The notes under the pieces: generated by a model
What the model was told of the DNA's origin: nothing
Databases searched by the model: none
The model's input: the letters and a program-made list of their open reading frames with translations, nothing else
Shown here: positions 1 through 64,000 of the stretch, piece by piece
How the letters are laid out: each line of letters begins with the position of its first letter
Position numbering within the stretch: the stretch's first letter is position 1
Made by a program: the position numbers and the translations under genes
Assembly (NCBI GenBank): GCA_015075325.1
Contig: JABTUP010000002.1
Span: 1 to 64,000 of the forward strand
Reading direction: 5' to 3'
Length of the DNA: 64,000 nucleotides
From: Flavobacteriales bacterium
Lineage (GTDB): Bacteria > Bacteroidota > Bacteroidia > Flavobacteriales_E > Vicingaceae

Positions 1-3000
1 CTCCATTCATAACCTGATGCTCCACTCGCTGTTAAAGTTGTTGCCTCACCTTCACAAAGATTATTATTACCCGATACAACAATTGTTGGTAATGGATTTA
101 CAGTTATTGTTATTTGAGCCGTTGTAAAACAACCCAATCCAGCAGTTGGGGTAAAGGTATAAGTTGTTGTAGTGGTATTATCTATAGCTGGCGACCATGT
201 TCCCGACACACCATTTGTTGAAGTGGTAGGAAGTGGCGATATAACATCTCCACTACATACTGGAGATACTCCAGCAAAGGTTGGAGTAACATTTGTATTT
301 ACTACAATTTCTAACGTTGTAGTTGTGGCACATTGTCCTGCTGTTGGTGTAAAAGTATAGGTAGTCGTTGTAGTATTATCCAATGCCGGACTCCATGCTC
401 CTGTTATTCCATTGGTTGAAGTGGTTGATAATGGCGATAGAGCATCTCCCGTACATATTGGTGCTACTGCAGCAAATGTTGGGGTGGTTGGAGTTGAATT
501 TACTACGATTTCTAATGTTGTAGTTGTGGCACATTGTCCTGCTGTTGGCGTAAAAGTATAGGTAGTCGTTGAGGTATTATCTAATGCTGGACTCCATGTT
601 CCAGTTATTCCATTAATTGAAGTGGTTGGCAAAGGTGATAGAGCATCTCCTATACATATCGGTGCTACAGCTGCAAATGTTGGGGTTGCTGGAGTTGAAT
701 TTACCGAAATCTCCAAAGTTGCAGTTGTAGCACATTGTCCGGCTGTTGGTGTAAAAGTATAGGTAGTCGTTGTGGTATTATCCAATGCTGGACTCCATGT
801 TCCTGTTATCCCATTGGTTGAAGTAGTTGGTAATGGTGATAGAGCATCTCCTGTACATATTGGTGCTACGGCTGCAAAGGTTGGTATAACATTCGTGTCT
901 ACTATTATTTCTAATGTTGTGATTGTTGCACATTGTCCTGCTGTTGGGGTAAACGTATAGGTCGTGGTAGTAGTATTATCCAATGCCGGACTCCATGTTC
1001 CTGTTATCCCATTGGTTGAAGTGGTTGGTAATGCAGATAACGAACCACCACTACATATTGGAGATACTGAAGCAAAGGTTGGAGTAACGTTTGTATTTAC
1101 AACTATTTCTAATGTTGTGGTTGTGGCACATTGTCCTGCTGTTGGGGTAAATGTATAGGTAGTAGTTGTAGTATTATCCAATGCCGGACTCCATGTTCCT
1201 GTTATCCCATTAGTTGAAGTGGTTGGTAATGCAGATAATGAACCGCCACTACATATTGGAGATACTGAAGCAAATGTTGGGGTAGTTGCAGAATTTACCG
1301 TTACGGTCACAGAAACTCTAGTTGCACTAACACAAGATCCATCAGAATTACTGACTGTTTGGACATAATAAGTTGTAGTAGTTGTAGGGGATACTGAAAG
1401 TGGTGTCGTTCCCAAATTGTTTCCACCTGTGGGAGCATCCCAAACTTGATATGACACCCCAGAACTTGGTCCACTTGCAGTTATTGAAGTAGATTGTCCA
1501 GAACATATTGTAGCTGGGGTTGCAGTTACTGTTGTTGCCTCTAATGGAGCAACACAAGTAGTTTTTGTACAAACATAAGATGGGGTTGGTGAAATAGCAG
1601 TTCTGCTAATTGCAATTACATTTGAACCAGGAGTTAAAGACCATGCATTAAAAGATGGGTCTGAAGCAGTAGTTGGTCCAGCAGAAGCTGTTGGAGTAAA
1701 TACTGTGGCAGGGCATCCTGTTAACGGTGTTTCTCCAAGCGGATCTGTTTTAATAACATGATAATCGTAATTTGTTCCTCCAGCAGTCATTGACATTGCA
1801 ATATATCCATTATCAGATGTTTTGCTTCCTCTTGGTAAAATTGAAATTAAATTAAAATCGTATCTTTTAGCAAAATTGGTTGCTGTTGCTGTTGAATTAA
1901 ATCGATGTATAGCATTTGAAAATGTAAACGCAAGTGGTTGAATATACATCGACATTGTAGCGATATCTGTTCCTCCATTCACTTCATAGATTTGAGAGAT
2001 ATCAGCTACACTTGATAACCCTGGATAAGTAAACAAACGGCTATATGTTTGCGAAAAACCTCCAGCACCTGCATATTTTTGAATTAATTCTTTACCATTA
2101 TCAGAACCTCCTACAATAATTTCTCCAGTACTTGTTGTGTTAACTGCCCCGAAATATTTACTGTTTTGGGTTGGTGATGAATCAGGATTATCAACTTGTT
2201 TATGATAGGTAATAACACCAGCTGTTGTTGTTTTTAATATAATAGCATCTGTTGGTGTTGCATCATCTCCATCACTATTGGTTGCTGATAAATGGTTGTT
2301 TACATCATAACTACCAACAGCAACATAACCATCGCTTACCTCAACAACATCAACAAAGCTAGCATCATTGTAAATTCTGTTTGCGGGTGTATTAGCTCCC
2401 ATATAATATCTAAATACTTTATGCCAAACATGATTTCCACTTGCATCTAATTTTACAATTAATGGCGATCCTATCACTTCAGTTTGAGGGTCACCGTTAG
2501 CATCAGTATAATTTATTGGATTAAAATCAATTTCTGCACCACCTCCATCAGGATCAAGTCCTGTTACATAACCAACTGCAACATAACCTCCATCAGATGC
2601 TTTTATTACCCTATTAAACCAAGCTCCATTTGCTTCATTAATACTAAATTTCTTTTGAATAACAACAGTTCCTGAAGCATCTAAAACCATAAATACAGCA
2701 GCATTAGACTCACTTCCACCACAAGCAATATATTGGTTCGCTCCAGCATCTTTTTTTATGTCGTTTAATTGAAATCCAATGGAAGCATCAGAATAACGAA
2801 ATGACCAATTAATTCCTCCTGTATCATTTAGTTGTGTTACAGTTCCATAAATAGGAAGAAATGTCATATTTGTTCCTGCCATTACATAAGTATTTGGAGT
2901 TAGCCCTTCCACTATGTTGCCTGGCAAATCGAACATGGCCTGATTGTAATTTTTACGGAATGCAGTAGTGGTTTGTGCAAAAGTTGTAGGTACTGCAAAA

Positions 3001-3035
3001 ATCAAAACGAGTACTAATTGTGCAATTCTTTTCAT
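1..3035 (-). CDS. Large secreted repeat protein, probable T9SS cargo (3' end outside window)
   Basis: The frame is open from an ATG at 3035 to the left window edge (about 1011 codons), so the C-terminus is missing. It begins with a clear signal peptide (MKRIAQLVLVLIFAVPTTFAQ). The first ~450 residues contain recurring stretches such as DGGYVAVGYV and KLDASGNHVWHKVF, which look like beta-propeller-type repeats of secreted Bacteroidota proteins. After residue ~500 come Ig-like modules, then at least five near-identical 66-67 residue units (PICSGGSLSALPTTSTNG, WSPALDNTTTTTYTFTP). Such modules commonly precede a gliding-motility-type T9SS sorting domain, which is inferred to lie beyond the edge. 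It starts 10 nt after the PorP/SprF gene and is probably co-transcribed with it. Its exact ligand or function cannot be told from sequence. Confidence 0.85.
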   Translation of the reverse strand, partial: MKRIAQLVLVLIFAVPTTFAQTTTAFRKNYNQAMFDLPGNIVEGLTPNTYVMAGTNMTFLPIYGTVTQLNDTGGINWSFRYSDASIGFQLNDIKKDAGANQYIACGGSESNAAVFMVLDASGTVVIQKKFSINEANGAWFNRVIKASDGGYVAVGYVTGLDPDGGGAEIDFNPINYTDANGDPQTEVIGSPLIVKLDASGNHVWHKVFRYYMGANTPANRIYNDASFVDVVEVSDGYVAVGSYDVNNHLSATNSDGDDATPTDAIILKTTTAGVITYHKQVDNPDSSPTQNSKYFGAVNTTSTGEIIVGGSDNGKELIQKYAGAGGFSQTYSRLFTYPGLSSVADISQIYEVNGGTDIATMSMYIQPLAFTFSNAIHRFNSTATATNFAKRYDFNLISILPRGSKTSDNGYIAMSMTAGGTNYDYHVIKTDPLGETPLTGCPATVFTPTASAGPTTASDPSFNAWSLTPGSNVIAISRTAISPTPSYVCTKTTCVAPLEATTVTATPATICSGQSTSITASGPSSGVSYQVWDAPTGGNNLGTTPLSVSPTTTTTYYVQTVSNSDGSCVSATRVSVTVTVNSATTPTFASVSPICSGGSLSALPTTSTNGITGTWSPALDNTTTTTYTFTPTAGQCATTTTLEIVVNTNVTPTFASVSPICSGGSLSALPTTSTNGITGTWSPALDNTTTTTYTFTPTAGQCATITTLEIIVDTNVIPTFAAVAPICTGDALSPLPTTSTNGITGTWSPALDNTTTTTYTFTPTAGQCATTATLEISVNSTPATPTFAAVAPICIGDALSPLPTTSINGITGTWSPALDNTSTTTYTFTPTAGQCATTTTLEIVVNSTPTTPTFAAVAPICTGDALSPLSTTSTNGITGAWSPALDNTTTTTYTFTPTAGQCATTTTLEIVVNTNVTPTFAGVSPVCSGDVISPLPTTSTNGVSGTWSPAIDNTTTTTYTFTPTAGLGCFTTAQITITVNPLPTIVVSGNNNLCEGEATTLTASGASGYEW
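120..1290 (-). repeat. Tandem 198/201-bp coding repeats
   Basis: The motif cattgtcctgctgttgg recurs at about 331, 532, 733, 931 and 1129, giving spacings of 201, 201, 198 and 198 bp, with a more diverged unit at about 120-330. All spacings are multiples of three and encode one Ig-like module of 66-67 residues (SGGSLSALPTTSTNGITGTW core). The near-identity at DNA level suggests recent duplication or homogenisation. Confidence 0.9.
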
Positions 3036-3045
3036 GGTTAATTAT

Positions 3046-4125
3046 TTAGTTAAAACGTGCATTAGATTTTGTTCCTTTTCCATTTATATAAGGTATGAAA
3101 ACGTATTTTAAATAAATTTCTGGACCTCCATTACCTCCAGTTGCAACTGATAAATCGGATATATTCATATCGTAAGAAACTCCAACTGCCAATCCAGAAG
3201 TTTCAAATTCGACTGATGGAGCAATTGCATCTCCTAAACGAAAATATGTTCCGAAAGAAATAGCCATTTCTTTAAATATTCCTGTGTATTTTGATTCTTC
3301 TTTTATCATATACCTTCCAAGAATACCTCCCGTAATTTGCCTTGCTGGTCCTTGAAAATAAGTAAAAAGTTTTGGCTTTAATGCCCATTTTGAGTTAAAC
3401 AACCCAATAACTGATTCGGCATGAATTGCCCATCTGGAATATAATCTATCCAAATCTCCAAATTCTAATTGACGACTAGGACGAGTAACATGATAAAAAG
3501 CAATTCCGGCTTGCATGGTAAAATTATTAAATGAACTTAAGGTACTGGCAGATTCGCCATAAGCCCAAAGTGCACCTGCCGAATAATCAAAATAATTAGT
3601 GTTTTCAAATTGAAAACTTTCTAAACTTGGAGCCATCGGGTCAAATGTTTGTCCGTTGAACTGAGAATCCCATCTCATGTTTTCGCTACTAATACTGTTT
3701 TGTGCCCATGAGCCTAACAAACCAACCGAAGCAGAGTTTTTATCATTCAAATATAAAACACTTGAAAGAGCTAAATTTATTTTAGTTGTTCCCAATTTGT
3801 TTTCTCCTGCAACATCACGATATGCTCCTAATCCTAATCCTAAATAACCATTTCTCCAATTGTTTTTTAATATTCCTCCATCAACCATTACTGCATAAGT
3901 GTTATAAGCATTTCCAATTCCAGCCCACTGGTTTCTGTAATTTAACACACCTCTAAACGCACCATTAAAAACCCCTGCACTAGCTGGATTAGTAGTAACA
4001 GGCATTGCATCATACATCGTAAAATGGATATCCTGAGCTTTTAAATTGAAAATTGAAAATTGAAAACTTAGAACTAGCAACACAACTGGTGTTAACTTCT
4101 CGTTTAATATGTTATTAATTATCAT
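3046..4125 (-). CDS. PorP/SprF family T9SS membrane protein
   Basis: The 359-residue protein starts with a signal peptide ending at LKAQ and continues with DIHFTMYDAMPVTTNPASAG, the hallmark N-terminus of PorP/SprF family outer membrane proteins. The family normally has ~300-350 residues and forms a small beta-barrel. Members are typically encoded next to giant T9SS substrates with type B (gliding motility-associated) C-terminal domains and are needed to export or anchor that partner. Here it lies between such a substrate (4154-7942) and another repeat-rich secreted protein (1-3035), all on the minus strand and closely spaced. The end of the signal peptide (residues ~20-29, FQFSIFNLKA) is encoded by a tandem AT-rich repeat, which is unusual. 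Confidence 0.93.
   Translation of the reverse strand: MIINNILNEKLTPVVLLVLSFQFSIFNLKAQDIHFTMYDAMPVTTNPASAGVFNGAFRGVLNYRNQWAGIGNAYNTYAVMVDGGILKNNWRNGYLGLGLGAYRDVAGENKLGTTKINLALSSVLYLNDKNSASVGLLGSWAQNSISSENMRWDSQFNGQTFDPMAPSLESFQFENTNYFDYSAGALWAYGESASTLSSFNNFTMQAGIAFYHVTRPSRQLEFGDLDRLYSRWAIHAESVIGLFNSKWALKPKLFTYFQGPARQITGGILGRYMIKEESKYTGIFKEMAISFGTYFRLGDAIAPSVEFETSGLAVGVSYDMNISDLSVATGGNGGPEIYLKYVFIPYINGKGTKSNARFN
4039..4067. repeat. AT-rich tandem repeat inside the PorP signal peptide
   Basis: Three or so copies of ttgaaaat/attgaaaac lie in tandem. They encode the FQFSIFNLKA part of the signal peptide of the PorP/SprF gene. A related intergenic tandem (ttgataattgataattga) is present at 23831-23864. 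Confidence 0.7.
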
Positions 4126-4153
4126 TTTTAATCTTTAAAAATCGTTTAAGAAA

Positions 4154-7100
4154 TTATTTTATCAGCGTTATATCTCCTTTTTGTGTTACCTCGCTTCCAT
4201 CAATAAATGTTGCTTCTAAATAATAAACAAATACTGCTTTATTCATGACTTTCCCTCTAAAAGTTCCATCCCAACCCACATCTAAACGAGTGGTTTCAAA
4301 AACTTTTTCGCCCCATCTATCATAAATAAAGAATTTTAATTCCGCCACTCCTTTCCCTCTAACAAATAAAATATCATTTGCACCATCTCCGTTTGGCGAA
4401 AAAATATTTGGAACAAAAATTACGTTGTCGTATTTTACAAACAGGGTAATATTATCGGAAGAAACACATCCATTGGAGTCAGATGTAATAACTGTGTAGG
4501 TAATCGTTTCTTCAGGAGTTGAAATTGGATTTGGACAAGTTGAACAAGTTAAATCAATATCTGGAGATCATGTATAAACTCCATTAATAACACCAGTAGC
4601 AGTAAGGCTTACTGACTGACCCCATTGAATAGAAGTATCGTTACCTAAAATCACTTGTTGTGGCTCAAGAACCGTTATTGTATTGGAAATTGAATCAACA
4701 CCATAAGAATTGGAAACAATCAATTTCACTTCTTGTGTTCCTGCAACATTAAAACATACCGACCCTGGATTTTGATTAGTTGACGATAATGGTGTTCCAT
4801 TTTCAAATGTCCACTGCCAAGAAGTAGCACCAACACTTGTATTACCAAACACAACACATTCGCCTGCACAAATTGTAGAATCTCCCATAACAAAACCAGC
4901 AGTTGGAGGCGTGCATGAAGAAACAGTAATATAGCCAACTTTGGTTTCATCATCAGAGCCGTTTGCATCGGTAACTGTTAATACAACCTGATAAGTTCCT
5001 GGTGTATTATAACAAATATTAATTGGATTTTGTGATATCGATGAAGAAGGAGTAGCCCCAGTAAATGTCCATGCCCAAGAAGTAATTCCTCCAACAGCAG
5101 AGCTGGCACTCATATCAGTAAAGCTTATACATGCCCCCTCACAAATATTGGTTTGAGATGCTGCAAAGTTTGCTACAGGTAATGGATTTGTACAGTTATT
5201 AATTGTTATATTAAATGTTTGAGCATTGGGACACGACCCATTAGTTGTATAAGTAACGGTAAATGAGCCTGTTCCAGATGATGTTATATTTATTAAACCA
5301 GTACTAGCATTAATAACTCCTCCGTTATTTATAGTAAATATTCCTCCTGCTAGCCCTGTAATTATTGGTGTTGGGTTTGCATCAGTCAAACAAAAAGAAG
5401 TTGAAGCATAACTAAACGCAGGATTATCTGTTGCATTTACAACAATAGTCATGGTATCTACACTACCACATGAACCTGAAATAGTATAGGTAATAACATG
5501 ACTACCCACTCCTGCTGTTGTTGGATTAAAAGTACCTGTTGTTCCATCGGTAATTCCATTTCCCGACCATGTTCCGCCAGGACTTACTGCCGATAAATTT
5601 ACAGTAGAAGCATTCTGACAAAATGGACCAGCCTGTGTAATTGTTGCGTTTGTAGTGTTAGTAATCGTTATGTTAAAGGTATTGGTGTCTGGACATGCAC
5701 CAGAAGTTGTATAAGTTACAACAAACGAACCCAATCCTGAACCTGAAAGATTAATAACTCCTGTACTTGCATTTATTACACCACTATTATTAATAGTAAA
5801 TGTACCTCCTACTGTACCCGTTATACTTGGTGTAGGATTTGGATCAGACAAACAATAACTACCTGAAGGATAGGTAAATGAAGCATCACTTGATGGATTC
5901 ACTACAATAGTCATTGTATCAACAGCTCCACATGCTCCTGTTATGGTATAAGTAATTACATGATTACCTACCCCAGCGGTTGTAGGATTAAATGTACCTA
6001 AAGTACCATCTGTAATTCCTGTTCCTGTCCATGTTCCTCCTGGACTTACTGCCGATAAATTGATAGCCGTAGCATTCTGACAGAACGGACCAGCCTGTGT
6101 AATAGTAGCATCTGTACTAGAAGTAATGGTAACATTAAAGGTTGCTGAATTTGGGCAAGTTCCATTTGTGGTATATGTTACGGTATATGAACCTACACCA
6201 GAACCTGCTATATTAATAACTCCTGTACTAGCGTTAATTACCCCACTATTATTAATAGTAAATGTTCCCCCAGCTAATCCAGTAATTGTTGGTGTTGGAT
6301 TCGCATCTGTTAAACAATAACTCCCTGAAGCGTATGAAAATACAGCATTATCTAGAGTATTAACAACAATAGTTTCTATATCAACATCACCACAACCTAA
6401 GGTATAAGTAATAGTATGGCTACCTACTCCCGCTGTTGCTGGATTAAATGTTCCATTTGAAGCATTAGTAATTCCAGGTCCACTCCAAGTACCACCAGTT
6501 TCAGCAGCTGTTAAATTTACAGCAGCAGCGTTTATACAAAATGGTCCAGCAGCAGTAATGGTAGCATCGCAAGACGCAGAGCAGTTTGGTAAAGTAGAAA
6601 GATTTGTAATTTCAAGTACATTTCCACCGCCGTCGGTAACCTGAATTTGAGTTGCTCCACCAGGAGGAGTTACAGTAGTACCCGTAGCAAAATTGACATA
6701 CCCTGGAGTTGAACAAGATGAAACCGAACAAGATGGAGGTACTATAGGTGGAAAACCAGGATTCCAAGTACCACCACATGTAGTGCAATCGGTTTGGTTA
6801 GCTGGTGTAATGGTTGTGGTTGCCCAATTATCCCATGTATAAGGACCAGTTCCTCCAGAAACGGTTAAATCGCCATTCGATTCTTTACAAACAGTCAATA
6901 CTGAACATGAATTAACATTTATAGAAACTGTATCAGCACAACCCATCGTAGATGTGAATGTAATAGTATGTACACCACTTCCTGCAACTGAAGGATTAAA
7001 AGTACCCAGAGAAGCATTTGTTATTCCAGTTCCACTCCATGTTCCAGATACTGGTGTAGAAGAACATGTTGCTCCATTCATAGCTGAAGTTGCTGTTAAA

Positions 7101-7942
7101 TTTATAGATGCGTCCGTTACACAAAATGAAGCATCATAACCTGAACCTGAATCTGCCAACCATGAATCACAATCAGTATTACCCGCTATCTGAATATCTA
7201 CTTGGCAACATGAACCTGCTTCAACACTAACATCATCAACATAGTAGTATCCAAAAGGGTTTGGAAAAGCTGGTTGACCTGTGTTTGCAGTAGTAGTTGC
7301 TCCATTATTAAAGAAATTACCTATGATTATATATTGCTCTCCTCCCACAGCAACATAATCCCACTGTAGTCTAACCCAAGTTGTATCGGTAAAAACGCAA
7401 GTATAATTTAATTGAGGGGTTAGGGGCACTGGTGTAAATGGTGAAAAGCAAGGAGCATTCCACGTTTGATGAGTATTAGCAAAATGAACCCCAATATTAT
7501 TTGTTGCGAAAGGGACACCATCAGCCAAACTTACAAACATGGCTACACAGTATATCTGCCCTGCCTGCAAAGGAGTCGATAATTTTCCTTGAAGATATTC
7601 TCTATAACTTCCAGTTACATCGTAGGTAATGAATCCAGCATATTTTTCTCCTGTTCTCGGACATTGATACCCCAGTGCATTTGACGGCACACCTGTAACT
7701 CCAAGACTTGCATTACATGTAGAAAATAAATCAGGGGTAGAACAAGTATCTGCTGGAGTATTGTTACTTACATTATCCCAATCTATTAAATCTATCATCC
7801 CTTCAGCTGGTATAATCCCAGCACATCCATTTGCAGTTTGTTCGAAACTTGGATTTAAAACTAAATTTTGTGCGTAACTGTAAAAATTAGACAACAAAAA
7901 CAAAAGAGAAAATAGTACTATTTTAGACTGTATTTTAAGCAT
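4154..7942 (-). pseudogene. Giant T9SS type B adhesin interrupted by an in-frame TGA
   Basis: One frame encodes about 1262 residues but is split by a TGA at 4568-4570. Upstream: signal peptide (MLKIQSKIVLFSLLFLLSNF), an N-terminal carbohydrate-binding-like domain (NLVLNPSFEQ to YYYVDDVSVEAGSCC, ~25-255), alternating Ig-like modules (FCQNATAINLSAVSPGGTW and SYCLTDANPTPTITGLAGG types), then two PKD domains (SWAWTFTG, SWQWTFENG). Immediately after the stop the same frame continues SPDIDLTCSTCPNP and a complete gliding-motility-type sorting domain (FVPNIFSPNGDGANDILFV, YDRWGEKVFE) to a TAA at 4154. The conserved residue at the stop is Trp (YTWSP in the family), so TGG to TGA is the simplest explanation. 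Without readthrough the protein lacks its T9SS export signal. Start at 7942 is preferred over 7984 because a promoter box overlaps the longer start. Confidence 0.85.
5190..6560 (-). repeat. Tandem ~460-bp coding repeats in the T9SS adhesin
   Basis: The block containing ccagcctgtgtaat recurs at about 5628 and 6089 (spacing ~462 bp, 154 codons), with flanking partial copies. Each unit encodes a pair of Ig-like modules, one beginning ITQAGPFCQNA and one beginning SYCLTDANPTPTITG. Confidence 0.8.
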
Positions 7943-7972
7943 TTGGAAGTTCACTTTAAATTTGTTTACAAT

Positions 7973-8003
7973 CAAAAATAACATCTATGTATTTAATGTT
8001 AAA
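7973..8003 (-). promoter_or_regulatory. Probable promoter of the T9SS adhesin gene
   Basis: On the minus strand TATTTTTG (complement of 7973-7980) fits the Bacteroidota -7 box TAnnTTTG, with TTTA 19 bp further upstream at the -33 position. The -7 box overlaps the first possible ATG (7984), which argues that translation begins at the ATG at 7942. Confidence 0.6.
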
Positions 8004-8224
8004 TCATTTTTTTTCATATAATTAGCCCTTCAAAATCATATTTTATCGAAAGAATTATTTATTTTATCGATACAAATCAAGCACTAAACCCTTCTTATTG
8101 GGTTAAAAAATTTAATTCAAATATTTGCAAATCAAATTATTAGCATAAAAACAAGGAAATTAATAAAAATTCAATTTAGATTACGCCATTTTTTGACTAA
8201 ATTTAGGCTTTCAACAAATTTTCC

Positions 8225-9694
8225 ATGAAAAAAAATTACGACATTTTGCACGATCTTGTTCAATCTTTAACAAAAGCTGAAAAACGTTCAATTTCTCTAA
8301 ATTCTCAAAGCGAAGGAAAGGAAAAAATTTACCTTAAAATTTTTAAATGCCTTGAAAAACAAAAAGAATACAATGAATTAGAACTTCTTTCCTTTTTTTC
8401 TGGTACCGATAAAAAAAATCAATTGGGCTTTGCCAAAAACTATTTACAGAATTTAATTTTAAAAAATCTCCGCATTTTTCATAGCGATTTAAAGGCAAAC
8501 ATCAGTTGCAAAAATCTAATTATTGAAGCTGAAATTCTGTATTGGAAATGTCAATTTAAATTGGCCGAAAAACTATTGATTCGTGCTCAAAAAATAGCTC
8601 AAAAACATCAGTTTTTTCTTTTGTTAGAAGAAATAAGTTATTGGCAAACCCGAATTGTTAATGCCACATCAAAACTCGAACAATTTAATCCAAAATTAAT
8701 TCATCAAAATTCCAAGGAAAACATTGATAAATATTTAAATATTCTTGCCTACAAGGAGCTTTCAAAAGAAATTCAACTATTAATTAGTAAATCGGAATTG
8801 GTAAGAGATAAAAATGAAGAAAAAATTTATGAAAACTACCTCCAACATCCATTGCTTATAGATATTTCACAAGCAAAATCGAACGAAGCTATCTACACGT
8901 TTTATGTAATTAAAAGTGTATTGTTTCGACTTTTAAAAAAACATCAAGAATCGAAAAATTATCGAATTCAATTAATCACATTTTTAGAACAAAATCCTTA
9001 TATTATTGAGGAAAATCCAATACTTTTAATTACTTCAATCCACAACATTTTGATGTTTAGTTTTGTTGCTCAAGATGAGCAACTATTTAATGAATACATC
9101 AATAAACTCAAATCGTACCAATTTAAAATGCCAAGAGAACAAGCCAATATGTTTTCAACTTTAAGTTTATTTGAATTGGGAAATTACATTGAACACAAAA
9201 ACTACGATAAAGCTGTAGATTTTTATGAAAATCAAATAAAGTTAGATGAATATCTTTTAAAACTAGTAGATATTGAAAACGAATACTTACTTCATTACAA
9301 CGCATCGTTGGCTTATTTCTACAAAAAGGATTTTAAAAAGGCGTTAAAAGCTTTAAATCTTTTTATCAATAATTCATCGAAAAAACTACGGGTAGATATT
9401 CGAGCTTCGGCTTTTATTTTAAATGTTATTATCCATTACGAATTAAACAATACGGATACCTTGCCCTATCTAATTAAATCAACACTATCTTATTTAAAAA
9501 CCAATAAGTTATACCGAAATCCAGATGCAACTTTTGTAAACATGTTTAATACCATTCCAAATGAAATCAACCACAAAGCATTTCATGATTTTTTAATTCA
9601 AAAGAAAAAAGAATTGATTGCGGCTAAAACATCATCAATTATTGCTTCCGATTTAAGCTATATTGAATGGATTGATAGTAAGTTAAAAAATTAA
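8225..9694 (+). CDS. TPR-like helical protein of unknown function
   Basis: This 489-residue cytosolic protein has no signal peptide or membrane segment. It is rich in Lys, Leu, Asn and Glu and consists of helical pairs of TPR character, for example FKLAEKLLIRAQKIAQKHQ (~118-137) and LAYFYKKDFKKALKALNLF (~360-380). I do not recognise a catalytic motif. The start ATG at 8225 is the first in the frame and gives a conventional N-terminus (MKKNYDILHDLVQSLTKAEK). It is a single gene, divergent from the T9SS adhesin and convergent with the next gene, separated from it by a terminator-like hairpin. Proteins of this kind occur widely in Bacteroidota genomes as hypotheticals; a scaffold role is only a guess. 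Confidence 0.85.
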   Translation: MKKNYDILHDLVQSLTKAEKRSISLNSQSEGKEKIYLKIFKCLEKQKEYNELELLSFFSGTDKKNQLGFAKNYLQNLILKNLRIFHSDLKANISCKNLIIEAEILYWKCQFKLAEKLLIRAQKIAQKHQFFLLLEEISYWQTRIVNATSKLEQFNPKLIHQNSKENIDKYLNILAYKELSKEIQLLISKSELVRDKNEEKIYENYLQHPLLIDISQAKSNEAIYTFYVIKSVLFRLLKKHQESKNYRIQLITFLEQNPYIIEENPILLITSIHNILMFSFVAQDEQLFNEYINKLKSYQFKMPREQANMFSTLSLFELGNYIEHKNYDKAVDFYENQIKLDEYLLKLVDIENEYLLHYNASLAYFYKKDFKKALKALNLFINNSSKKLRVDIRASAFILNVIIHYELNNTDTLPYLIKSTLSYLKTNKLYRNPDATFVNMFNTIPNEINHKAFHDFLIQKKKELIAAKTSSIIASDLSYIEWIDSKLKN

Positions 9695-9703
9695 ATCTAA
9701 AAT

Positions 9704-9746
9704 AAAAATAGAACTTTCTGTCGGAACAAAAAGCTCTATTTAAAAA
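9704..9746. terminator. Bidirectional terminator between convergent genes
   Basis: Arms aaatagaacttt (9706-9717) and aaagctctattt (9730-9741) pair at 11 of 12 positions and are flanked by A- and T-rich tracts on both sides. It sits between the ends of the plus gene 8225-9694 and the minus gene 9760-11127. Confidence 0.6.
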
Positions 9747-9759
9747 TTTGATTTTTAAT

Positions 9760-11127
9760 TTATTCTACCACAAACCGCTCAACTTTCTTTTGTCCATCAA
9801 TTAAAAACTCAATGAAATAAACGCCTGAACTATAATTTGAAACATTAAAAGTTTGGTTATAAGTTCCTACTGATAAATTTCCAAAATCAATATTGGTCAA
9901 CTCCTTACCAGTAATATCTACTAATCTTATTTTAATGTTTTTATCGGCTTTTAAATTAAAACGAATGTTTAAGACCTCTTTTACAGGATTTGGATAAGCT
10001 ACAATTTTTTCCACATCAACAAATTCACTAACGCCAACAGGAAAAACAAAGCTCAAATGGTCAACAATAAACTGAGTACCTGGTTTTCTTCCTCCATGTA
10101 TGTTTATCAAAACACTATCAGGAGAATTTAATCCAAAAAGTGGAAAGTTAGCTAATGTATAAGAACCAGTAGTATTAGTAATACTTGTTCCTCCCCATTG
10201 GCTCATAAAACCTGTTTTTTTAAATTCAACATTTACATAAGCAGTATCTAATCCTGAAGAGGTAAATTGATAATAAAATTCAACTGCTGTTGGATTTCCA
10301 GAAAATGGAACTCCTCCTGTAATTTGACTTTCACCAAAATGTCCATTAGTCAATGAAGCCCAGGCCGTATCTCCTCTCGAATCAACAAAAGTGTTTAACT
10401 CTACAGCAAAGTTACCCGAATAGGCGTCGGTGGTTTTCATCACTGGTAAAACTGGTTCTCCAATATACCACTGGCTAGAAGTTTCCCAGTTATTTAAATT
10501 ATCCCAATTAATTGGCGACCAATTTTCAAAGCTACTATTCAAAATGTTTTGAGTAACGCCCGATGATGATTTTAACTGAATATCATCAAACATTATCCAT
10601 GAACCTGGAACTCCAAATATTTCATTAACTGGATCTCCGTTTGCTGCTCCAATCATTAATGAATCAGCAGCACCTGCTCCAACGTAAAAAGCAAATCTTG
10701 TCCAATTTGATGCCGATTGAGTAATGTAATACAAATTACCGCCTGTTGGATTACCCATCAATGTAGTAACAACAATAAACAAAGCTGAATCACCCGACAC
10801 AAAATCTGCTTTATAATACCCAACAACACTATCAACATCATTTAATGTAACTTGCTGACCTGGAGTCATGTCATCTGGATTACCACTAATAAAATAACCA
10901 AAAGCAGTATCTCCACCAATTAATTGCTGAACTTCAAGTTTTACCGAATAAGTACCCGAATGAGCGTCTGTTGATTGACTGGTAGTAATCAATCCTTCAC
11001 TTGCCGAAGTTTCATAATCTTCAAGCGATTGAATTTGATTTTGTGTCCAATTTTCAAAGCCTTCGAATTGGGCTGACGCGGTAATACCAGAAAATATTAC
11101 CGATAAAGAAAGTAGAATTTTTTTCAT
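9760..11127 (-). CDS. T9SS type A sorting domain protein
   Basis: The 455-residue protein has a signal peptide (MKKILLSLSVIFSGITASAQ) followed directly by FEGFENWTQNQ. Two related beta-sandwich modules follow, each opening with a FENW motif (~23 and ~200) and containing TDAHSGTYSVKLE or TDAYSGNFAVELN, which looks like an internal duplication of a carbohydrate-binding-like or anchor domain. The C-terminal ~75 residues (VAYPNPVKEVLNIRF, GVYFIEFLIDGQKKVERFVVE) form a classical type A T9SS sorting domain, so the protein is expected to be exported through SprA/Sov and attached to the surface or released. There is no recognisable catalytic site. Confidence 0.9.
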   Translation of the reverse strand: MKKILLSLSVIFSGITASAQFEGFENWTQNQIQSLEDYETSASEGLITTSQSTDAHSGTYSVKLEVQQLIGGDTAFGYFISGNPDDMTPGQQVTLNDVDSVVGYYKADFVSGDSALFIVVTTLMGNPTGGNLYYITQSASNWTRFAFYVGAGAADSLMIGAANGDPVNEIFGVPGSWIMFDDIQLKSSSGVTQNILNSSFENWSPINWDNLNNWETSSQWYIGEPVLPVMKTTDAYSGNFAVELNTFVDSRGDTAWASLTNGHFGESQITGGVPFSGNPTAVEFYYQFTSSGLDTAYVNVEFKKTGFMSQWGGTSITNTTGSYTLANFPLFGLNSPDSVLINIHGGRKPGTQFIVDHLSFVFPVGVSEFVDVEKIVAYPNPVKEVLNIRFNLKADKNIKIRLVDITGKELTNIDFGNLSVGTYNQTFNVSNYSSGVYFIEFLIDGQKKVERFVVE

Positions 11128-11192
11128 GTTATTTGGTTTTAAGTTTAAGTAAAGTTAAAACCAATCTATGCTAAACTATATGATAAAAATCA

Positions 11193-11217
11193 CATAAAAA
11201 CTTGTTAAATAACAAGT
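11193..11217 (-). terminator. Intrinsic terminator of the YciO/Sua5-like gene
   Basis: On the minus strand ACTTGTTA-TT-TAACAAGT (11200-11217) is a perfect 8-bp inverted repeat followed by TTTTTA. The first arm also encodes the last residues and stop codon of the upstream gene (LVI-stop). Confidence 0.65.
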
Positions 11218-11822
11218 AATGAGCCAATTCCCTCTCGAATAATTTCTGGTTCATCGCCAGTACAATCAATAACTGTTGAAGCATGATTATGCCCAAAACC
11301 GCCATCTATTACCACATCAACTTTGTTTTCGTATTTTTCATGAATCAACTCTGGGTCGGTAATGTATTCTAAAATATCATCATCATCATGTACAGAAGTG
11401 GACAATAAAGGATTCCCTAATTCTTTTACTATTTCTCTTGCAATGTTGTTGTCGGGAATTCGAATTCCTATCGTTTTTTTATTCGATTTAAATAATTTAG
11501 GAACATTGGTATTTGCATTTAAAATAAATGTATACGGACCTGGTAATGCACGGTTTAATAGTTTGTATGTAGAATTACTAAACTGCATGGTATAATCAGA
11601 AATATTTCTCAAATCATAACAAATAAGCGAAAAATTAATTTTTTCTACTTTAACACCTTTTAATAGAGCCATTTTTTCAACAGCTCTTCTATTCATTAAA
11701 TCACAAGCCATGCTATAAACTGTATCGGTTGGGTATATTATAATTCCACCTTTGCGAAGTATAGCTATTACTTGGTCAATTTTCCGTTTGTCCGGATTAT
11801 CTGGATGTATATCTAGTAGCAT
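11205..11822 (-). CDS. Sua5/YciO/YrdC family threonylcarbamoyl-AMP synthase-like protein
   Basis: The 205-residue protein matches the YrdC-fold family: KGGIIIYPTDTVYSMACD near residues 27-45, LPGPYTFIL (~93-101), IGIRIPDN (~118-125) and a C-terminal STVID...EIIREGIG segment. Characterised members (TsaC/Sua5) make threonylcarbamoyl-AMP from threonine, bicarbonate and ATP for the t6A37 modification of tRNA. The length and the DDDDILEY insertion resemble the YciO branch, whose activity is weaker or different, so a second true TsaC may exist elsewhere. The ATG at 11822 gives the normal N-terminus. GC-rich palindromic elements follow upstream, between this gene and the transaldolase gene. Confidence 0.88.
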   Translation of the reverse strand: MLLDIHPDNPDKRKIDQVIAILRKGGIIIYPTDTVYSMACDLMNRRAVEKMALLKGVKVEKINFSLICYDLRNISDYTMQFSNSTYKLLNRALPGPYTFILNANTNVPKLFKSNKKTIGIRIPDNNIAREIVKELGNPLLSTSVHDDDDILEYITDPELIHEKYENKVDVVIDGGFGHNHASTVIDCTGDEPEIIREGIGSLLVI

Positions 11823-11837
11823 TTTTTTATTTATTTA

Positions 11838-11867
11838 GCCCCTCCTTCCCCCTAGAAGGTGGAGGGT
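11838..11867. repeat. GC-rich palindromic intergenic element (copy 1)
   Basis: The stretch gcccctccttccccctagaag then gtggagggt forms a hairpin-capable C-rich/G-rich pair, far more GC-rich than its surroundings. Related copies are at 11930, 19815, 35774, 44840, 44957, 47820 and 47920. Confidence 0.7.
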
Positions 11868-11929
11868 AGACATCGCTCGAAAGCCGTATTACTGATTTTT
11901 TTCCTATTACTTGTTTCGCCTATCTAAGA

Positions 11930-11962
11930 AAGCCCTCCCTTCGGGAGGGTTGGGTGGGCTTT
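11930..11962. repeat. GC-rich palindromic intergenic element (copy 2)
   Basis: The sequence agccctcccttcgggagggt followed by tgggtgggct can form a CCCTCCC-TTC-GGGAGGG hairpin. It ends at the stop codon of the transaldolase gene and may also act as its terminator. Confidence 0.75.
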
Positions 11963-12617
11963 ACTTATTTGCTTTCGCATGGTCGGCAAGAAACTGAGCC
12001 AAACCACTATCGGTTAATGGATGTTTTAATAATCCTAAAATTGCACTTAAAGGACCTGTCATAACATCGGCACCTAAATGAGCACATTGCATAATATGCA
12101 TGGTATGGCGAACAGATGCTGCTAGAATTTGAGTTTCAAAACCATAATTATCAAATATCAAACGAATCTCAGCAATCAAATTCATTCCGTTGGTCGAAAT
12201 ATCATCTAATCTACCAACAAACGGAGAAACATAAGTAGCACCAGCTTTTGCCGCTAATAATGCTTGTCCGCCAGTAAAAATTAATGTGCAATTTGTTCTA
12301 ATACCTTTATTTGAAAAATATTTTATTGCTTTTATTCCTTCTTTAGTCATTGGAATTTTTACCACAATTTGTGGATGCAAAGCGGCTAAATTTTCACCTT
12401 CTTTTACCATTCCTTCAAAATCAGTTGCAATAACTTCAGCACTAACGTCGCCATCAACTATATCGCAAATGTTTTTGTAATGAGCCATTACATTGTTATA
12501 ACCGCTTATTCCTTCTTTAGCCATTAACGATGGATTGGTGGTTACTCCATCTAATATTCCTAAATCCTGAGCTTCTCGTATTTGATCTAAATTTGCTGTA
12601 TCAATAAAAAATTTCAT
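11961..12617 (-). CDS. fsa: Fructose-6-phosphate aldolase / small transaldolase
   Basis: The 218-residue protein fits the small TalC/FsaA subfamily (~215-220 residues). Visible motifs are [30 protein letters not shown] (~23-36), the Schiff-base lysine in IVVKIPM (Lys87), [10 protein letters not shown], and [12 protein letters not shown]. The family either interconverts sedoheptulose-7-phosphate and glyceraldehyde-3-phosphate in the pentose phosphate pathway or cleaves fructose-6-phosphate; sequence alone does not separate the two, though most bacterial members of this length are annotated as transaldolase. Cytosolic. It is preceded on the same strand by a lipocalin-like gene and followed by a GC-rich palindrome. 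Confidence 0.93.
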
Positions 12618-12704
12618 CGTGTATTGCTTTTATGGTTTTTACAAAAGTAAACACGCTTTTAATGTTTGTCAAAAAAAGATATGATGAAATATGAACAGCA
12701 AAAA

Positions 12705-13085
12705 TTACTCGGCAGAATAGCCAAGTTTTGTCTGAATTAAGTCGGTTGATTGATAGTTTAACAACAGTTTTGACGAATCAACACTTAACACTTTAACCCA
12801 ATTAACTTTAAAAACCGACTTTTCTTTATTTGGGGAAATGGTAAACTTACCTGCTTTTTCGGCCCACGAGCCTTCAATTGCTAAACCATTTATTAATCCA
12901 TGAAATTTATTATCGGAAGTAAATTCCATAAAATCAGCTTTCTGAGCATCAGTTAAAGCGTATTTTTCACCGAACTCTTCTACCTCAACCAATTTCCATT
13001 TTTTTACAATAGCTGAAGTTGATTCTTGAGCAGATAATGATAACGAAAGAAAGAATAAAATAACAAGGGCTGAAAGTTGCTTCAT
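12705..13085 (-). CDS. Small secreted lipocalin-like protein
   Basis: The 126-residue protein has a signal peptide (MKQLSALVILFFLSLSLSAQ) and a mature part starting ESTSAIVKKWKLVEVEEFGE. The pattern (WKLVEV near the start, FTSDNKFHGLINGLAIEGSW in the middle, ending in a hydrophobic strand LLLNYQS) resembles short lipocalin-like domains common in Bacteroidota, but I cannot name a specific family with certainty. There is no lipobox cysteine. It lies between the SRP RNA gene and the transaldolase gene on the same strand. Confidence 0.75.
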   Translation of the reverse strand: MKQLSALVILFFLSLSLSAQESTSAIVKKWKLVEVEEFGEKYALTDAQKADFMEFTSDNKFHGLINGLAIEGSWAEKAGKFTISPNKEKSVFKVNWVKVLSVDSSKLLLNYQSTDLIQTKLGYSAE

Positions 13086-13119
13086 AACAATTTAGTTTAA
13101 GTTCAACTTGAAGAAAAAA

Positions 13120-13219
13120 GTGGGCAAGCTACTTACATCGCACCGCTCAACCGCCTATCCTTGCTCCGTTCCCAGCCTGGGGAAGTTCAGCAGGAGCTGG
13201 TCGTATAAGACTTGCCCAC
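13120..13219 (-). ncRNA. ffs: Signal recognition particle RNA, small bacterial type
   Basis: The minus strand reads from gtgggcaagtc to agcttgcccac, with long complementary ends (GTGGGCAAG/CTTGCCCAC). It contains the conserved helix 8 core CCCCAGGCUGGGAACGGAGC: a GGAA tetraloop, a CAGG strand on one side and AGCA on the other, as in E. coli 4.5S RNA. It also has the typical 3' half GCGGUGCGAUGUAAG. The 100-nt length matches the small Alu-less form. A T6 run directly after the closing stem would terminate transcription. It pairs with Ffh for cotranslational targeting of membrane proteins. Confidence 0.95.
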
Positions 13220-13221
13220 CA

Positions 13222-13254
13222 CAAAATTAGAATTATCTTTGTAATTCCACCAAT
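13222..13254 (-). promoter_or_regulatory. Promoter of the SRP RNA
   Basis: The minus strand has TAATTTTG (complement of 13222-13229), a perfect TAnnTTTG -7 box ending 2 nt before the RNA's closing stem, with ATTG 21 bp upstream at the -33 position. The position fits the predicted 5' end of the SRP RNA. Confidence 0.65.
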
Positions 13255-13280
13255 AAAGCATCGAAAAATTAATCTTTTGC

Positions 13281-13288
13281 TATTTTTG
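13281..13288 (+). promoter_or_regulatory. Possible -7 promoter box for the DUF4199-glycosyltransferase genes
   Basis: TATTTTTG matches TAnnTTTG and lies 19 bp upstream of the ATG at 13308. No convincing TTTG is seen at the right distance further upstream, so this is a half-site call. Confidence 0.35.
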
Positions 13289-13307
13289 TTTCAAATTTTA
13301 TAAACTC

Positions 13308-13820
13308 ATGGATAAATACAACACCTCATTAAAATACGGCTTTTATGGAGCTTTAATTGGCGTTGTTTTTTATTTCCTTTTGTTGTTTTCGGGTAATAGC
13401 CCCTGGGGTAGCTCTAGTTGGATGGGAAGTTGGATACCCATTGTTTCGGCATATTTTGCACTAAAAACATACATCTACTACTCAGAAAAAGATACTTTTA
13501 AATTTTCTGCATTTTTTCGAGTTAGTTTTATTTCCATTTTTTATCAAGCTCTTTTTTATAATACACTAACAGTATTACTTTCTTCATTTATACAAACCAA
13601 TGCAATTGAAATTTACAAACAAGAATTGATTCAAAATGCAGAGCAAATGAAAACCATGCTTTCGGAAGATATGTACAAACAATTAATGATAGAACTACAA
13701 AATTTAACCCACGCCACACTTGCCTTTTGGGATTTTATTTATAAAATAATTGGAGGTTTAATAGTTTCGTTAATTTTAGCAGGTATTTTCATAAAAAACA
13801 AACCTATTTTTGAAGAGTAA
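13308..13820 (+). CDS. DUF4199 family membrane protein
   Basis: The 170-residue protein has four hydrophobic segments: GFYGALIGVVFYFLLLFSG (~11-29), WIPIVSAYFALKTYIYY (~42-58), FFRVSFISIFYQALFYNTLTV (~68-90) and IIGGLIVSLILAGIFI (~146-162), with a charged loop between the last two. This order and the N-terminal MDKYNTSLKYGFYGALIG match DUF4199, a Bacteroidota inner membrane family of unknown function. It is directly followed by a DPM1/GtrB-like glycosyltransferase with no spacing (stop codon taa then atg), a widely conserved pair, which suggests translational coupling and a shared role in a lipid-linked sugar step. Confidence 0.88.
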   Translation: MDKYNTSLKYGFYGALIGVVFYFLLLFSGNSPWGSSSWMGSWIPIVSAYFALKTYIYYSEKDTFKFSAFFRVSFISIFYQALFYNTLTVLLSSFIQTNAIEIYKQELIQNAEQMKTMLSEDMYKQLMIELQNLTHATLAFWDFIYKIIGGLIVSLILAGIFIKNKPIFEE

Positions 13821-14777
13821 ATGAGTGATTCGCCCGAAATATCTATTGTAATTCCTTTGTTTAACGAAGAAGAATCGTTAAAAGAACTAAGTGATTGGAT
13901 TGCAAAAGTAATGCTTGACAACAAGTTTACTTACGAAGTGCTTTTTATTGATGATGGTAGCACCGACTCTTCGTGGAAAATTATTGAACAACTTTCCAAA
14001 GAAAATGCTAACATAAAAGGAATTAAATTTAGAAGAAATTATGGTAAATCGGCTGGTTTAAATGTAGGTTTTGAAGCTGCAAAAGGCAATGTTGTTTTTA
14101 CCATGGATGCTGATTTACAAGACAGTCCTGATGAATTACCAGAAATGTACAACATGATTGTGAATGAAGGTTACGATTTGGTTTCGGGCTGGAAGAAGAA
14201 AAGATACGACCCCATTTCAAAAACTATTCCTACCAAATTATTTAACTGGGCAACTCGTAAAATGTCGGGAATAAACAATTTGCACGATTTTAATTGTGGT
14301 TTAAAAGCCTATAAAAAAGAGGTAATTAAAACCATTGAAGTTTACGGCGAAATGCACCGATACATTCCTGTTTTAGCAAAATGGGCTGGTTTTTCTAAAA
14401 TTACCGAAAAGGTGGTTCAACATCGTGAAAGAAAATACGGAGTTACTAAATTTGGATTGGAACGCTTTATCAACGGCTTTTTAGACTTATTGTCGATTAC
14501 TTTTATAGCTAAATTTGGCAAACGACCCATGCATCTTTTCGGAACTTTAGGAACCATCATGTTTTTTATTGGTTTTTTAATTTCACTTTGGCTGGGAGTA
14601 AACAAATTATTTATCGATACCTCATCCAGATTAATTGCTGAAAGAACAGAATTTTATTTAGCACTAACCAGCATGATTATTGGCTCTTTGTTATTTGTTG
14701 CTGGATTTTTAGGCGAAATGATTTCCAGAAATTCGCCAACTAGAAATAGCTATCATATTGAAAAAAGAATAGATTAA
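13821..14777 (+). CDS. Membrane glycosyltransferase family 2, DPM1/GtrB-like
   Basis: The 318-residue protein starts SPEISIVIPLFNEEESLKEL (GT2 nucleotide-binding strand, ~4-23), then FIDDGSTDSSW (~42-52), RRNYGKSAGLNVGFEAAKG (~73-91) and the DXD region FTMDADLQDSPDELPEM (~94-110). Two C-terminal membrane helices follow (LGTIMFFIGFLISLWLG, ~243-260, and LTSMIIGSLLFVAGFLG, ~280-298). This is the architecture of enzymes that transfer a sugar from a nucleotide donor to undecaprenyl or dolichyl phosphate. It is coupled to the DUF4199 gene upstream and is followed 11 nt later by a second glycosyltransferase. The exact sugar is unknown. Confidence 0.92.
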   Translation: MSDSPEISIVIPLFNEEESLKELSDWIAKVMLDNKFTYEVLFIDDGSTDSSWKIIEQLSKENANIKGIKFRRNYGKSAGLNVGFEAAKGNVVFTMDADLQDSPDELPEMYNMIVNEGYDLVSGWKKKRYDPISKTIPTKLFNWATRKMSGINNLHDFNCGLKAYKKEVIKTIEVYGEMHRYIPVLAKWAGFSKITEKVVQHRERKYGVTKFGLERFINGFLDLLSITFIAKFGKRPMHLFGTLGTIMFFIGFLISLWLGVNKLFIDTSSRLIAERTEFYLALTSMIIGSLLFVAGFLGEMISRNSPTRNSYHIEKRID

Positions 14778-14788
14778 TCCGCATAAAA

Positions 14789-15910
14789 ATGAAAATTGCA
14801 TATTTATCGGTTTTTTATCCATATCGCGGAGGCATTTCACAATACAACTCATTGCTTTTTGAAGCCTTAGAAAAAAGAAATGAAATAGCAGCTTACAACT
14901 TTTCTAGGCAATATCCTCAGCTTTTATTTCCAGGTTCAACACAATATGTTACCGAAAACGACAATTTAATTAAAACAAAATCAGTACGAATATTAGATTC
15001 TATTAACCCATTCACTTATTTTACAACTGCAAAAAAAATAAGTAAACAATCGCCCAAACTGCTTATTATGGGCTATTGGATACCTTTTCTTGCTCCAGCC
15101 TTAGGAATGGTTGCAAAACTAGTTCGTAAAAAAGGGATTAAAGTTGTTTCTGTGCTTCATAATGTTACACCTCACGAACATCGAATAGGAGATAAACAAC
15201 TAAGTAGATTTTTTTTAAATCAAAACGATGCTTTTATTGTTATGTCAAAAGCCGTTAGAGATGATTTATTAGCTATAAAACCTAACGCAAAATATATACT
15301 ACATCCTTTTCCGATTTATAGCCAGTTTGGAAATGCTATAGATAAAATTGAAGCTCGAAAAAAGTTAAACATTCCTTTAGACAAAAAGATTTTGCTTTTT
15401 TTTGGTTTAATACGTGATTACAAAGGACTAGATATTGCCATAGAAGCGTTCAATCTACTTAGTGATGAATATTTTTTGGTAATTGCTGGAGAATGTTATG
15501 GCAAATTTGATGAATACCAACAACAAATTGACAACAACAAAAACAGCAAAAGAATAATGCAACACATTAAATACATTGCTGATGATGAAGTTACCACCTA
15601 TTTCTCGGCAGCCGATTTAAATGTATTACCTTATAGAACAGCTACTCAAAGTGCCGTTGTTGCTCTTGCTTATCAATTTACTTCGCCTGTTTTAGTTACT
15701 GATGTTGGCGGACTTAGGGAAATGGTTGAACCTTATGGAACAGGCTTAGTGGTTGACGAACCCAGTCCTACATTAATTGCAAATGGTATAACACATTACT
15801 TCAATAACCAAATGGAAACCTATTGCAAATTAAATATTGAAAAATTTAAAACGGATTACTCTTGGGACAACCTCGCTAAATCAATTGAAGATTTGTACAA
15901 AGAATTATAA
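14789..15910 (+). CDS. Glycosyltransferase, GT4 family-like
   Basis: The 373-residue protein has the GT-B layout. The N-terminal domain starts MKIAYLSVFYPYRGGISQYN with the GG loop, and the C-terminal domain carries KILLFFGLIRDYKGLDIAIEA (~200-220) and ADLNVLPYRTATQSAVVALAY followed by LVTDVGGLREMVE (~279-315), the acceptor and donor-binding EX7E-like region in which the first glutamate appears replaced by a TQSAVV segment. It is probably co-transcribed with the preceding GT2 gene (11-nt gap) and likely builds a surface polysaccharide or glycolipid. Donor and acceptor cannot be read from sequence. Confidence 0.88.
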   Translation: MKIAYLSVFYPYRGGISQYNSLLFEALEKRNEIAAYNFSRQYPQLLFPGSTQYVTENDNLIKTKSVRILDSINPFTYFTTAKKISKQSPKLLIMGYWIPFLAPALGMVAKLVRKKGIKVVSVLHNVTPHEHRIGDKQLSRFFLNQNDAFIVMSKAVRDDLLAIKPNAKYILHPFPIYSQFGNAIDKIEARKKLNIPLDKKILLFFGLIRDYKGLDIAIEAFNLLSDEYFLVIAGECYGKFDEYQQQIDNNKNSKRIMQHIKYIADDEVTTYFSAADLNVLPYRTATQSAVVALAYQFTSPVLVTDVGGLREMVEPYGTGLVVDEPSPTLIANGITHYFNNQMETYCKLNIEKFKTDYSWDNLAKSIEDLYKEL

Positions 15911-15993
15911 CTCCTTTCTTCCAACATTTCATTAACTTTTTCGTTCTTATGTCGATGGCATATTTGTTGCCAATATCATAACATATTATTTCA

Positions 15994-16001
15994 TAATTTT
16001 G
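15994..16001 (+). promoter_or_regulatory. Possible -7 promoter box of the MORN-repeat gene
   Basis: TAATTTTG matches TAnnTTTG 7 bp upstream of the ATG at 16009. A TTTG or TTG lies at 15963-15969, a little further upstream than the usual spacing. Transcription from here would give an almost leaderless message. Confidence 0.4.
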
Positions 16002-16008
16002 CTTATCC

Positions 16009-16767
16009 ATGAAGAAATTATCATTAATACTATTTCTAAGTTTTACAGTTGTTTCGTATTGCTTTTCTCAAGACATTAATAAAACTGATGCAAAAGGTAA
16101 AAAACAAGGCGAATGGGTTAAAACACATCCAAACGGAAACATCAGATACAAAGGACAATTTAAAGATGATAAACCTTATGGAACATTTAACTATTACTAT
16201 GAAAACGGTAAGCCAAGTATTGTAATGAATTACGATGGTGATATAGCTAGAACCATTGCTTTTTACGAAGAAGGAAAGTTAAAAGCAAAAGGAAACTATA
16301 AAAATCAACAAAAAGACAGTATTTGGAATTACTATAGTTTGGCAGAGTTCAAAATTTCGGAAGAACTTTATGTAAATGGAAAGAAACAAGGAAAAGTAAA
16401 AAACTTTTTTCAGGATGGAACTATAGCTGAGGAAAAAGAATACATCAACGATGTGGAAAACGGAGAATGGATTCAATATTACGAAGATGGAAAAGTACGG
16501 ATGAAATCGACGTACATAAATGGAAGCTTAGAAGGAAAAACCTATTATTACGATAGAGGTGGAAAAAAAATGATTGAAGGGAATTTTTATCACGATGTTA
16601 GACATGGTGCCTGGATGTTTTTTAATGAAAAAGAAGAAATAACAAAAAAAGAAATTTATCTGAACGGAAATTGCCAAAATTGTGAGCCAAACTTAATTAA
16701 AGAAGAGGATGAGCTAAAAGAGAATCAAGATCAATTAGAATTTGAAGATTTATTACCTCCTCGATAA
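16009..16767 (+). CDS. Secreted MORN-type repeat protein (YwqK-like)
   Basis: The 252-residue protein has a signal peptide (MKKLSLILFLSFTVVSYCFS) and about seven MORN-variant repeats of ~23 residues. Examples are KKQGEWVKTHPNGNIRYKGQ (~29-48), ENGEWIQYYEDGKVRMKSTY and RHGAWMFFNEKEEITKKE. Databases often name such proteins after YwqK of Bacillus, but nothing here supports a toxin-antitoxin role, and the signal peptide points to a periplasmic or surface location. The C-terminal tail is acidic (EEDELKENQDQLEFEDLL). The mnmA gene follows after 11 nt. Confidence 0.85.
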   Translation: MKKLSLILFLSFTVVSYCFSQDINKTDAKGKKQGEWVKTHPNGNIRYKGQFKDDKPYGTFNYYYENGKPSIVMNYDGDIARTIAFYEEGKLKAKGNYKNQQKDSIWNYYSLAEFKISEELYVNGKKQGKVKNFFQDGTIAEEKEYINDVENGEWIQYYEDGKVRMKSTYINGSLEGKTYYYDRGGKKMIEGNFYHDVRHGAWMFFNEKEEITKKEIYLNGNCQNCEPNLIKEEDELKENQDQLEFEDLLPPR

Positions 16768-16778
16768 ACAATAACGAA

Positions 16779-17876
16779 GTGAATAAAAAAGAAAAAGTAT
16801 TAGTAGCGATGAGCGGCGGAATTGATAGTTCTGTTGCAGCGATGCTACTTCACGATCAAGGATATGAAGTGATAGGTATTACCATGAAAACATGGGATTA
16901 TTCCACCTCAGGAGGGGCAAGAAAAACAACAGGTTGTTGCAGTTTAGACGACATTAATGATGCTCGTGCCTTAGCCGTAAACATGGGTTTTCATCATATT
17001 ATATTAGATATTCGCGAAGAATTTGGAGATTATATCATCGATAATTTTGTTGAAGAATATCTTGCTGGCAGAACTCCTAACCCTTGTGTTCTTTGCAACA
17101 CTCACATTAAATGGGACGCCCTTCTTCGTCGTGCCGACCAATTAGGTTGTAAATACATAGCAACTGGGCATTATGCACAAGTTAGAAACGAAAATGGACG
17201 CTATATTATTTCAAAAGGAAAAGACGAAAGCAAAGACCAATCGTACGTTTTGTGGGGATTAACACAAGAAAGTTTATCAAGAACATTGTTTCCTTTGGGT
17301 GGATTTGAAAAACACGAAATTCGAAAAATGGCTTTTGATAGAGGATATCAAGAACTATCAAAAAAATCAGAAAGTTTTGAAATTTGTTTTGTACCTGATA
17401 ACGATTATCGAGGATTTTTAAAACGAAAAGTAGAAGGGTTAGAAGAAAGAGTGAAAGGAGGAAATTTTGTTGATACTGCTGGAAATATTTTAGGAAAACA
17501 TCAAGGTTATCCTTTCTATACCATTGGGCAACGAAAAGGTTTAGAGCTAGCGTTTGGCGACCCTCGTTTTGTAATTAAAATTGATGCTCAAAAAAATGAA
17601 GTGGTGCTTGGCACTAAAGAAGACTTAAACTGCAAAGAAGTTTTTGTTAAAAAACCTAATTTATCTAAATACGCTAAAATTGAAGGTGAAATGGAAGTTA
17701 TTTCCAAAATAAGATACAAAGACAAAGGAGCAAACAGTTTAATATCTACACTTCCTGATGGACGATTAAAAATAGTTTTTTTTGAGCATGTACAAGGAGT
17801 TGCTCCTGGTCAATCAGCCGTTTTTTACGAAGGGAATGATTTAATTGGCGGTGGGTTTATTGATGGTGGAAACTAA
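16779..17876 (+). CDS. mnmA: tRNA-specific 2-thiouridylase MnmA
   Basis: The 365-residue enzyme puts the 2-thio group on U34 of tRNAs for Lys, Glu and Gln. It has the PP-loop SGGIDSS (residues 12-18), a first cysteine site in NPCVLCN (Cys103, Cys106) and the catalytic Cys in SFEICFVPDN (near 202), followed by GYPFYTIGQRKGL and a C-terminal beta domain (GVAPGQSAVFY). The start codon is GTG, chosen because MNKKEKVLVAMSGG is the usual N-terminus. The length is standard. It follows the MORN gene by 11 nt and precedes a lipoprotein gene by 19 nt, so the three may be one transcript. Confidence 0.97.
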   Translation: MNKKEKVLVAMSGGIDSSVAAMLLHDQGYEVIGITMKTWDYSTSGGARKTTGCCSLDDINDARALAVNMGFHHIILDIREEFGDYIIDNFVEEYLAGRTPNPCVLCNTHIKWDALLRRADQLGCKYIATGHYAQVRNENGRYIISKGKDESKDQSYVLWGLTQESLSRTLFPLGGFEKHEIRKMAFDRGYQELSKKSESFEICFVPDNDYRGFLKRKVEGLEERVKGGNFVDTAGNILGKHQGYPFYTIGQRKGLELAFGDPRFVIKIDAQKNEVVLGTKEDLNCKEVFVKKPNLSKYAKIEGEMEVISKIRYKDKGANSLISTLPDGRLKIVFFEHVQGVAPGQSAVFYEGNDLIGGGFIDGGN

Positions 17877-17895
17877 TTATTAGTAACTTTATTTC

Positions 17896-18600
17896 GTGAA
17901 TCACCTAAAAATCATATCAATTTTTGTAGTAATTGGTTTGTTTTTCTCCTGTAAAAAAGAAGAGAAAGAAATTAAAAAGCCAAAACCTGGCTACAACTAT
18001 GCTGGATTAACTGTAGGCAAATACATTATTTACAATGTAGATTCTACATTTTATAATGTTCCGTTTAATATTATCGAAACCCATCAATTTCAATTAAAAG
18101 AATGGATTGAATCGAAATATACAGACGCATCAGGAAATGAAGCTTATAGAATTGTTCGTTTCAAAAAAGATACTGCAATAAGCCCCGACTGGGTTCATCA
18201 GGTTGTTTGGAATGCAACAATAAACACCTCCAATTTTCAAAAAGTAGAAGACAATATTCGATTTGTTAAATTAACTTTTCCCATAAAACAAAACAAAGTT
18301 TGGAATGGAAATTCGATGAATACTTTGGCTGCTTGGGATTATGAATACACTTCAATTCATCAACCAGAAACGATTGGTGCTGTTCCATTCGATTCTGTTA
18401 CAACAGTTACTCAATTTGATGATGAAAATGAAATTTTAATTCAACGGCAATTATATAAAGAAAAATATGCTGCAAATATTGGGTTGGTTTACAAACAAAT
18501 CATAGACATTTCTAAAAAATTTGACTCTATTTCTGGTACTTTTCTTATTAGCGAAGGTGTAGATATCACCTACACCTTTAGCTCTTATGGATTTGAGTAA
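17896..18600 (+). CDS. Putative lipoprotein of unknown function
   Basis: The 234-residue protein begins with a GTG codon and a lipoprotein signal (IFVVIGLFFSCKKEEKEIKK), with the lipobox cysteine at about residue 19 followed by a charged linker. The rest is beta-rich (YAGLTVGKYIIYNVDSTFYN, TFPIKQNKVWNGNSMN, YEYTSIHQPE) and has no enzyme motif I recognise. It is anchored in a membrane, by analogy with Bacteroidota lipoproteins facing the periplasm or surface. The 19-nt gap after mnmA suggests co-transcription, although no functional link is apparent. Confidence 0.82.
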   Translation: MNHLKIISIFVVIGLFFSCKKEEKEIKKPKPGYNYAGLTVGKYIIYNVDSTFYNVPFNIIETHQFQLKEWIESKYTDASGNEAYRIVRFKKDTAISPDWVHQVVWNATINTSNFQKVEDNIRFVKLTFPIKQNKVWNGNSMNTLAAWDYEYTSIHQPETIGAVPFDSVTTVTQFDDENEILIQRQLYKEKYAANIGLVYKQIIDISKKFDSISGTFLISEGVDITYTFSSYGFE

Positions 18601-18604
18601 TTTT

Positions 18605-19894
18605 TTATCTTCTCAACAGTTTTGTAGAATAGACGTTATTTTGCCCAACAATAGATAGCATGTAAATTCCAGAACTCAAATTCAAATTGTTTATTCTAAC
18701 GGTATTTAATCCTTTTTGTAAGGATTCACTTTTATCAGTTATTAAACGTCCTCTATAATCGTATAAATAAACTTGAAAATTCTCATCCAATTCGGAATTA
18801 ATCATAAAACTAAGCTGATTTTCAGTTAACAATGGCATAGTTACCTCAAAACTTGAATTAGTACAATTTGAACTAATTATGTTATGATAATTTATTGTTC
18901 CATCAAAGTCAACTTGTTTTAGCCTAAAATATATTGTTTTGTTTTCTGCCTCCACATTTACCTTATAATTAATGGATATGTTACTGTTTCCATTTCCTTT
19001 AATTTGAGCAACTTCAAAAAACACAAAACCATCGTAGCTTTTTTCTAAAACAAAATAATCATTATTTAGTTCAGTTTGAGTAACCCATTCTAGCTCAATG
19101 TTTTTCTCTTTACAAGTAGCAGTAAAATAAGAAAGTGTTACAGGTAGAGGATCTGTTACATCAGACAATGTCCAAGCTGCAAAAAAATTAGCTACAGTAA
19201 TAGCTGGAGTTGTTACGGTATTTGACGCAGTATTAACCACTCCTATTGGCAACATATCACCCCACAATGATGCTCCATTATTAAACCTTTGTGCTCCTAA
19301 ATTGGCTTCAGGTAAAGTGTTTCCTGCTGCAGAATGTTCGTTATCAATATAAGTAAAAACCATACTCGAAGGTGTGGGTTTAGTAGTATATCCTTGTGCA
19401 TTGATTACCCAAAATCGGTCAATCGCTTTTTCAGAATGGTTTACATCATTTGGAGCATAAAGTTGTCCCATGTGTGTTACCATGCTAGGCATATAGGTTG
19501 AGTTATCCCACGTTGGTCCATCATAACTCGAAAAATCGATATAACCTGCTCCAACACCAGCAGAACCAATGGTTAACGAATAAGGTATTTTTGTACCACC
19601 TTCAGCTGCATCATCAGAAAAAGGAATAGTATATGTTCCTGTTGTTGTACCAATGTTCCAACGCACTCTGTTAGCTTCTGCCTCCGATTTTATTCTTCCT
19701 CCTGTTCCAGCAACTGCCAAAGCATTTGCATTGGAGTTATCTATTACTAAATAAGCAGCATTGTCTATTACCAAATAGGCATTGTTGTTGATAACCATAC
19801 GAGATTGGGCAAACAAGCCCCCTCCAGCTCCCCTATTAGGGAAGAGTGCCAATGCACACAAAATAACTGGTAAAATATGTTTAATTGGTTTCAT
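18605..19894 (-). CDS. T9SS type A sorting domain protein
   Basis: The 429-residue protein has a signal peptide, a low-complexity YLVIDN tandem (~36-53), a central beta domain (RWNIGTTTGTYTIPFSDDA to WTLSDVTDPLPVTLSYFTA) of the kind that precedes an interspersed fibronectin-like CEKNIELEWVTQTELNNDYF motif (~258-280), and a type A T9SS sorting domain at the end (FQVYLYDYRGRLI, LSSGIYMLSIVGQ). It is expected to be secreted by the T9SS. Residues ~17-28 of the signal peptide (LFPNRGAGGGLF) are encoded by a GC-rich palindromic repeat found elsewhere in the window, which splits the hydrophobic core from the FAQ cleavage site. Confidence 0.88.
   Translation of the reverse strand: MKPIKHILPVILCALALFPNRGAGGGLFAQSRMVINNNAYLVIDNAAYLVIDNSNANALAVAGTGGRIKSEAEANRVRWNIGTTTGTYTIPFSDDAAEGGTKIPYSLTIGSAGVGAGYIDFSSYDGPTWDNSTYMPSMVTHMGQLYAPNDVNHSEKAIDRFWVINAQGYTTKPTPSSMVFTYIDNEHSAAGNTLPEANLGAQRFNNGASLWGDMLPIGVVNTASNTVTTPAITVANFFAAWTLSDVTDPLPVTLSYFTATCKEKNIELEWVTQTELNNDYFVLEKSYDGFVFFEVAQIKGNGNSNISINYKVNVEAENKTIYFRLKQVDFDGTINYHNIISSNCTNSSFEVTMPLLTENQLSFMINSELDENFQVYLYDYRGRLITDKSESLQKGLNTVRINNLNLSSGIYMLSIVGQNNVYSTKLLRR
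19815..19846. repeat. GC-rich palindromic element inside a signal peptide (copy 3)
   Basis: aagccccctccagctcccct followed by attagggaagag is a member of the GC-rich palindromic family. It is translated in frame as LFPNRGAGGGL in the signal peptide of the 18605-19894 protein. Confidence 0.7.
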
Positions 19895-19946
19895 GTGTGT
19901 TTCTTACTAAAAAGTTAAACTCATTATTTAACAAATCTTTACTGAA

Positions 19947-20273
19947 TCAATTTATTTTATTCTTAGGTTTATTAATTACCTCATTTTTCCCTTTCTCATT
20001 TTTGAGGGTGGTACTTCCATTTATCAAACTACTATCATTATTATTCATTACTTTATTATTTTCTTTTGGATATATAGGGTGTTCAATATATTCGTTATTA
20101 GAGGCATTTTTTGTTTTTTTAGTAGTCGAATTTAGTTGTACCTCATCCATTTGAGTAGTAGTGGTAGTTAAAAAAACACTTTTTTGAGATGATTTAGCTG
20201 TTATATCTTGTGCTAGTAGTACACTATTAACAGAAAAACCTAACATTAGGGCTATTGAGATTATATATTTCAT
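19947..20273 (-). CDS. Small secreted protein of unknown function
   Basis: The start at 20273 gives MKYIISIALMLGFSVNSVLLAQ, a clean signal peptide; an ATG four codons upstream is also possible. The mature ~86 residues are polar and low-complexity (TAKSSQKSVFLTTTTTQMDE, then Asn- and Lys-rich EYIEHPIYPKENNKVMNNND), with no cysteine and probably disordered. The gene starts 20 nt after the next gene upstream (20293-21051) and likely shares its transcript. I do not recognise a family. Confidence 0.6.
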   Translation of the reverse strand: MKYIISIALMLGFSVNSVLLAQDITAKSSQKSVFLTTTTTQMDEVQLNSTTKKTKNASNNEYIEHPIYPKENNKVMNNNDSSLINGSTTLKNEKGKNEVINKPKNKIN

Positions 20274-20292
20274 AGTAGATAACATTTAAGAT

Positions 20293-21051
20293 TTATAAAT
20301 AATTAACAAAAACAGTAAACTGACCACAATTGGTATCCGTAATACAATTTCCACCAATATCAACACTAGTTGTTCCTCCAAAACGAGCTGTTCTAATATC
20401 TATTGTATATGTACCAGCTGTTAAAGTAAAAGTAGCAGATATTGGAATTACACCAAAGGCATTTTGAGGAGTAGCACTACTATTAAGTGTTTCATGTCTA
20501 TTCCAACCACCTTGAGGTAAAAAGGCACCATTTAAATAGATTACCGCATCAACAATAGCATAACGACCCGTATTAGTCGTTGTGTTTCTGGTTCCAATAT
20601 CACCCATAACAGTAACTTGAACAGTTGCACCTACTGGTACCACTATAGTTGTTGATAGTCCTGGTTGAATCGTATGAGTTGTTGAGGTAACATTTGTTCT
20701 TGCAGCTGTTCCATACAACTGAATTACTTGTTGTTGTTTTGTAAAGCAAGTCCATACAGGTGCTGCAGGTGTTCCTGAGTTATAATAATAACCAACCCCA
20801 CAGGGCATTGTTGCATTTGTATTGTAAACCATTAATCCAGTAGCTGGAGTTGCAATGGTTACTACATCTGTAGTATTAACTAAATTAACCCTTGGAAATA
20901 ATACTCCCTTATTAGTAAAATCAACATCTAAACCAGCACTAGCCGCAGGAGAAGCTCCAGTAGCATTAATACCAATGTTTTGGGAAAAGATTTGGTTTAC
21001 AGTTAACATAGCGGTTAACAACAACCCAACGGAAAGTAATTTGTGTTTCAT
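20293..21051 (-). CDS. Secreted protein of unknown function
   Basis: The 252-residue protein has a signal peptide (MKHKLLSVGLLLTAMLTVNQIFSQ) followed by NIGINATGASPAASAGLDVDF and NKGVLFPRVNLVNTTD, a start typical of a large Bacteroidota group of secreted proteins that resemble trimming/tail-fibre-like surface proteins (pattern: GLDV..NKG.L.PRV, ATGLMVYNT). The second half is a beta-sandwich candidate (TSTTHTIQPGLSTTIVVPVG, GTYTIDIRTARFGGTTSVDI). There is no T9SS sorting domain, so it may remain on the cell by other means or be periplasmic. Function unknown. Confidence 0.75.
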   Translation of the reverse strand: MKHKLLSVGLLLTAMLTVNQIFSQNIGINATGASPAASAGLDVDFTNKGVLFPRVNLVNTTDVVTIATPATGLMVYNTNATMPCGVGYYYNSGTPAAPVWTCFTKQQQVIQLYGTAARTNVTSTTHTIQPGLSTTIVVPVGATVQVTVMGDIGTRNTTTNTGRYAIVDAVIYLNGAFLPQGGWNRHETLNSSATPQNAFGVIPISATFTLTAGTYTIDIRTARFGGTTSVDIGGNCITDTNCGQFTVFVNYL

Positions 21052-21256
21052 ATTAAATTTTATTAAAATGGTTTTTACTCATTACAAAGTGGTTCAGGAA
21101 AGCCCTGTAGGATGCTCACTTTTATATAATCTACTTATCTTTAAGCAATTAAACTAAGCAAATATACTAATGAATTTTTAAATTTAGACGAAAAACACTT
21201 AAAAAAGTTGCTTTTTTAACAATAAAGTTATTAACTAGTCGATAGAAAATGTAGTT

Positions 21257-21580
21257 TTATCTAGTAAAACCTACTTGTTTCTTCACCAGTATTTCGATTA
21301 CCTCACTATAAATTTCATCAATATCTTTTGGTGATTGAGAATAATGTCTCAAGCTTCGATTAAAATCTACTTCTGTAGTGTTATTTCTACTGTAAATTTC
21401 ATTTGAAATAGAAATAATATCTATGGGCGAATTTATTTGCTGAAGTTTATACACAGCTTGTGCTAACTCTACCTCAGCAATAATTGTTGCCATGGTAGAT
21501 TTAGACAAATACACTTCTTCGTTTTTTGTTTGACAAGAAACAAAAAACAAAAAAACAGGAATTAAAATTCTAATTAACAT
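21257..21580 (-). CDS. DUF4296 family lipoprotein
   Basis: The 107-residue protein has a lipoprotein signal (LIRILIPVFLFFVSCQTKNE, Cys16) and the DUF4296 pattern MATIIAEVELAQAVYKLQQ followed by EVDFNRSLRHYSQSPKDIDEIYSEVIEIL. The family is confined to Bacteroidota and has no known function. The gene starts 33 nt after the end of the next minus-strand gene (21614-22156), a second lipoprotein, so they may form one transcript. Confidence 0.85.
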   Translation of the reverse strand: MLIRILIPVFLFFVSCQTKNEEVYLSKSTMATIIAEVELAQAVYKLQQINSPIDIISISNEIYSRNNTTEVDFNRSLRHYSQSPKDIDEIYSEVIEILVKKQVGFTR

Positions 21581-21613
21581 AGTAATTCCGAAACAGCGGA
21601 ATGAATTTATTTA

Positions 21614-22156
21614 TTATGCAGCAACTTTTGCAGCTTTTACTTCACGAAGTGTTTTAGCTGCATTAAGCATGCTCTCAATCATTGCAGAACCATAGCTACC
21701 ATCAATCAAATCACGAACTTCGTAAACATTTGATCCTAACTGAGCTTTATAAAAGAAATGATGTTGTGTTTTTATGCCTGAGTCAGGGATATCTTGTTTA
21801 TATATCAATGCATTTTCTTCTTCTTTAATAATTTCTGAAGTAAACACCAAATCTTCCTTTAAATCCATTTTTAATAATTCAATATCTCCTTCTCCAAACA
21901 TTATTTCAATTCCAAATGATTGCCCTACCACAATTTCTAGTGCTCCTCTTTCGGTTAGCACAACATTTGGCTCTCCATTTTCTTCAGCATTAGGAACCAT
22001 TATAGCCATTTCAAATCCCCAAGGATTCAAATCCAACTCTTCATAACCTTTTAATTCTACTGGTTTATTTTCAATCACTTCTTCCTCCGAAGAGCCTCCA
22101 CAAGCAATTAGTATTGCAAAAACAAAAATTAATGATAAATATTTTAGTGCTTTCAT
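21614..22156 (-). CDS. Putative lipoprotein of unknown function
   Basis: The 180-residue protein has a lipoprotein signal (KYLSLIFVFAILIACGGSSE, Cys ~19) and a Glu-rich linker. Downstream it contains WGFEMAIMVPNAEENGEPNV and KQDIPDSGIKTQHHFFYKAQLGS, ending in a helical Ala/Lys-rich tail (NAAKTLREVKAAKVAA). I do not recognise the family. It follows the tonB gene after a terminator hairpin and precedes a DUF4296 gene. Confidence 0.8.
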   Translation of the reverse strand: MKALKYLSLIFVFAILIACGGSSEEEVIENKPVELKGYEELDLNPWGFEMAIMVPNAEENGEPNVVLTERGALEIVVGQSFGIEIMFGEGDIELLKMDLKEDLVFTSEIIKEEENALIYKQDIPDSGIKTQHHFFYKAQLGSNVYEVRDLIDGSYGSAMIESMLNAAKTLREVKAAKVAA

Positions 22157-22221
22157 CTGTTTATTTAATAAAAAACAAATATAAATTAAAATTTATAAAC
22201 GCAACAAAAAAATTAAAAAAC

Positions 22222-22257
22222 AAAAAAAGCACTACGCTAAAAGGGTAGTGCTTTTTT
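22222..22257. terminator. Bidirectional intrinsic terminator after tonB
   Basis: The hairpin gcactac-(9 nt)-gtagtgc is flanked by A7 on the left and T6 on the right, so it can terminate on either strand. It lies 20 nt after the stop codon of the TonB gene. Confidence 0.8.
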
Positions 22258-22276
22258 AAAAACGATAATTTATTTT

Positions 22277-22948
22277 TTATCTAAGTGTAAACTTAATTGG
22301 CAAGTTGTAAGATACCGATACTGGCTTACCTCTTTGTTTTCCTGGCTTCCATGAAGGCATTGCTTTCACCACTCGAACAGCTTCGTCATCAAGCATTTTA
22401 TTTACACCTCTTAATACTTTTACATCTCTGATTTTTCCGTCTTGACCCACTACAAAGTTTACGAAAACAGTTCCTTGAATACCATTTTCTTTTGCAACTT
22501 GTGGATATTTCATTTCTTTTTGTAGAAATTTAAATAATGCTTCTTGCCCTCCTCCTGGAAATTCGGGCATGGTTTCAACAATGGTAAAAATTTCTTCCTC
22601 AACCACTTCTTCTACTACTGCAAACTCCTCCACCACAGTTGTTGCATCAGCCTCTGTATCAACCATTTCAACCTCAGCAACTTCCACTTCATTTTCTACT
22701 ACTTGAATTATTTCGGGTGCAGCTGGTGGTGGCGGTGGTGGCGGTGGTGGTGTGTTTTGTTGTGTAATTGGAATTATTTCTTCCTCTACTTGCTCAACAA
22801 CTAACTGACCTAATTCGCTAGCAGAAACTTCATAAAATTTTAAGTTTATGATAACATAAGTAGCTACCATTGAAATTAAAAGACCTGCCGCCATAAACGT
22901 GCCTCTTAATTTCTCTAAATCTGCTTTTGGGTTCTTTTTTGGTTCCAT
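22277..22948 (-). CDS. TonB family energy transducer
   Basis: The 223-residue protein has a short cytosolic N-terminus, one membrane helix (LRGTFMAAGLLISMVATYVI, ~14-33), a periplasmic linker with a poly-proline run (PPPPPPPPP, ~67-76) and acidic Val/Glu-rich spacers, then a complete TonB C-terminal domain (EFPGGGQEALFKFLQ, MKYPQVAKENGIQGTVFVNF, VNKMLDDEAVRVVKAMPSW, LPIKF) that contacts the TonB box of outer membrane receptors. It would work with ExbB/ExbD, which are not in this window. The vanZ-like and gcvH genes lie upstream on the same strand. Confidence 0.93.
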   Translation of the reverse strand: MEPKKNPKADLEKLRGTFMAAGLLISMVATYVIINLKFYEVSASELGQLVVEQVEEEIIPITQQNTPPPPPPPPPAAPEIIQVVENEVEVAEVEMVDTEADATTVVEEFAVVEEVVEEEIFTIVETMPEFPGGGQEALFKFLQKEMKYPQVAKENGIQGTVFVNFVVGQDGKIRDVKVLRGVNKMLDDEAVRVVKAMPSWKPGKQRGKPVSVSYNLPIKFTLR

Positions 22949-23013
22949 AAAAAAATCATTTTTCAGTGTCTAAAATTAGTATTTTTTTCTATTCGCAATT
23001 CTTTTTTATACAT

Positions 23014-23448
23014 TCATCTTTTAAACGGTATCAATTTTATAATAAACGGATAAAAAAGCACGCCTAAAATAACTCCAATGGTATTGGAAAAAAAATCGTA
23101 CCAACTACCACTTCTGTTTATAAAGATGTAATGCTGGAGTATTTCCATAAATCCGCCATAAAAAATTCCGAAAAAAATTATCCAAATCTTAATTTTAGGT
23201 TGTTGTTTGGGTTGTTTTTTTTCATTAAAAAAAGCAAAGCAAATGGCAATTGATAACACAAAATAGATTCCTACATGCACCAATTTATCGAAATTAAAAA
23301 AGGGTGCTTCAGGAATTTTATTACCAGGATATCCACTTAAGATGGTTATTGCAATCAACCAAACTAAGGAAGGAATAAAAGGTTTGAAGACCGAAACACT
23401 CCATTTTTCAAATTTCGGATTTTGGTCTTCAAACTGCTCTCTTTTCAC
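23014..23448 (-). CDS. VanZ-like family membrane protein
   Basis: The 144-residue protein has four predicted helices: FIPSLVWLIAITILSGYPG (~24-42, with the SGYPGNKIPE motif), KLVHVGIYFVLSIAICFAFF (~55-74), IWIIFFGIFYGGFMEILQHY (~88-107) and WYDFFSNTIGVILGVLFYPF (~116-135). The FDKLVHVGIYF, GGFMEILQ and DFFSNTIG motifs are those of the VanZ-like family, whose function is unclear. It overlaps gcvH by 1 nt (the A of its ATG at 23448 is the last base of the gcvH stop codon region), so the two are translationally coupled. Confidence 0.87.
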   Translation of the reverse strand: MKREQFEDQNPKFEKWSVSVFKPFIPSLVWLIAITILSGYPGNKIPEAPFFNFDKLVHVGIYFVLSIAICFAFFNEKKQPKQQPKIKIWIIFFGIFYGGFMEILQHYIFINRSGSWYDFFSNTIGVILGVLFYPFIIKLIPFKR

Positions 23449-23825
23449 TATCCTATTAAAGCTTTGTATTGATCTGCACTTAGTAATTCGTTTACTTCGG
23501 CAGCATTCGACATTTTAACTTTTATCATCCAACCTTTTCCATAAGGGTCGTTATTTACAGATTCAGGATTAGCTTCTAATGCTTTGTTAAACTCAACAAC
23601 TTCTCCTGAAATAGGCATAAATAAATCTGAAACGGTTTTTACAGCTTCTACAGTTCCAAAGGTTGCTTCTTTGCTAAGTGTGTCTCCTTCTGTTTCAACT
23701 TCAACATAAACAATATCACCTAATTCACCTTGTGCAAAATCGGTAATTCCTACAATAGCTGTATCGCCTTCAACTTTAACCCACTCGTGGTCTTTTGTGT
23801 ACTTTAATTCTGATGGAATGTTCAT
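23448..23825 (-). CDS. gcvH: Glycine cleavage system H protein
   Basis: The 125-residue lipoyl carrier of the glycine cleavage complex. It has [20 protein letters not shown] (~9-28), [13 protein letters not shown], and the lipoylated lysine in [11 protein letters not shown] (Lys63), then [14 protein letters not shown]. It shuttles the methylamine group among the P, T and L proteins, whose genes are not in this window. Coupling of gcvH to a VanZ-like gene and proximity to sprA recur in Bacteroidota. A tandem AT-rich repeat lies just upstream of the start codon. Confidence 0.97.
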
Positions 23826-23830
23826 CTTAA

Positions 23831-23864
23831 TTTGATAATTGATAATTGATAATTGATAATTGAG
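23831..23864. repeat. AT-rich tandem repeat upstream of gcvH
   Basis: Four copies of the 9-mer ttgataatt in tandem, lying between sprA and gcvH only 6 nt upstream of the gcvH ATG. It resembles the coding repeat at 4039-4067. Confidence 0.85.
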
Positions 23865-23923
23865 AGTAAAGGTATTTATATTTTAGAATTTATCAAGTAC
23901 AACGTCTGACAAATTATTAACCA

Positions 23924-26900
23924 TTATTGAGATAAGATAAACCTTAAAGCAAAACCAGCATTGGTATTTGATGTAGGAAAGGTTGTTGATATTAATGGGG
24001 TTGTTGCAATATAGTCGTAGAATAATCTAAAATTAAGTTTCTGACTTATTTTATAATCGGCAGTAAATTTAACTGAGAAAATACGTTGCCCACTGGTTAA
24101 TTGATTTACCCCTTCTACAATTCTTCTGATGATGGTATTGTTGTTTCTTAACGAAAAATCTATTCGTGTATCGATATCACTTTGAATTCTTCTTTTAATA
24201 AAAGGAACTCTTACTTGTCGAAACGTATATCCAGAACCAATACTCCACTCGTTACCTTTCACTTCTGTAATCTGACTATTTGCCATACTTAACGAAGCAT
24301 TTCTATCTTTTTTATACTCCACTTTTACAAGCATATTGTTTTGCAAGGTAATATCTACACCTAATAACGGCCCGAATTGTTCTGATATTGAAACTGAAGA
24401 TATTTGTATTGGCGAAACAAAATTATTATTAACATCTCTTGCCGCACCTTCAGGAATATAGAATAAGTTGGTTGTAAAAGAACTTACATTAAATGTTGAA
24501 CGATAAGCATGATTTAAACTAATTTTTTTAAATCCTCTATTTAATAGTGGAACTTTTTCTAACCCATCGTAAGTAATTCGCCAGTTTGGAATTGGAATGT
24601 ATTTATCAAAATTCTTTAAAGAAACTTTATCGGGATCAGTGCCACCATAAGCCGAAATAAAGGTAGGTATTAACACCTCTTGCGAAGTACCATTGTAACC
24701 ATCACTAAATCCATTTATTTCGCCAACCGAATTTGGATTATTGCTACCTCTTCTTTTAGAAATTACTTTTCTATTGGCTAAAAAATCGTCAAAAACCTGC
24801 GAATTCCAGGTTCCTTCTTCATCACCGCTAAAAGCAGTAAAAATTGACATGTATGACATACTAAAATTACCTGTTTCTATTGCACGAGGAAATGAATATC
24901 CTCCCAATGTTCCATTTTCATTAACCAACGAATCGTTCCAAAAAAACTGTTGAGCCATGTTGGTTGAGTAATTTCGATTCATGGTTAACTGAATTCTTAA
25001 ATTCTTTAACGGATTTACTGTAGCTCTCAAATTATATTCTTCTTTATACGTTGTGTTATAAGTATAAAGCAGCGAAGCATTTGGAACAAGCCAATCATTT
25101 TCATAAGCTCTGGTAGCAAAATCATTTTCTTGAATACCTGCAACAAAGTTAAATCCTGGAGCAGAAAAATTTGGATTAAATCCGAGTATTGATGTTTCTT
25201 GATAATAACCTGGCAAAAGTGTTCCTTTTGAACGTGTATAAGTACCCGAAACATTTTTAGGACTCATTAATAATAACACAACATGATCGAGTGGTTTAAA
25301 TGGCAGTTTTTTCCTCCACATTTCAACTTTTGAAGTATCCGAGTCTTTAAATTTCTTTAAATCAAAAGCTAAATCGGCAGGTGGAATTCCTGTTGCCCAA
25401 CCTTTTAACTTAGCGTTTTCGGCTTGAGTTTTTAATTTATCTGGTTTTTTTCTATCCAAAGCTCTTCTTTGCTGACGTTCGGTTGAACGCTTTTCTACTT
25501 CTTTTAAATACTTAAATTGAGTATAAAATTTACCCAAATTTAGCTGACCATTAAATGAAACGGTATTTGAATTTTGTATGGTATGCCCCAAAGAATCTGC
25601 ACCAATAGGGGCTCTTTGCCAATCATAATCACCTGCATAACCAGCTGTTAGGGTTATAAAATCCAAATACGGCAACTTGTTAATAGGAACATCATAATTA
25701 AAGTTAAAATTATGATGATAATGAGTATTGATTCCAAATTCTCTAAAGCTTTGAAAAACAGTATCTTTCCATTGCTGGTATTCTTCAGTAAAATCTTTGT
25801 TTACACGTCCGTTGGCTGTTAAAGGTTCATTAATTGATGCTTTATTTGTTGCATTAAAATCAAATCGAAGTGCTTTGGTAATATCAAATTTTAAAGCATA
25901 AATTCTATTCCAATAAAAATACTTTTGATAATAAGTAGGCATTTCAAAATCAAAACCAGTATTGTTTCTTGCTCTTCTTTCGGAGTACATTCTATCCACA
26001 TCGGTTTGAAAGCTCAATTGTTTTGGTGCTAAATAAAAGTTAAAATCTTTTATTAATAGAAATGCTTTTTTCTTTGCGAATGGAGCATCACTAAATGGAG
26101 TAAAGTTTTTGGGGTTGTTACTAAAAGCATAAGCTATACCTCCTTTATAATTTTTCTTAGTATCAAATTGTGTATCGGCATTTCGCATATACATTTTTGA
26201 ATAACCAAAACTGAAAGAAAGGTTGGAAACATCGTAAAAATGTGATTTAGCTTGTCCTTTAGGTTTTAATTTTCGAACATTAGTAAAGTTAATGCTTTTT
26301 CGTTTCATGTATTCTTCAGTTCTAAACCCAACAGAGTCTCTATACGCTTCAGAAAAATCATCGTTGTTAAGCAATTGATTTAATTCAATATCTGGGTCGA
26401 GCGGATTGTATTTAGGTGTAATTTTTCCTTCGGTTTGAGTGAAATACATTGGCACACTAATGCCCACTTTTTCGGGAATAAATTTACCTAACTCAACTCC
26501 TGTTGATAAGTCATAGCTTTTACGAGTTTCCATTTGTCGCTCGTTTAACTTTTGCTGAACGCTTCCGAACCCAGGTGTAGAGTAATTTCCAGCAAGAGTA
26601 ATATTACCCAAATCTGCAATTTGAGCTGTCATTCGAGCTTGAGCAGCCCAACCGCCTTCGTTATCAAAATCAGTCATACGAAGTTCGTTTACCCAAATTT
26701 CAGCACATTTTTCCAAGCCATCATCACTTGGTCGAAGAGGCGATTGCTTATTGTTTCTAATACCAATCATAAAAACTCGAACTTCTGCCAAATTTGGATT
26801 TCCCTTCACTTTTACCTTATTGTTTGCATCAGCTTCTTCATAAACTTTTATTACACTCACTCCACTTTGAGGGTCGGATAAAAGTTGGTTTCGTTTAAGT

Positions 26901-29900
26901 TTAGCATCAGTTAGTTTAGAAAATTTTAAATCAATATTATTCGATTCGGGCCAAACAATTAGTTGGTCATTTTCAATGTCTTTATTGTAAAATCCAGGAG
27001 GAGTAACTTTTAGAGGAACTTCGTATTCGTAGTAATTATCATTAAAATCGGTTCCCAATCTAATAAACACTGTTAAGTCGCCATCATTTAATGGTGTTTG
27101 AGCATTTTTTTGTTCGGCGTGAACAAACATTTTAAGTTTTTTGTAACGTCTTAAATCGATATCCATTATTTTAAAACCAGCTCGTGCATCGCCATCTTTT
27201 AAACCACACACATTTAAAGCCAATGCTTGTTCGTTTAATTGATTTAATCCTGTGTTGTTAGAAGTTGGATTAGGGTTTATTTCTCTTAAAATACCAGGTG
27301 GAATAACATAGTTAACAGGTGTTTTACTGCTATTTTCTTCAATATTTACTGCCGAAATAATAAATGAGGTTGTATTGTCGTCTGTTCCAATAAAATCACC
27401 TAAACTTAAAAGGCTACCATCATACTTTCTCCACTCTCCTCGAACCAATTGAAGTTGAGCAAAACGAAGCACTACAGGTTCGTTAAATCCTTTCATAAAC
27501 ATACGCATAAAACGAATGGATTTAAAATCATTGATGTTGCCAATAATTTTTTCTGGGTCTCTAATTGGAATTTTAAATTGATACCATTTAATAGGTCTGT
27601 TTTCTCCATTAGGTGTTCTAACACTTGTTTCAAGCACATTGGTAATGTAGTTATTACCAACATTGCTTGGATTAACTTCTGTTGGATTTAAGTTTACAAC
27701 ATACTGATAATAGCTTTCTCTAAAATCAAGGTTGTTATTCAGGTTGATGTCTTCAATATTAGGACGAGTAGTAGCAGATGTTGAATACGATTCGGTGTAT
27801 TGAGCAGAAGTTGGTGAATTACCTTCTGGTCCATTGTAATTCTTATATCTACTTAATATATCTAACGAAATATTATCAAAATCGGTACCTCTATAATGGT
27901 GGTAATTATCAGCAGCAGGATCAGACCCAAATGTTCCACCAAAAAAAGCTACCTCATCAGCATCATTTAATCCATCATAACCAATATCTTGAAATGGTCT
28001 AGTGCTAGGTGTGTTATCGAAAGCATTTACCAATGTTGCAACTTTAGGAACGCGACCCCAAATGGTAGTATCAACCAAATTAATGTTTGCTCCAGTGGAA
28101 TAATCTATTGGGCTAATTGGCAATCCATTTTCAAAACTCTTTCTTGAATCTTTTAAAATATCTTCAGAAATATGTCCCAAATTGAAGTATAACTGACCTC
28201 CTGCATGAGTAGGATTTCCATCTTCTTCATTGAAAGGATCCATTACCCAAAACTGAATAAACTCTACGTTTGAAGATTCAAAATCTGTTGTTTCAATTCT
28301 TCTCATTATACCTCCCCAACGTGTGGTTGGATTTATTAAGCTCCCATCTGCTGCGATACCAGAACCAGGAGCTGTTCCGTTATCGAAATTATAAGGACCT
28401 CTTTCTGAGGGATAAAATGCCATATCGAAAATGGGCATATTGGTTATTATACCATTTGTTAAGCTTTTATTTGGGAAAACCTCTGTTTGCAACACCTCTC
28501 GCATGTAGTGGTTCGATTGCATGTCTGGATTATCTTTAATATGAGCTGGGGTTCTTGAATCGTTTCTCCAAAAAAGTGGATCGATAACATACCATGCCAA
28601 TTTTGCTCTATTATACCCATAAGCTAAAGTATTTGATAAAGCACCATCCCCTTCAGGAAATAAATCGGGCTGACCTTGAGGTGTACTTGCTAAACTCCAC
28701 ATGGTAAATGTAGATAAATCAATGGTAGATTGACTTCCTTCAAAATCATCTAAATAGGCAGTACCACTTTTACTGATAGCAGAAGGATTTCCTGGTAATA
28801 AATGAGCAAATTCTCCCTCAATAGTAAATGTTGATTTTTCTTTTGTACTGTATAACGGAAGTTTATCTGCCCAGCGAGTTAAAAAAGGTGCATCTGTTGA
28901 GTAGGTAAGGTCAAAACCATAAATGGTGTTGTTTATTGGTTCGTCGCCGATATTAATTTTTGGTGTTAACGGACGTTCAGATAATTTAATAATGGTGCTA
29001 CCGATGTTAAATTTATCACTTATTCGATAATCAAGCCTAGTTCCCATTAAGGTTTTAGTTTGAATATTAAACAACGATTGACTTTCTAATGAAATTTTAA
29101 TTGGAGTTCCTGATTGAAGAATACCGTCGTTAATAATTTTAACTCTACCCAAGTTATAATCAACGGTATAATCTACATTTTCGGTTAATGTGGCTCCACC
29201 AGCAGTAACTACAACCGAACCCTGAGGAACATTTAGTGCATTTAAAGAAATATCGGCACTTGATGATGATGAATATTTTCCTCTTAATGTAAATCTATTT
29301 TTATTTACATCTTGTTTTGCAAGTACCTGAGTTGTGGTATATAAAGAGTCAAAAGCATATTTTTCGGCAACAGCAGGATTGCTAAATTTACTTCTTAAAT
29401 TACTTCCAAAAGGCTCTAAAACAGGAAAATAAATTCTTCCTGTATTAGCATTAATAGTAATTCCATTAATAAAATCAAAAACCCCATCAGGACTAGCTTG
29501 ATTTTGATTATTCAACCTATCTAAATTCATTAAACCGATAATGGGTTGATTGCTTAATCCATCCTCTGGAATAAAAGGAATTTTAACACCTGTTGCAGGG
29601 TTTAAGTAATCGATATTAAAGAAAAAATCGTTTTGAGCAACATTAAATGCACCTAAGGCATAAACATTTTTCATCATTAAATCCCAAGTTGGCAAATCGG
29701 TATTTAAAATAGTAGCTCTTAGTAATTTAGTATAAAGAGCATCTTGACCCGCTACCCCATCAGTTGAAAACTCTCCAACCTGATAAACTTCTCCATCAAT
29801 AGTATATTGAAAAGCAACTGCCAAAATTTGATCAGGTTGCATGGTTGAATTTAAGGAAATATAACCCAATTGAGGATTTAAGGTATATTCAGAGGGGTTT

Positions 29901-31261
29901 AACAAACGAGCATTTTCATATTTTTCAAAATCAATACCGTTTTCAAAACCCAATGGCTCTAATGTTTGAGTTGCTGAAACAAAACTTCGTATGTCTGAAA
30001 AACCAAGGTATCCTCCTGTTAAATTGGCATATAAATTATTTGCAGAATTTATTGGTATTGTGGCATTTGGAGAAACATTAGCATCGGTAACTAAAGCATC
30101 GTTGTATATATTGTCTTGAGTTCCTTCACCCAAATCCATAAAACCAATAATGTTTTTGGTGTTTTCAACTGCATTGTTAATGTTTGAAGTCCAAACCTCA
30201 ACTTTTGTAATGTTAACTCTGGAATTAATTACTGGTGGCGATGATAAAAAATTCTCGTAGTTATCTCTAAAATATTGAGATAAAAAGAAGTGTTTATTAT
30301 CCTCATAATCAGATGCAGGTTTTTCAAAATCTTGAATTTGGGCACCTCCCTGAACATTAATTTCTTTTCGTTCACCTCGTTCTTGAGATAAAACACTTGT
30401 TACATAAAGCCGTCCAAATTTAAGTTCGGTTTTTACACCAAAAAGTGTTTGACTACCTGTAATTAATGACCCTTTAAGTGGCAACGACACGTTACCAGCT
30501 TCAATTTTCTGAATAATTTCATCTTCGTACCCTGTATATTCAATTTTCATTTGATTTTCAAAATCGAATGTGGCTTCGGTATTGTAACTTGTGGTAAGTT
30601 TTAATTTTTCCCCTATATTACCAACTACATTTAATTGAATTTTTTGGTCGAAATTAAACGTGGTTGTACTTCGTTGATTTTCTGGTAAAGCTGGATTATC
30701 TCTTGTAGAACGATTTATTCCAAACGATAATTCTGCCGAACCTTGTGGTCGAATATCGATGGTATTTCCACCAAAAATTCTATCAAACGCTTTGCTTTTA
30801 ACTGTTAATGAAGGTCTAAATCCTTTGGTTTGATTAATATCATCAGCGGCGGCTTTTTCTTTCCAATAATTTTGTAACGATTTTTTCGAATCGTAATTAA
30901 TGTATTCTTCAAAATCCATATAAGTTGGATACTTAATGTAAGTATCTCCTATTTTTTCATAATAGTTATAGTTTTCTGTAGCTGGGTCGTATTCAAAACC
31001 CGATTGAACATTGGAAGGATTGCTTAAGTACAATCCGCCTGAATTACTCTCGCCCGGGTTTCCAACTCCATCATTAAATGGGAATGGCAATTCTATTTCT
31101 GGGCTATCTAATGGTAGTTCATCTATTTCAAAAGCTAAAATATTGCTGTGTGGGCGAGCTTTGGTTTCGACAGGGTTTGCTAAATAATTGACAAAGGTTA
31201 TCACTACGGATAACCCTAAAACCAACGTAATGTTATAATATGTTTTTTTACTAGTTTTCAA
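23924..31261 (-). CDS. sprA: T9SS outer membrane translocon SprA/Sov
   Basis: At 2445 residues this is in the SprA/Sov range and is by far the largest gene here. It has an N-terminal membrane-anchor or signal segment (YNITLVLGLSVVITFVNYLA, ~8-27), then the conserved SprA features LKLTTSYNTEATFDFENQMK, KAFDRIFGGNTIDIRPQGS, GLRLDYRISDKFNIGSTI-like strands, ISKSGTAYLDDFEGSQSTID (~770-790) and ILRFAQLQLVRGEWRKYDG-like segments, ending in an outer membrane beta-barrel strand (TNAGFALRFILSQ). SprA forms a 36-strand barrel through which folded T9SS substrates, like those encoded nearby, leave the periplasm. ruvA lies 15 nt upstream. Confidence 0.97.
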   Translation of the reverse strand: MKTSKKTYYNITLVLGLSVVITFVNYLANPVETKARPHSNILAFEIDELPLDSPEIELPFPFNDGVGNPGESNSGGLYLSNPSNVQSGFEYDPATENYNYYEKIGDTYIKYPTYMDFEEYINYDSKKSLQNYWKEKAAADDINQTKGFRPSLTVKSKAFDRIFGGNTIDIRPQGSAELSFGINRSTRDNPALPENQRSTTTFNFDQKIQLNVVGNIGEKLKLTTSYNTEATFDFENQMKIEYTGYEDEIIQKIEAGNVSLPLKGSLITGSQTLFGVKTELKFGRLYVTSVLSQERGERKEINVQGGAQIQDFEKPASDYEDNKHFFLSQYFRDNYENFLSSPPVINSRVNITKVEVWTSNINNAVENTKNIIGFMDLGEGTQDNIYNDALVTDANVSPNATIPINSANNLYANLTGGYLGFSDIRSFVSATQTLEPLGFENGIDFEKYENARLLNPSEYTLNPQLGYISLNSTMQPDQILAVAFQYTIDGEVYQVGEFSTDGVAGQDALYTKLLRATILNTDLPTWDLMMKNVYALGAFNVAQNDFFFNIDYLNPATGVKIPFIPEDGLSNQPIIGLMNLDRLNNQNQASPDGVFDFINGITINANTGRIYFPVLEPFGSNLRSKFSNPAVAEKYAFDSLYTTTQVLAKQDVNKNRFTLRGKYSSSSSADISLNALNVPQGSVVVTAGGATLTENVDYTVDYNLGRVKIINDGILQSGTPIKISLESQSLFNIQTKTLMGTRLDYRISDKFNIGSTIIKLSERPLTPKINIGDEPINNTIYGFDLTYSTDAPFLTRWADKLPLYSTKEKSTFTIEGEFAHLLPGNPSAISKSGTAYLDDFEGSQSTIDLSTFTMWSLASTPQGQPDLFPEGDGALSNTLAYGYNRAKLAWYVIDPLFWRNDSRTPAHIKDNPDMQSNHYMREVLQTEVFPNKSLTNGIITNMPIFDMAFYPSERGPYNFDNGTAPGSGIAADGSLINPTTRWGGIMRRIETTDFESSNVEFIQFWVMDPFNEEDGNPTHAGGQLYFNLGHISEDILKDSRKSFENGLPISPIDYSTGANINLVDTTIWGRVPKVATLVNAFDNTPSTRPFQDIGYDGLNDADEVAFFGGTFGSDPAADNYHHYRGTDFDNISLDILSRYKNYNGPEGNSPTSAQYTESYSTSATTRPNIEDINLNNNLDFRESYYQYVVNLNPTEVNPSNVGNNYITNVLETSVRTPNGENRPIKWYQFKIPIRDPEKIIGNINDFKSIRFMRMFMKGFNEPVVLRFAQLQLVRGEWRKYDGSLLSLGDFIGTDDNTTSFIISAVNIEENSSKTPVNYVIPPGILREINPNPTSNNTGLNQLNEQALALNVCGLKDGDARAGFKIMDIDLRRYKKLKMFVHAEQKNAQTPLNDGDLTVFIRLGTDFNDNYYEYEVPLKVTPPGFYNKDIENDQLIVWPESNNIDLKFSKLTDAKLKRNQLLSDPQSGVSVIKVYEEADANNKVKVKGNPNLAEVRVFMIGIRNNKQSPLRPSDDGLEKCAEIWVNELRMTDFDNEGGWAAQARMTAQIADLGNITLAGNYSTPGFGSVQQKLNERQMETRKSYDLSTGVELGKFIPEKVGISVPMYFTQTEGKITPKYNPLDPDIELNQLLNNDDFSEAYRDSVGFRTEEYMKRKSINFTNVRKLKPKGQAKSHFYDVSNLSFSFGYSKMYMRNADTQFDTKKNYKGGIAYAFSNNPKNFTPFSDAPFAKKKAFLLIKDFNFYLAPKQLSFQTDVDRMYSERRARNNTGFDFEMPTYYQKYFYWNRIYALKFDITKALRFDFNATNKASINEPLTANGRVNKDFTEEYQQWKDTVFQSFREFGINTHYHHNFNFNYDVPINKLPYLDFITLTAGYAGDYDWQRAPIGADSLGHTIQNSNTVSFNGQLNLGKFYTQFKYLKEVEKRSTERQQRRALDRKKPDKLKTQAENAKLKGWATGIPPADLAFDLKKFKDSDTSKVEMWRKKLPFKPLDHVVLLLMSPKNVSGTYTRSKGTLLPGYYQETSILGFNPNFSAPGFNFVAGIQENDFATRAYENDWLVPNASLLYTYNTTYKEEYNLRATVNPLKNLRIQLTMNRNYSTNMAQQFFWNDSLVNENGTLGGYSFPRAIETGNFSMSYMSIFTAFSGDEEGTWNSQVFDDFLANRKVISKRRGSNNPNSVGEINGFSDGYNGTSQEVLIPTFISAYGGTDPDKVSLKNFDKYIPIPNWRITYDGLEKVPLLNRGFKKISLNHAYRSTFNVSSFTTNLFYIPEGAARDVNNNFVSPIQISSVSISEQFGPLLGVDITLQNNMLVKVEYKKDRNASLSMANSQITEVKGNEWSIGSGYTFRQVRVPFIKRRIQSDIDTRIDFSLRNNNTIIRRIVEGVNQLTSGQRIFSVKFTADYKISQKLNFRLFYDYIATTPLISTTFPTSNTNAGFALRFILSQ

Positions 31262-31276
31262 AGCAAACTTGAGCTA

Positions 31277-31858
31277 CTAAAGACTTTTTAATGTTCTTTT
31301 AATGAGCTCTTCTACTGTTAAGTTTGGAGATTCTGTCATAATTTTAGTCAAAGCTTTTTCAGCTGGCATTTTGGAAAAACCCAACATAACAAGTGCACTT
31401 AACGCTTCTTCTTTAATTGTATTGTTTGAACTTATAGAAAAAAGTTCAGTTCCTTCAGTTTTACCAACTTTGTCGCGTAAGTCAATAATTATACGTTCTG
31501 CTGTTTTTAAACCAATTCCTTTCACTCCTTTTAATGTATTTACATTGCCCGAAATAATAGCTGCTTTAGTTTCGTCGGGCGAAAGTGATGATAAAATCAT
31601 GATGGCAGTACTTGAGCCAACGCCCGACACCGAAATTAATTGGCGAAACAATTCTCGTTCGCTTTTTTCTTTAAAACCATAAAGCAAATGAGCATCTTCA
31701 CGAACTACAAAATGGGTAAAAAGCAAACAACTTTCTTCATTTCCTATTTTAGAAAATGTATTAAGCGAAATATTTAATTGGTAACCTACTCCATTGCAAT
31801 CGACAACAACGTAGGTTGGTGTTTTTTCTATTAATCGTCCTTTTATTTGAGCAATCAT
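31277..31858 (-). CDS. ruvA: Holliday junction branch migration protein RuvA
   Basis: The 193-residue protein has the N-terminal OB-fold (MIAQIKGRLIEKTPTYVVVD), the helix-hairpin-helix pair (SVSGVGSSTAIMILSSL, ~73-89, and LKGVKGIGLKTAERIIIDLR, ~108-127), and the C-terminal UBA-like domain III (EEALSALVMLGFSKMPAEKA) that contacts RuvB. It binds Holliday junctions as a tetramer and loads the RuvB motor. The length is standard. It is immediately upstream of sprA (15 nt) and downstream of maeB, a conserved order. Confidence 0.97.
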   Translation of the reverse strand: MIAQIKGRLIEKTPTYVVVDCNGVGYQLNISLNTFSKIGNEESCLLFTHFVVREDAHLLYGFKEKSERELFRQLISVSGVGSSTAIMILSSLSPDETKAAIISGNVNTLKGVKGIGLKTAERIIIDLRDKVGKTEGTELFSISSNNTIKEEALSALVMLGFSKMPAEKALTKIMTESPNLTVEELIKRTLKSL

Positions 31859-31877
31859 AATTTAGTTTTTAGGCGTT

Positions 31878-31918
31878 AGGCAATAGTCGTTAGACTTTTC
31901 GCCTAACGACTATTGCCT
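31878..31918. repeat. Perfect 16-bp inverted repeat between maeB and ruvA
   Basis: Arms at 31878-31893 and 31903-31918 (aggcaatagtcgttag and its complement) are perfectly complementary around a 9-nt loop. The left flank adds aggcgtt, so the element belongs to the ctaacgcc family also seen at 36411 and 55740. It may stop or stabilise the maeB message, although no long T run follows. Confidence 0.85.
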
Positions 31919-31928
31919 TATGTCTTAT

Positions 31929-34199
31929 TTATTTTCTTGTTTGAGCATCAGCAACAGCAATGGTAACCATGTTTACAATTTCACGAACGGAGCTACCTAA
32001 TTGCAAAATATGTACTGGTTTCTTCATTCCCATTAAAATTGGCCCTATGGTTTCAAATCCAGCCATTTCTTGTAATAATTTATAAGCGATGTTTCCTGAT
32101 GAAAGATTTGGGAAGATTAATGTATTCGTGTTTTTTCTAGCTAAATCTGAGAATGGGAAAATTTCATCTCTTAACTCTTTGTTTAATGCAAAATTTCCTT
32201 GAATCTCTCCATCAACTACAATCTCTGGATGTTGTTCGTGTAATATTTTTGCAGCTTCTCTCATTTTTACTGCATCTTCTTCATCAGATGAACCAAAATT
32301 GGAGAACGATAATAACGCAATTCGAGGATTTATTTTAAATCGTTGAATAATTTTTGCTGAAAGCACAGTAATATCAACAATATCTTGAACTGATGGATTA
32401 ACATTTACAGTGGTATCGGCTAAAAAGAAAGGACCTTGTTTGGTCATTAAAATATACATTCCTGCAATTTTACTCACATCATCGTCTGTTCCAATAACTT
32501 GCAAAGCTGGACGAATGGTATTTCTATAATTTCGGGTTAAACCTGAAATTAATGCATCAGCATCGCCAACCTCAACCATTGCAGAACCAAAATAGTTTCT
32601 GCTTCGAACCATGTCGCGGGCTTCCATTAAAGTAACACCTCTTCGTTTTCTTTTTTCGAAAAGTAATTGAGCGTATTTATTTTTACGAGCAGTTTCTTTA
32701 GAGCTTCGTGGGTCAATTATGGTTAAATCTGAAATATCCAAACTAAACTCTTTAGCTATTTCTTCGATACGTTTTACTTTACCTAATAATATTGGTATTG
32801 CAATACCTTCGTCTTTTACAATGGTTGCTGCTTTTAAAGTTTTGTAGTTATCAGCTTCAGCAAACACCACTCGTTTTGGATTACGTTTGGTTCGTTGGGT
32901 AATATTTTTAAGCAACTTGTTATCTAAACCTAAACGACCTACTAATTGATTACGATATTCTTCCCAATCAGTAATTACGTGTTGGGCAACACCCGAATCA
33001 ATTGCTGCTTTTGCTACTGCAGGAGCTATGGTAGAAATTAATCGTGGATCCATTGGTTTTGGAATGATAAAATCTTTACCAAAAACAATGTTTTTTTCAG
33101 AGTACGCCTCATTTACTTCTTCTGGAACTGGTTCTTTAGCTAATGCTGCTATTGCATAAACGGCAGCCAATTTCATTTCTTCGTTTATACAGGTTGCTCT
33201 AACATCTAAAGCACCTCTAAAAATATAAGGAAATCCAAGTACATTATTAACCTGATTAGGATAATCGGAACGACCAGTTGCCATAATAATATCCTTTCGG
33301 GCTGCCATTGCATCTTTGTATGCAATTTCAGGATCGGGATTTGCTAAGGCAAACACTATTGGGTTTTTAGCCATGGTTTGCACCATTTTTTTTGTTAAAA
33401 TATTTCCTTTCGACAAACCTAAAAACATATCAGCATCAACCAATGCTTCGGTTAATGTGTTAATTTTTCTTTTGGTAGCAAATTCTTTTTTCGATGGGGC
33501 TAACTCTTTTCTATCGGCACGAATAACTCCGTCGCTATCTATCATTACAATGTTTTCTGCTTTTACACCCAATCTTTTATAAAGTTTAGTACATGATACA
33601 GCCGAAGCTCCTGCTCCACTCACTACTAATTTTATGTTTTCTATTTTTTTTCCAGCTAATTCTACAGCGTTTAATAGTGCTGCTGATGAAATAATTGCAG
33701 TTCCGTGTTGGTCGTCGTGCATCAGCGGAATATTTAATTCCTCTTTAAGTCTGCGTTCTATTTCAAAACATTCTGGAGCTTTAATATCTTCCAAATTGAT
33801 TCCACCAAAAGTTGGAGCAATTGCTTTTACTGTATTTACAAACAAATCAATATCTGTAGCATCTACCTCAATATCAAACACATCAATGTCTGCATAAATT
33901 TTAAACAACAATCCTTTTCCTTCCATAACGGGCTTAGAAGCCAAAGGACCAATATTTCCTAAACCCAAAACTGCTGTTCCATTAGAAATTACTGCAACCA
34001 AATTTCCTTTAGCAGTATATTTATAAACATCTTCGGGTTTGTCAGCAATTTCCAAACATGGAATTGCAACACCTGGAGAATACGCTAAACTTAAATCGCG
34101 TTGAGTACTGTATGGTTTTGTTGGCACCACTTCAATTTTACCAGGTTTGCCTTGTGCATGATACTCTAATGCATCTATCTCTTTTCTAGTTTTTCCCAT
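31929..34199 (-). CDS. maeB: NADP-dependent malic enzyme with phosphotransacetylase-like domain
   Basis: The 756-residue protein is the fused form. Malic enzyme domain (~1-425): [71 protein letters not shown] (NADP-binding), [11 protein letters not shown]-terminal phosphate acetyl/butyryl-transferase-like domain (~430-750): [64 protein letters not shown]. It decarboxylates malate to pyruvate with NADP; in studied relatives the C-terminal domain is regulatory (acetyl-CoA binding) rather than catalytic. It precedes ruvA and sprA on the same strand. Confidence 0.97.
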
Positions 34200-34411
34200 T
34201 TTTTTTTAAATTATTCTCGAACCCGTAAAAGTAATAATATTCTCGACATAGAAAAGTGCTATTTTTTTAAATAAATACCGCTGATAAAAGTTTTATGATA
34301 AAATAAAATAGCATTTAATTTGCGACATGACTCCAACCAACTATTTTTCTAACAAAAAGATAGAAAATTTGAGTTTATTTTATCTATTTTTAACCTCTGT
34401 AATTTATCTTT

Positions 34412-35107
34412 ATGCAGCAAATTGTTATCTTTTCTGGAGCAGGTATTAGTGCTGAAAGCGGGTTAAAAACTTTTAGGGATAGCGACGGTTTATGGGAAAA
34501 CTACAAAATTGAAGAAGTTGCTACACCAGAAGCTTGGCAACAAAATCCAAAATTAGTTTTAGATTTTTACAACATAAGAAGAAAACAAGTAATTGAAGCA
34601 AAACCCAATGCTGCTCACTTTGCTATTTTAGATTTACAGAAAAAATTTAATGTTCAAGTTATCACCCAAAATATAGATGATTTGCATGAACGTGCTGGAG
34701 CAAAAAATGTGCTGCATTTACATGGCGAAATATTAAAATCTAAAAGTATTGGAACAGATGCAACTTATCCAATTACTGGACACGAACTAAACCTTGGTGA
34801 TTTATGCAAAGATGGACACCAACTTCGTCCCGATGTGGTTTGGTTTGGTGAGTACGTTCCAAACATGACGATTGCTGCTGAAATTTGCGAAAAAGCCGAC
34901 ATATTAATTGTTGTTGGAACTTCGCTAAATGTTTATCCTGCTGCCAATTTAGTTGATTGTGTAAATAACAACTGTAAGATATTTTTGATAGACCCAAAAG
35001 ACGTTTCACTTTGGAAAAGAAAAAACGTAACTCACCTCAAACAAAATGCTTGTGAAGGTTTGCCAGCTTTAGTGAAAGAGTTGTTGGAAAAAGAAAAAGC
35101 ATTCTAA
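34412..35107 (+). CDS. cobB: NAD-dependent protein deacylase, sirtuin class III
   Basis: The 231-residue protein has the sirtuin motifs FSGAGISAESGLKTFRD (~6-22), VITQNIDDLHERAG (~80-93), the catalytic His in HLHGE (~99) and VVGTSLNVYPAANLVD near 170-185. The zinc-ribbon region is unusual: only one Cys (DLCKDGH) is visible between HGE and the next core motif, so the structural zinc site seems to be lost, as in class III bacterial sirtuins. It removes acyl groups such as acetyl or succinyl from lysines with NAD. It is followed by an outer membrane protein gene 45 nt later. Confidence 0.95.
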   Translation: MQQIVIFSGAGISAESGLKTFRDSDGLWENYKIEEVATPEAWQQNPKLVLDFYNIRRKQVIEAKPNAAHFAILDLQKKFNVQVITQNIDDLHERAGAKNVLHLHGEILKSKSIGTDATYPITGHELNLGDLCKDGHQLRPDVVWFGEYVPNMTIAAEICEKADILIVVGTSLNVYPAANLVDCVNNNCKIFLIDPKDVSLWKRKNVTHLKQNACEGLPALVKELLEKEKAF

Positions 35108-35152
35108 AATAATTAAAAAAACTCCAACATTCTTTTTACTTAACTTTGACAC

Positions 35153-35773
35153 ATGAACAAGTTGGGTATTTTATCTGCATTTTTACTTTTTAGCCTTTCG
35201 TTTTACGGACAGGTTTTTAAGGTGGGTTTATTAGCTGGCTTAAGTGGTTCCCAGGTAGAAGGCGATGGTTATGGTGGATACAACAAATTGGGATTTATTG
35301 TTGGAGGTTTTACCAATATTGAACACTCTGAAAAATTCTCTACTCAGTTAGATATGTATTTCATAAACAAAGGAAGTCAGAAAAACCCTAACACAAGCCA
35401 AGGTGATGTTGATGCCTTTAAACTCAACATCAATTATGTGGAAATGCCTTTTGCCCTTCGTTACCATTACAAAAAATTTATAGTTGAAGCTGGCTTGTAT
35501 TACAGCGTGTTTTTAAACTACAGCATGAGCGATGAGTTTGGTGAGGTAACCGATGAGCCTTTCCCTTTTAAAAAGTACGATTTCGGAGGTTTTTTGGGAC
35601 TTAATTATAAAATTAACGAGCATATTATTTTTAATCTTCGCTCAAAAAATTCATTTGTGCCAGTTCGCGATTTTCAAAATTTAGATCAACAAATTGGCAT
35701 TTTAAACAAACTATTAAACAGAGGTTGGTACAATTTGGATTTGAATTTTACACTACGCTACCAATTTAACTAA
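35153..35773 (+). CDS. Outer membrane beta-barrel protein, PorT-like
   Basis: The 206-residue protein has a signal peptide (MNKLGILSAFLLFSLSFYG), then FKVGLLAGLSGSQVEGDGYG and alternating amphipathic strands (FIVGGFTNIEHSEKFSTQLD, IVEAGLYYSVFLNYSM, GGFLGLNYKINEHIIFNL, DLNFTLRYQFN) ending in Phe/Asn, as in small 8-strand outer membrane barrels of the porin-like/PorT type. It starts 45 nt after cobB, with a TAACTTTG box (35139-35146) just 7 nt before the ATG that could drive it separately. No binding partner is evident. Confidence 0.85.
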   Translation: MNKLGILSAFLLFSLSFYGQVFKVGLLAGLSGSQVEGDGYGGYNKLGFIVGGFTNIEHSEKFSTQLDMYFINKGSQKNPNTSQGDVDAFKLNINYVEMPFALRYHYKKFIVEAGLYYSVFLNYSMSDEFGEVTDEPFPFKKYDFGGFLGLNYKINEHIIFNLRSKNSFVPVRDFQNLDQQIGILNKLLNRGWYNLDLNFTLRYQFN

Positions 35774-35810
35774 AAGCCTCCCCAACCCCTACAAAAGAAG
35801 GGCTAGAAGG
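35774..35810. repeat. GC-rich palindromic intergenic element (copy 4)
   Basis: aagcctccccaacccctaca followed by aaagaagggctagaagg lies immediately after the stop codon of the beta-barrel gene. It is a degenerate copy of the GC-rich family and may also serve as a terminator. Confidence 0.55.
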
Positions 35811-35829
35811 AAAAAAAATACACAAAACA

Positions 35830-36411
35830 ATGAACGACAAAAGAAAAATAGTGATTGCCATTACAGGAGCATCAGGTAGCATTTACGCTAAATTATTGAT
35901 GGACTTTCTAATCCTTCGACAAGCTCAGGGTGACAAAGAAGTTGAAGTTGGTGTGGTAATGAGTGATAATGCAAAAACAGTTTGGGAACACGAATTAGGT
36001 AATGAGGATTATAAACATTATGACTTCAATTTTTATGACAAAAACAATTTTAATGCACCATTTGCATCAGGTTCAGCAAAGTTTGATACCATGGTAATTG
36101 TTCCTTGCTCCATGGGAACAATGGGAAGAATTGCCGGTGGAATATCGAACGATTTAACTACACGAGCAGCAGATGTAATGCTTAAAGAAAGAAGAAAATT
36201 AATTTTAGTAGCCAGAGAAACGCCATACAATTTAATTCACCTCAACAACATGAAAACCATAACTGAGGCGGGAGGAATTATTTGCCCTGCCACACCAAGC
36301 TTCTATAGCCGACCACAGACCATTGAACAAGTAGCTAAAACTGTTGTAGATAGAATTATTGATTTAATGGGTTTGGAAAACGACAGCTACCGTTGGGGTA
36401 GTAAGGCATAA
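35830..36411 (+). CDS. ubiX: Flavin prenyltransferase UbiX
   Basis: The 193-residue enzyme makes prenylated FMN for UbiD-type decarboxylases. It has the FMN-binding start KIVIAITGASGSIYAKLLMD (~5-24), VVMSDNAKTVWEHEL (~42-56), FASGSAKFDTMVIVPCSMGT (~76-95) and KERRKLILVARETPYNLIHL (~118-137), all as in the family. Residues 28-37 (ILRQAQGDKE) are encoded by a widespread dispersed repeat (ccttcgacaagctcagggtg) that sits in frame in a surface loop before beta-strand 2. The gene ends inside a tandem taggcg repeat shared with the end of queG. Confidence 0.96.
   Translation: MNDKRKIVIAITGASGSIYAKLLMDFLILRQAQGDKEVEVGVVMSDNAKTVWEHELGNEDYKHYDFNFYDKNNFNAPFASGSAKFDTMVIVPCSMGTMGRIAGGISNDLTTRAADVMLKERRKLILVARETPYNLIHLNNMKTITEAGGIICPATPSFYSRPQTIEQVAKTVVDRIIDLMGLENDSYRWGSKA
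35911..35938. repeat. Dispersed repeat ccttcgacaagctcagggtg inside ubiX
   Basis: The 28-bp stretch from atccttcgac to gacaaag is translated in frame as ILRQAQGDK. I recognise the core as a short repeat found in many bacterial intergenic regions; its copy number in this genome cannot be seen here. Confidence 0.7.
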
Positions 36412-36448
36412 GGCACTAGGCGTTAGGCGTTAGGCGTTAGGCGTTAGA
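36411..36448. repeat. Tandem ggcgttag repeat at the ubiX/queG convergent ends
   Basis: Four full copies of the 8-mer aggcgtta with a partial copy (aggcacta) in front. The ubiX stop codon touches its left edge and the queG stop codon (36437-36439) lies within it, so the last queG residues (LSNA) come from the repeat. Confidence 0.85.
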
Positions 36449-37369
36449 CAAAAACTTAATATTCCTTTTTAACCCTTCAAATTTCGTTCGTTTTACTGCC
36501 GATTTTTTAAAGATTTCATTAAAAATTTCCGCTGTTAATTCCGTCCATTCTTGTTTAGAATAATTCAGTAATTGTTGGTTTGGAGAAAAATGCAATTCAT
36601 TTGTTGGTGTTGAAAATCGGTTCCACGGACAAACGTCTTGACAAATATCGCAACCAAAAATCCAATCATTAAATTTTCCTTTTACCTCGTTTGGCAAAAT
36701 TTCATCTTTTAATTCAATGGTAAAATAGGAGATACACTTACTGCCATCAACCACTTTATTAGGCAAAATAGCCTCAGTAGGACAAGCCTCAACACAAGCA
36801 TTGCAAGTTCCACAGTAATCTTTTATAGGAGCGTCGTAATCAAATTCAACATCTAAAATTATTTCTGCCAAAAAATAAAACGAGCCTTTTTTTGGGTTAA
36901 TTAACATGGAGTTTTTTCCAATCCAGCCTAATCCACTTTTTTTTGCCCAAGCTCGTTCTAAAATAGGTGCTGAATCAGTAAAAATTCGAGCATTTATTTC
37001 GCCAACTTCTGTTGTAATAAATTGAATCAATTCTTTTAATTTATCTTTAATAACATGATGGTAATCCTCGCCATAAGCGTATTTCGAAATTTTAAACGAA
37101 TCTTCCCTTTGCTGTTGTTGGGGAAAGTAATTGTACATTAAAGAAATTACTGATTTAGAACCTTCAACCAACAAAGTAGGATTAAGGCGTTTATCAAAAT
37201 AATTTTCCATGTACTGCATTTTTCCATGCCTGTTTTGATTTAACCAATTTTCCAAATGTGGTGCATCATCTTCCAAAAATTCGGACTTTGAAATACCACA
37301 AAACGAGAAACCTAATCGAATGGCTTCGTTTTTTATTTTTTGGGTTAAAATGGTTTTAGAGGAATTCAT
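36437..37369 (-). CDS. queG: Epoxyqueuosine reductase QueG
   Basis: The 310-residue enzyme performs the last step of queuosine synthesis in tRNA, reducing epoxyqueuosine with a cobalamin cofactor. It has [20 protein letters not shown] (~123-142), [15 protein letters not shown], and two 4Fe-4S cluster motifs, [16 protein letters not shown] (~186-201) and [11 protein letters not shown] (~240-250). The C-terminal region is short compared with the HEAT-repeat-bearing long forms. Its start overlaps the end of the preceding alpha/beta hydrolase gene by 4 nt (ATGA-type), so the two are coupled. The last residues derive from a tandem repeat. Confidence 0.96.
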
Positions 37370-38157
37370 TTATTTCTAGCGACAAAAGAAGTAATTGCTC
37401 CTAGAGTTTCTTCTTTTGCTTCCAAGAAACCAACATGTCCAACATCTTCAAGTAATAAAAACGAACCTTTTTCTGGCAACTCAGCTTGTTCTATTAAACT
37501 TTCGAAAGGCAGAATAGCATCTTCTTTCCCTATGATATAGAAAACTGGGTAAGGAGCAAAATTTAAAATGATTTCTCTATCCATTCTAATTTTCATTCCT
37601 TCTAATGCGGCGACTATTCCTTGTAACGAAGTTTGTAAAGCAATCTTTTTTATTTGCTGAATTTCGTTTTCATAATTCTTCTGTTTGGTGTAAAAAAGGT
37701 TAGGAATAGCTTCGTTGATAAACAAGTCTTTATTTTGTTTCACAACTTTTATAGCTCTGTCGCGGTCTTTTTGTTTGGTTTCACTATCAGCCCTTGCTGA
37801 TGAATGAAACATACACAATCCTTTTATGTTATCAGGAAAAATCTCAGCTAAAGCCAGACTTACATAGCCACCCAATGAATGTCCTACTAAATAAAATTTG
37901 CGAACTTTTAACTGTTTGAGCACGGCATGTACTGCTTCTGCCATTTCTTCCATGGTATGAACATAACTTAAACATTCTGTTTTGCCATGTCCTAACAAAT
38001 CAATAGTAATTACACGGAATTTTTCAGAAAGGTGTTTGGAGAAATCATTCCAAATGCTTTTGTCTTCCAAAAAACCATGCAAAAGAACAACCGCCTTACC
38101 TTTTCCTGCATCGGTAAAACTAATGTTGATGTTTTTGAAATTAACCGAATTTTCCAA
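37366..38157 (-). CDS. Alpha/beta hydrolase
   Basis: The 263-residue protein has the alpha/beta-hydrolase layout: oxyanion HG motif in [17 protein letters not shown] (~23-39), nucleophile elbow [14 protein letters not shown] (Ser ~93), acidic residue in [12 protein letters not shown] (~210-221) and catalytic His in [15 protein letters not shown] (~242). No cap-domain signature identifies the substrate. No ATG is available: the frame opens after the pepP stop codon and the most likely start is the TTG at 38155-38157; an upstream non-ATG start inside a gactgttgact-type repeat is also possible. It is coupled to queG by a 4-nt overlap. Confidence 0.88.
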
Positions 38158-38170
38158 AACTTTTAATTGG

Positions 38171-38207
38171 TTGCTGATTGACTGTTGACTGTGAACTAAA
38201 AACTAAG
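38171..38207. repeat. Dispersed gactgttgactg-type repeat
   Basis: ttgctgattgactgttgact then gtgaactaaaaactaag shares its core with 53295-53323 (attgactgaagactagcgac...). It lies between pepP and the alpha/beta hydrolase and may have replaced the original start region of the latter. Confidence 0.6.
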
Positions 38208-39489
38208 CCATTAAAGCTTCAATTTCATCTGCTTCAATTGGAATGTTTTTCATTAAATCGATTGGTCCATTGTTGGTAATCAACACATCATTTTCTAGAC
38301 GAATGCCTAAATTCTCTTCACGAATATAAATCCCCGGCTCAACAGTTAAAACCATACCAGCTTCAAATGGTCTGTTTCGTTCTTCCACATCGTGAACATC
38401 TAAACCCAAATGATGAGAAGTTCCGTGCATAAAATATTTTTTATACAATGGATTTTTTGGATCTTGCTTTGCTACTTCATTTTTATCTAGTAAACCCAAA
38501 CCTATCAATTCAGCTTCCATTACTTCACCAACTTTAGTGTGATATTCATCGTGCAAAGTTCCTGGAACCAACATGCTTGTTGCTGCTCTCATTACACGTA
38601 AAACTGCATTATATACTTCTTTTTGGCGAGGAGTAAATTTGCCGCTTACAGGCACACAACGCGTTAAATCGGAAGCATAATTTCCGTACTCAGCACCCAC
38701 ATCCAACAAAATAACATCACCTGCTTTACACTCCTTGTTGTTTTCTACATAATGCAACACACAAGCATTAAAGCCAGATGCAATAATAGGCTCGTAAGCA
38801 AATCCACGAGAGCGGTTCATTAAAAATTCGTGAGCCAATTCTGCTTCAATTTCATATTCCATTACTCCTGGCTTAACAAATTTCAATAATCTTCTAAAGC
38901 CTTTTTCTGTAATGTTACATGCTTGTTGAATCATATCTATTTCTAATGAAGATTTGATTGGACGAAGTTTTCTCATAATTGGAGCCAACCTTTCATATTC
39001 GTGTAAAGGATATTTTGCTTGACACGATTTTCTAAAACGGTCGTCTCTTGTTTCAACTGGGCTTGAAGCTCTTAAATGTTCGTTTTGGTTTAAATAAATA
39101 TGTTCCGCTTCTGTAGTTAATCCATGAAAAATTTGTTCGAATTGCGAAGTCCAATAAACCGTTTCTATACCAGATTGTTGAGTTGCTTGTTCCTTTGTTA
39201 ATTTAGCTCCTTCCCATATGGCAATTAAATCGCTGGTTTCTTTAACAAAAAGAATTTCGCGGTGTTTTGGATTGATTGCATCTGGAAAAATTACCAAAAT
39301 AGATTCTTCTTGGTCAATTCCTGATAAATACAATAAATCGTTGTTTTGACGGAAAGGCATAGTTCCATCGGCATTGGTTGGCATTTGGTCGTTCGAATTA
39401 AATACTGCTACCGACTTTGGTTTTAAGTGTTTTACAAAGTTTTTTCTGTTGGTAATGTACAATTCGTTTTTTATTGGAGTGTATTTCAT
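38203..39489 (-). CDS. pepP: Xaa-Pro aminopeptidase (aminopeptidase P)
   Basis: The 428-residue M24B peptidase removes N-terminal residues ahead of proline. The N-terminal domain (~1-160) contains RQNNDLLYLSGIDQEESILV. The pita-bread catalytic domain carries the dinuclear metal ligands: Asp in VILLDVGAEYGNYASDLTR (two Asp, ~260-278), His in MHGTSHHLGLDVHD (~349-362), Glu in VLTVEPGIYI (~381-390) and Glu in IRLENDVLI (~397-405). Cytosolic, with no signal peptide. It is followed on the same strand by the alpha/beta hydrolase and queG genes. Confidence 0.96.
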   Translation of the reverse strand: MKYTPIKNELYITNRKNFVKHLKPKSVAVFNSNDQMPTNADGTMPFRQNNDLLYLSGIDQEESILVIFPDAINPKHREILFVKETSDLIAIWEGAKLTKEQATQQSGIETVYWTSQFEQIFHGLTTEAEHIYLNQNEHLRASSPVETRDDRFRKSCQAKYPLHEYERLAPIMRKLRPIKSSLEIDMIQQACNITEKGFRRLLKFVKPGVMEYEIEAELAHEFLMNRSRGFAYEPIIASGFNACVLHYVENNKECKAGDVILLDVGAEYGNYASDLTRCVPVSGKFTPRQKEVYNAVLRVMRAATSMLVPGTLHDEYHTKVGEVMEAELIGLGLLDKNEVAKQDPKNPLYKKYFMHGTSHHLGLDVHDVEERNRPFEAGMVLTVEPGIYIREENLGIRLENDVLITNNGPIDLMKNIPIEADEIEALMA

Positions 39490-39612
39490 ATGTAAATTTT
39501 TATTGTTTTATATAGGTCATATGGAATTAGCCAGTTTATCTTCATTCGTATTGGTGTAATTTGGCACGTGACTATTTCATGTTGTTTCGTTTTTAATAAA
39601 CAAATGTAGTTA

Positions 39613-40635
39613 TTAGTTTTTAATCAATTCTTCTATGGCTTCAACCCAAGTTTGACTTTCGTTTAAACTTTCAACCAATTGCCATTTTTCACCACCATTT
39701 TCATGGAAAATTGCTGCAAATTCTTCACCTACTTCAATGGTTGTTTCTAAACAATCGGAAACAAATGATGGCGAAAATGCTAATACGTTTTTAATTCCTT
39801 GTTTTGGATAATCAGCCGTAACTATATCAGAATATGGTTTTAACCATGGGTCTCTTGCACGAGTTTCTAATCGAGATTGGAAAGCTACATCGTATTGATT
39901 TTCTTGTAAACCCATTGCTTCGGCAACCAAACGAGAGGTTTCGTAACATTGAGCTCTGTAACACAAGGTATTGTTTGAGTTATAAGTTTTACAACAATTT
40001 TCATCAAGTTTACAATAGCCGTTTTCACAATCTTTTATAATGTGACGCTCTGGAATTCCATGATAGCTAAACAGTACTTTTTGAAATTCGCCTGTTTTCC
40101 AATAGTTGTTTCCATTTTCAGCAATGGCTTGAATAAACTTTTTATTGGTCACAAAGTTTTTAATCATTTTCACCTTAGGCGAATAGTTGAGTTCTTTTAA
40201 TACCTCTTCTACTTTTTTTATACTCGAAAGAGTTGATGAAGATGCAAATTGTGGGTAAAGCGGAATAACAACCAAATCGGTAATGTTATTTTTCTTGAAT
40301 TGTTCCAACACCTTTTTTATTGACGGATTTTGGTATCGCATGGCTAAGCGAACAAAATAATCGTCGCCCATTTTTTCATGAACCAATGTTTCTAATCTTT
40401 TACCATAATACAACAATGGAGAGCCATTTTCTGTCCATAACTCTTGGTAAATTTTTGCAGATTTAGGACTTCTAAACGGGGCAATAATTAAGTTAACCAA
40501 TATCCAACGCGGAATAACAGGTAAATCAATAACGTACTTATCCATTAAAAATTCTCGAAGATACTTTCTAACATCCTTAACTGACGAACTATCTGGCGTA
40601 CCTAGATTTACCAATAAAACTCCCTTTTTTTCCAT
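39613..40635 (-). CDS. hemH: Ferrochelatase HemH
   Basis: The 340-residue enzyme inserts iron into protoporphyrin IX (or coproporphyrin, depending on lineage). Motifs: KKGVLLVNLGTPDSSSVKDV (~3-22), LREFLMDKYVIDLP, PLYPQFASSST (~127-137), the catalytic-His strand VLFSYHGIPERHI (His ~194), and FSPSFVSDCLETTIEV (~286-301) with the conserved Glu. Unusual Cys-rich insert CENGYCKLDENCCKTYNS follows the His motif, possibly related to the [2Fe-2S]-like Cys clusters known from some ferrochelatases. It is divergent from the HemJ-like gene 30 nt away. Confidence 0.95.
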   Translation of the reverse strand: MEKKGVLLVNLGTPDSSSVKDVRKYLREFLMDKYVIDLPVIPRWILVNLIIAPFRSPKSAKIYQELWTENGSPLLYYGKRLETLVHEKMGDDYFVRLAMRYQNPSIKKVLEQFKKNNITDLVVIPLYPQFASSSTLSSIKKVEEVLKELNYSPKVKMIKNFVTNKKFIQAIAENGNNYWKTGEFQKVLFSYHGIPERHIIKDCENGYCKLDENCCKTYNSNNTLCYRAQCYETSRLVAEAMGLQENQYDVAFQSRLETRARDPWLKPYSDIVTADYPKQGIKNVLAFSPSFVSDCLETTIEVGEEFAAIFHENGGEKWQLVESLNESQTWVEAIEELIKN

Positions 40636-40704
40636 GTTCCAAAATTACAGATTAAGCAAAACCAATTGAAAGTTTATTGTAATTTTAGTTTTTTAAATTT
40701 TGTT

Positions 40705-41241
40705 ATGGACTATTTTTATTTAAAGGCACTTCACATTATATTTATTGTAACATGGTTTGCTGGATTATTTTACATTGTTAGGCTTTTTATTTATCATGTT
40801 GAGGCAGAAGATGAAGATGAAAATGCAAAGGCAATTTTACAAAAACAATACAAAATAATGAGCAAACGATTGTGGTATGGCATCACTTGGCCATCGGCAA
40901 TTTTAACGCTGGTTTTTGCTACATGGCTTTTAAGCACCAATTTCGGTCATTATTTAAGCCAACCTTGGATGCACATTAAACTCACTTTTGTAGTTGCACT
41001 ATATCTATATCATTTTGCTTGCCACCGAATATTTACACAACTACAAAAAAATGAAATAAAGTACTCTTCATTTAAACTCCGTATTTGGAACGAAGTAGCA
41101 ACTGTATTACTTTTTGCTATTGTTTTTTTGGTTGTACTAAAAAATGAAATTGGTTGGTTCTGGGGTATTGTTGGATTATTACTCTTTTCAATTTTATTAA
41201 TGTTGGGAATAAAATGGTACAAGAAAATTAGAAAGCAGTAG
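40705..41241 (+). CDS. hemJ: Protoporphyrinogen oxidase HemJ-like membrane protein
   Basis: The 178-residue protein (from the ATG at 40705; an upstream TTG at 40666 is possible but adds a non-family leader) has four membrane helices. Conserved HemJ residues are visible: His in YLKALHIIFIVTWFAGLFYI (helix 1, ~5-24), EAEDEDENAKAILQKQYKIM in the loop, HIKLTFVVALYLYHFACHR (helix 3) and a C-terminal helix LLLFSILLMLGIKWYK. HemJ oxidises protoporphyrinogen IX to protoporphyrin IX, the step before HemH, so the divergent hemH/hemJ pair is functionally coherent. Confidence 0.9.
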   Translation: MDYFYLKALHIIFIVTWFAGLFYIVRLFIYHVEAEDEDENAKAILQKQYKIMSKRLWYGITWPSAILTLVFATWLLSTNFGHYLSQPWMHIKLTFVVALYLYHFACHRIFTQLQKNEIKYSSFKLRIWNEVATVLLFAIVFLVVLKNEIGWFWGIVGLLLFSILLMLGIKWYKKIRKQ

Positions 41242-41290
41242 TAATAATATGATATAAAATTAAAACGGCAATTTATAATTTCACGAAACA

Positions 41291-43732
41291 TTACTGCACA
41301 ACCTCCAAAGGGATTTCAACTGGCTGTTCTAATTGAAGACTATCTAAACCAATTAAAGCTGTAGAATCTACTAAGGTTGTGTCTTCAGGAATAATAGTAT
41401 GGCAAGTGTATGATTTTGAAATTTTTTCTTTTGGTTTTGTAGGAAATTTTCCTTGGTAATGTTTTAGGTTTTTATCTTTTAACATCTTTTCCATAAATAA
41501 TGCAAAAATGGGCAAAGCAGTTCTGCTTCCTTCACCCAATTCGCCCGAACGGAAATGGATGGAACGATGTTCGCCACCAACCCATGCTCCGCCAACAAGG
41601 TTTTTGGTAACTCCAACAAACCACGCATCAGAATGATTCGACGACGTTCCTGTTTTTCCACCAAAATTGGTGTTGTATTTAAATAAATCCCATTCCCAAA
41701 GAGCTTGAGTTGTTCCCCCTGGTTCAGTCATTCCTCCTTTTAACATTTCTGTCATTAACCAAGCGGTTTCATAAGGAATAACTCTTTTTTGTTCTGTTTT
41801 TGGTTCATATATTACGTTCCCATCTTTATCTTCAATACGAACCACCACAACGGGTTCTTGATACAAGCCTTCATTTATAACCGTACCATAGGAGTTTACC
41901 AATTCTAACAAGGAAACATCCGACGAGCCCAAACAAGTTGATGGTTTATCTTCTAAAGGAGTTTTAATTCCTAATAAATGAGCATATTTGATAACCTCTG
42001 CAATACCCACTTCTTGAGAAACCTGAACAGCAACAGAATTGATTGAACGTGCAAAAGCATGTTTTAAACTCATTGGATAAGGCAAGAAATTCCAATCGGT
42101 ATTCTGTGGCGACCAACTTTTTGGTTTTCCGTTTTCCATGTATTTCCAAGTTATTGGTTTGTCAGTTATAATGTCGCATGGTGCTTTTCCATTCATTATA
42201 GCGGCTGTATAATCGAAAAGTTTAAAAGTTGAACCAGGCTGACGCTTTGATTGAGCAACTTTATCGTATTGCCAGTATTTAAAATTGATATCACCAACCC
42301 ACGCTTTTACATGTCTAGTATTTGGTTCCATCACCACAAAACCAGCATGCATAAAATGATTCATGTATCGTATCGAATCCATTATACTTAATGTGGTGTC
42401 TTTTTCGCCAAGTTTGTAATCAAATACTTTTACTTTTTTGGGCAGATTTAAATACTTGTTAATGGAATCTGTATTACCATTATAAATTTTATTTAGGTTT
42501 GCATAAGCTGCTGTTTTCTTAGCAATATCTTCAATAAAATTTTTAATTTCTTTGTGGTTTTCATCTTGCCAAGGGTTTTCGCCTTGCCAATGACTAAAAA
42601 ATCTACGTTGAACAGCATACATCTGTTTTTGAACTGCTTCGTCGGCGTATTTTTGCATACGCGAATCAATGGTTACATGAATTTTTAACCCATCGGTATA
42701 AATGTTATAATCATTTTCTTCTTGCCATTCTTTTAGGTATTTTGCTAAATACGCTCGAAAATGCAACGCTTCGCCATCATACGATTGTTCTACACTAAAT
42801 TTTAATTGTATTGGAAGTTCTTTTAATGAATCACAAATTGCTTGAGAAATAACTTGATGTGTTACTAAATTTTGTAGCACTACATTTCTTCTTTCTTTAG
42901 AATTTTTAGGGTTTGTTTTTGGATTGTAAGTTGTTGTAGCTTTTAAAAGTCCAATTAATACAGCCGATTGTTCATAATTCAGCTCTGCAGGAGATACTTT
43001 AAAATAAGTTTTAGCTGCAGTTCGAACACCAAATGAGTTGCTGCCAAAATCAACCGTATTAAAATACATGGTTAATATTTCTTCTTTGGAATACATCATT
43101 TCAATTTTTATTGCCGAAATCCACTCTTTTAATTTCATTATCAGCAATTTAACACCGGGAATATAACCAAAAAGCCCTGTAGAATATTGGTCGCGGGTTT
43201 TATGCATGTTTTTAACGAGCTGTTGAGTAATGGTGCTTGCTCCGCGAGCATCGCCCTTCATCATATCTTTTACTGCACCAAAAAGTCCTTTAACATCAAC
43301 TCCAAAATGCTCGTAAAAACGTTCATCTTCGGTTGCAATTAATGTTTTAATAATAATTGGAGAAATCTCGTTATACTCAACTGGCATTCGGTTTTCGGTA
43401 AAAAATTTACCTATCACTTTGCCGTCAGCACTAATAATTTCGGATGCATTATTTTGCTCAGGATTGCTTATAGCGTATAATCCAGGCGATTTACCAAATA
43501 GCCATAAAAAATTGATGTCGATTAAAAAAAGACTTATTAAAAACAACACAAAACCAGTAACAAAAAGATTTAGACTTTTTCGATACCAAACAAGGTTTCG
43601 ATATCGGTTTAGACGAGCTTTACGCCACAACTTAACTTTACTCCACACCAACTTGAGCAAATTAATTGCAACTGAAATCTGAATAAGAATATATTCCCAG
43701 AACTTTATCAGTTGATTTTTTAGGTTGCTCAT
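41291..43732 (-). CDS. mrcA: Class A penicillin-binding protein, PBP1A type
   Basis: The 813-residue bifunctional murein synthase has a basic cytosolic N-terminus, one membrane helix (LNLFVTGFVLFLISLFLI, ~54-71), a GT51 glycosyltransferase domain (TLIATEDERFYEHFGVD with the catalytic Glu, GASTITQQLVKN) and a transpeptidase domain with RQPGSTFKLFDYTAA (STFK Ser), ARSINSVAVQV (SxN) and GKTGTSSNHSDAWFVG (KTG). It polymerises lipid II and cross-links peptides in the periplasm. It begins 19 nt after murG, where murC normally follows in this phylum. Confidence 0.96.
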   Translation of the reverse strand: MSNLKNQLIKFWEYILIQISVAINLLKLVWSKVKLWRKARLNRYRNLVWYRKSLNLFVTGFVLFLISLFLIDINFLWLFGKSPGLYAISNPEQNNASEIISADGKVIGKFFTENRMPVEYNEISPIIIKTLIATEDERFYEHFGVDVKGLFGAVKDMMKGDARGASTITQQLVKNMHKTRDQYSTGLFGYIPGVKLLIMKLKEWISAIKIEMMYSKEEILTMYFNTVDFGSNSFGVRTAAKTYFKVSPAELNYEQSAVLIGLLKATTTYNPKTNPKNSKERRNVVLQNLVTHQVISQAICDSLKELPIQLKFSVEQSYDGEALHFRAYLAKYLKEWQEENDYNIYTDGLKIHVTIDSRMQKYADEAVQKQMYAVQRRFFSHWQGENPWQDENHKEIKNFIEDIAKKTAAYANLNKIYNGNTDSINKYLNLPKKVKVFDYKLGEKDTTLSIMDSIRYMNHFMHAGFVVMEPNTRHVKAWVGDINFKYWQYDKVAQSKRQPGSTFKLFDYTAAIMNGKAPCDIITDKPITWKYMENGKPKSWSPQNTDWNFLPYPMSLKHAFARSINSVAVQVSQEVGIAEVIKYAHLLGIKTPLEDKPSTCLGSSDVSLLELVNSYGTVINEGLYQEPVVVVRIEDKDGNVIYEPKTEQKRVIPYETAWLMTEMLKGGMTEPGGTTQALWEWDLFKYNTNFGGKTGTSSNHSDAWFVGVTKNLVGGAWVGGEHRSIHFRSGELGEGSRTALPIFALFMEKMLKDKNLKHYQGKFPTKPKEKISKSYTCHTIIPEDTTLVDSTALIGLDSLQLEQPVEIPLEVVQ

Positions 43733-43751
43733 TACTCTTAAAGTTTTACCT

Positions 43752-44906
43752 TTACTTAATCAACTTTATTACTTCATCAGCAATTTGAGAAGCCGCATCT
43801 GGTTTAGCCAACAACTTGATATTTTTTTTGAGTTGTTCTTGTGTAGAAGTGTTTTCTACCAACTCAATTAATGCTGAAATCAACTCTGTTTTAGCATTTA
43901 CATCTTTTACTAAAATTGCTGCATGTTGATTTACTAAAGCCATTGCATTTTTAGTTTGATGATCTTCCGCCACATTTGGAGAAGGAACCAATATGGAAGG
44001 TTTTTCGGTTAGGCATAATTCAGAAACTGATAATGCTCCTGCTCTTGAAATTACTACATCTGCAACAGCATAAGCTAAATCCATTGAAGCAATAAACGGC
44101 ATGGTAACGATACCTTTGTTGCTATATTTTTTTACCGATTCGGCTGCTATTTCAGCATAACCTTTACCAGTTTGCCACAACAACTGCATATTGTTTTCAG
44201 AAATCAAATCCAATCCAGCATCAATACTTTCATTAATGGTACGAGCCCCTAAACTTCCGCCAATAACTAAAACCACTTTTTTATCAGCCGACAAACCAAA
44301 TTCTGCCAAACCTTTTTCTCGCTTATTAGTTAAATCAACAATATCCTGACGAACTGGATTTCCTGTAAAAACTATCTTTTCTTTCGGAAAAAATTGCTCC
44401 ATGTCATGATAAGCAACACAAATTTTTTGAACTTTTTTTGCTAAAATTTTATTGGTAACTCCAGGGTATGAATTTTGTTCCTGAAGCAATGCTGGAACAC
44501 CCATACTTGTTGCAATTTTAAGCAATGGACCACTAGCGTAACCTCCAACACCAACCACTACATTTGGTTTAAATTCTTTTATTATTTTTCGTGCTTTTAT
44601 TAAACTATACAACAATTTAAAAGGAACTTTTAAATTCTGCAGAGTCAATTTTCGTTGAATTCCCATAATGGGTAAACCAACAATCTTATATCCAGCAGCA
44701 GGAACTTTTTCCATTTCCATTTTACCTTCGGCACCTACAAAAAGAATTTCCGAATTGGGGTATTTTAGCTTAATTGCATTAGCAATAGCTATTGCAGGAA
44801 AGATGTGTCCTCCAGTACCTCCACCACTTATGATAATACGCCCCACCCCAACCTTCCCCGAAGGGGCGGGAGAAGACACTAAACTATTTTTTTTGTTAGG
44901 ATTCAT
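43752..44906 (-). CDS. murG: UDP-GlcNAc-undecaprenyl-PP-MurNAc-pentapeptide GlcNAc transferase MurG
   Basis: The 384-residue enzyme makes lipid II from lipid I. It has IIISGGGTGGHIFPAIAIAN (~24-43), ANVVVGVGGYASGPLL-like PNVVVGVGGYASGPLLKIAT (~115-134), LLQEQNSYPG, VIGGSLGARTINESI (~211-225) and VISRAGALSVSELCL (~281-295), as expected. Length is slightly above the usual ~360. The extra N-terminal residues ~12-22 (SPAPSGKVGVG) are translated from a GC-rich palindromic repeat; the family core starts at residue ~23. It follows ftsW by 45 nt in the cell-wall cluster. Confidence 0.96.
   Translation of the reverse strand: MNPNKKNSLVSSPAPSGKVGVGRIIISGGGTGGHIFPAIAIANAIKLKYPNSEILFVGAEGKMEMEKVPAAGYKIVGLPIMGIQRKLTLQNLKVPFKLLYSLIKARKIIKEFKPNVVVGVGGYASGPLLKIATSMGVPALLQEQNSYPGVTNKILAKKVQKICVAYHDMEQFFPKEKIVFTGNPVRQDIVDLTNKREKGLAEFGLSADKKVVLVIGGSLGARTINESIDAGLDLISENNMQLLWQTGKGYAEIAAESVKKYSNKGIVTMPFIASMDLAYAVADVVISRAGALSVSELCLTEKPSILVPSPNVAEDHQTKNAMALVNQHAAILVKDVNAKTELISALIELVENTSTQEQLKKNIKLLAKPDAASQIADEVIKLIK
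44840..44871. repeat. GC-rich palindromic element in the murG 5' end (copy 5)
   Basis: gccccaccccaaccttcccc followed by gaaggggcggga can fold as CCCC..TTCCCCGAAGGGG..; it is translated in frame as residues ~12-22 of MurG, before the GGGTGGH loop. Confidence 0.8.
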
Positions 44907-44951
44907 CTTTTAAATCTCAAAATTTTATCAATAAATATTTGTTTCGCCCCA

Positions 44952-46103
44952 CTACGAAGCTCCTCCTTCGGAGGGGTTGGGGAGGCTCTCACGACTCACA
45001 CTTAATATTATTCCTATTGCCAAACAAGTAAACCAAATAGATGTTCCTCCCATACTTACCAATGGCAACGGTTGTCCGGTTACAGGAAACAAGTTAACTG
45101 CTACTGCCATATTTATTAATGCTTGAAACACCAAACTAAAAGACAGACCAATGGCTAACAGTGAGCCAAAAGTGTTTTCTGCTTTCGAAGCAATTCTAAT
45201 ACCCCTAAAAAATAAGATGAGGTATAAAAATATTACTACAATTCCACCAATAGTACCATATTCCTCTAATATAATTGCATAAATAAAATCGGAATAAGGA
45301 TGTGGTAGAAAATTACGCTGTGTACTACCTCCAGGTCCTTTACCAATAACACCACCCGTTGCAATAGCAATTTTAGCTTGCTCTGCCTGGTAATTAGCAT
45401 CTTTTGAGCCACCACCTTGGAAGGTTTCAATACGTTTTGCCCAGGTTCCCATCCTTGGTAACAAATCGGGGTTCGATTTTCCGATAAGCAAAAGTATTAG
45501 TAAAGTCCCTACGCCAATTCCAATTAGAGATAAAATATACTTGAGATTTATTCGACCAATAAACATAATAATTAAGCTTGTAACAAAAAGCATTGCTGCG
45601 GTTGAAAAGTTAGCGGGCAATATTAAACCACAAACCAACATTACAGGAATCATAATTGGTACAAATGCATGTTTAAAATCTTTTATTTGATCTTGATGTT
45701 TTGATAAAAACCGAGCTAAATACATAATTAAAGCTAACTTGGCTAAATCGGAAGTTTGAAAAGTTTGATTAATTACAGGGATAACTAACCATCGGCTAGC
45801 CTCATTAACATTTGCCCCAGTAATAAGTGTAAGTAGAAGTAGAGGTATTGATAGAAATAAAGCTATTTGAGATATTCTGGAATAATATTTAAATTTTAGG
45901 TTGTGAGCCAGCACCATCAAACCCAAGCCAACTACTAAAATTATGGCATGTTTAAATAGATAATAAAACGTATCGCCATCTTTATATTTATAAGCAAGTG
46001 TAACTATAGAACTGTAAACCGCTAATAACGACAAAATGGATAGTAACAACACTACTACCCATATACCTTTATCGCCTTTTAAGTATTTTTCTATGAAACC
46101 CAC
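44952..46103 (-). CDS. ftsW: Lipid II polymerase FtsW (SEDS family)
   Basis: The 383-residue membrane protein has about ten helices. SEDS motifs include WLVIPVINQTFQTSDLAKLALIMYLA-like segments (~105-130), TGGVIGKGPGGSTQRNFLP (~250-268), HPYSDFIYAIILEEYGTIGG (~268-287, with the catalytic region Asp/Glu), and NMAVAVNLFPVTGQPLPLVS (~331-350). It polymerises septal glycan with FtsI in the inner membrane. The final ~11 residues (RESLPNPSEGGAS) come from a GC-rich palindromic element and lie after the last helix. It is followed by murG (45 nt) and preceded by the small MurD-C-like gene (8 nt). Confidence 0.96.
   Translation of the reverse strand: MGFIEKYLKGDKGIWVVVLLLSILSLLAVYSSIVTLAYKYKDGDTFYYLFKHAIILVVGLGLMVLAHNLKFKYYSRISQIALFLSIPLLLLTLITGANVNEASRWLVIPVINQTFQTSDLAKLALIMYLARFLSKHQDQIKDFKHAFVPIMIPVMLVCGLILPANFSTAAMLFVTSLIIMFIGRINLKYILSLIGIGVGTLLILLLIGKSNPDLLPRMGTWAKRIETFQGGGSKDANYQAEQAKIAIATGGVIGKGPGGSTQRNFLPHPYSDFIYAIILEEYGTIGGIVVIFLYLILFFRGIRIASKAENTFGSLLAIGLSFSLVFQALINMAVAVNLFPVTGQPLPLVSMGGTSIWFTCLAIGIILSVSRESLPNPSEGGAS
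44957..44987. repeat. GC-rich palindromic element in the ftsW 3' end (copy 6)
   Basis: gaagctcctccttcggaggg followed by gttggggaggc forms a CCTCC-TTC-GGAGG hairpin and encodes the C-terminal SLPNPSEGGAS of FtsW, just before its TAG stop (44952-44954). Confidence 0.8.
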
Positions 46104-46111
46104 TATTTTGC

Positions 46112-46483
46112 TTACTCTACGATTAAACTCAACAAATCAGAAATGCTTTGTCCTGACGAAATACTTGAAATGTAAACGATATTTTTTGAAAAACTAGAAC
46201 TATTTAATGCTATTTGAGTAGCATCTTTTAAACTAATTGCTGAAATAATAAACACATTTCTGATATCCTTAGTTTTTGCATGAAGTTGATTTACATTTTT
46301 ACCAATTACAATTACTTGATTGATACTTTCTCCCAATAAATGAGAAGCTTTTTCGAAAAAGACAGACCAATCATCGTGAGCAAGAATAATAGCACATTTA
46401 TTCTTATCACCAATATTATCTACAAAACCTTCGAGGGTTGCATAGTAAAAAGATTGTCCGTGAGTATCAATTAGTTTTTCCAT
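46112..46483 (-). CDS. Small protein resembling a degenerate MurD C-terminal domain
   Basis: The 123-residue cytosolic protein lies between murD (2-nt gap upstream) and ftsW (8-nt gap downstream), so it is translated from the cell-wall operon. Read against the adjacent MurD it aligns along the C-terminal domain: FYYATLEGF with WYALESF, AIILAHDDW with WVVGGVDKG, QVIVIGKNVNQLHA with KAIVCLGKDNAKIHA, ISAISLKDATQIAL with VDADSAESAVRLAY, and NIVYISSISSG with DTVLLSPACAS. The DKG and SPACASFD residues of real MurD, which position substrate, are lost, so it is unlikely to be a ligase; a structural or regulatory role is possible. No central ATP-binding domain is present. Confidence 0.75.
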   Translation of the reverse strand: MEKLIDTHGQSFYYATLEGFVDNIGDKNKCAIILAHDDWSVFFEKASHLLGESINQVIVIGKNVNQLHAKTKDIRNVFIISAISLKDATQIALNSSSFSKNIVYISSISSGQSISDLLSLIVE

Positions 46484-46485
46484 AA

Positions 46486-47886
46486 TTACAAGCGTTTAAC
46501 AGCTGCTTTAAATTGATGACCTCTATCTTCGTAGTTTTCAAATAAATCGAAACTAGCACAAGCTGGAGAAAGCAAAACTGTATCGCCACTTCTTCCTAAA
46601 CTATAAGCCAATCGAACTGCTGATTCAGCTGAATCGGCATCAACTATAACTTCAATAATGTCTTCAAAAGCTGCATGAATTTTAGCATTGTCTTTTCCTA
46701 AACAAACAATAGCTTTTACTTTTTCAGCAACTAGTTCTTTTAACATTTCATAGTCGTTACCTTTATCAACGCCACCAACTACCCATATTACAGGGTGTTG
46801 AAACGATTCTAATGCATACCATGTTGAATTTACATTTGTTGCTTTCGAATCATTGATAAAATCAATACCATGAATTTTGGCAACAAATTCTAAACGGTGT
46901 TCTACATTTTGAAAATCAGAAAGACTTTCTCTGATAATTTCCTTTTTTAATTCTAAAACTCGTCCTGCAATGCCTGAAGCCATAGAATTGTACAAGTTGT
47001 GCTTTCCTTGTAGTGCTAAACTTTGTAATGTCATTTCAAATAATTTATTAGTTGTGTTTATAATTAGTTTATCGTTTGCTATGTATGCACCACGCTCAAG
47101 CGTGATGGCTTTTTTAATACTGAATGGGTGTTTCTGTGCTTTTATTTCTGTTTTTTTCAAATACTCTACAATAACCTCGTCGTCCTCGCAATAAATAAAA
47201 TGACACTGCTCATCTTGGTTTTGAAGAATTCTAAATTTTGAAGCCGCATAATTTTCAAATTTGTAATCATACCTATCTAAATGGTCGGGAGTAATGTTTA
47301 GCAAAATGGCAATGTCCACTTTAAACTTGAACATTCCATCGAGCTGAAAACTACTTAACTCCAACACATAAATATCTTTGTCATCAACAGCCACTTGTTT
47401 TGCTAAACTTTCTCCAACATTTCCTGCCAACCCAACATTTAACCCTGCTTTTTTTAGCATGTGATAGGTTAACATGGTTGTAGTTGTTTTACCGTTACTT
47501 CCTGTAATTCCTATAAACTTTGCTTTGGTATATCTACCCGCAAATTCTATTTCAGAAATCACTTCAATGCCCTTTTCTTTTAATTGTATAATTAAAGGCA
47601 CTTTATCAGGAATACCAGGGCTTTTAACAACAGTTGTAGCTGTTAAAATTTTAGCTTCAGTATGCTTTTCTTCTTCCCACTCAACACCAATACTTGTAAG
47701 AACGTTTTTATATTTTTCTTTAATTTTTCCCTTGTCTGAAACAAACACTTCAAACCCTTTTTGTTGTGCCAAAATAGCTGCTCCAACACCACTTTCTCCT
47801 CCGCCTAAAATGACAATTAAAGCCCCTCCCAACCTCCCCGAAGGGGAGGAGTTTCCACCCCTCATATCCAAATTATCTTTCGCCAC
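46486..47886 (-). CDS. murD: UDP-MurNAc-L-alanine:D-glutamate ligase MurD
   Basis: The 466-residue ligase adds D-Glu to UDP-MurNAc-L-Ala. It has VILGGGESGVGAAILAQQKG (Rossmann loop, ~25-44), the ATP-binding GITGSNGKTTTTMLTYHML (~126-144), ELSSFQLDGM and NITPDHLDRY (Mur central domain), IDFINDSKATNVNSTWYALE (~349-368), WVVGGVDKGNDYEML, and LLSPACASFDLFENYEDRG (~436-454). Residues ~8-22 (MRGGNSSPSGRLGGA) are encoded by a GC-rich palindromic repeat, so the family-typical N-terminus MAK...VILGGG is split by an insertion. It lies between mraY and the MurD-C-like gene. Confidence 0.96.
   Translation of the reverse strand: MAKDNLDMRGGNSSPSGRLGGALIVILGGGESGVGAAILAQQKGFEVFVSDKGKIKEKYKNVLTSIGVEWEEEKHTEAKILTATTVVKSPGIPDKVPLIIQLKEKGIEVISEIEFAGRYTKAKFIGITGSNGKTTTTMLTYHMLKKAGLNVGLAGNVGESLAKQVAVDDKDIYVLELSSFQLDGMFKFKVDIAILLNITPDHLDRYDYKFENYAASKFRILQNQDEQCHFIYCEDDEVIVEYLKKTEIKAQKHPFSIKKAITLERGAYIANDKLIINTTNKLFEMTLQSLALQGKHNLYNSMASGIAGRVLELKKEIIRESLSDFQNVEHRLEFVAKIHGIDFINDSKATNVNSTWYALESFQHPVIWVVGGVDKGNDYEMLKELVAEKVKAIVCLGKDNAKIHAAFEDIIEVIVDADSAESAVRLAYSLGRSGDTVLLSPACASFDLFENYEDRGHQFKAAVKRL
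47820..47850. repeat. GC-rich palindromic element in the murD 5' end (copy 7)
   Basis: aagcccctcccaacctcccc followed by gaaggggagga forms a hairpin (CTCCCC-GAA-GGGGAG) and is translated in frame as residues ~13-22 of MurD. Confidence 0.8.
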
Positions 47887-47919
47887 TTTTCTTGTTATAT
47901 ATCTTTCGCTCCTCTAAAC

Positions 47920-47949
47920 AAGTCCCCCTTCGGGGGATTTAGGGGGCTT
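47920..47949. repeat. GC-rich palindromic element between mraY and murD (copy 8)
   Basis: aagtcccccttcgggggatt followed by tagggggctt carries a perfect CCCCC-TTC-GGGGG stem. It ends 3 nt from the mraY stop codon and may act as a processing or attenuation hairpin within the operon. Confidence 0.8.
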
Positions 47950-47951
47950 CT

Positions 47952-49205
47952 TTATCTAATTTTAAGTGTTACGAATGTTAACAATGCCAACATAATTCCA
48001 ACAATCCAAAACCTCGCAACAATTTTTGCTTCGTGCATATTTTTTTTCTGGAAATGATGATGAAGCGGAGCCATTAAAAACACTCTTCTACCTTCTCCGT
48101 ATTTCTTTTTGGTATATTTGAAATACCCAACCTGTATCATTACTGATAAATTTTCTACCAAGAATATTCCACACAATAATGGAATCATTAATTCTTTTCG
48201 AACGGCTAGAGAGAATACCGCTATAATACCACCCAAAGCAAGGCTACCGGTATCGCCCATAAACACTTGAGCGGGATAAGAATTGTACCACAAGAACCCA
48301 ACACATGCACCAACAAAAGCTGCTATATAAATTACCAATTCGCCAGTATTTGGAATGTACATGATGTTTAAGTAATCAGCAAAAACAGTATTACCCGATA
48401 CGTAAGCAAAAACAGCAAGTGTAACACCAATTATTGCAGAAGTTCCTGTTGCTAATCCATCTAAACCATCGGTCATGTTGGCTCCATTTGAAACCGCTGT
48501 AATAATGATGATTACAATAATAATAAATACAATACCACCAACTAAATATGCATTTTCGCCAGCCCAACTGGTTAGTCGTGCATAATTAAACTCATTATTT
48601 TTAACAAAAGGAATGGTAGTAACTGTAGATTTTACTTCTTCCCATTTATAGTTTTCAACCACTTTCTGAACCACATCGTGTTTAATTTCATAGCTCACAT
48701 GAGTAGGAGCATCAGCCTGATAAACTTTTTGTTTTACCACTACATCTTCATTAAAATAAAGTACAGTTCCAACAACAATTCCAACAGCAATTTGTCCCAT
48801 AACTTTAAACTTACCTGCCAAACCTTGTTTGTTTTTCTTGAAAACCTTTATATAATCATCAATAAAACCAATGGTTCCAAGCATAACCGTAGAAACCAAC
48901 ATTAAAATAATGTAGATGTTATCTAATCGAGCAAACAACAAGGTTGGTATTAATATAGATGCCAAAATAATTAGCCCACCCATGGTTGGTGTTCCTTGTT
49001 TTTTCATTTGTCCTTCAAGACCTAAGTCGCGAACAATTTCGCCAACTTGCAACAGTTGTAAACGCTGAATAATACGTTTACCAATAATCATGGAGATGAT
49101 TAGCGATACAATAACAGCCAATGCAGCTCTAAAAGAGATGTATTCAAAAAGACCAGCTCCAGGCACATCTAATTCATTTAAATATTGAAATAAGTAGTAC
49201 AACAT
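47952..49205 (-). CDS. mraY: Phospho-MurNAc-pentapeptide transferase MraY
   Basis: The 417-residue integral membrane enzyme makes lipid I. It has ~10 helices, with the catalytic aspartates visible in [20 protein letters not shown] (~108-127) and [17 protein letters not shown] (~249-265), plus [17 protein letters not shown] (~317-333) and [11 protein letters not shown] (~380-390). It is longer than the ~360-residue proteobacterial enzyme because of a ~60-residue periplasmic/extracytoplasmic insertion ([20 protein letters not shown], ~157-225), a feature shared by Bacteroidota MraY. It follows murE by 7 nt. Confidence 0.97.
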
Positions 49206-49212
49206 CTATTTC

Positions 49213-50682
49213 TTAATTTGATTTATTAAACATTTCAAAGGTTTCGGATAACACATTTAAATCATCAAATGGATATTTTACTCCTTTTATTTCTTGGTAT
49301 TTTTCATGTCCTTTGCCTGCAACAAGAATAATATCTCCGTCGTTTGCCAAAGAACAAGCAGTTTTAATAGCTTCTTCTCTATTGGTAATTGCCAATACTT
49401 TTTTATAATGTACAGCCTGAACTCCAGCTTTCATTTCTGCGATAATTTCATCAGGATTCTCACTTCTTGGATTATCTGAAGTAAGTATAACTTTGTTGCT
49501 ATTATCACACGCTATTGCAGCCATTATTGGTCGTTTAGATTTATCTCTATCACCACCGCAGCCAACAACCGTTATTACTTGTTCATTTCCAGTTCGTATT
49601 TCATTGATGGTGTTTAGTACATTTTTCAATGCGTCGGGAGTGTGAGCATAATCAACAATACCAGCAACATTGTTTGCAGATTTAACATATTGAAATCTTC
49701 CATCTACAGCTGTTAGTTTGCTAATAGAAGTTAATACATTGAGTTTATCCATGCCCAACAAATCAGCAACACTATAAATAGCTAACATGTTATAAGCATT
49801 AAATCCTCCAATCAATTTTGTCCAAACTTCATTACCTGAAATATTTAAAAGCATACCACTAAAGTCGTTTTCAACTACTTTACAGGTATAATCCGCCATG
49901 TTTTTTAAAGCATAAGTGTATTTTTTTGCTTTGGTGTTTTGCAACATTACCAAACCGTTTTTATCATCTTTGTTTACTAAAGCAAAGGCATTTGGGCTTA
50001 GTTCATCAAAAAATTGTTTTTTAGCTTTTATGTATTCATCAAAAGTTTTGTGATAATCTAAATGATCATGAGTAATATTGGTAAAAACAGCCCCTGTAAA
50101 TTCAACATCGGCAACTCTATTTTGATGAATGGCATGCGAACTAACCTCCATAAAACAATATTCACAACCTTCGTTTACCATTTCCCTAAGCAGCTTATTC
50201 AACTGAATAGCATCGGGAGTGGTATGTGTTGCTGGAATTGCTTCTTTTCCAATTTTATTTACTACTGTAGAAAGTAAGCCAGTTTTAAAACCTAAATCGG
50301 TAAACAAGTCGTACAACAATGTTGCTGTAGTAGTTTTTCCGTTAGTTCCTGTAATGCCTACTAACTTTAATTCGCTTGATGGGTTATTATAAAAATTAGC
50401 TGCAATAATTCCTAAAGCTTTACTGCTGTTTTTAACCTCAACATAAGTAATGTTTGGTTGAATATGTTGAGGTAAAATTTCGCAAACAATTGCTATTGCT
50501 CCTTTTGATATTGCTGTATCAATAAATTGATGCCCATCAACTTGAGTTCCAGAAACAGCAACAAACAATGAGTGTTCAACAACCAATCGAGAATCGAAGC
50601 AAATAGATGCAACATCTATAGCTGTTGAACCAACTACTTTTTCTATCGATGTTTTATATAATATGTCTTTTAACAATTGCAT
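49213..50682 (-). CDS. murE: UDP-MurNAc-tripeptide synthetase MurE, meso-DAP type
   Basis: The 489-residue ligase has the ATP loop GITGTNGKTTTATLLYDLF (~109-127), THTTPDAIQLNKLLREM, FMEVSSHAIHQNRVADVEF (~161-180), FTNITHDHLDYHKTFDEYI (~186-204), DYAHTPDALKNVL and the DNPRSENPDEII motif (~411-422). DNPR in place of D(D/N)P(N/A) is the signature of diaminopimelate-adding enzymes, so the cell wall should contain meso-DAP. Its start codon overlaps the ftsI stop by 1 nt (50682), indicating coupling. Confidence 0.97.
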   Translation of the reverse strand: MQLLKDILYKTSIEKVVGSTAIDVASICFDSRLVVEHSLFVAVSGTQVDGHQFIDTAISKGAIAIVCEILPQHIQPNITYVEVKNSSKALGIIAANFYNNPSSELKLVGITGTNGKTTTATLLYDLFTDLGFKTGLLSTVVNKIGKEAIPATHTTPDAIQLNKLLREMVNEGCEYCFMEVSSHAIHQNRVADVEFTGAVFTNITHDHLDYHKTFDEYIKAKKQFFDELSPNAFALVNKDDKNGLVMLQNTKAKKYTYALKNMADYTCKVVENDFSGMLLNISGNEVWTKLIGGFNAYNMLAIYSVADLLGMDKLNVLTSISKLTAVDGRFQYVKSANNVAGIVDYAHTPDALKNVLNTINEIRTGNEQVITVVGCGGDRDKSKRPIMAAIACDNSNKVILTSDNPRSENPDEIIAEMKAGVQAVHYKKVLAITNREEAIKTACSLANDGDIILVAGKGHEKYQEIKGVKYPFDDLNVLSETFEMFNKSN

Positions 50683-52796
50683 TAAGCTAACTCTAATATG
50701 ATGGTTGAACCTTTACTAATTTTTTCTCCTGGTTGAATAGATTGACTTTTAACCATTCCTTTTCCTATAAATTTTACTTGTAGCCCTTGGTTTTCTAACA
50801 CAAACAAGGCATCTTTAACACTTAATCCAACCACATTTGCGACCAACATTTCATTCATTTTTTTTGGATACAATTCAACATTTCTATCGCCAGTTTTAAC
50901 ACTTACCCATTCGGCAGATTTTACCGATTTAGTGGTTTTTACACCTATTTCTGCGTATATTTTTGATAAGTCGTCCCAATAGCCATCTTTTGCGTAAGGA
51001 ATTTTAGAAACAGCCGAACTTTCTCTTTTTGCTAAAGGTTTGTGAATTGCAAAACTGGTTGCATAAATTTTATCGGCAACTTCTTTAAAAATTGGACCTG
51101 CTACCAAGTTTCCGTAATACACATTTCGTGATGGAGCAGCAACAACAACAATGCAAGAATACTTAGGTTTATCTGACGGAAAATAGCCTACAAATGAAGC
51201 TTGATAAGTTACTCCTCCTTCATTTTTATAGCCACCCGATTTGTTTGCTATTTGGGCTGTTCCTGTTTTTCCTGCAATTTTAAAATTGGCATTTTTTAAA
51301 TTTTTTGCAGTACCTTCTTCCACCACTCCTTCAAGCATTTTTTTTGCCATTTCAATGGTTTTTTGAGAGCAAATAGAAGGGTTTAGCACTTCTGTTTTAA
51401 TCTCTTTAATTGCCCTACCTCTTTGATTAATGTGCGTTACAAAGCGTGGTTTTACCATTTTACCATTGTTTGCCACAGCATTATAAAAAGTTAGTGTTTG
51501 AAGTGGTGTTAAATGAACTTCATATCCTATCGACATCCAAGGCAAGGTAATGCCCGACCACGATTTATCCGACGGATTTTTAATTAATGGCTCGCCCTCG
51601 CCTGTAATTTCAACTCCTAATTTTTCTCCTAATCCAAATTGTCTGATTCTATCAACAAAATCTTGTGGTTTGCCACCATAATTTTTTACAATTAATTTAG
51701 AAATAGCTACGTTAGAAGAAACTTCGAAAGAACGTTGAACAGTAATATCTCCATAACCTCCTTCGTGCGAATCTTTCATTTCTGCACCATAAAATTTTAT
51801 AACTCCATTACCCGTGCTAACAATATCATCAAGCGATAAATAACCATCTTCAAATGCAGCCATTAAAGATGCCAACTTAAATACCGAACCTGGCTCAGTA
51901 CTATATCCTAAGGCATAGTTGTATGATTCGTTGTAATTACCATTTTTGTCGCGCTGTAAGTTTGCAATAGCTTTAATGTTACCTGTTTCCACTTCCATAA
52001 GAACCACACTACCATGTCCAGCCTCATGCTGCTGTAATTGAGTCATTAATGCATTTTCAGCAACATCTTGTAAATTGATATCAATTGTTGTATAGATATC
52101 GCTGCCATCTAATGGTTCTATATCATTTTCATCACTTATTGGCATCCAAACCCCTCCAGCAATTTTTTTCATCAAACGCTTTCCGTTTACACCTTTAAGA
52201 TAATTGGTGTAAGCTCCTTCTAATCCAATTGGTTTAATCCCTTCTCTTTCGTAACCAATGGTTCGTTCGGCTAAGATTTTAAATGGGCGAACACGTTTGT
52301 TTTGTTGTGTATAAACAAAACCTCCTTTATACTGACCTCTTCTAAAAATGGAGAATGTCTTTAGTTTTTGTAAGTCGGTATATTTTACATTTCGTTTAAT
52401 AAGGTGGTAACGAGACCCTTTTTTTCTTGCAGAAGTTAATTCACGTTTATATTGATTCGCTGTTTTATCTTTAAATAAATTGCTTAGTTGATATGCTAAC
52501 GAATCTATTTCATTGTAAAAAATATCGTCGGTTAAAGCCTCCGTTTTAGCATCAAAACGAACTTCAAAAATAGGAACCGATGTAGCCAACAAGCTACCAT
52601 CGGCAGCATAAATATTTCCTCTAACGGCTTCTATTTGACGGAATGAAGTGGTTAAATCTTCTGCCTTTTTTTTCCATTCAGCCCCTTCAACATACTGCAC
52701 ATTAAAAGTTTGAGCTAATATTACTAAAGCAAAAACACCAACAAAGGCATAAACCAAATAAACTCTTTTTAATATGTCGTTTTTTAAGTTTTTCAC
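50682..52796 (-). CDS. ftsI: Septal transpeptidase FtsI (class B PBP) with PASTA domain
   Basis: The 704-residue protein has one N-terminal helix (VYLVYAFVGVFALVILAQTF, ~12-31), a PBP dimerisation domain with EAVRGNIYAADGSLLATSVP (~57-76), a transpeptidase domain with STEPGSVFKLASLMA (SxxK Ser ~300), FEVSSNVAISKLI (SxN ~357) and IAGKTGTAQIAN (KTG ~510), and a C-terminal PASTA domain (VANVVGLSVKDALFVLENQG, ~650-704). It cross-links septal peptidoglycan with FtsW. It lies between ftsL (15-nt gap) and murE (1-nt overlap). Confidence 0.97.
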   Translation of the reverse strand: MKNLKNDILKRVYLVYAFVGVFALVILAQTFNVQYVEGAEWKKKAEDLTTSFRQIEAVRGNIYAADGSLLATSVPIFEVRFDAKTEALTDDIFYNEIDSLAYQLSNLFKDKTANQYKRELTSARKKGSRYHLIKRNVKYTDLQKLKTFSIFRRGQYKGGFVYTQQNKRVRPFKILAERTIGYEREGIKPIGLEGAYTNYLKGVNGKRLMKKIAGGVWMPISDENDIEPLDGSDIYTTIDINLQDVAENALMTQLQQHEAGHGSVVLMEVETGNIKAIANLQRDKNGNYNESYNYALGYSTEPGSVFKLASLMAAFEDGYLSLDDIVSTGNGVIKFYGAEMKDSHEGGYGDITVQRSFEVSSNVAISKLIVKNYGGKPQDFVDRIRQFGLGEKLGVEITGEGEPLIKNPSDKSWSGITLPWMSIGYEVHLTPLQTLTFYNAVANNGKMVKPRFVTHINQRGRAIKEIKTEVLNPSICSQKTIEMAKKMLEGVVEEGTAKNLKNANFKIAGKTGTAQIANKSGGYKNEGGVTYQASFVGYFPSDKPKYSCIVVVAAPSRNVYYGNLVAGPIFKEVADKIYATSFAIHKPLAKRESSAVSKIPYAKDGYWDDLSKIYAEIGVKTTKSVKSAEWVSVKTGDRNVELYPKKMNEMLVANVVGLSVKDALFVLENQGLQVKFIGKGMVKSQSIQPGEKISKGSTIILELA

Positions 52797-52811
52797 TCGT
52801 GTAATTGCAAT

Positions 52812-53213
52812 TTATTGTTGACTTATTTTTTTAAATTCACTTTTGCTCACTACTATTTTACTTGGCGGAACAACAGATTCTTTAATACCTAAATTTTGAG
52901 TAGCTAATGCTACTTGCGATTGTTTACTTTGATAGTTTAGGTCAGATTTTAGCGTAATGTATTCCGAACGTAATTCTTTTAGTTCGCTAGTGGTTTTGTA
53001 TAAACCACGAACGGTTTCTTCGGCATAGTAACCGTTGGCAATGTAAAGAATTCCTAAAAAGGTTAGAAAAAAGGTATAAGGTAAGTAATTGATTACATTA
53101 TCTTTACTTAAAAAACTACCAGAAAATATAGAAGACAATGACTTAACTACCTTTGGAGCATCTTTTTGTGGTGTTGGCTCAGCTTGTGTTTCTGTAGTTT
53201 TGTACTTATTCAT
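52812..53213 (-). CDS. ftsL: FtsL-like cell division protein
   Basis: The 133-residue bitopic protein has a polar cytosolic N-terminus (MNKYKTTETQAEPTPQKDAP), one membrane helix (YLPYTFFLTFLGILYIANGY, ~43-62) and a periplasmic coiled coil (TTSELKELRSEYITLKSDL, ~76-94). Position between rsmH and ftsI, size and topology match the FtsL-like family of Bacteroidota, in which FtsL bridges FtsB/Q-type proteins to FtsWI. Sequence similarity to proteobacterial FtsL is low, as is normal. Confidence 0.92.
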   Translation of the reverse strand: MNKYKTTETQAEPTPQKDAPKVVKSLSSIFSGSFLSKDNVINYLPYTFFLTFLGILYIANGYYAEETVRGLYKTTSELKELRSEYITLKSDLNYQSKQSQVALATQNLGIKESVVPPSKIVVSKSEFKKISQQ

Positions 53214-53232
53214 TTATATTTTATACTTTGTT

Positions 53233-53264
53233 TCTCGCAGATACCGCAGATTAACGCTGATATT
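53233..53264. repeat. Dispersed cgcagataccgcagattaac-type repeat
   Basis: tctcgcagataccgcagatt followed by aacgctgatattc, with its internal cgcaga/cgcaga doublet, is a recognisable dispersed repeat type of Bacteroidota. It sits in the rsmH-ftsL gap, upstream of the ftsL start. Confidence 0.6.
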
Positions 53265-53294
53265 CTTTGTAGTTATTTCACTTAAATTTCCACC

Positions 53295-53323
53295 TATTGA
53301 CTGAAGACTAGCGACTGTCAACT
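53295..53323. repeat. Dispersed gactgaagactagcgactg-type repeat at the rsmH 3' end
   Basis: attgactgaagactagcgac followed by tgtcaact overlaps the last codons of rsmH (encoding VDSR and the TAG stop at 53308-53310). It is related to the repeat at 38171-38207. Confidence 0.6.
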
Positions 53324-54216
53324 CTTTCCGCTATTCTTAATTTTGCACTTCGTGCCCTATTATTTAGTTGCAATTCTTCGTTACTTGGTGTTACAGGTTT
53401 TCTTGTTATCAACTTAAAATCTACCAACTGATTTCCAAAAAAATCTTTTTCCAACTCACCCGAAAAACTTCCATTTTTTAAGAAATTTTTCACCAATCGG
53501 TCTTCTAAAGAATGGTAAGTTATTACCACCAATCTACCCGAAGGTTTTATCACTTCTTTCGACTGCATCAACAAATCTTTCAATACATCTAACTCACTAT
53601 TCACTTCAATTCTCAATGCCTGAAAAACCTGAGCTAAATACTTGTTTTTCATTTTTCCTGGCACTAACTTCTCCGCTACTTCAATCAAATCGGTTGTGGT
53701 TTTAAACTTCGAACCCATTCGTTTGCTCACTATTTCAAACACCAACTTTTTGGCGTTATTAATTTCTCCATACTCTCTAAACAACCTTACCAAATCCTCT
53801 TCGCTGTATTCGTTTACTATCTTTGCAGCAGTTACTAAATTGGATTTGCTCATTCGCATATCCAACGGACCATCAAATCGAATAGAGAACCCACGTTCTC
53901 CTACATCAAATTGGTGGGAAGAAACTCCTAAATCTGCCAACAACCCATCTATTTGTTGTATTCCGTACATTTTTAAGTAATTTTTTAAATACCTAAAATT
54001 TTGAGGAACCAACACCAATCGCTCGTCTTTTACCACATTTGCTTCAACATCAGCATCTTGGTCGAACGCTATCAACCTGCCTTTATCTCCCAGTCTTTTC
54101 AATATTTCTTTTGAATGTCCGCCACCACCATAGGTTACGTCAACATAAATTCCATCTTTTTTTATATCAAGCCCATCAACCGACTCGTTTAACATTACTG
54201 GATTATGATAACTCAT
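53308..54216 (-). CDS. rsmH: 16S rRNA m4C1402 methyltransferase RsmH (MraW)
   Basis: The 302-residue enzyme N4-methylates C1402 of 16S rRNA with S-adenosylmethionine. It has YHNPVMLNESVDGL (~3-16), the SAM loop YVDVTYGGGGHSKEILKRLG (~25-44), FDQDADVEANV (~51-61), DGLLADLGVSSHQFDVGERG (~90-109), RIEVNSELDVLKDLL (~207-221) and VITYHSLEDRLVKNFLK (~233-249). Its ATG lies inside the end of mraZ (14-nt overlap), so they are coupled. The C-terminal VDSR and stop codon fall in a dispersed repeat. Confidence 0.97.
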   Translation of the reverse strand: MSYHNPVMLNESVDGLDIKKDGIYVDVTYGGGGHSKEILKRLGDKGRLIAFDQDADVEANVVKDERLVLVPQNFRYLKNYLKMYGIQQIDGLLADLGVSSHQFDVGERGFSIRFDGPLDMRMSKSNLVTAAKIVNEYSEEDLVRLFREYGEINNAKKLVFEIVSKRMGSKFKTTTDLIEVAEKLVPGKMKNKYLAQVFQALRIEVNSELDVLKDLLMQSKEVIKPSGRLVVITYHSLEDRLVKNFLKNGSFSGELEKDFFGNQLVDFKLITRKPVTPSNEELQLNNRARSAKLRIAERVDSR

Positions 54217-54679
54217 TTCCTGTATTATTTTGAGCGTTTCCTCCCATCACTTCCTCTGCTAATGTTGCAAAATCATCAGGTTCATCTGTTAATAAACCTT
54301 CGTACGTTTTCTTATCCCACACCTCTATTCGGTTCGAGTAGGCAAAAAGCACCACATCTTTATCGGCAGCAGCATATTCTAACATTCGTTTTGGCAACAG
54401 AATTCTGCCCGTGTTATCCAACTCTAATTCTGAAGCACCACGATAGAAATAGCGAATAAATTCACGGTTTTTCTTCACATACTGATTCAACTTGTTTACC
54501 TCCGCACTAATGTGCTCCCACTCATTTTTAGGATACAACACCAAGCATTTTTCAAAACCACGATTTAACACAAATCGCTCTTGGGCAGCAGGATCCAACT
54601 GCTTACGCAAACCCGAAGGAAGCATTAATCTTCCTTTCGAATCCAGTTTACAATCAAATTCACCTATAAAATTTGCCAT
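54203..54679 (-). CDS. mraZ: Transcriptional regulator MraZ
   Basis: The 158-residue protein has two AbrB/SpoVT-like domains: IGEFDCKLDSKGRLMLPSGL (~4-23) and RGASELELDNTGRILLPKRM (~80-99), each with the conserved DxxGR motif, as in MraZ. In E. coli and Mycoplasma MraZ binds direct repeats in its own promoter and represses or tunes the division and cell wall cluster. It is first in the cluster here, overlaps rsmH by 14 nt, and three matching operator repeats lie 57-86 nt upstream. Confidence 0.97.
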   Translation of the reverse strand: MANFIGEFDCKLDSKGRLMLPSGLRKQLDPAAQERFVLNRGFEKCLVLYPKNEWEHISAEVNKLNQYVKKNREFIRYFYRGASELELDNTGRILLPKRMLEYAAADKDVVLFAYSNRIEVWDKKTYEGLLTDEPDDFATLAEEVMGGNAQNNTGNELS

Positions 54680-54735
54680 TCAATTTGCTTAAAATCAGCG
54701 GTTTATTTTTCAATTTGTAAATATAGCTCATTTTT

Positions 54736-54765
54736 TACCACAATTTACCACTTTCTACCACTTTG
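54736..54765 (-). promoter_or_regulatory. MraZ operator array, three direct repeats of 10 bp
   Basis: On the minus strand AAAGTGGTAG-AAAGTGGTAA-ATTGTGGTAA gives three GTGGTA boxes with exactly 10-bp spacing. MraZ of E. coli recognises TGGGN boxes 5 nt apart and that of Mycoplasma recognises AAAGTG(T/G) boxes, so the sequence and spacing fit autoregulation of the mraZ cluster. Confidence 0.75.
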
Positions 54766-54914
54766 TTGAAAACTTTTAAGAGAATTGACTCGTTTTGGTT
54801 ACTTAATAAAATTTAACTCATTGATTTATAAAACATTTAAAAAGTGGGAGAATACCATTTTTGACATGAATCTAATTTTAAACAGCATTTTGTTAATACA
54901 ACCCCATTTGTTTT

Positions 54915-54945
54915 TTTGCTTTACAACTAAAAAGGTTTATTTTTG
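54915..54945 (+). promoter_or_regulatory. Promoter of the alpha/beta hydrolase gene
   Basis: TTTG (54915-54918) and TATTTTTG (54938-54945) are separated by 19 bp, an excellent fit to the Bacteroidota consensus TTTG-N19-20-TAnnTTTG. The ATG at 54966 is 21 nt downstream. Confidence 0.75.
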
Positions 54946-54965
54946 AATAAATAAGAATCTACAAC

Positions 54966-55736
54966 ATGAGTTTTGAAAGTGAAATAAAAAGAGAAGGAAA
55001 ATTTGAGTACTTTGAGAAAGGAGAAGGTCATCCAATAGTAGTTTTACACGGGCTTTTCGGAGCGTTAAGCAACTTTGAAGCATTGGTTGACGAATTCTCA
55101 AAACGTTTTAGAGTTATTGTGCCAATTATGCCAATGTACGACATGCCAATACTCTTAACGAACATTAAAAATTTTACACGCCACATCGAAAAATTTGTTG
55201 CTTACAAAAAGTTAGACAACTTTACCATTTTGGGAAACTCTTTGGGCGGACACATTTCGTTGGTTTACACCAAAAGAAATCCAGAAAAAGTACATTCGAT
55301 GGTGTTAACCGGAAGTTCTGGTTTGTATGAAAATGCTTTTGGAGGTTCGTTTCCAAGAAGAGAAGACAAAGAATATTTACGTCAAAAAATTGCTCTAACA
55401 TTTTACGACCCAGCTATAGTAACCGACGAGTTAGTAGATGAGTTATACAATATTGTAATGGATAGAGGCAAATTAATTAGAGTATTATCTATTGCAAAAT
55501 CGGCAATTCGCCACAATATGGCTAAAGATTTACAAAATTTTAAAATGCCTGTTTGTTTAATTTGGGGAAAAAACGACAATGTAACTCCGCCTCACGTTGC
55601 TGAAGAGTTTCATGAAAAATTACCCGATTCGGAATTGTTTTGGATTGATAAATGCGGACACGCACCCATGATGGAACATCCCGAAGAATTTAATCGAATT
55701 TTAGACGCTTGGTTTAAATCGAAGTTGAAATTATAG
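54966..55736 (+). CDS. Alpha/beta hydrolase
   Basis: The 256-residue protein has the oxyanion HG motif in PIVVLHGLFGALSNFEALVD (~24-43), the nucleophile elbow in ILGNSLGGHISLVYTKR (Ser ~96), an acid residue in LIWGKNDNVTPPHVAEEFH (~200-218) and the catalytic His in IDKCGHAPMMEHPEEF (His ~234). The motifs and length match the large alpha/beta hydrolase class that includes esterases and meta-cleavage hydrolases; no substrate can be assigned. It is divergent from mraZ and upstream of engB on the same strand, as in many Bacteroidota. Confidence 0.92.
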   Translation: MSFESEIKREGKFEYFEKGEGHPIVVLHGLFGALSNFEALVDEFSKRFRVIVPIMPMYDMPILLTNIKNFTRHIEKFVAYKKLDNFTILGNSLGGHISLVYTKRNPEKVHSMVLTGSSGLYENAFGGSFPRREDKEYLRQKIALTFYDPAIVTDELVDELYNIVMDRGKLIRVLSIAKSAIRHNMAKDLQNFKMPVCLIWGKNDNVTPPHVAEEFHEKLPDSELFWIDKCGHAPMMEHPEEFNRILDAWFKSKLKL

Positions 55737-55739
55737 ATG

Positions 55740-55804
55740 TTAGACTTAAAACAATAAGATATAAGACAAAACTAACGACTAACTTCTAAAGCCTAATACC
55801 TAAC
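55740..55804. repeat. Dispersed ctaacgacta/ttagactta-type repeat
   Basis: The hydrolase-engB gap consists of short motifs ttagacttaaaac, aagatataagac, ctaacgactaac and cctaatacctaac. It shares the ctaacgact and cctaacgcc cores with the elements at 31878 and 36411. Confidence 0.6.
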
Positions 55805-55806
55805 AA

Positions 55807-56412
55807 ATGAATATCAACACTGCCGAGTTTGTAGTAAGCAACTCGAAACTTTCGCTTTGCCCCGAACCCAACAAACCCGAATTTGCTTTTATTGGAAGGT
55901 CAAATGTGGGAAAATCGTCGTTGATTAACTACATTACCAACAATAAAAAACTGGCTAAAACATCTGGAACGCCAGGAAAAACGCAGCTCATTAATCATTT
56001 TCTCATCAACAACCATTGGTATTTGGTTGATTTACCTGGCTATGGCTACGCCAAAGTACCTGTTAAAACCAAAATAAAGTGGGAGGCTTTTATCTCCGAT
56101 TACATTTTAAAACGTGAAAATTTACTCAACCTGTTTGTGTTGATTGACTCGCGACTGCCTGCACAACAAGTAGATTTAGATTTTATGGAATGGCTGGGCA
56201 TAAAAGGCATATCGTTTTCTATTGTGTTTACCAAAATTGACAAACTGACCAGCTCGCAACTAAACAAAAACTTGCTCGCATATAAAAAAGAAATGCTCAA
56301 ATACTGGGAAGAAATGCCCATTAGTTTTACCACCTCAGCAAGCAGCAAATTTGGGAAAGATGCTATTTTAAATTACATGGACGGCATTATTGCTGGGTAT
56401 GAGGGGAAGTAA
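55807..56412 (+). CDS. engB: Ribosome biogenesis GTPase EngB/YsxC
   Basis: The 201-residue GTPase has the G1 motif FIGRSNVGKSSLINYITN (~28-45), switch region KTSGTPGKTQLINHF, G3 LVDLPGYGYAKVP (~73-85), G4 VFTKIDKL (~140-147) and G5 FTTSASSKFG (~174-183). It is an essential 50S assembly factor in well-studied bacteria. Length is typical. It is preceded by a dispersed repeat and ends the conserved part before the accessory island that begins at 56444. Confidence 0.97.
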   Translation: MNINTAEFVVSNSKLSLCPEPNKPEFAFIGRSNVGKSSLINYITNNKKLAKTSGTPGKTQLINHFLINNHWYLVDLPGYGYAKVPVKTKIKWEAFISDYILKRENLLNLFVLIDSRLPAQQVDLDFMEWLGIKGISFSIVFTKIDKLTSSQLNKNLLAYKKEMLKYWEEMPISFTTSASSKFGKDAILNYMDGIIAGYEGK

Positions 56413-56443
56413 ATATATTGAATCATTTGAACTACCATTATAA

Positions 56444-57304
56444 ATGAAACAAAAGGACTCTATACAACTTTTTGAAGATAAAAAAGTAAGAACAATTTGG
56501 GATGAAAACCAAGAAAAATGGTTTTTCTCAGTACAAGACGCAGTACAAATACTCACCGATAGTGCTGACGTTAAGCAATATATAAAAAAGATATTAAGTC
56601 GAGACGAAACATTAAAAAGCAACTGGGGTACAATTTGTACCCTAGTAGAAATGAAAGCCGCTGATGGAAAAAATCGTAAAATTCAAGCCGCTGATACGAA
56701 AGGCTTACTTAGACTTATCCAATCCATTCCCTCACCAAAAGCAGAGCCATTTAAATTGTGGTTAGCCCAAGTAGGCTCAGAACGGCTAGACGAAATGCAA
56801 GACCCTGAACTTTCTATTGACAGAGCTTTAGAACAATATGTACAATTGGGTTATTCTGAAAGTTGGATAAACCAACGATTAAAAAGCATTGAAATACGCA
56901 AAGAGCTTACCGACGAATGGAAAAAAAGAGGATTAAAAGAAGGTGTACAGTTTGCTACACTTACCGATATTATTACCAAAGCATGGAGTGATAAAACAAC
57001 AAAAGAGTACAAGGTTTTGAAAGGTTTGAAAAAAGAAAATTTGCGTGACAACATGACCAATACCGAACTCATTTTAAATATGCTTGCCGAAGCCTCTACC
57101 AAAGATATTTCGCAAGCAGTAAACCCAAAAACATTTGATGATAGTAAAAAAGTAGCCAAGCAAGGCGGTAATGTAGCCAAAGTTGCACTAAAAGAACTCG
57201 AAGCAAAAACAGGCAAAAAAGTAGTAACTGCTTTAAATGCAAAGGCTGTTTTAGGAGCGAACAACTCTACTAAAAAATTAACACAGAAAAAGCCTAAAAA
57301 ATAA
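56444..57304 (+). CDS. BRO-N domain protein (DinD-like phage antirepressor family)
   Basis: The 286-residue protein starts with a BRO-N domain: IQLFEDKKVRTIWDENQEKW (~6-25), FFSVQDAVQILTDSADVKQY (~26-45), YIKKILSRDET, then MKAADGKNRKIQAADTKGLLRLIQSIPSPKAEPFKLWLAQ. This is the pattern of phage and plasmid antirepressor-like DNA-binding proteins and of the DNA-damage-inducible DinD family. The C-terminal part (RALEQYVQLGYSESWINQRL, then Lys/Ala-rich tail KVVTALNAKAVLGANNSTKK) matches the DinD side of the family. It starts 31 nt after engB and marks the start of a decayed accessory island; it may be mobile. Confidence 0.88.
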   Translation: MKQKDSIQLFEDKKVRTIWDENQEKWFFSVQDAVQILTDSADVKQYIKKILSRDETLKSNWGTICTLVEMKAADGKNRKIQAADTKGLLRLIQSIPSPKAEPFKLWLAQVGSERLDEMQDPELSIDRALEQYVQLGYSESWINQRLKSIEIRKELTDEWKKRGLKEGVQFATLTDIITKAWSDKTTKEYKVLKGLKKENLRDNMTNTELILNMLAEASTKDISQAVNPKTFDDSKKVAKQGGNVAKVALKELEAKTGKKVVTALNAKAVLGANNSTKKLTQKKPKK

Positions 57305-57411
57305 ATTACATACACAACAATCCAGTTGAAGCAGGTTTTATTAATAATACTACTGAATGGAGATTACGTAGTGCAAATGAAGAAAGCCCGATTAAAATAG
57401 ATGAATTATGA
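57304..57411 (+). pseudogene. 3' remnant of a REP-associated tyrosine transposase
   Basis: A frame directly after the BRO gene encodes NYIHNNPVEAGFI followed by NNTTEWRLRSANEESPIKID and a stop. YIHNNPVxAG...EWxxSSA is the characteristic C-terminal motif of Y1 (IS200-like) REP-associated transposases. No N-terminal half with the HUH and catalytic Tyr motifs is present; the upstream sequence is the BRO gene, so the element was truncated by insertion or deletion. Confidence 0.75.
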
Positions 57412-57467
57412 AAAATATATCACTAAGCCCTACACTAAAAATACCAACGCTTCAGCTTAGCGATTAC

Positions 57468-57480
57468 GGGGGGGGGGGGG
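57468..57480. repeat. Homopolymer of 13 G
   Basis: An uninterrupted G13 run in an AT-rich intergenic region, 63 nt upstream of the META lipoprotein ATG. Such tracts are hypermutable and often vary by slippage, but they are also typical places for assembly errors. A short inverted pair (cgcttcagcttagcg) precedes it. Confidence 0.95.
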
Positions 57481-57542
57481 ATATTTTCTTTCCATTTTAA
57501 AACTCCACAATTTTAAAAAACTAAATAGTTAACAAAAAATCC

Positions 57543-57986
57543 ATGACCAAAACCAACTTTCTAATCCCATTTATATTACTACTAATTACAATCAGCTGCA
57601 AATCAAAATCAGACCATTTTACTAAAAGCAACAATAGTATTACTGACAAATACTGGAAATTAATCGAATTAAACGGCAGAAAAATTAACACCGAACAACA
57701 GCTAAAAGAAGCTCATTTTAAACTAATAAGCGACGATAATCGGATTATTGGAAATGGTGGTTGCAATTCCTTTTTTGGAACATATCAACTCCTGCCTGGA
57801 GATAGAATTCAAATTTCCCCTTTAGGAAGCACCAAAATGGCTTGTTTGAACGACAATATAGAAGATGAATTTTTAAAAGTTCTAGCCATTGCTGATAACT
57901 ACACCTTAAAAAACGACACCCTTTCGTTAAACAAAGCTAAAATGGCTCCGCTGGCTAGGTTTGAATTAGTAATAAAACAGCATTAG
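57543..57986 (+). CDS. META domain lipoprotein (HslJ-like)
   Basis: The 147-residue protein has a lipoprotein signal (FLIPFILLLITISCKSKSDH, Cys19) and one META domain: YWKLIELNGRKINTEQQLKE (~36-55), IGNGGCNSFFGTYQLLPGD (~73-91, the GGCN motif) and GSTKMACLNDNIEDEFLKVL (~98-117, MACL motif). META domains occur in the heat-shock protein HslJ and in adhesin/resistance lipoproteins of many bacteria; the exact role is unknown. It is intact, unlike its neighbours in the island, and is probably anchored in a membrane facing the periplasm. Confidence 0.87.
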   Translation: MTKTNFLIPFILLLITISCKSKSDHFTKSNNSITDKYWKLIELNGRKINTEQQLKEAHFKLISDDNRIIGNGGCNSFFGTYQLLPGDRIQISPLGSTKMACLNDNIEDEFLKVLAIADNYTLKNDTLSLNKAKMAPLARFELVIKQH

Positions 57987-57994
57987 ATTTTTAT

Positions 57995-58719
57995 CATCGG
58001 AGAATATACAGCGATTCAAGAAAAATTGAAAGTGATTTATTGCTAACCAATTATTTTTATCAAAATCTTCGACTAGTAATAAAATACGAATGTTACTTAT
58101 ATTTTTCAAAATAGATGTATCAACACATGACACAGAATTTGATGCTATAATAAGATCATTGAATTACTTTAAAGATGATAAGTCAAATGTAATTTATTGA
58201 ATTACTTAGAGCAGCTGACACAGCAATTAGCGATTTTAGTATTATTGTGAAAAGGAACCTAGTGATCGTTTCCTGATGATATAAAAACGAATTTAGAAAG
58301 CCATATAGAAGTAAACCAAACACCTATCTATGAAATGGAGAAAAGTTGAGATACCACCTGACAGGATGAATCTTTGAACAAAAAACTTTTTAATTGAGGA
58401 TTAATCTAGATGCATTGAATGATGAAGTGTAATCATAATTGATGAATTGATAGATTACATCCAACAAGTTGTTATTATTATTTAATAGTAAGAAAAATAA
58501 TCCAAAAATGCTCAAATAATATTTGCAACACATGATAGTTCATTAAGATCAGATGTTATGAGATCAAATTTTTTTGAAAACATATGAGGAACACAGTATT
58601 CTTTATAAACTTATGATATAAATGAAAAGACACTAATAGACAAATATATTTTAGAGCAGTACCGTAAAACGAACCGAATTAGAATTTTAGTATGCTAATA
58701 TCCAAAAGATTCTAATCGT
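57995..58719 (+). pseudogene. Decayed RloA-like AAA ATPase
   Basis: There is no long open frame here. Conceptual translation across frameshifts and stops still shows parts of an AAA-type ATPase of the RloA/AAA_21 class: a Walker B-like VIIIDELID (~58432-58450), then SKNAQIIFATHDSSLRSDVM (~58500-58560, the conserved F(A/T)THD after Walker B), RSNFFEN, YDINEKTLIDKYILEQYRKT and RIRILVC. Many small indels and stops separate them, and the N-terminal P-loop is not recognisable. It is followed by an equally broken RloB, which identifies the pair. Confidence 0.65.
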
Positions 58720-59263
58720 ATGAAGATGAAAATCAAACTATTTGAATCTTTCAAAAGAGACGAAAAACTAAAGCGTCAATTATCTTCAGTCGATATTGAA
58801 GTTGTTCATCCAAAAGACCACAGTCCAGTGGGATTAGTTGATGAGGCAAAAGAAAAAAAGAAAAAAGCAAAACGTGATAGAAATCCATATGATGAAGTTT
58901 GGATTGTTTTAGATAAAGATGGTCAAAATCTTGAACAGGCTTATACTTCACGATAATAAAAAATACGTATTATCAGTTGTTTTAATTGATTTATTACATT
59001 TTGAAAAAAAGAGAAAACCTTTCACAAAATGTGAGGAAATTATAAGCTATATTAAAAAAGAGCATTTTCATGATTATGATAAAAGTACAAATGCTTACTT
59101 ATTGTTAAAAGATAGAACTATAACAGCAATAGAAAATGGAGAATGGTTAATGAATCAAAACCAAAATGACATTGATAGAGGTATGAAAATATTTGAATTA
59201 GCAGCATACACTGACGTACATATATTGGTTCAAAAATTACTAAATCCAGAAAAAATAGACTAA
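58720..59263 (+). pseudogene. Frameshifted RloB-like protein
   Basis: Two overlapping frames make one RloB-type protein. The first (58720-58956, 78 residues) has SSVDIEVVHPKDHSPVGLVDEAKE and RNPYDEVWIVLDKDGQNLEQ, the conserved RloB core with DKDG; it then hits a stop (YTSR-stop). The second frame (shifted, 58919-59263) continues with LLHFEKKRKPFTKCEEIISY, the FEYWLLLHFEKTxKPF-like region of the family, and runs to LVQKLLNPEKID. RloB proteins (TOPRIM-like fold with DxD) form defence pairs with RloA ATPases, and related pairs are called AbiL. As the RloA partner is also broken, the pair is probably inactive. Confidence 0.75.
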
Positions 59264-59360
59264 GTGTAACCCTTTATATGAAATCATGTTTCGCGGAGCT
59301 ACGCCTATTAAACGTTAAATATATTGAAAAATACGTGTGGCGTTTTTATTTAAAAACATA

Positions 59361-59391
59361 AAAAAAATCCAACCATTACGGTTGGATTTAA
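59361..59391 (-). terminator. Intrinsic terminator of the PKD protein gene
   Basis: On the minus strand AATCCAACC-GTAAT-GGTTGGATT (59366-59388) is followed by a T-run (TTTTTTT), a perfect 9-bp stem with 5-nt loop, just after the stop codon of 59412-60653. Confidence 0.9.
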
Positions 59392-59411
59392 TATAAGCAT
59401 CCAAATAAAGT

Positions 59412-60653
59412 TTAGTTTACCAATTTTACTTTTAGCAAGGTTTTTCTTTCTGTTGTTGCAACAACGGTTAAAACATAAAGCCCTTTATCATATTCCGACA
59501 AAGAAAATTGATACTGATTGGAGTTAAATAATGTTGAAAACACTACTTTACCCTCTAAGCTATAAAGAGAAATTATTTTTGAATCAACACTTTTAACTAA
59601 TATTTTATATCTGTTCTGACCCAATGCCACCATTTGAATACCTTGATTCTCTGCTTCATTAATTGCTGTTGGTAGCGTTTGGTCATCGACAACCACTACG
59701 GTTTTCTCAAGTTCTTTTGAACAATTGTTGTTGTAAGCTATTAACTTAATGTTGTACAAACCCTCTGAAAAATAGGTGTGTGATGGATTGTTTCCAGAAG
59801 AAGTGTTTCCGTCTCCAAAATCCCAAAAATATGCTATAGAATTTATAGAATTGTTTACAATATTAAGCTCTGCACCCTCACTTAAAAGCAATGTATCATT
59901 CATTAAATCAAAGTCGGCTAAAAAAAATGGTGCTGAATTTATGGTAATACTTTGCACCTCATTTATACCAAAGCTTGATATTCGTATTAAATAATTATCA
60001 GGAACAAGTTCTGAGTAGGTTATTGTTTCCGCACTTACCATTCCATCTGCTACAATTGTTCCATTACCATCTAATATTTGACAACTCCAATCTGTATTTC
60101 CAAGTTTTGTAACAGATAAAACTCCATCATTATTGGCACTACAGGTCTCGTCTATTTTAGAAACAATCGCTTTAGTATAAATATTAAAATGAAGTATTGG
60201 AGCATCTTGCTGTTCAGCTAAAAAAAGGGTAATGGTAGTATCTCCAAAAATTTGAAAATGTACATTGGAAGACAAATCGGTTAAACTTATTGAGTAGTTT
60301 GGCATTATCGGATAAATTTCTTGAATATGAATAGTGTAATATCCTGTAACAGGAATCTTGGCAAATAAAACAATCGATTTATCTGAAGTGTATTCGGGTA
60401 ACGAATTAATAGCCAATTCTTGACTAGGTGCAATTCGCGAATAAATTGATGGCACACTAGGATTTGGGCTAAATAATTTCCAAGCATCAAAAGAACCATC
60501 AAAATTTTCAGTTGCACCATCCAACATACGTATAATGGTTTCATCACTATAGCCATTGCCTGATAAAGTGAATCTAATTGTATTGGTATTAGAAAAGCCT
60601 TTTGTGTTCACAAAAAAAAGAACAGTAAGTATTGATAAACAGATTGTTTTCAT
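59412..60653 (-). CDS. Secreted PKD-domain protein with T9SS type A sorting domain
   Basis: The 413-residue protein has a signal peptide (MKTICLSILTVLFFVNTKGF), an N-terminal beta domain (IRFTLSGNGYSDETIIRMLD), a central region with NNDGVLSVTKLGNTDWSCQI, and a PKD domain (AYFWDFGDGNTSSGNNPSHT to IKLIAYNNNCSKELEKTVVV, ~270-325). The last ~80 residues (YKILVKSVDSKIISLYSLEG, YDKGLYVLTVVATTERKTLL) form a T9SS type A sorting domain. It is therefore expected to be secreted by the T9SS and attached to the cell surface. No enzyme motif is seen. A promoter and a terminator frame it as a single gene. Confidence 0.88.
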   Translation of the reverse strand: MKTICLSILTVLFFVNTKGFSNTNTIRFTLSGNGYSDETIIRMLDGATENFDGSFDAWKLFSPNPSVPSIYSRIAPSQELAINSLPEYTSDKSIVLFAKIPVTGYYTIHIQEIYPIMPNYSISLTDLSSNVHFQIFGDTTITLFLAEQQDAPILHFNIYTKAIVSKIDETCSANNDGVLSVTKLGNTDWSCQILDGNGTIVADGMVSAETITYSELVPDNYLIRISSFGINEVQSITINSAPFFLADFDLMNDTLLLSEGAELNIVNNSINSIAYFWDFGDGNTSSGNNPSHTYFSEGLYNIKLIAYNNNCSKELEKTVVVVDDQTLPTAINEAENQGIQMVALGQNRYKILVKSVDSKIISLYSLEGKVVFSTLFNSNQYQFSLSEYDKGLYVLTVVATTERKTLLKVKLVN

Positions 60654-60678
60654 GTTTTATTAGTATTAATTTATGAGG

Positions 60679-60708
60679 TAAAATTATCTAACTACAACAC
60701 ACTACAAA
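60679..60708 (-). promoter_or_regulatory. Probable promoter of the PKD/T9SS protein gene
   Basis: On the minus strand TTTG and TAATTTTA are separated by 18 bp (complement of 60705-60708 and 60679-60686). The -7 box differs from TAnnTTTG by its last base. It lies ~25 nt upstream of the ATG at 60653. Confidence 0.5.
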
Positions 60709-60804
60709 ACAGTAGTTTTTCTGAATTAATAATAAATATTTTAAGTATAATTCCTTATACAACAACTATTCATTTTACATAGTTAAATTCAGAGTATCTA
60801 CTCT

Positions 60805-60834
60805 TTTGCCAACATGTCATGTAAAGTACTTTTG
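60805..60834 (+). promoter_or_regulatory. Promoter of the small secreted protein and receiver gene
   Basis: TTTG (60805-60808) and TACTTTTG (60827-60834) are separated by 18 bp, close to the Bacteroidota consensus. The ATG of the secreted protein at 60863 follows 28 nt later. Confidence 0.65.
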
Positions 60835-60862
60835 ATCTGTTAATCTTTAAGTATAAAAAACC

Positions 60863-61312
60863 ATGAAAACAATTCTCATCAAACGCAAATTAACTTTAGT
60901 TATTCTTTTATTCTTTTGCTCAAATCTTAATGCACAATCTTTAATAAAAAAGGTTGATTTTGGAAAAATCTATACAAATGAATTTGTAATAAAACAGTTT
61001 TCTGGTGTACAATCTGATACAACTGCCTTTTTTAAATTTATTATCCATGAAAATCGTAATAAAAGTAATTACACACTAGAAGCTTCAATAAATGGCATCG
61101 ATTTTATTACTATAGAGAAAAAAGAAGGTTATAAATCGCCAAACACAGAAGCATTAATGTATTGTTATTCAATCAATACCAATACCTATCTCGACTACAA
61201 GTTATTTAGAGTAAAAATATCTTCTGAAGATAACATCGATTATTCGCATACAATTAGGCTATACGACCTTGATCGGTTACAAAAAGAATCTTTTATCGCT
61301 AATGAAAATTAA
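60863..61312 (+). CDS. Small secreted protein of unknown function
   Basis: The 149-residue protein has a signal peptide (TLVILLFFCSNLNAQSLIKK, cleavage after NAQ) and a polar mature domain with alternating strands: EFVIKQFSGVQSDTTAFFKF, NYTLEASINGIDFITIEKKE, LDYKLFRVKISSEDN. It could be a periplasmic or surface sensor-type domain. It lies 5 nt before a receiver-domain gene (61318), so both are probably on one transcript from a good promoter at 60805. I do not recognise the family. Confidence 0.75.
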   Translation: MKTILIKRKLTLVILLFFCSNLNAQSLIKKVDFGKIYTNEFVIKQFSGVQSDTTAFFKFIIHENRNKSNYTLEASINGIDFITIEKKEGYKSPNTEALMYCYSINTNTYLDYKLFRVKISSEDNIDYSHTIRLYDLDRLQKESFIANEN

Positions 61313-61317
61313 CTAGA

Positions 61318-61789
61318 ATGAACGAAATTAAAATCATCATAGTAGAAGACAACTTAATAAACAGAAAATTATTAAAACTATTATTCAAATCCTTACCTGA
61401 AGTAAAAGTTGTAGGCGAAGCTTATAATGGAGTAGAATTACTTAAATTGTTACCTTTATTTTCTTCTATTGACCTAATAATTATGGATATTGAAATGCCC
61501 AACATGAATGGAATTGAAGCAACAGAAGAAATAAAAAAAATTATATCCCAAATTAAAGGTATTATGCAACTCTTTTTACGTAGATGCATATCATATTCAA
61601 AAAATGATAGAAGCTGGTGCTTGTGGATATATTCGAAAAGATTCTTCTTTAGATTCTTATAAAGAAGCAATTTATACAACAATCAATCATGGTGTTTATT
61701 TATCAGAAGATATCAATGATAAAACGTATAAAAAAGTTTTTAATGAACTAAAAAAAAGCTTATTAGCAAAAAAAATGTTATTTAATTGA
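61318..61789 (+). pseudogene. Response regulator receiver protein, frameshifted
   Basis: The first frame (to 61662) has a receiver domain: MNEIKIIIVEDNLINRKLLK, the phosphoacceptor Asp57 in IDLIIMDIEMPNMNGIEATE, then SQIK, after which the reading becomes nonsense. In the +1 frame the domain continues VLCNSFYVDAYHIQKMIEAG-type sequence and MIEAGACGYIRKDSSLDSYK to 61789. Removing one G of the GG at 61558-61559 restores a single 156-residue receiver-only protein with the expected GYIRK lysine. It has no DNA-binding domain and its last 8 nt overlap the convergent kinase gene. Confidence 0.8.
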
Positions 61790-62903
61790 TATCCCTAATA
61801 GGTATCTTAATTTGAATGGTTGTGCCTTTTTTCACCTCACTCTTAAAATCAATTTTACCATCTAATAACTCCACGTATTTTTTTACTATAACTAGTCCCA
61901 AACCCGTTCCTTGTATGTCAGAAGTATTACTTGCTCGATAATATTTCTGAAAAAGTTTTTTTCTATCCTTTGCTGGCACACCAATTCCTTTATCAGCTAC
62001 TTTTAAAACCATATATTTTTTGGTTGTTTCAGTAACCACTTCAACATCGTCATCAGAATATTTAATTGCATTTGAAAGAATATTTATAAATATACTTTTA
62101 ATGAGCTGCTTGTCCGTTTTAATTAACAATTTACCCGTATGACTATAATTAATTTTTTGATTGTCTTTACAAATTATCCTCATTCTTTCAATTTCTGAAA
62201 AGATGAGTTCGTTATAATCAAATACATGAACATGTGAATCATGATTATTGTGCTCAATTTTATCTAAACTCAAGTATTCATTTAAAATTTCGAACATACT
62301 ATTTACCGATGACTTGATGTATCCGTACACTTCCTTTCTTTGTTCCGTATACTCAGGTATAGGGTCGTTATAATTTTCAAGAACATCCAAGCTAATTTTA
62401 ATTGCTCCTAAAGGTGTTTTAAATTCATGAGAAGCAACAGACACAAACCTTGATTTTAGCACATTCAATTCTTTTTCTTTTTCCAATGATCTTACCAGTT
62501 CTTTTGTTCGTTGATTTATTTTATGTTCTAAATGTTTGTTTAAATTTTGTAACTCTATCTTTAAACGTTTTTCTTCTGTTACATCAATTGAGAGAATAAG
62601 TACTCCTTCTGGTACTGGCTGCATTCTTAATTCAAAATATCCCTTTGATTTATCAGGATATTCAAATTCATTAACAAATCTTTCGCTTATCTGTTTTAGC
62701 ATACATTTTTTTAGTACACTAAACATTTCAGTATTTTCTATGCCAGGGAAAACTTCCATCATGGTTTTTCCAAGCAGCTGTTTTTGGGTTGTTTTTCCGT
62801 GATTTGCAACAGCTTGATTTACGTACACATATTGCCATTTTTTATTAATTACTTGAACTCCTTCAAGCAATTCGTCAAATATCTTATATTTATCGACCAT
62901 CAT
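61782..62903 (-). CDS. Cytosolic PAS sensor histidine kinase
   Basis: The 373-residue protein has no membrane segment. A PAS domain (~5-115, GVQVINKKWQYVYVNQAVAN, VLILSIDVTEEKRLKIELQN) leads by a coiled coil to the HisKA dimerisation domain with the phosphorylated His159 in SVASHEFKTPLGAIKISLDV, then the HATPase: N-box INILSNAIKYS (~275-285), G1 VADKGIGVPAKDR (~313-325), F-box KLFQKYYRAS and G2 GTGLGLVIVKKYVE. It autophosphorylates in response to an unknown cytosolic signal. It is divergent from the LuxR-type regulator gene (87-nt gap) and convergent with the frameshifted receiver gene; both are natural partners. Confidence 0.94.
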   Translation of the reverse strand: MMVDKYKIFDELLEGVQVINKKWQYVYVNQAVANHGKTTQKQLLGKTMMEVFPGIENTEMFSVLKKCMLKQISERFVNEFEYPDKSKGYFELRMQPVPEGVLILSIDVTEEKRLKIELQNLNKHLEHKINQRTKELVRSLEKEKELNVLKSRFVSVASHEFKTPLGAIKISLDVLENYNDPIPEYTEQRKEVYGYIKSSVNSMFEILNEYLSLDKIEHNNHDSHVHVFDYNELIFSEIERMRIICKDNQKINYSHTGKLLIKTDKQLIKSIFINILSNAIKYSDDDVEVVTETTKKYMVLKVADKGIGVPAKDRKKLFQKYYRASNTSDIQGTGLGLVIVKKYVELLDGKIDFKSEVKKGTTIQIKIPIRDIN

Positions 62904-62990
62904 GCGTTTAAATAATTAATCGTACAAAAAAAATGATTTAAGTCATTTTTTAGATAAAAATAGTAATTTTATTAATAAATATAACATCCT

Positions 62991-63629
62991 ATGGATTCAA
63001 TTAAAATTTTAATTGCAGATGATCACACCATTATTAGAAATGGTCTCAAACTAATGTTAGATAAAAACAGCAAATTTAAAATTGTAGGCGATGTAAATTC
63101 TGGTAGTGCAGCAATCGATTTTATAGAAAAAAATTCTAATCAAGTTGATATTGTTTTAATGGATATTGACATGCCCGGTATGAATGGAATAGAAGCAACA
63201 AAAATACTTACCAGTAAACACCCTCACATTAAAGTATTGGCTCTTACCATGCATAAAGAAGAAAAGTTTATTAACGACATGATTAATGCTGGAGCACTTA
63301 GTTATATTTTGAAAGAAACTGATATCCCAGAACTCGTACAGGCAATTGAAAATACTGCACTAGAAAAAAAATACTATAGCAATGAAGTATCCATGAGTTT
63401 AATTAACGCCTTAATGAAAAAAGGAACTGACAATGGACACGATTTATCAAAACGAGAATTAGATGTTTTAAAACTCATTGCATCTGGAATGACTAATAAA
63501 GAAGCAGGAGAAAAATTATTTATAAGTGCCAGAACAGTGGAATCTCACCGAAGAAATATTTTGGATAAATTAGACTTTAAAAACACATCAGAAATGATTC
63601 GCTATGCTATTGAGAATGACTTAATATAA
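62991..63629 (+). CDS. LuxR/NarL family response regulator
   Basis: The 212-residue protein has an N-terminal receiver domain (IKILIADDHTIIRNGLKLML, Asp58 in VDIVLMDIDMPGMNGIEATK, Thr in VLALTMHKEEK, Lys in SYILKETDI) and a C-terminal LuxR-type HTH (LSKRELDVLKLIASGMTNKE, ~150-169, and ISARTVESHRRNILDKLDF, ~178-196). It is the likely output of the adjacent PAS kinase and would activate or repress unknown promoters. Length and motifs are standard. It ends 1 nt before a small minus-strand gene. Confidence 0.95.
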   Translation: MDSIKILIADDHTIIRNGLKLMLDKNSKFKIVGDVNSGSAAIDFIEKNSNQVDIVLMDIDMPGMNGIEATKILTSKHPHIKVLALTMHKEEKFINDMINAGALSYILKETDIPELVQAIENTALEKKYYSNEVSMSLINALMKKGTDNGHDLSKRELDVLKLIASGMTNKEAGEKLFISARTVESHRRNILDKLDFKNTSEMIRYAIENDLI

Positions 63630-63752
63630 TTAAATCATTCTCATTGAAAAATAGCATATTAACAAAACAACTATTACGAAAAAAATTGCTACAGTCTTTT
63701 CTACACTGTCTGCTTTATTATTTTTGGTGGTGGTTTTATGAATAATAGGCAT
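63630..63752 (-). CDS. Putative small membrane protein (40 residues)
   Basis: The short frame from ATG 63752 to TAA 63630 encodes a 40-residue protein with a polar Lys/Thr N-terminus (MPIIHKTTTKNNKADSVEKT) and one strong hydrophobic helix (VAIFFVIVVLLICYFSMRMI). It starts 21 nt after the stop codon of the upstream minus-strand gene (63774-64000), as expected for a small operon partner. It was found by reading the gap, so the call rests on composition, helix and position only. Confidence 0.4.
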   Translation of the reverse strand: MPIIHKTTTKNNKADSVEKTVAIFFVIVVLLICYFSMRMI

Positions 63753-63773
63753 AAATATCTGTTAAGTAAAATG

Positions 63774-64000
63774 TTATTCAGCACTTCTTAGTGTAGTGAT
63801 ATAATCTTCTTGTTGATCAAGTTGTTTATCTTCTTGTTCATCCAACATATAATTTGTCACTTTTCTTCTCACATTATCAGAAATCATTTTTTCGTTATGA
63901 TAATTATTCAAAGCCTTAATCATGTTTTTATGACTATAACGATTACGAACAATTAAACCTTTAACAAACATAGGTGAAGACACCATTGATAATCCAATTC
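63774..64000 (-). CDS. Partial protein of unknown function (5' end outside window)
   Basis: The frame is open to the right edge; only the last ~75 residues are seen. The visible part reads IGLSMVSSPMFVKGLIVRNR, then KNMIKALNNYHNEKMISDNV and an acidic Gln/Glu-rich tail (DEQEDKQLDQQEDYITTLRS). The SPMFVKGL stretch may be the end of a membrane or signal segment. The function cannot be inferred. It probably shares a transcript with the small membrane protein that follows. Confidence 0.6.
   Translation of the reverse strand, partial: IGLSMVSSPMFVKGLIVRNRYSHKNMIKALNNYHNEKMISDNVRRKVTNYMLDEQEDKQLDQQEDYITTLRSAE

Follow-up and report, generated by a model that had tools for sequence, protein, structure and literature searches.

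Introduction

Substrates of the T9SS require their CTD for crossing the outer membrane, and secretion or anchoring of the type B substrates tested depends on PorP/SprF-like proteins, according to PMC9143113 and PMC12618676; the same work describes type B signals up to 235 aa long and a periplasmic reporter which, without the CTD, was seen in the cell extract only. PMC8400371 describes an F. psychrophilum isolate whose gldB acquired a premature stop by a single mutation. Among the titles that we surveyed on stop codons, pseudogenes and MAGs, none concerned T9SS adhesins.

Here, we analyze a locus of the latter kind from a Flavobacteriales bacterium, located in a 64,000-nucleotide stretch of DNA (hereafter, the window). 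The locus resembles SprB-SprF of Flavobacterium johnsoniae, a system with a type B CTD (TIGR04131), in that it encodes an adhesin with PKD domains and repeats, a CHU_C/TIGR04131 C-terminus, and an adjacent gene of the PorP/SprF family. A first-pass annotation of the window, made from the sequence alone, had claimed that an in-frame TGA separates this adhesin from its export signal, and had proposed a very recent mutation, a sequencing error, phase variation or recoding as the cause.

Results

Organization of the interrupted adhesin locus

Positions 4568-4570 of the window read tca on the plus strand, i.e., TGA on the minus strand, where they terminate an ORF of 1138 aa (4568..7984). If the TGA is read through, the frame extends from 7984 to a TAA at 4154-4156, for a total of 1276 codons, with the TGA, at residue 1139, as the sole internal stop; the 1262 codons of the first-pass annotation, which had likewise found nothing else wrong in the frame, correspond to a count from the second ATG, at residue 15. 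The split itself is thus as described: the N-terminal portion of a T9SS adhesin of type B (4571..7984, minus strand), with internal repeats and two PKD_4 stretches, the best of which matches at residues 934-1021 (4922..5185, minus strand), is followed by a tail of 137 codons (4154..4567, minus strand) that contains the export signal and ends in the TAA of the full frame. By eye, a hydrophobic stretch at residues 15-39, ending in YAQ, looks like a Sec signal peptide.

The CHU_C (PF13585)/T9SS type B sorting domain (TIGR04131) is intact in the downstream piece (4166..4417, minus strand), with profile matches of 61.9 bits for PF13585 (cut-off 27) and 52.8 bits for TIGR04131 (cut-off 35); the whole read-through frame scores lower (59.4 and 47.6 bits, respectively). 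Read-through accordingly restores a sorting domain, as had been claimed, but the TGA does not lie within it: the stop precedes the CHU_C match, which begins at residue 1190, by 51 residues, in a segment that, by eye, follows the pattern YxWxP...L.C..C. The domain is present in the DNA but, being located behind the TGA, is not part of the same product as the adhesin body, so that the reported loss of the T9SS signal holds. The first in-frame ATG of the tail is codon 108 and the first GTG is codon 74, inside the CHU_C domain, which argues against re-initiation; an ATG overlapping the TGA was also considered and rejected, because it opens a different frame that closes soon (by eye).

Immediately downstream lies an intact gene for a PorP/SprF-family T9SS membrane protein (3046..4125, minus strand; TIGR03519, 145.4 bits, cut-off 90.55), presumably the cognate shuttle or anchor, in the linkage expected of a type B substrate. 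Next to it is a second adhesin-like gene with Ig_7 (3..3035, minus strand), open at the contig start. Tandem repeats occur within both adhesin genes, at 138-1284 (198 bp x 5.8) and at 5238-6373 (462 bp x 2.5). The TGA is 4.6 kb from the contig end, in a genome that is a draft of 62 contigs. In the interval 4300-4850, we found no direct or inverted repeats of at least 12 bases, and a search of the genome (E 0.001 or better) returned no second copy covering the TGA; on these grounds, we discarded gene conversion from a paralog.

Conservation of the tryptophan codon

The adhesin protein was matched in 59 of 60 genomes, including the window's own, mostly by partial matches and with many paralogs. 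In the local alignment of 96 rows, the column of the TGA holds 83 W, 3 stops, 9 other residues and 1 gap; the 3 stops are overlapping pieces of the window gene itself, and the 10 rows with neither W nor stop either repeat a locus that already has a row or align at 25-28% identity. At the codon level, all 15 aligned rows, which represent 11 distinct genes selected for closer inspection from 9 genomes (53-64% identity), have TGG at this position, in agreement with the claim of a conserved Trp; this alignment leaves out a second copy in genome G019 (contig C9) and a stretch in G003 that gave no C-terminal match. Ten of these 11 genes have a PorP-like gene (48-65%) beside them on the stretch examined. 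A search of genome contigs, in which the same genome or one very near to it may be missing, yielded 4 loci (36-44% identity) and no genome of the same species, and a search of viral contigs with a 38-base pattern gave 0 matches.

UGA as a stop codon in this genome

Release factor 2 (RF2) is present (460.9 bits, cut-off 370), and AGGGGGTATCTTTGAC, the classic UGA frameshift site, precedes the main frame of its gene. The RF2 match contains one TAG and one TAA; stops of this kind occur upstream of the frameshift site in the phase of the main frame, where the gene is read in the other phase up to AGGGGGTATCTTTGAC. The site is identical to that of Escherichia coli prfB as given in PMC8710568, which reports that 523 of 726 Bacteroidia genomes have a frameshifted prfB. 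Because autoregulation of RF2 requires termination by RF2 at UGA, the presence of the frameshift site indicates that UGA is read as a stop.

The tRNA complement points in the same direction. The first-pass annotation had suggested a search for release factor 2 and for a tRNA-Trp with a UCA anticodon; RF2 was found, as described above, and among 35 tRNA hits, obtained from 150 of 284 candidates scored, none has a UCA anticodon and the sole tRNA-Trp has CCA. ARAGORN names 34 of the 35 hits; the remaining one (C8:1522-1595) is named only under other settings, as tRNA-Ser(tga), which reads the codon UCA, and comprises 74 bases, compared to 80-plus in the other Ser tRNAs. SelB (188.6 bits, cut-off 242.25) and tRNA-Sec (42.6, cut-off 47) both score below threshold, and selenocysteine was rejected on this basis. 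Neither of the hallmarks of recoded UGA, a UCA-anticodon tRNA-Trp (within the set scored) or loss of RF2, was detected, and a change of the genetic code was rejected in view of the RF2 gene with its UGA frameshift site and of the CCA-only tRNA-Trp. On the 261-kb contig C12, the 156 non-overlapping ORFs with 150 aa or more, including the window adhesin, end in TAA (117), TAG (24) or TGA (15), and another CHU_C gene of the genome (C12:186936-187775) ends at a TGA 12 codons past its match. Thus, the bacterium appears to use the standard genetic code.

Interrupted adhesins in the genome and genus

In-frame extensions of at least 120 codons past the stop follow 14 of the 156 ORFs on C12; when read by eye, 13 are apparently separate neighbouring ORFs, and only that of the window adhesin continues the same protein. 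The window's genome contains 45 CHU_C matches over the cut-off. Across the genus, PF13585 gave 182 matches in 4 genomes, and among the matches listed, 8 have an open frame below 200 aa, namely, the window gene, a decayed copy on C7, five whose frame reaches a contig end, and one on C3 of G002 which, by eye, looks like a small but complete gene whose start resembles a signal. Contig-end frames aside, the matches listed for the 4 genomes include no other adhesin that a stop, within about 200 codons, separates from an intact CHU_C domain; frames above 200 aa may still hide a stop farther upstream, as in the case of G001 contig C100 (299 aa).

There, a CHU_C adhesin of this sister genome (C100:1-1066) is interrupted by an in-frame TGA that lies within a repeat domain, about 165 bases into the contig, with both the frame past the TGA and the adjoining PorP-like gene open. 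In the window's genome, the heavily decayed CHU_C stretch lies at C7:1200-3600 (match C7:1696-1914, with two TAG and four TAA) beside a frame-broken PorP-like reading (by eye). Both cases fit ordinary decay or draft errors. Three further CHU_C matches, at C1:144404, 148727 and 153050, have equal scores and a spacing of exactly 4323 bases, possibly a tandem triplication of a whole adhesin gene. In sister genome G003, one end of C15 truncates a related adhesin, whereas its opposite end, like the end of C78, contains a PorP C-terminus of 39 residues; these pieces are perhaps a multi-copy module that the assembler did not resolve.

Discussion

The locus probably carries a nonsense substitution of an ordinary kind, in a type B T9SS adhesin gene that is itself probably dispensable, one of many paralogs in a bacterium with the standard code. 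This reading follows from the clean, lone stop in 1276 codons, the TGG in 11 of the 11 homologous genes examined, and the signs of a working UGA stop; in short, a premature stop compared with intact homologs, in an organism in which UGA is a stop. Given the 45 CHU_C matches, one of which, on C7, has decayed with six stops, there is room to lose one adhesin. Set against this explanation, there is no sign of decay beyond the TGA, and the PorP-like gene and the adjoining adhesin-like frame are open. We infer that the allele exists in cells. Under this scenario, ribosomes would halt at the UGA of the adhesin frame, and the 1138-aa product, with its Sec signal (by eye) but without a CTD, would enter the periplasm, where it would be neither exported by the T9SS nor passed to the adjacent PorP/SprF partner. 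Considering that the CTD is needed for passage across the outer membrane and that the CTD-less reporter was seen in the cell extract only, the truncated adhesin should stay in the periplasm. The 137-codon tail would presumably go untranslated, as it lacks a signal peptide and its first ATG is codon 108.

Alternatively, the TGA could be an assembly or consensus error, or a minority-strain base in a population consensus, with the gene intact in most cells. We consider this unlikely, albeit not to the point of setting it aside: the genome is a 62-contig draft, the 198-bp repeat array by the contig start (138-1284) is only 3.3 kb from the TGA, exactly one codon in 1276 is deviant, and the fragments of the related gene and of the PorP C-terminus at contig ends in G003 indicate that such loci can assemble badly. 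However, the TGA itself has neither a repeat nor a second copy, and consensus errors of this kind are infrequent per gene. A single nonsense codon with no other stop in the frame implies that the change is recent or an error, the two options that the first-pass annotation had placed side by side. The clean tail does not separate them: only 56 of 1224 single substitutions in it (about 4.6%) create a stop, so that the absence of a second one says only that few neutral changes have accumulated, and does not tell a recent mutation from a consensus error.

Readthrough of the UGA, through a suppressor tRNA, code change, selenocysteine or leaky termination, would yield some full-length, exported adhesin, and the open frame with an intact signal domain past the TGA is what such a mechanism would leave. 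The G001 adhesin also has an in-frame TGA, and among the listed matches to the adhesin protein across the 60 genomes, the two entries that contain internal stops both have TGA and come from this genus. Nevertheless, we regard readthrough as very improbable, in view of the RF2 frameshift site, the scored tRNA set and the subthreshold SelB and tRNA-Sec, all of which speak against the recoding event raised by the first-pass annotation. Furthermore, TGG in all homologous genes examined implies that there is no conserved programmed UGA, the 100 bases downstream fold at -8.3 kcal/mol (a single fold, without a shuffle control), and the G001 TGA is at a different place and in a different domain. A still bolder version, in which a leaky UGA before the export signal tunes type B adhesins of the genus, with the window gene and the G001 gene as two cases, such that few full-length molecules are displayed and most remain periplasmic, strikes us as highly implausible. 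Finally, a phase-variable switch by repeat slippage, inversion or cassette exchange, also proposed previously and suggested by the tandem repeats within the adhesin gene and its neighbour and by the frequency with which adhesins are targets of phase variation, has a negligible chance of being correct, because the change is a base substitution, neither a length change nor an inversion, and has no visible basis in a repeat (at least 12 bases, within 4300-4850) or a second copy (E 0.001 or better).

Returning to the nonsense substitution, with the standard code apparent, the stop is most likely an inactivating mutation or a draft consensus error, not new decoding. If the locus is what it appears to be, it is one more broken adhesin among 45 CHU_C matches and matters little in itself. 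It does provide a clean negative: where the RF2 gene has a UGA autoregulation site, a perfect read-through past an in-frame TGA does not count as evidence for recoding. Should the allele be fixed, the strain would be a natural source of a CTD-less type B substrate.

Among known systems, the RF2 gene prfB, with its programmed +1 frameshift, has its site in the same genome, but by eye no comparable site accompanies the TGA of the adhesin, whose open frame goes on in the same phase, unshifted. The likeness is to ordinary single-nonsense pseudogenes or alleles, with one substitution, the remaining frame open and a standard code, although the window TGA is known from one draft assembly only. The difference from adhesins of the SprB-SprF type is that, in the window gene, a TGA parts the body of the adhesin from its CTD.

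Follow-up and report, generated by a model that had tools for sequence, protein, structure and literature searches.

A small gene between murD and ftsW in a Flavobacteriales bacterium encodes a degenerate MurD C-terminal domain, probably derived from an ancient duplicate in Bacteroidia

In a Flavobacteriales bacterium, a 123-residue protein encoded between murD and ftsW, hereafter X, is homologous to the C-terminal domain (C-domain) of MurD, a relationship that is well supported. We favor, with some reserve, the reading that X is the decayed product of an ancient MurD C-domain duplicate and that the duplicate was retained as a non-catalytic accessory protein. The window, i.e. the whole 64,000-nt stretch of DNA that was analyzed, contains a cluster with the gene order mraY, murD, X, ftsW, murG. 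The preliminary description had placed a small gene between murD and ftsW, and the open reading frame indeed occupies exactly 46112–46483: it starts 2 nt past the murD stop (46486) and ends 8 nt ahead of the ftsW GTG (46103). The features referred to below are as follows.

46112..46483, minus strand: X, open reading frame of 123 residues with an ATG start, a degenerate stand-alone MurD C-domain protein
46442..46483, minus strand: X residues 1–14, N-terminal hairpin of two strands (DSSP of the model)
46208..46357, minus strand: X residues 43–92, direct sequence similarity to the MurD C-domain (local alignment)
46486..47886, minus strand: murD, full-length (TIGR01087, E 1e-123; PDB alignments)
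44952..46103, minus strand: ftsW, the next operon gene (PF01098, E 1.9e-73)
47952..49205, minus strand: mraY, upstream cluster gene, assigned by position and sequence (list of open reading frames)
49213..50682, minus strand: murE, assigned by position and a Mur ligase C-domain match (PF02875, E 8.3e-34)

The neighboring murD retains the catalytic motifs NDSKAT, DKG and SPACASF. The MraY of the window (47952–49205) has 417 residues, as do, roughly, its relatives, and presumably carries an insertion of ~50–60 residues relative to the usual MraY length. The window, which is 34% GC, also contains a GC-rich palindromic repeat (like CCAACCTCCCCGAAGGGGAGG) at 11842, 11935, 44856, 44963, 47836 and 47925, and where a copy lies inside a coding region, at the 5’ end in murD and murG and at the 3’ end in ftsW, it adds a tail to the peptide, for example SSPSGRLGGA or LPNPSEGGA.

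The fold of X was analyzed with two AF2 models, one of X itself (alignment A1, pLDDT 84.4) and one of a relative that belongs to a different genus (alignment A4, pLDDT 85.7). Alignment A4 contains no sequence of the genus to which the window belongs (g1) and has two sequences in common with A1, and neither alignment contains MurD. The order of strands and helices is identical in both models, and for both of them the top seven PDB entries in VIA-align are all MurD C-domains, with Z scores of 11.9–10.7 for the X model and 12.6–11.8 for the model of the relative. The X model aligns with 7ti7 over 121 residues (Z 11.9, rmsd 3.0), and the model of the relative aligns with 4buc over 113 residues (Z 12.6, rmsd 2.7). 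The next structural matches are other Mur ligases and FolC (Z at most 9.8 for the X model and 10.3 for that of the relative), with unrelated folds scoring lower. The structural alignments start at model residue 1, which in our own reading of the register would sit just after the hinge His-Arg of MurD, about where the MurD strand 332–344 begins. As modeled, X carries the MurD C-domain fold across the whole domain.

Direct sequence comparison gives a narrower match. The local alignment of X with the adjacent MurD C-domain scores 68, which none of 2000 shuffles equaled, and the part that is significant by sequence alone is X residues 43–92; the whole-length match proposed in the preliminary description thus stands for the fold and shrinks to this segment for the sequence. 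The pairwise similarity peaks in the window’s own genome: among 21 X homologues, the score against the MurD C-domain was matched by at most 4 of 400 shuffles in only five, and most homologues were insignificant, so that the claim of homology is carried by the profile and fold evidence. X has no match in Pfam or NCBIfam. With PF02875, neither X at E values up to 10 nor nine relatives at E values up to 1 gave a match, and X was not among the matches of a genome-wide PF02875 search. The sequence-profile search of the PDB with alignment A1 yielded nothing beyond repeat artefacts (Tako8 propeller) and some weak matches, and a profile search of genome contigs with X alone found no relatives. Frames of ~344 residues with matches near residues 24–77 were set aside: those that were read (L011 and L015) encode an unrelated protein, which we take to be MreB-like.

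Better-preserved relatives of X belong to a family of stand-alone MurD C-domains (SA), first found directly after murD when relatives were searched with MurD. SA is a separate gene between murD and ftsW, mostly encoding 155–195 residues. We surveyed 296 Bacteroidia genomes from 72 families and followed up those with at least two MurD matches; SA occurs in at least 19 of the 72 sampled families and is well preserved in about 50 of the 296 genomes. A profile scan with the SA alignment yielded 58 named contigs, nearly all of them metagenome bins, and the order murD, SA, ftsW is found in 57 of these. Since the named contigs carry the labels Bacteroidetes, Bacteroidia or Flavobacteriales, we refer to the class as Bacteroidia. 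Elsewhere in the phylum SA was not seen: ~187 genomes from its other classes have MurD only, save two with a second match. All 28 SA proteins tested match both PF02875 and the MurD model TIGR01087, the first member spanning positions 287–440 of the 441 in the latter. We found no curated model for SA, and the open-licence papers searched do not describe a MurD C-domain that stands alone.

In a tree of 58 SA and 66 MurD C-domains, a single branch (93/94) splits the two groups, and 93% of bootstrap trees agree. This topology fits a single old duplication, a reading that is strong but not final because some SA branches are long. The tandem copy of the MurD C-domain suggested earlier is thereby backed by profile, fold, position and intact relatives; the duplication, however, is not a recent, local one, because SA splits from MurD on one branch class-wide and is preserved in about 50 of 296 genomes.

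The survey also turned up other arrangements. In one genome (G319, L144:664–1738), two stand-alone MurD C-domain genes form a tandem pair between murD and ftsW. Another MurD-C-like gene, dispersed and of ~180–220 residues, is located away from murD in families f4, f44 and f40 (L156:3783–4322, L157:3195–3833, L158:3371–3988, L159:2621–3280 and L160:3617–4156) and adjoins an aldehyde-dehydrogenase-like gene in the f4 and f44 genomes. At L161:3264–5894, an 876-residue open reading frame combines an N-terminal region resembling a MurL-type domain with a second MurD-like ligase, which makes up its C-terminal half. A fused MurD-SA protein, suspected from open frames of 601 residues in f48, was rejected, as these proved to be N-terminal frame extensions.

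The X-family profile matches SA with E 1.6e-6 (hhalign score 43.6) and the MurD C-domain with E 6.5e-4 (score 28.2), the latter being the profile comparison that the preliminary description had proposed as a check. In 100 column-shuffle controls, the best hhalign scores were 17.9 against SA and 22.3 against the MurD C-domain, and in seven of seven subsets SA outscored the MurD C-domain of the same genomes. In an FtsW tree, a quick tree with several weak branches, the X-bearing genera, or family f1, are placed among SA-bearing families. Because the profile prefers SA over the MurD C-domain, the shuffles score far lower and the FtsW tree places the lineage there, the best interpretation of X is an SA that has decayed in its lineage.

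To compare residues, we used E. coli MurD numbering via the PDB alignment. The C-domain of MurD rotates on the hinge loop Thr294–Glu304, which includes His301, Arg302 and Glu304 (PMC4816537), and work on MurD inhibitors shows contacts of Lys348, Thr321, Ser415 and Phe422 with the D-Glu part (PMC3527612). Among the 58 SA proteins, His301 and Glu304 are invariant and Arg302 is present in 34; Asn316 (57), Ser410 (56), Pro411 (58) and Arg425 (54) are likewise kept, the pocket residues Ser415 and Thr321 are found in 50 and 42, and Lys319 in 31. Lys348, in contrast, is absent from 50 of the 58 SA proteins and present in 64 of the 66 MurD proteins. The MurD proteins of SA-bearing genomes have a complete set of D-Glu-contacting residues, save two with His at Lys348. 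These two, both from family f9, had prompted the idea of mutual repair, with SA supplying the residues that MurD lost, which was rejected because f9 SA also lacks the lysine and the f12 MurD proteins are intact. SA has neither the ATP domain nor the UDP domain, and without the ATP domain it cannot ligate.

X has lost more. It covers the C-domain only, without the ATP-binding central domain and the UDP-binding N-domain, and DKG and SPACASF, whose absence had been pointed out in the preliminary description, are missing together with NDSKAT. The near-invariant SA features are also gone: the positions of His301 and Arg302 precede the start of X, and Ser-Pro 410–411 and Arg-Gly 425–426 are absent. 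By alignment, E2 of X alone of the invariant SA positions may match Glu304. Since the SA-invariant motifs are missing from X, we call it a degenerate descendant rather than a full member of SA, and the function of SA need not extend to it.

Conservation and dN/dS, also suggested earlier as a check, show that X is under purifying but relaxed selection and evolves several times faster than MurD. Three genera have X, and in 21 of their 24 genomes it is intact with a frame that is always open; its homologues sit between murD and ftsW wherever the locus was read, and Q10 and F12 are invariant in all 21. The dN/dS of X is 0.13–0.41, compared to 0.04–0.12 for MurD in the same pairs, i.e. about 2–5 times higher. 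X is lost in two genomes of genus g4 (G044 and G045) that are nested in the X clade and have a murD-ftsW gap of only 78–97 bp, and nine genera of family f1 have no gene between murD and ftsW; X is therefore not essential. Three genomes of other genera of the family (G018, G022 and G008) have a gene of 99–119 residues at the locus that is even more diverged. The earlier term "relic" is thus too simple, because X is open in 21 species at the above dN/dS, yet it has also been lost outright.

We propose the following course of events. The C-terminal domain of MurD would have been duplicated in tandem early in the class Bacteroidia, and the duplicate would have ceased catalysis, its central ATP-binding domain missing and Lys348 gone in most copies, while persisting as a separate protein from the murD-ftsW operon. 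The likeliest role of SA would be to bind MurD or the murD-ftsW membrane step as an accessory subunit without catalysis of its own, tuning or anchoring its target. Such an accessory role is suggested by the fact that SA has stayed in the operon with an invariant hinge and no substrate lysine. In the family of the window, SA would have decayed to X, keeping the fold and purifying selection, losing the hinge and pocket motifs and becoming dispensable in some relatives. The data show homology, position, domain architecture, lost catalytic residues and selection at the protein level; binding to MurD, any action on the pathway and the persistence of either in X are what we infer from them. X, lacking the hinge motif, may retain just a binding surface or may be disappearing, and a regulator that pairs with MurD, as put forward in the preliminary description, is a possible, candidate role for it.

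The most specific version of an accessory role is a decoy C-domain, in which SA docks on the central domain of MurD in place of the enzyme’s own mobile C-domain and blocks or paces closure, X having lost or changed this activity. The invariance of the hinge-loop residues His301 and Glu304 together with the loss of the D-Glu-binding Lys348 is in line with it, and inhibition of MurD by a protein partner has a precedent in MigC (PMC12208494), an Acinetobacter zinc GTPase that binds MurD and inhibits it; MigC, although also a protein regulator of MurD, is from an unrelated family and serves as an analogy only. We regard the decoy as possible but tentative, as Arg302, described as the handle for C-domain rotation (PMC4816537), is kept in only 34 of 58 SA proteins and the hinge His-Arg is wholly absent from X. 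Equally tentative is its extension to an unnamed class-wide family of dead, trans-acting MurD C-domains that would regulate MurD by such docking, with X as the most reduced living form.

It is somewhat doubtful that X is a functionless relic in decay: most genera of the family have no such gene or a shorter one, G044 and G045 have lost it, all motifs are gone and dN/dS is elevated, but the frame is open in 21 species, dN/dS is well below 1 and the N-terminal Q10 and F12 are conserved throughout. The pocket of SA could instead sense or sequester D-glutamate or the product of MurD, binding the ligand without catalysis, and Ser415 and Thr321, which contact the D-Glu mimic in MurD, are retained in most SA proteins; this is unlikely given that Lys348 is missing in 50 of 58, and X, from which all pocket motifs are gone, would be incapable of it. 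Finally, that X is an unrelated Rossmann-like protein merely adjoining murD is highly improbable: alpha/beta folds are common and X lacks a Pfam or NCBIfam match, but for both models the MurD C-domain ranks above other Mur ligases and unrelated folds, and the profile match to SA, at the same locus, is far above the shuffles.

The decayed accessory duplicate that we favor can be compared with known Mur ligase homologues. The C-terminal domain (PF02875, Mur_ligase_C) of MurD, the UDP-MurNAc-L-Ala:D-Glu ligase, has the same fold along the whole of X (Z 11.9 and 12.6) and clear sequence homology to the intact SA relatives; unlike MurD, X and SA are stand-alone and without UDP and ATP domains, X lacks NDSKAT, DKG and SPACASF, and most SA proteins lack Lys348. 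The plastid MurE-like subunit of the plastid-encoded RNA polymerase is a Mur ligase homologue used in a structural role. It is among the fold matches (8ras_Q, Z 8.3–8.6), but as it belongs to plastids and acts in transcription, it is an analogy only. MurT of the MurT/GatD amidotransferase is also a Mur ligase homologue whose C-domain matches the X models (Z 9–10), and it works in a two-protein complex of peptidoglycan precursor chemistry; unlike X, it keeps the ATP-binding domain and is catalytic, and its match is weaker than that of MurD.

The gene cluster that contains the murD-ftsW stretch is among the best studied in bacteria, and by these searches the stretch holds an extra conserved gene without a name or model. 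The stages in the decay of one domain are visible here, from 57% identity to MurD down to the fold-only similarity of X. A non-catalytic copy of a MurD domain, kept across much of a class while its substrate lysine was lost, would amount to a natural experiment on the workings of the mobile MurD C-domain. Because its better-preserved copies are catalytically disabled yet kept by selection, the SA/X gene has probably been overlooked as a helper or regulator in cell-wall synthesis, and SA may be a built-in regulator of an antibacterial target.
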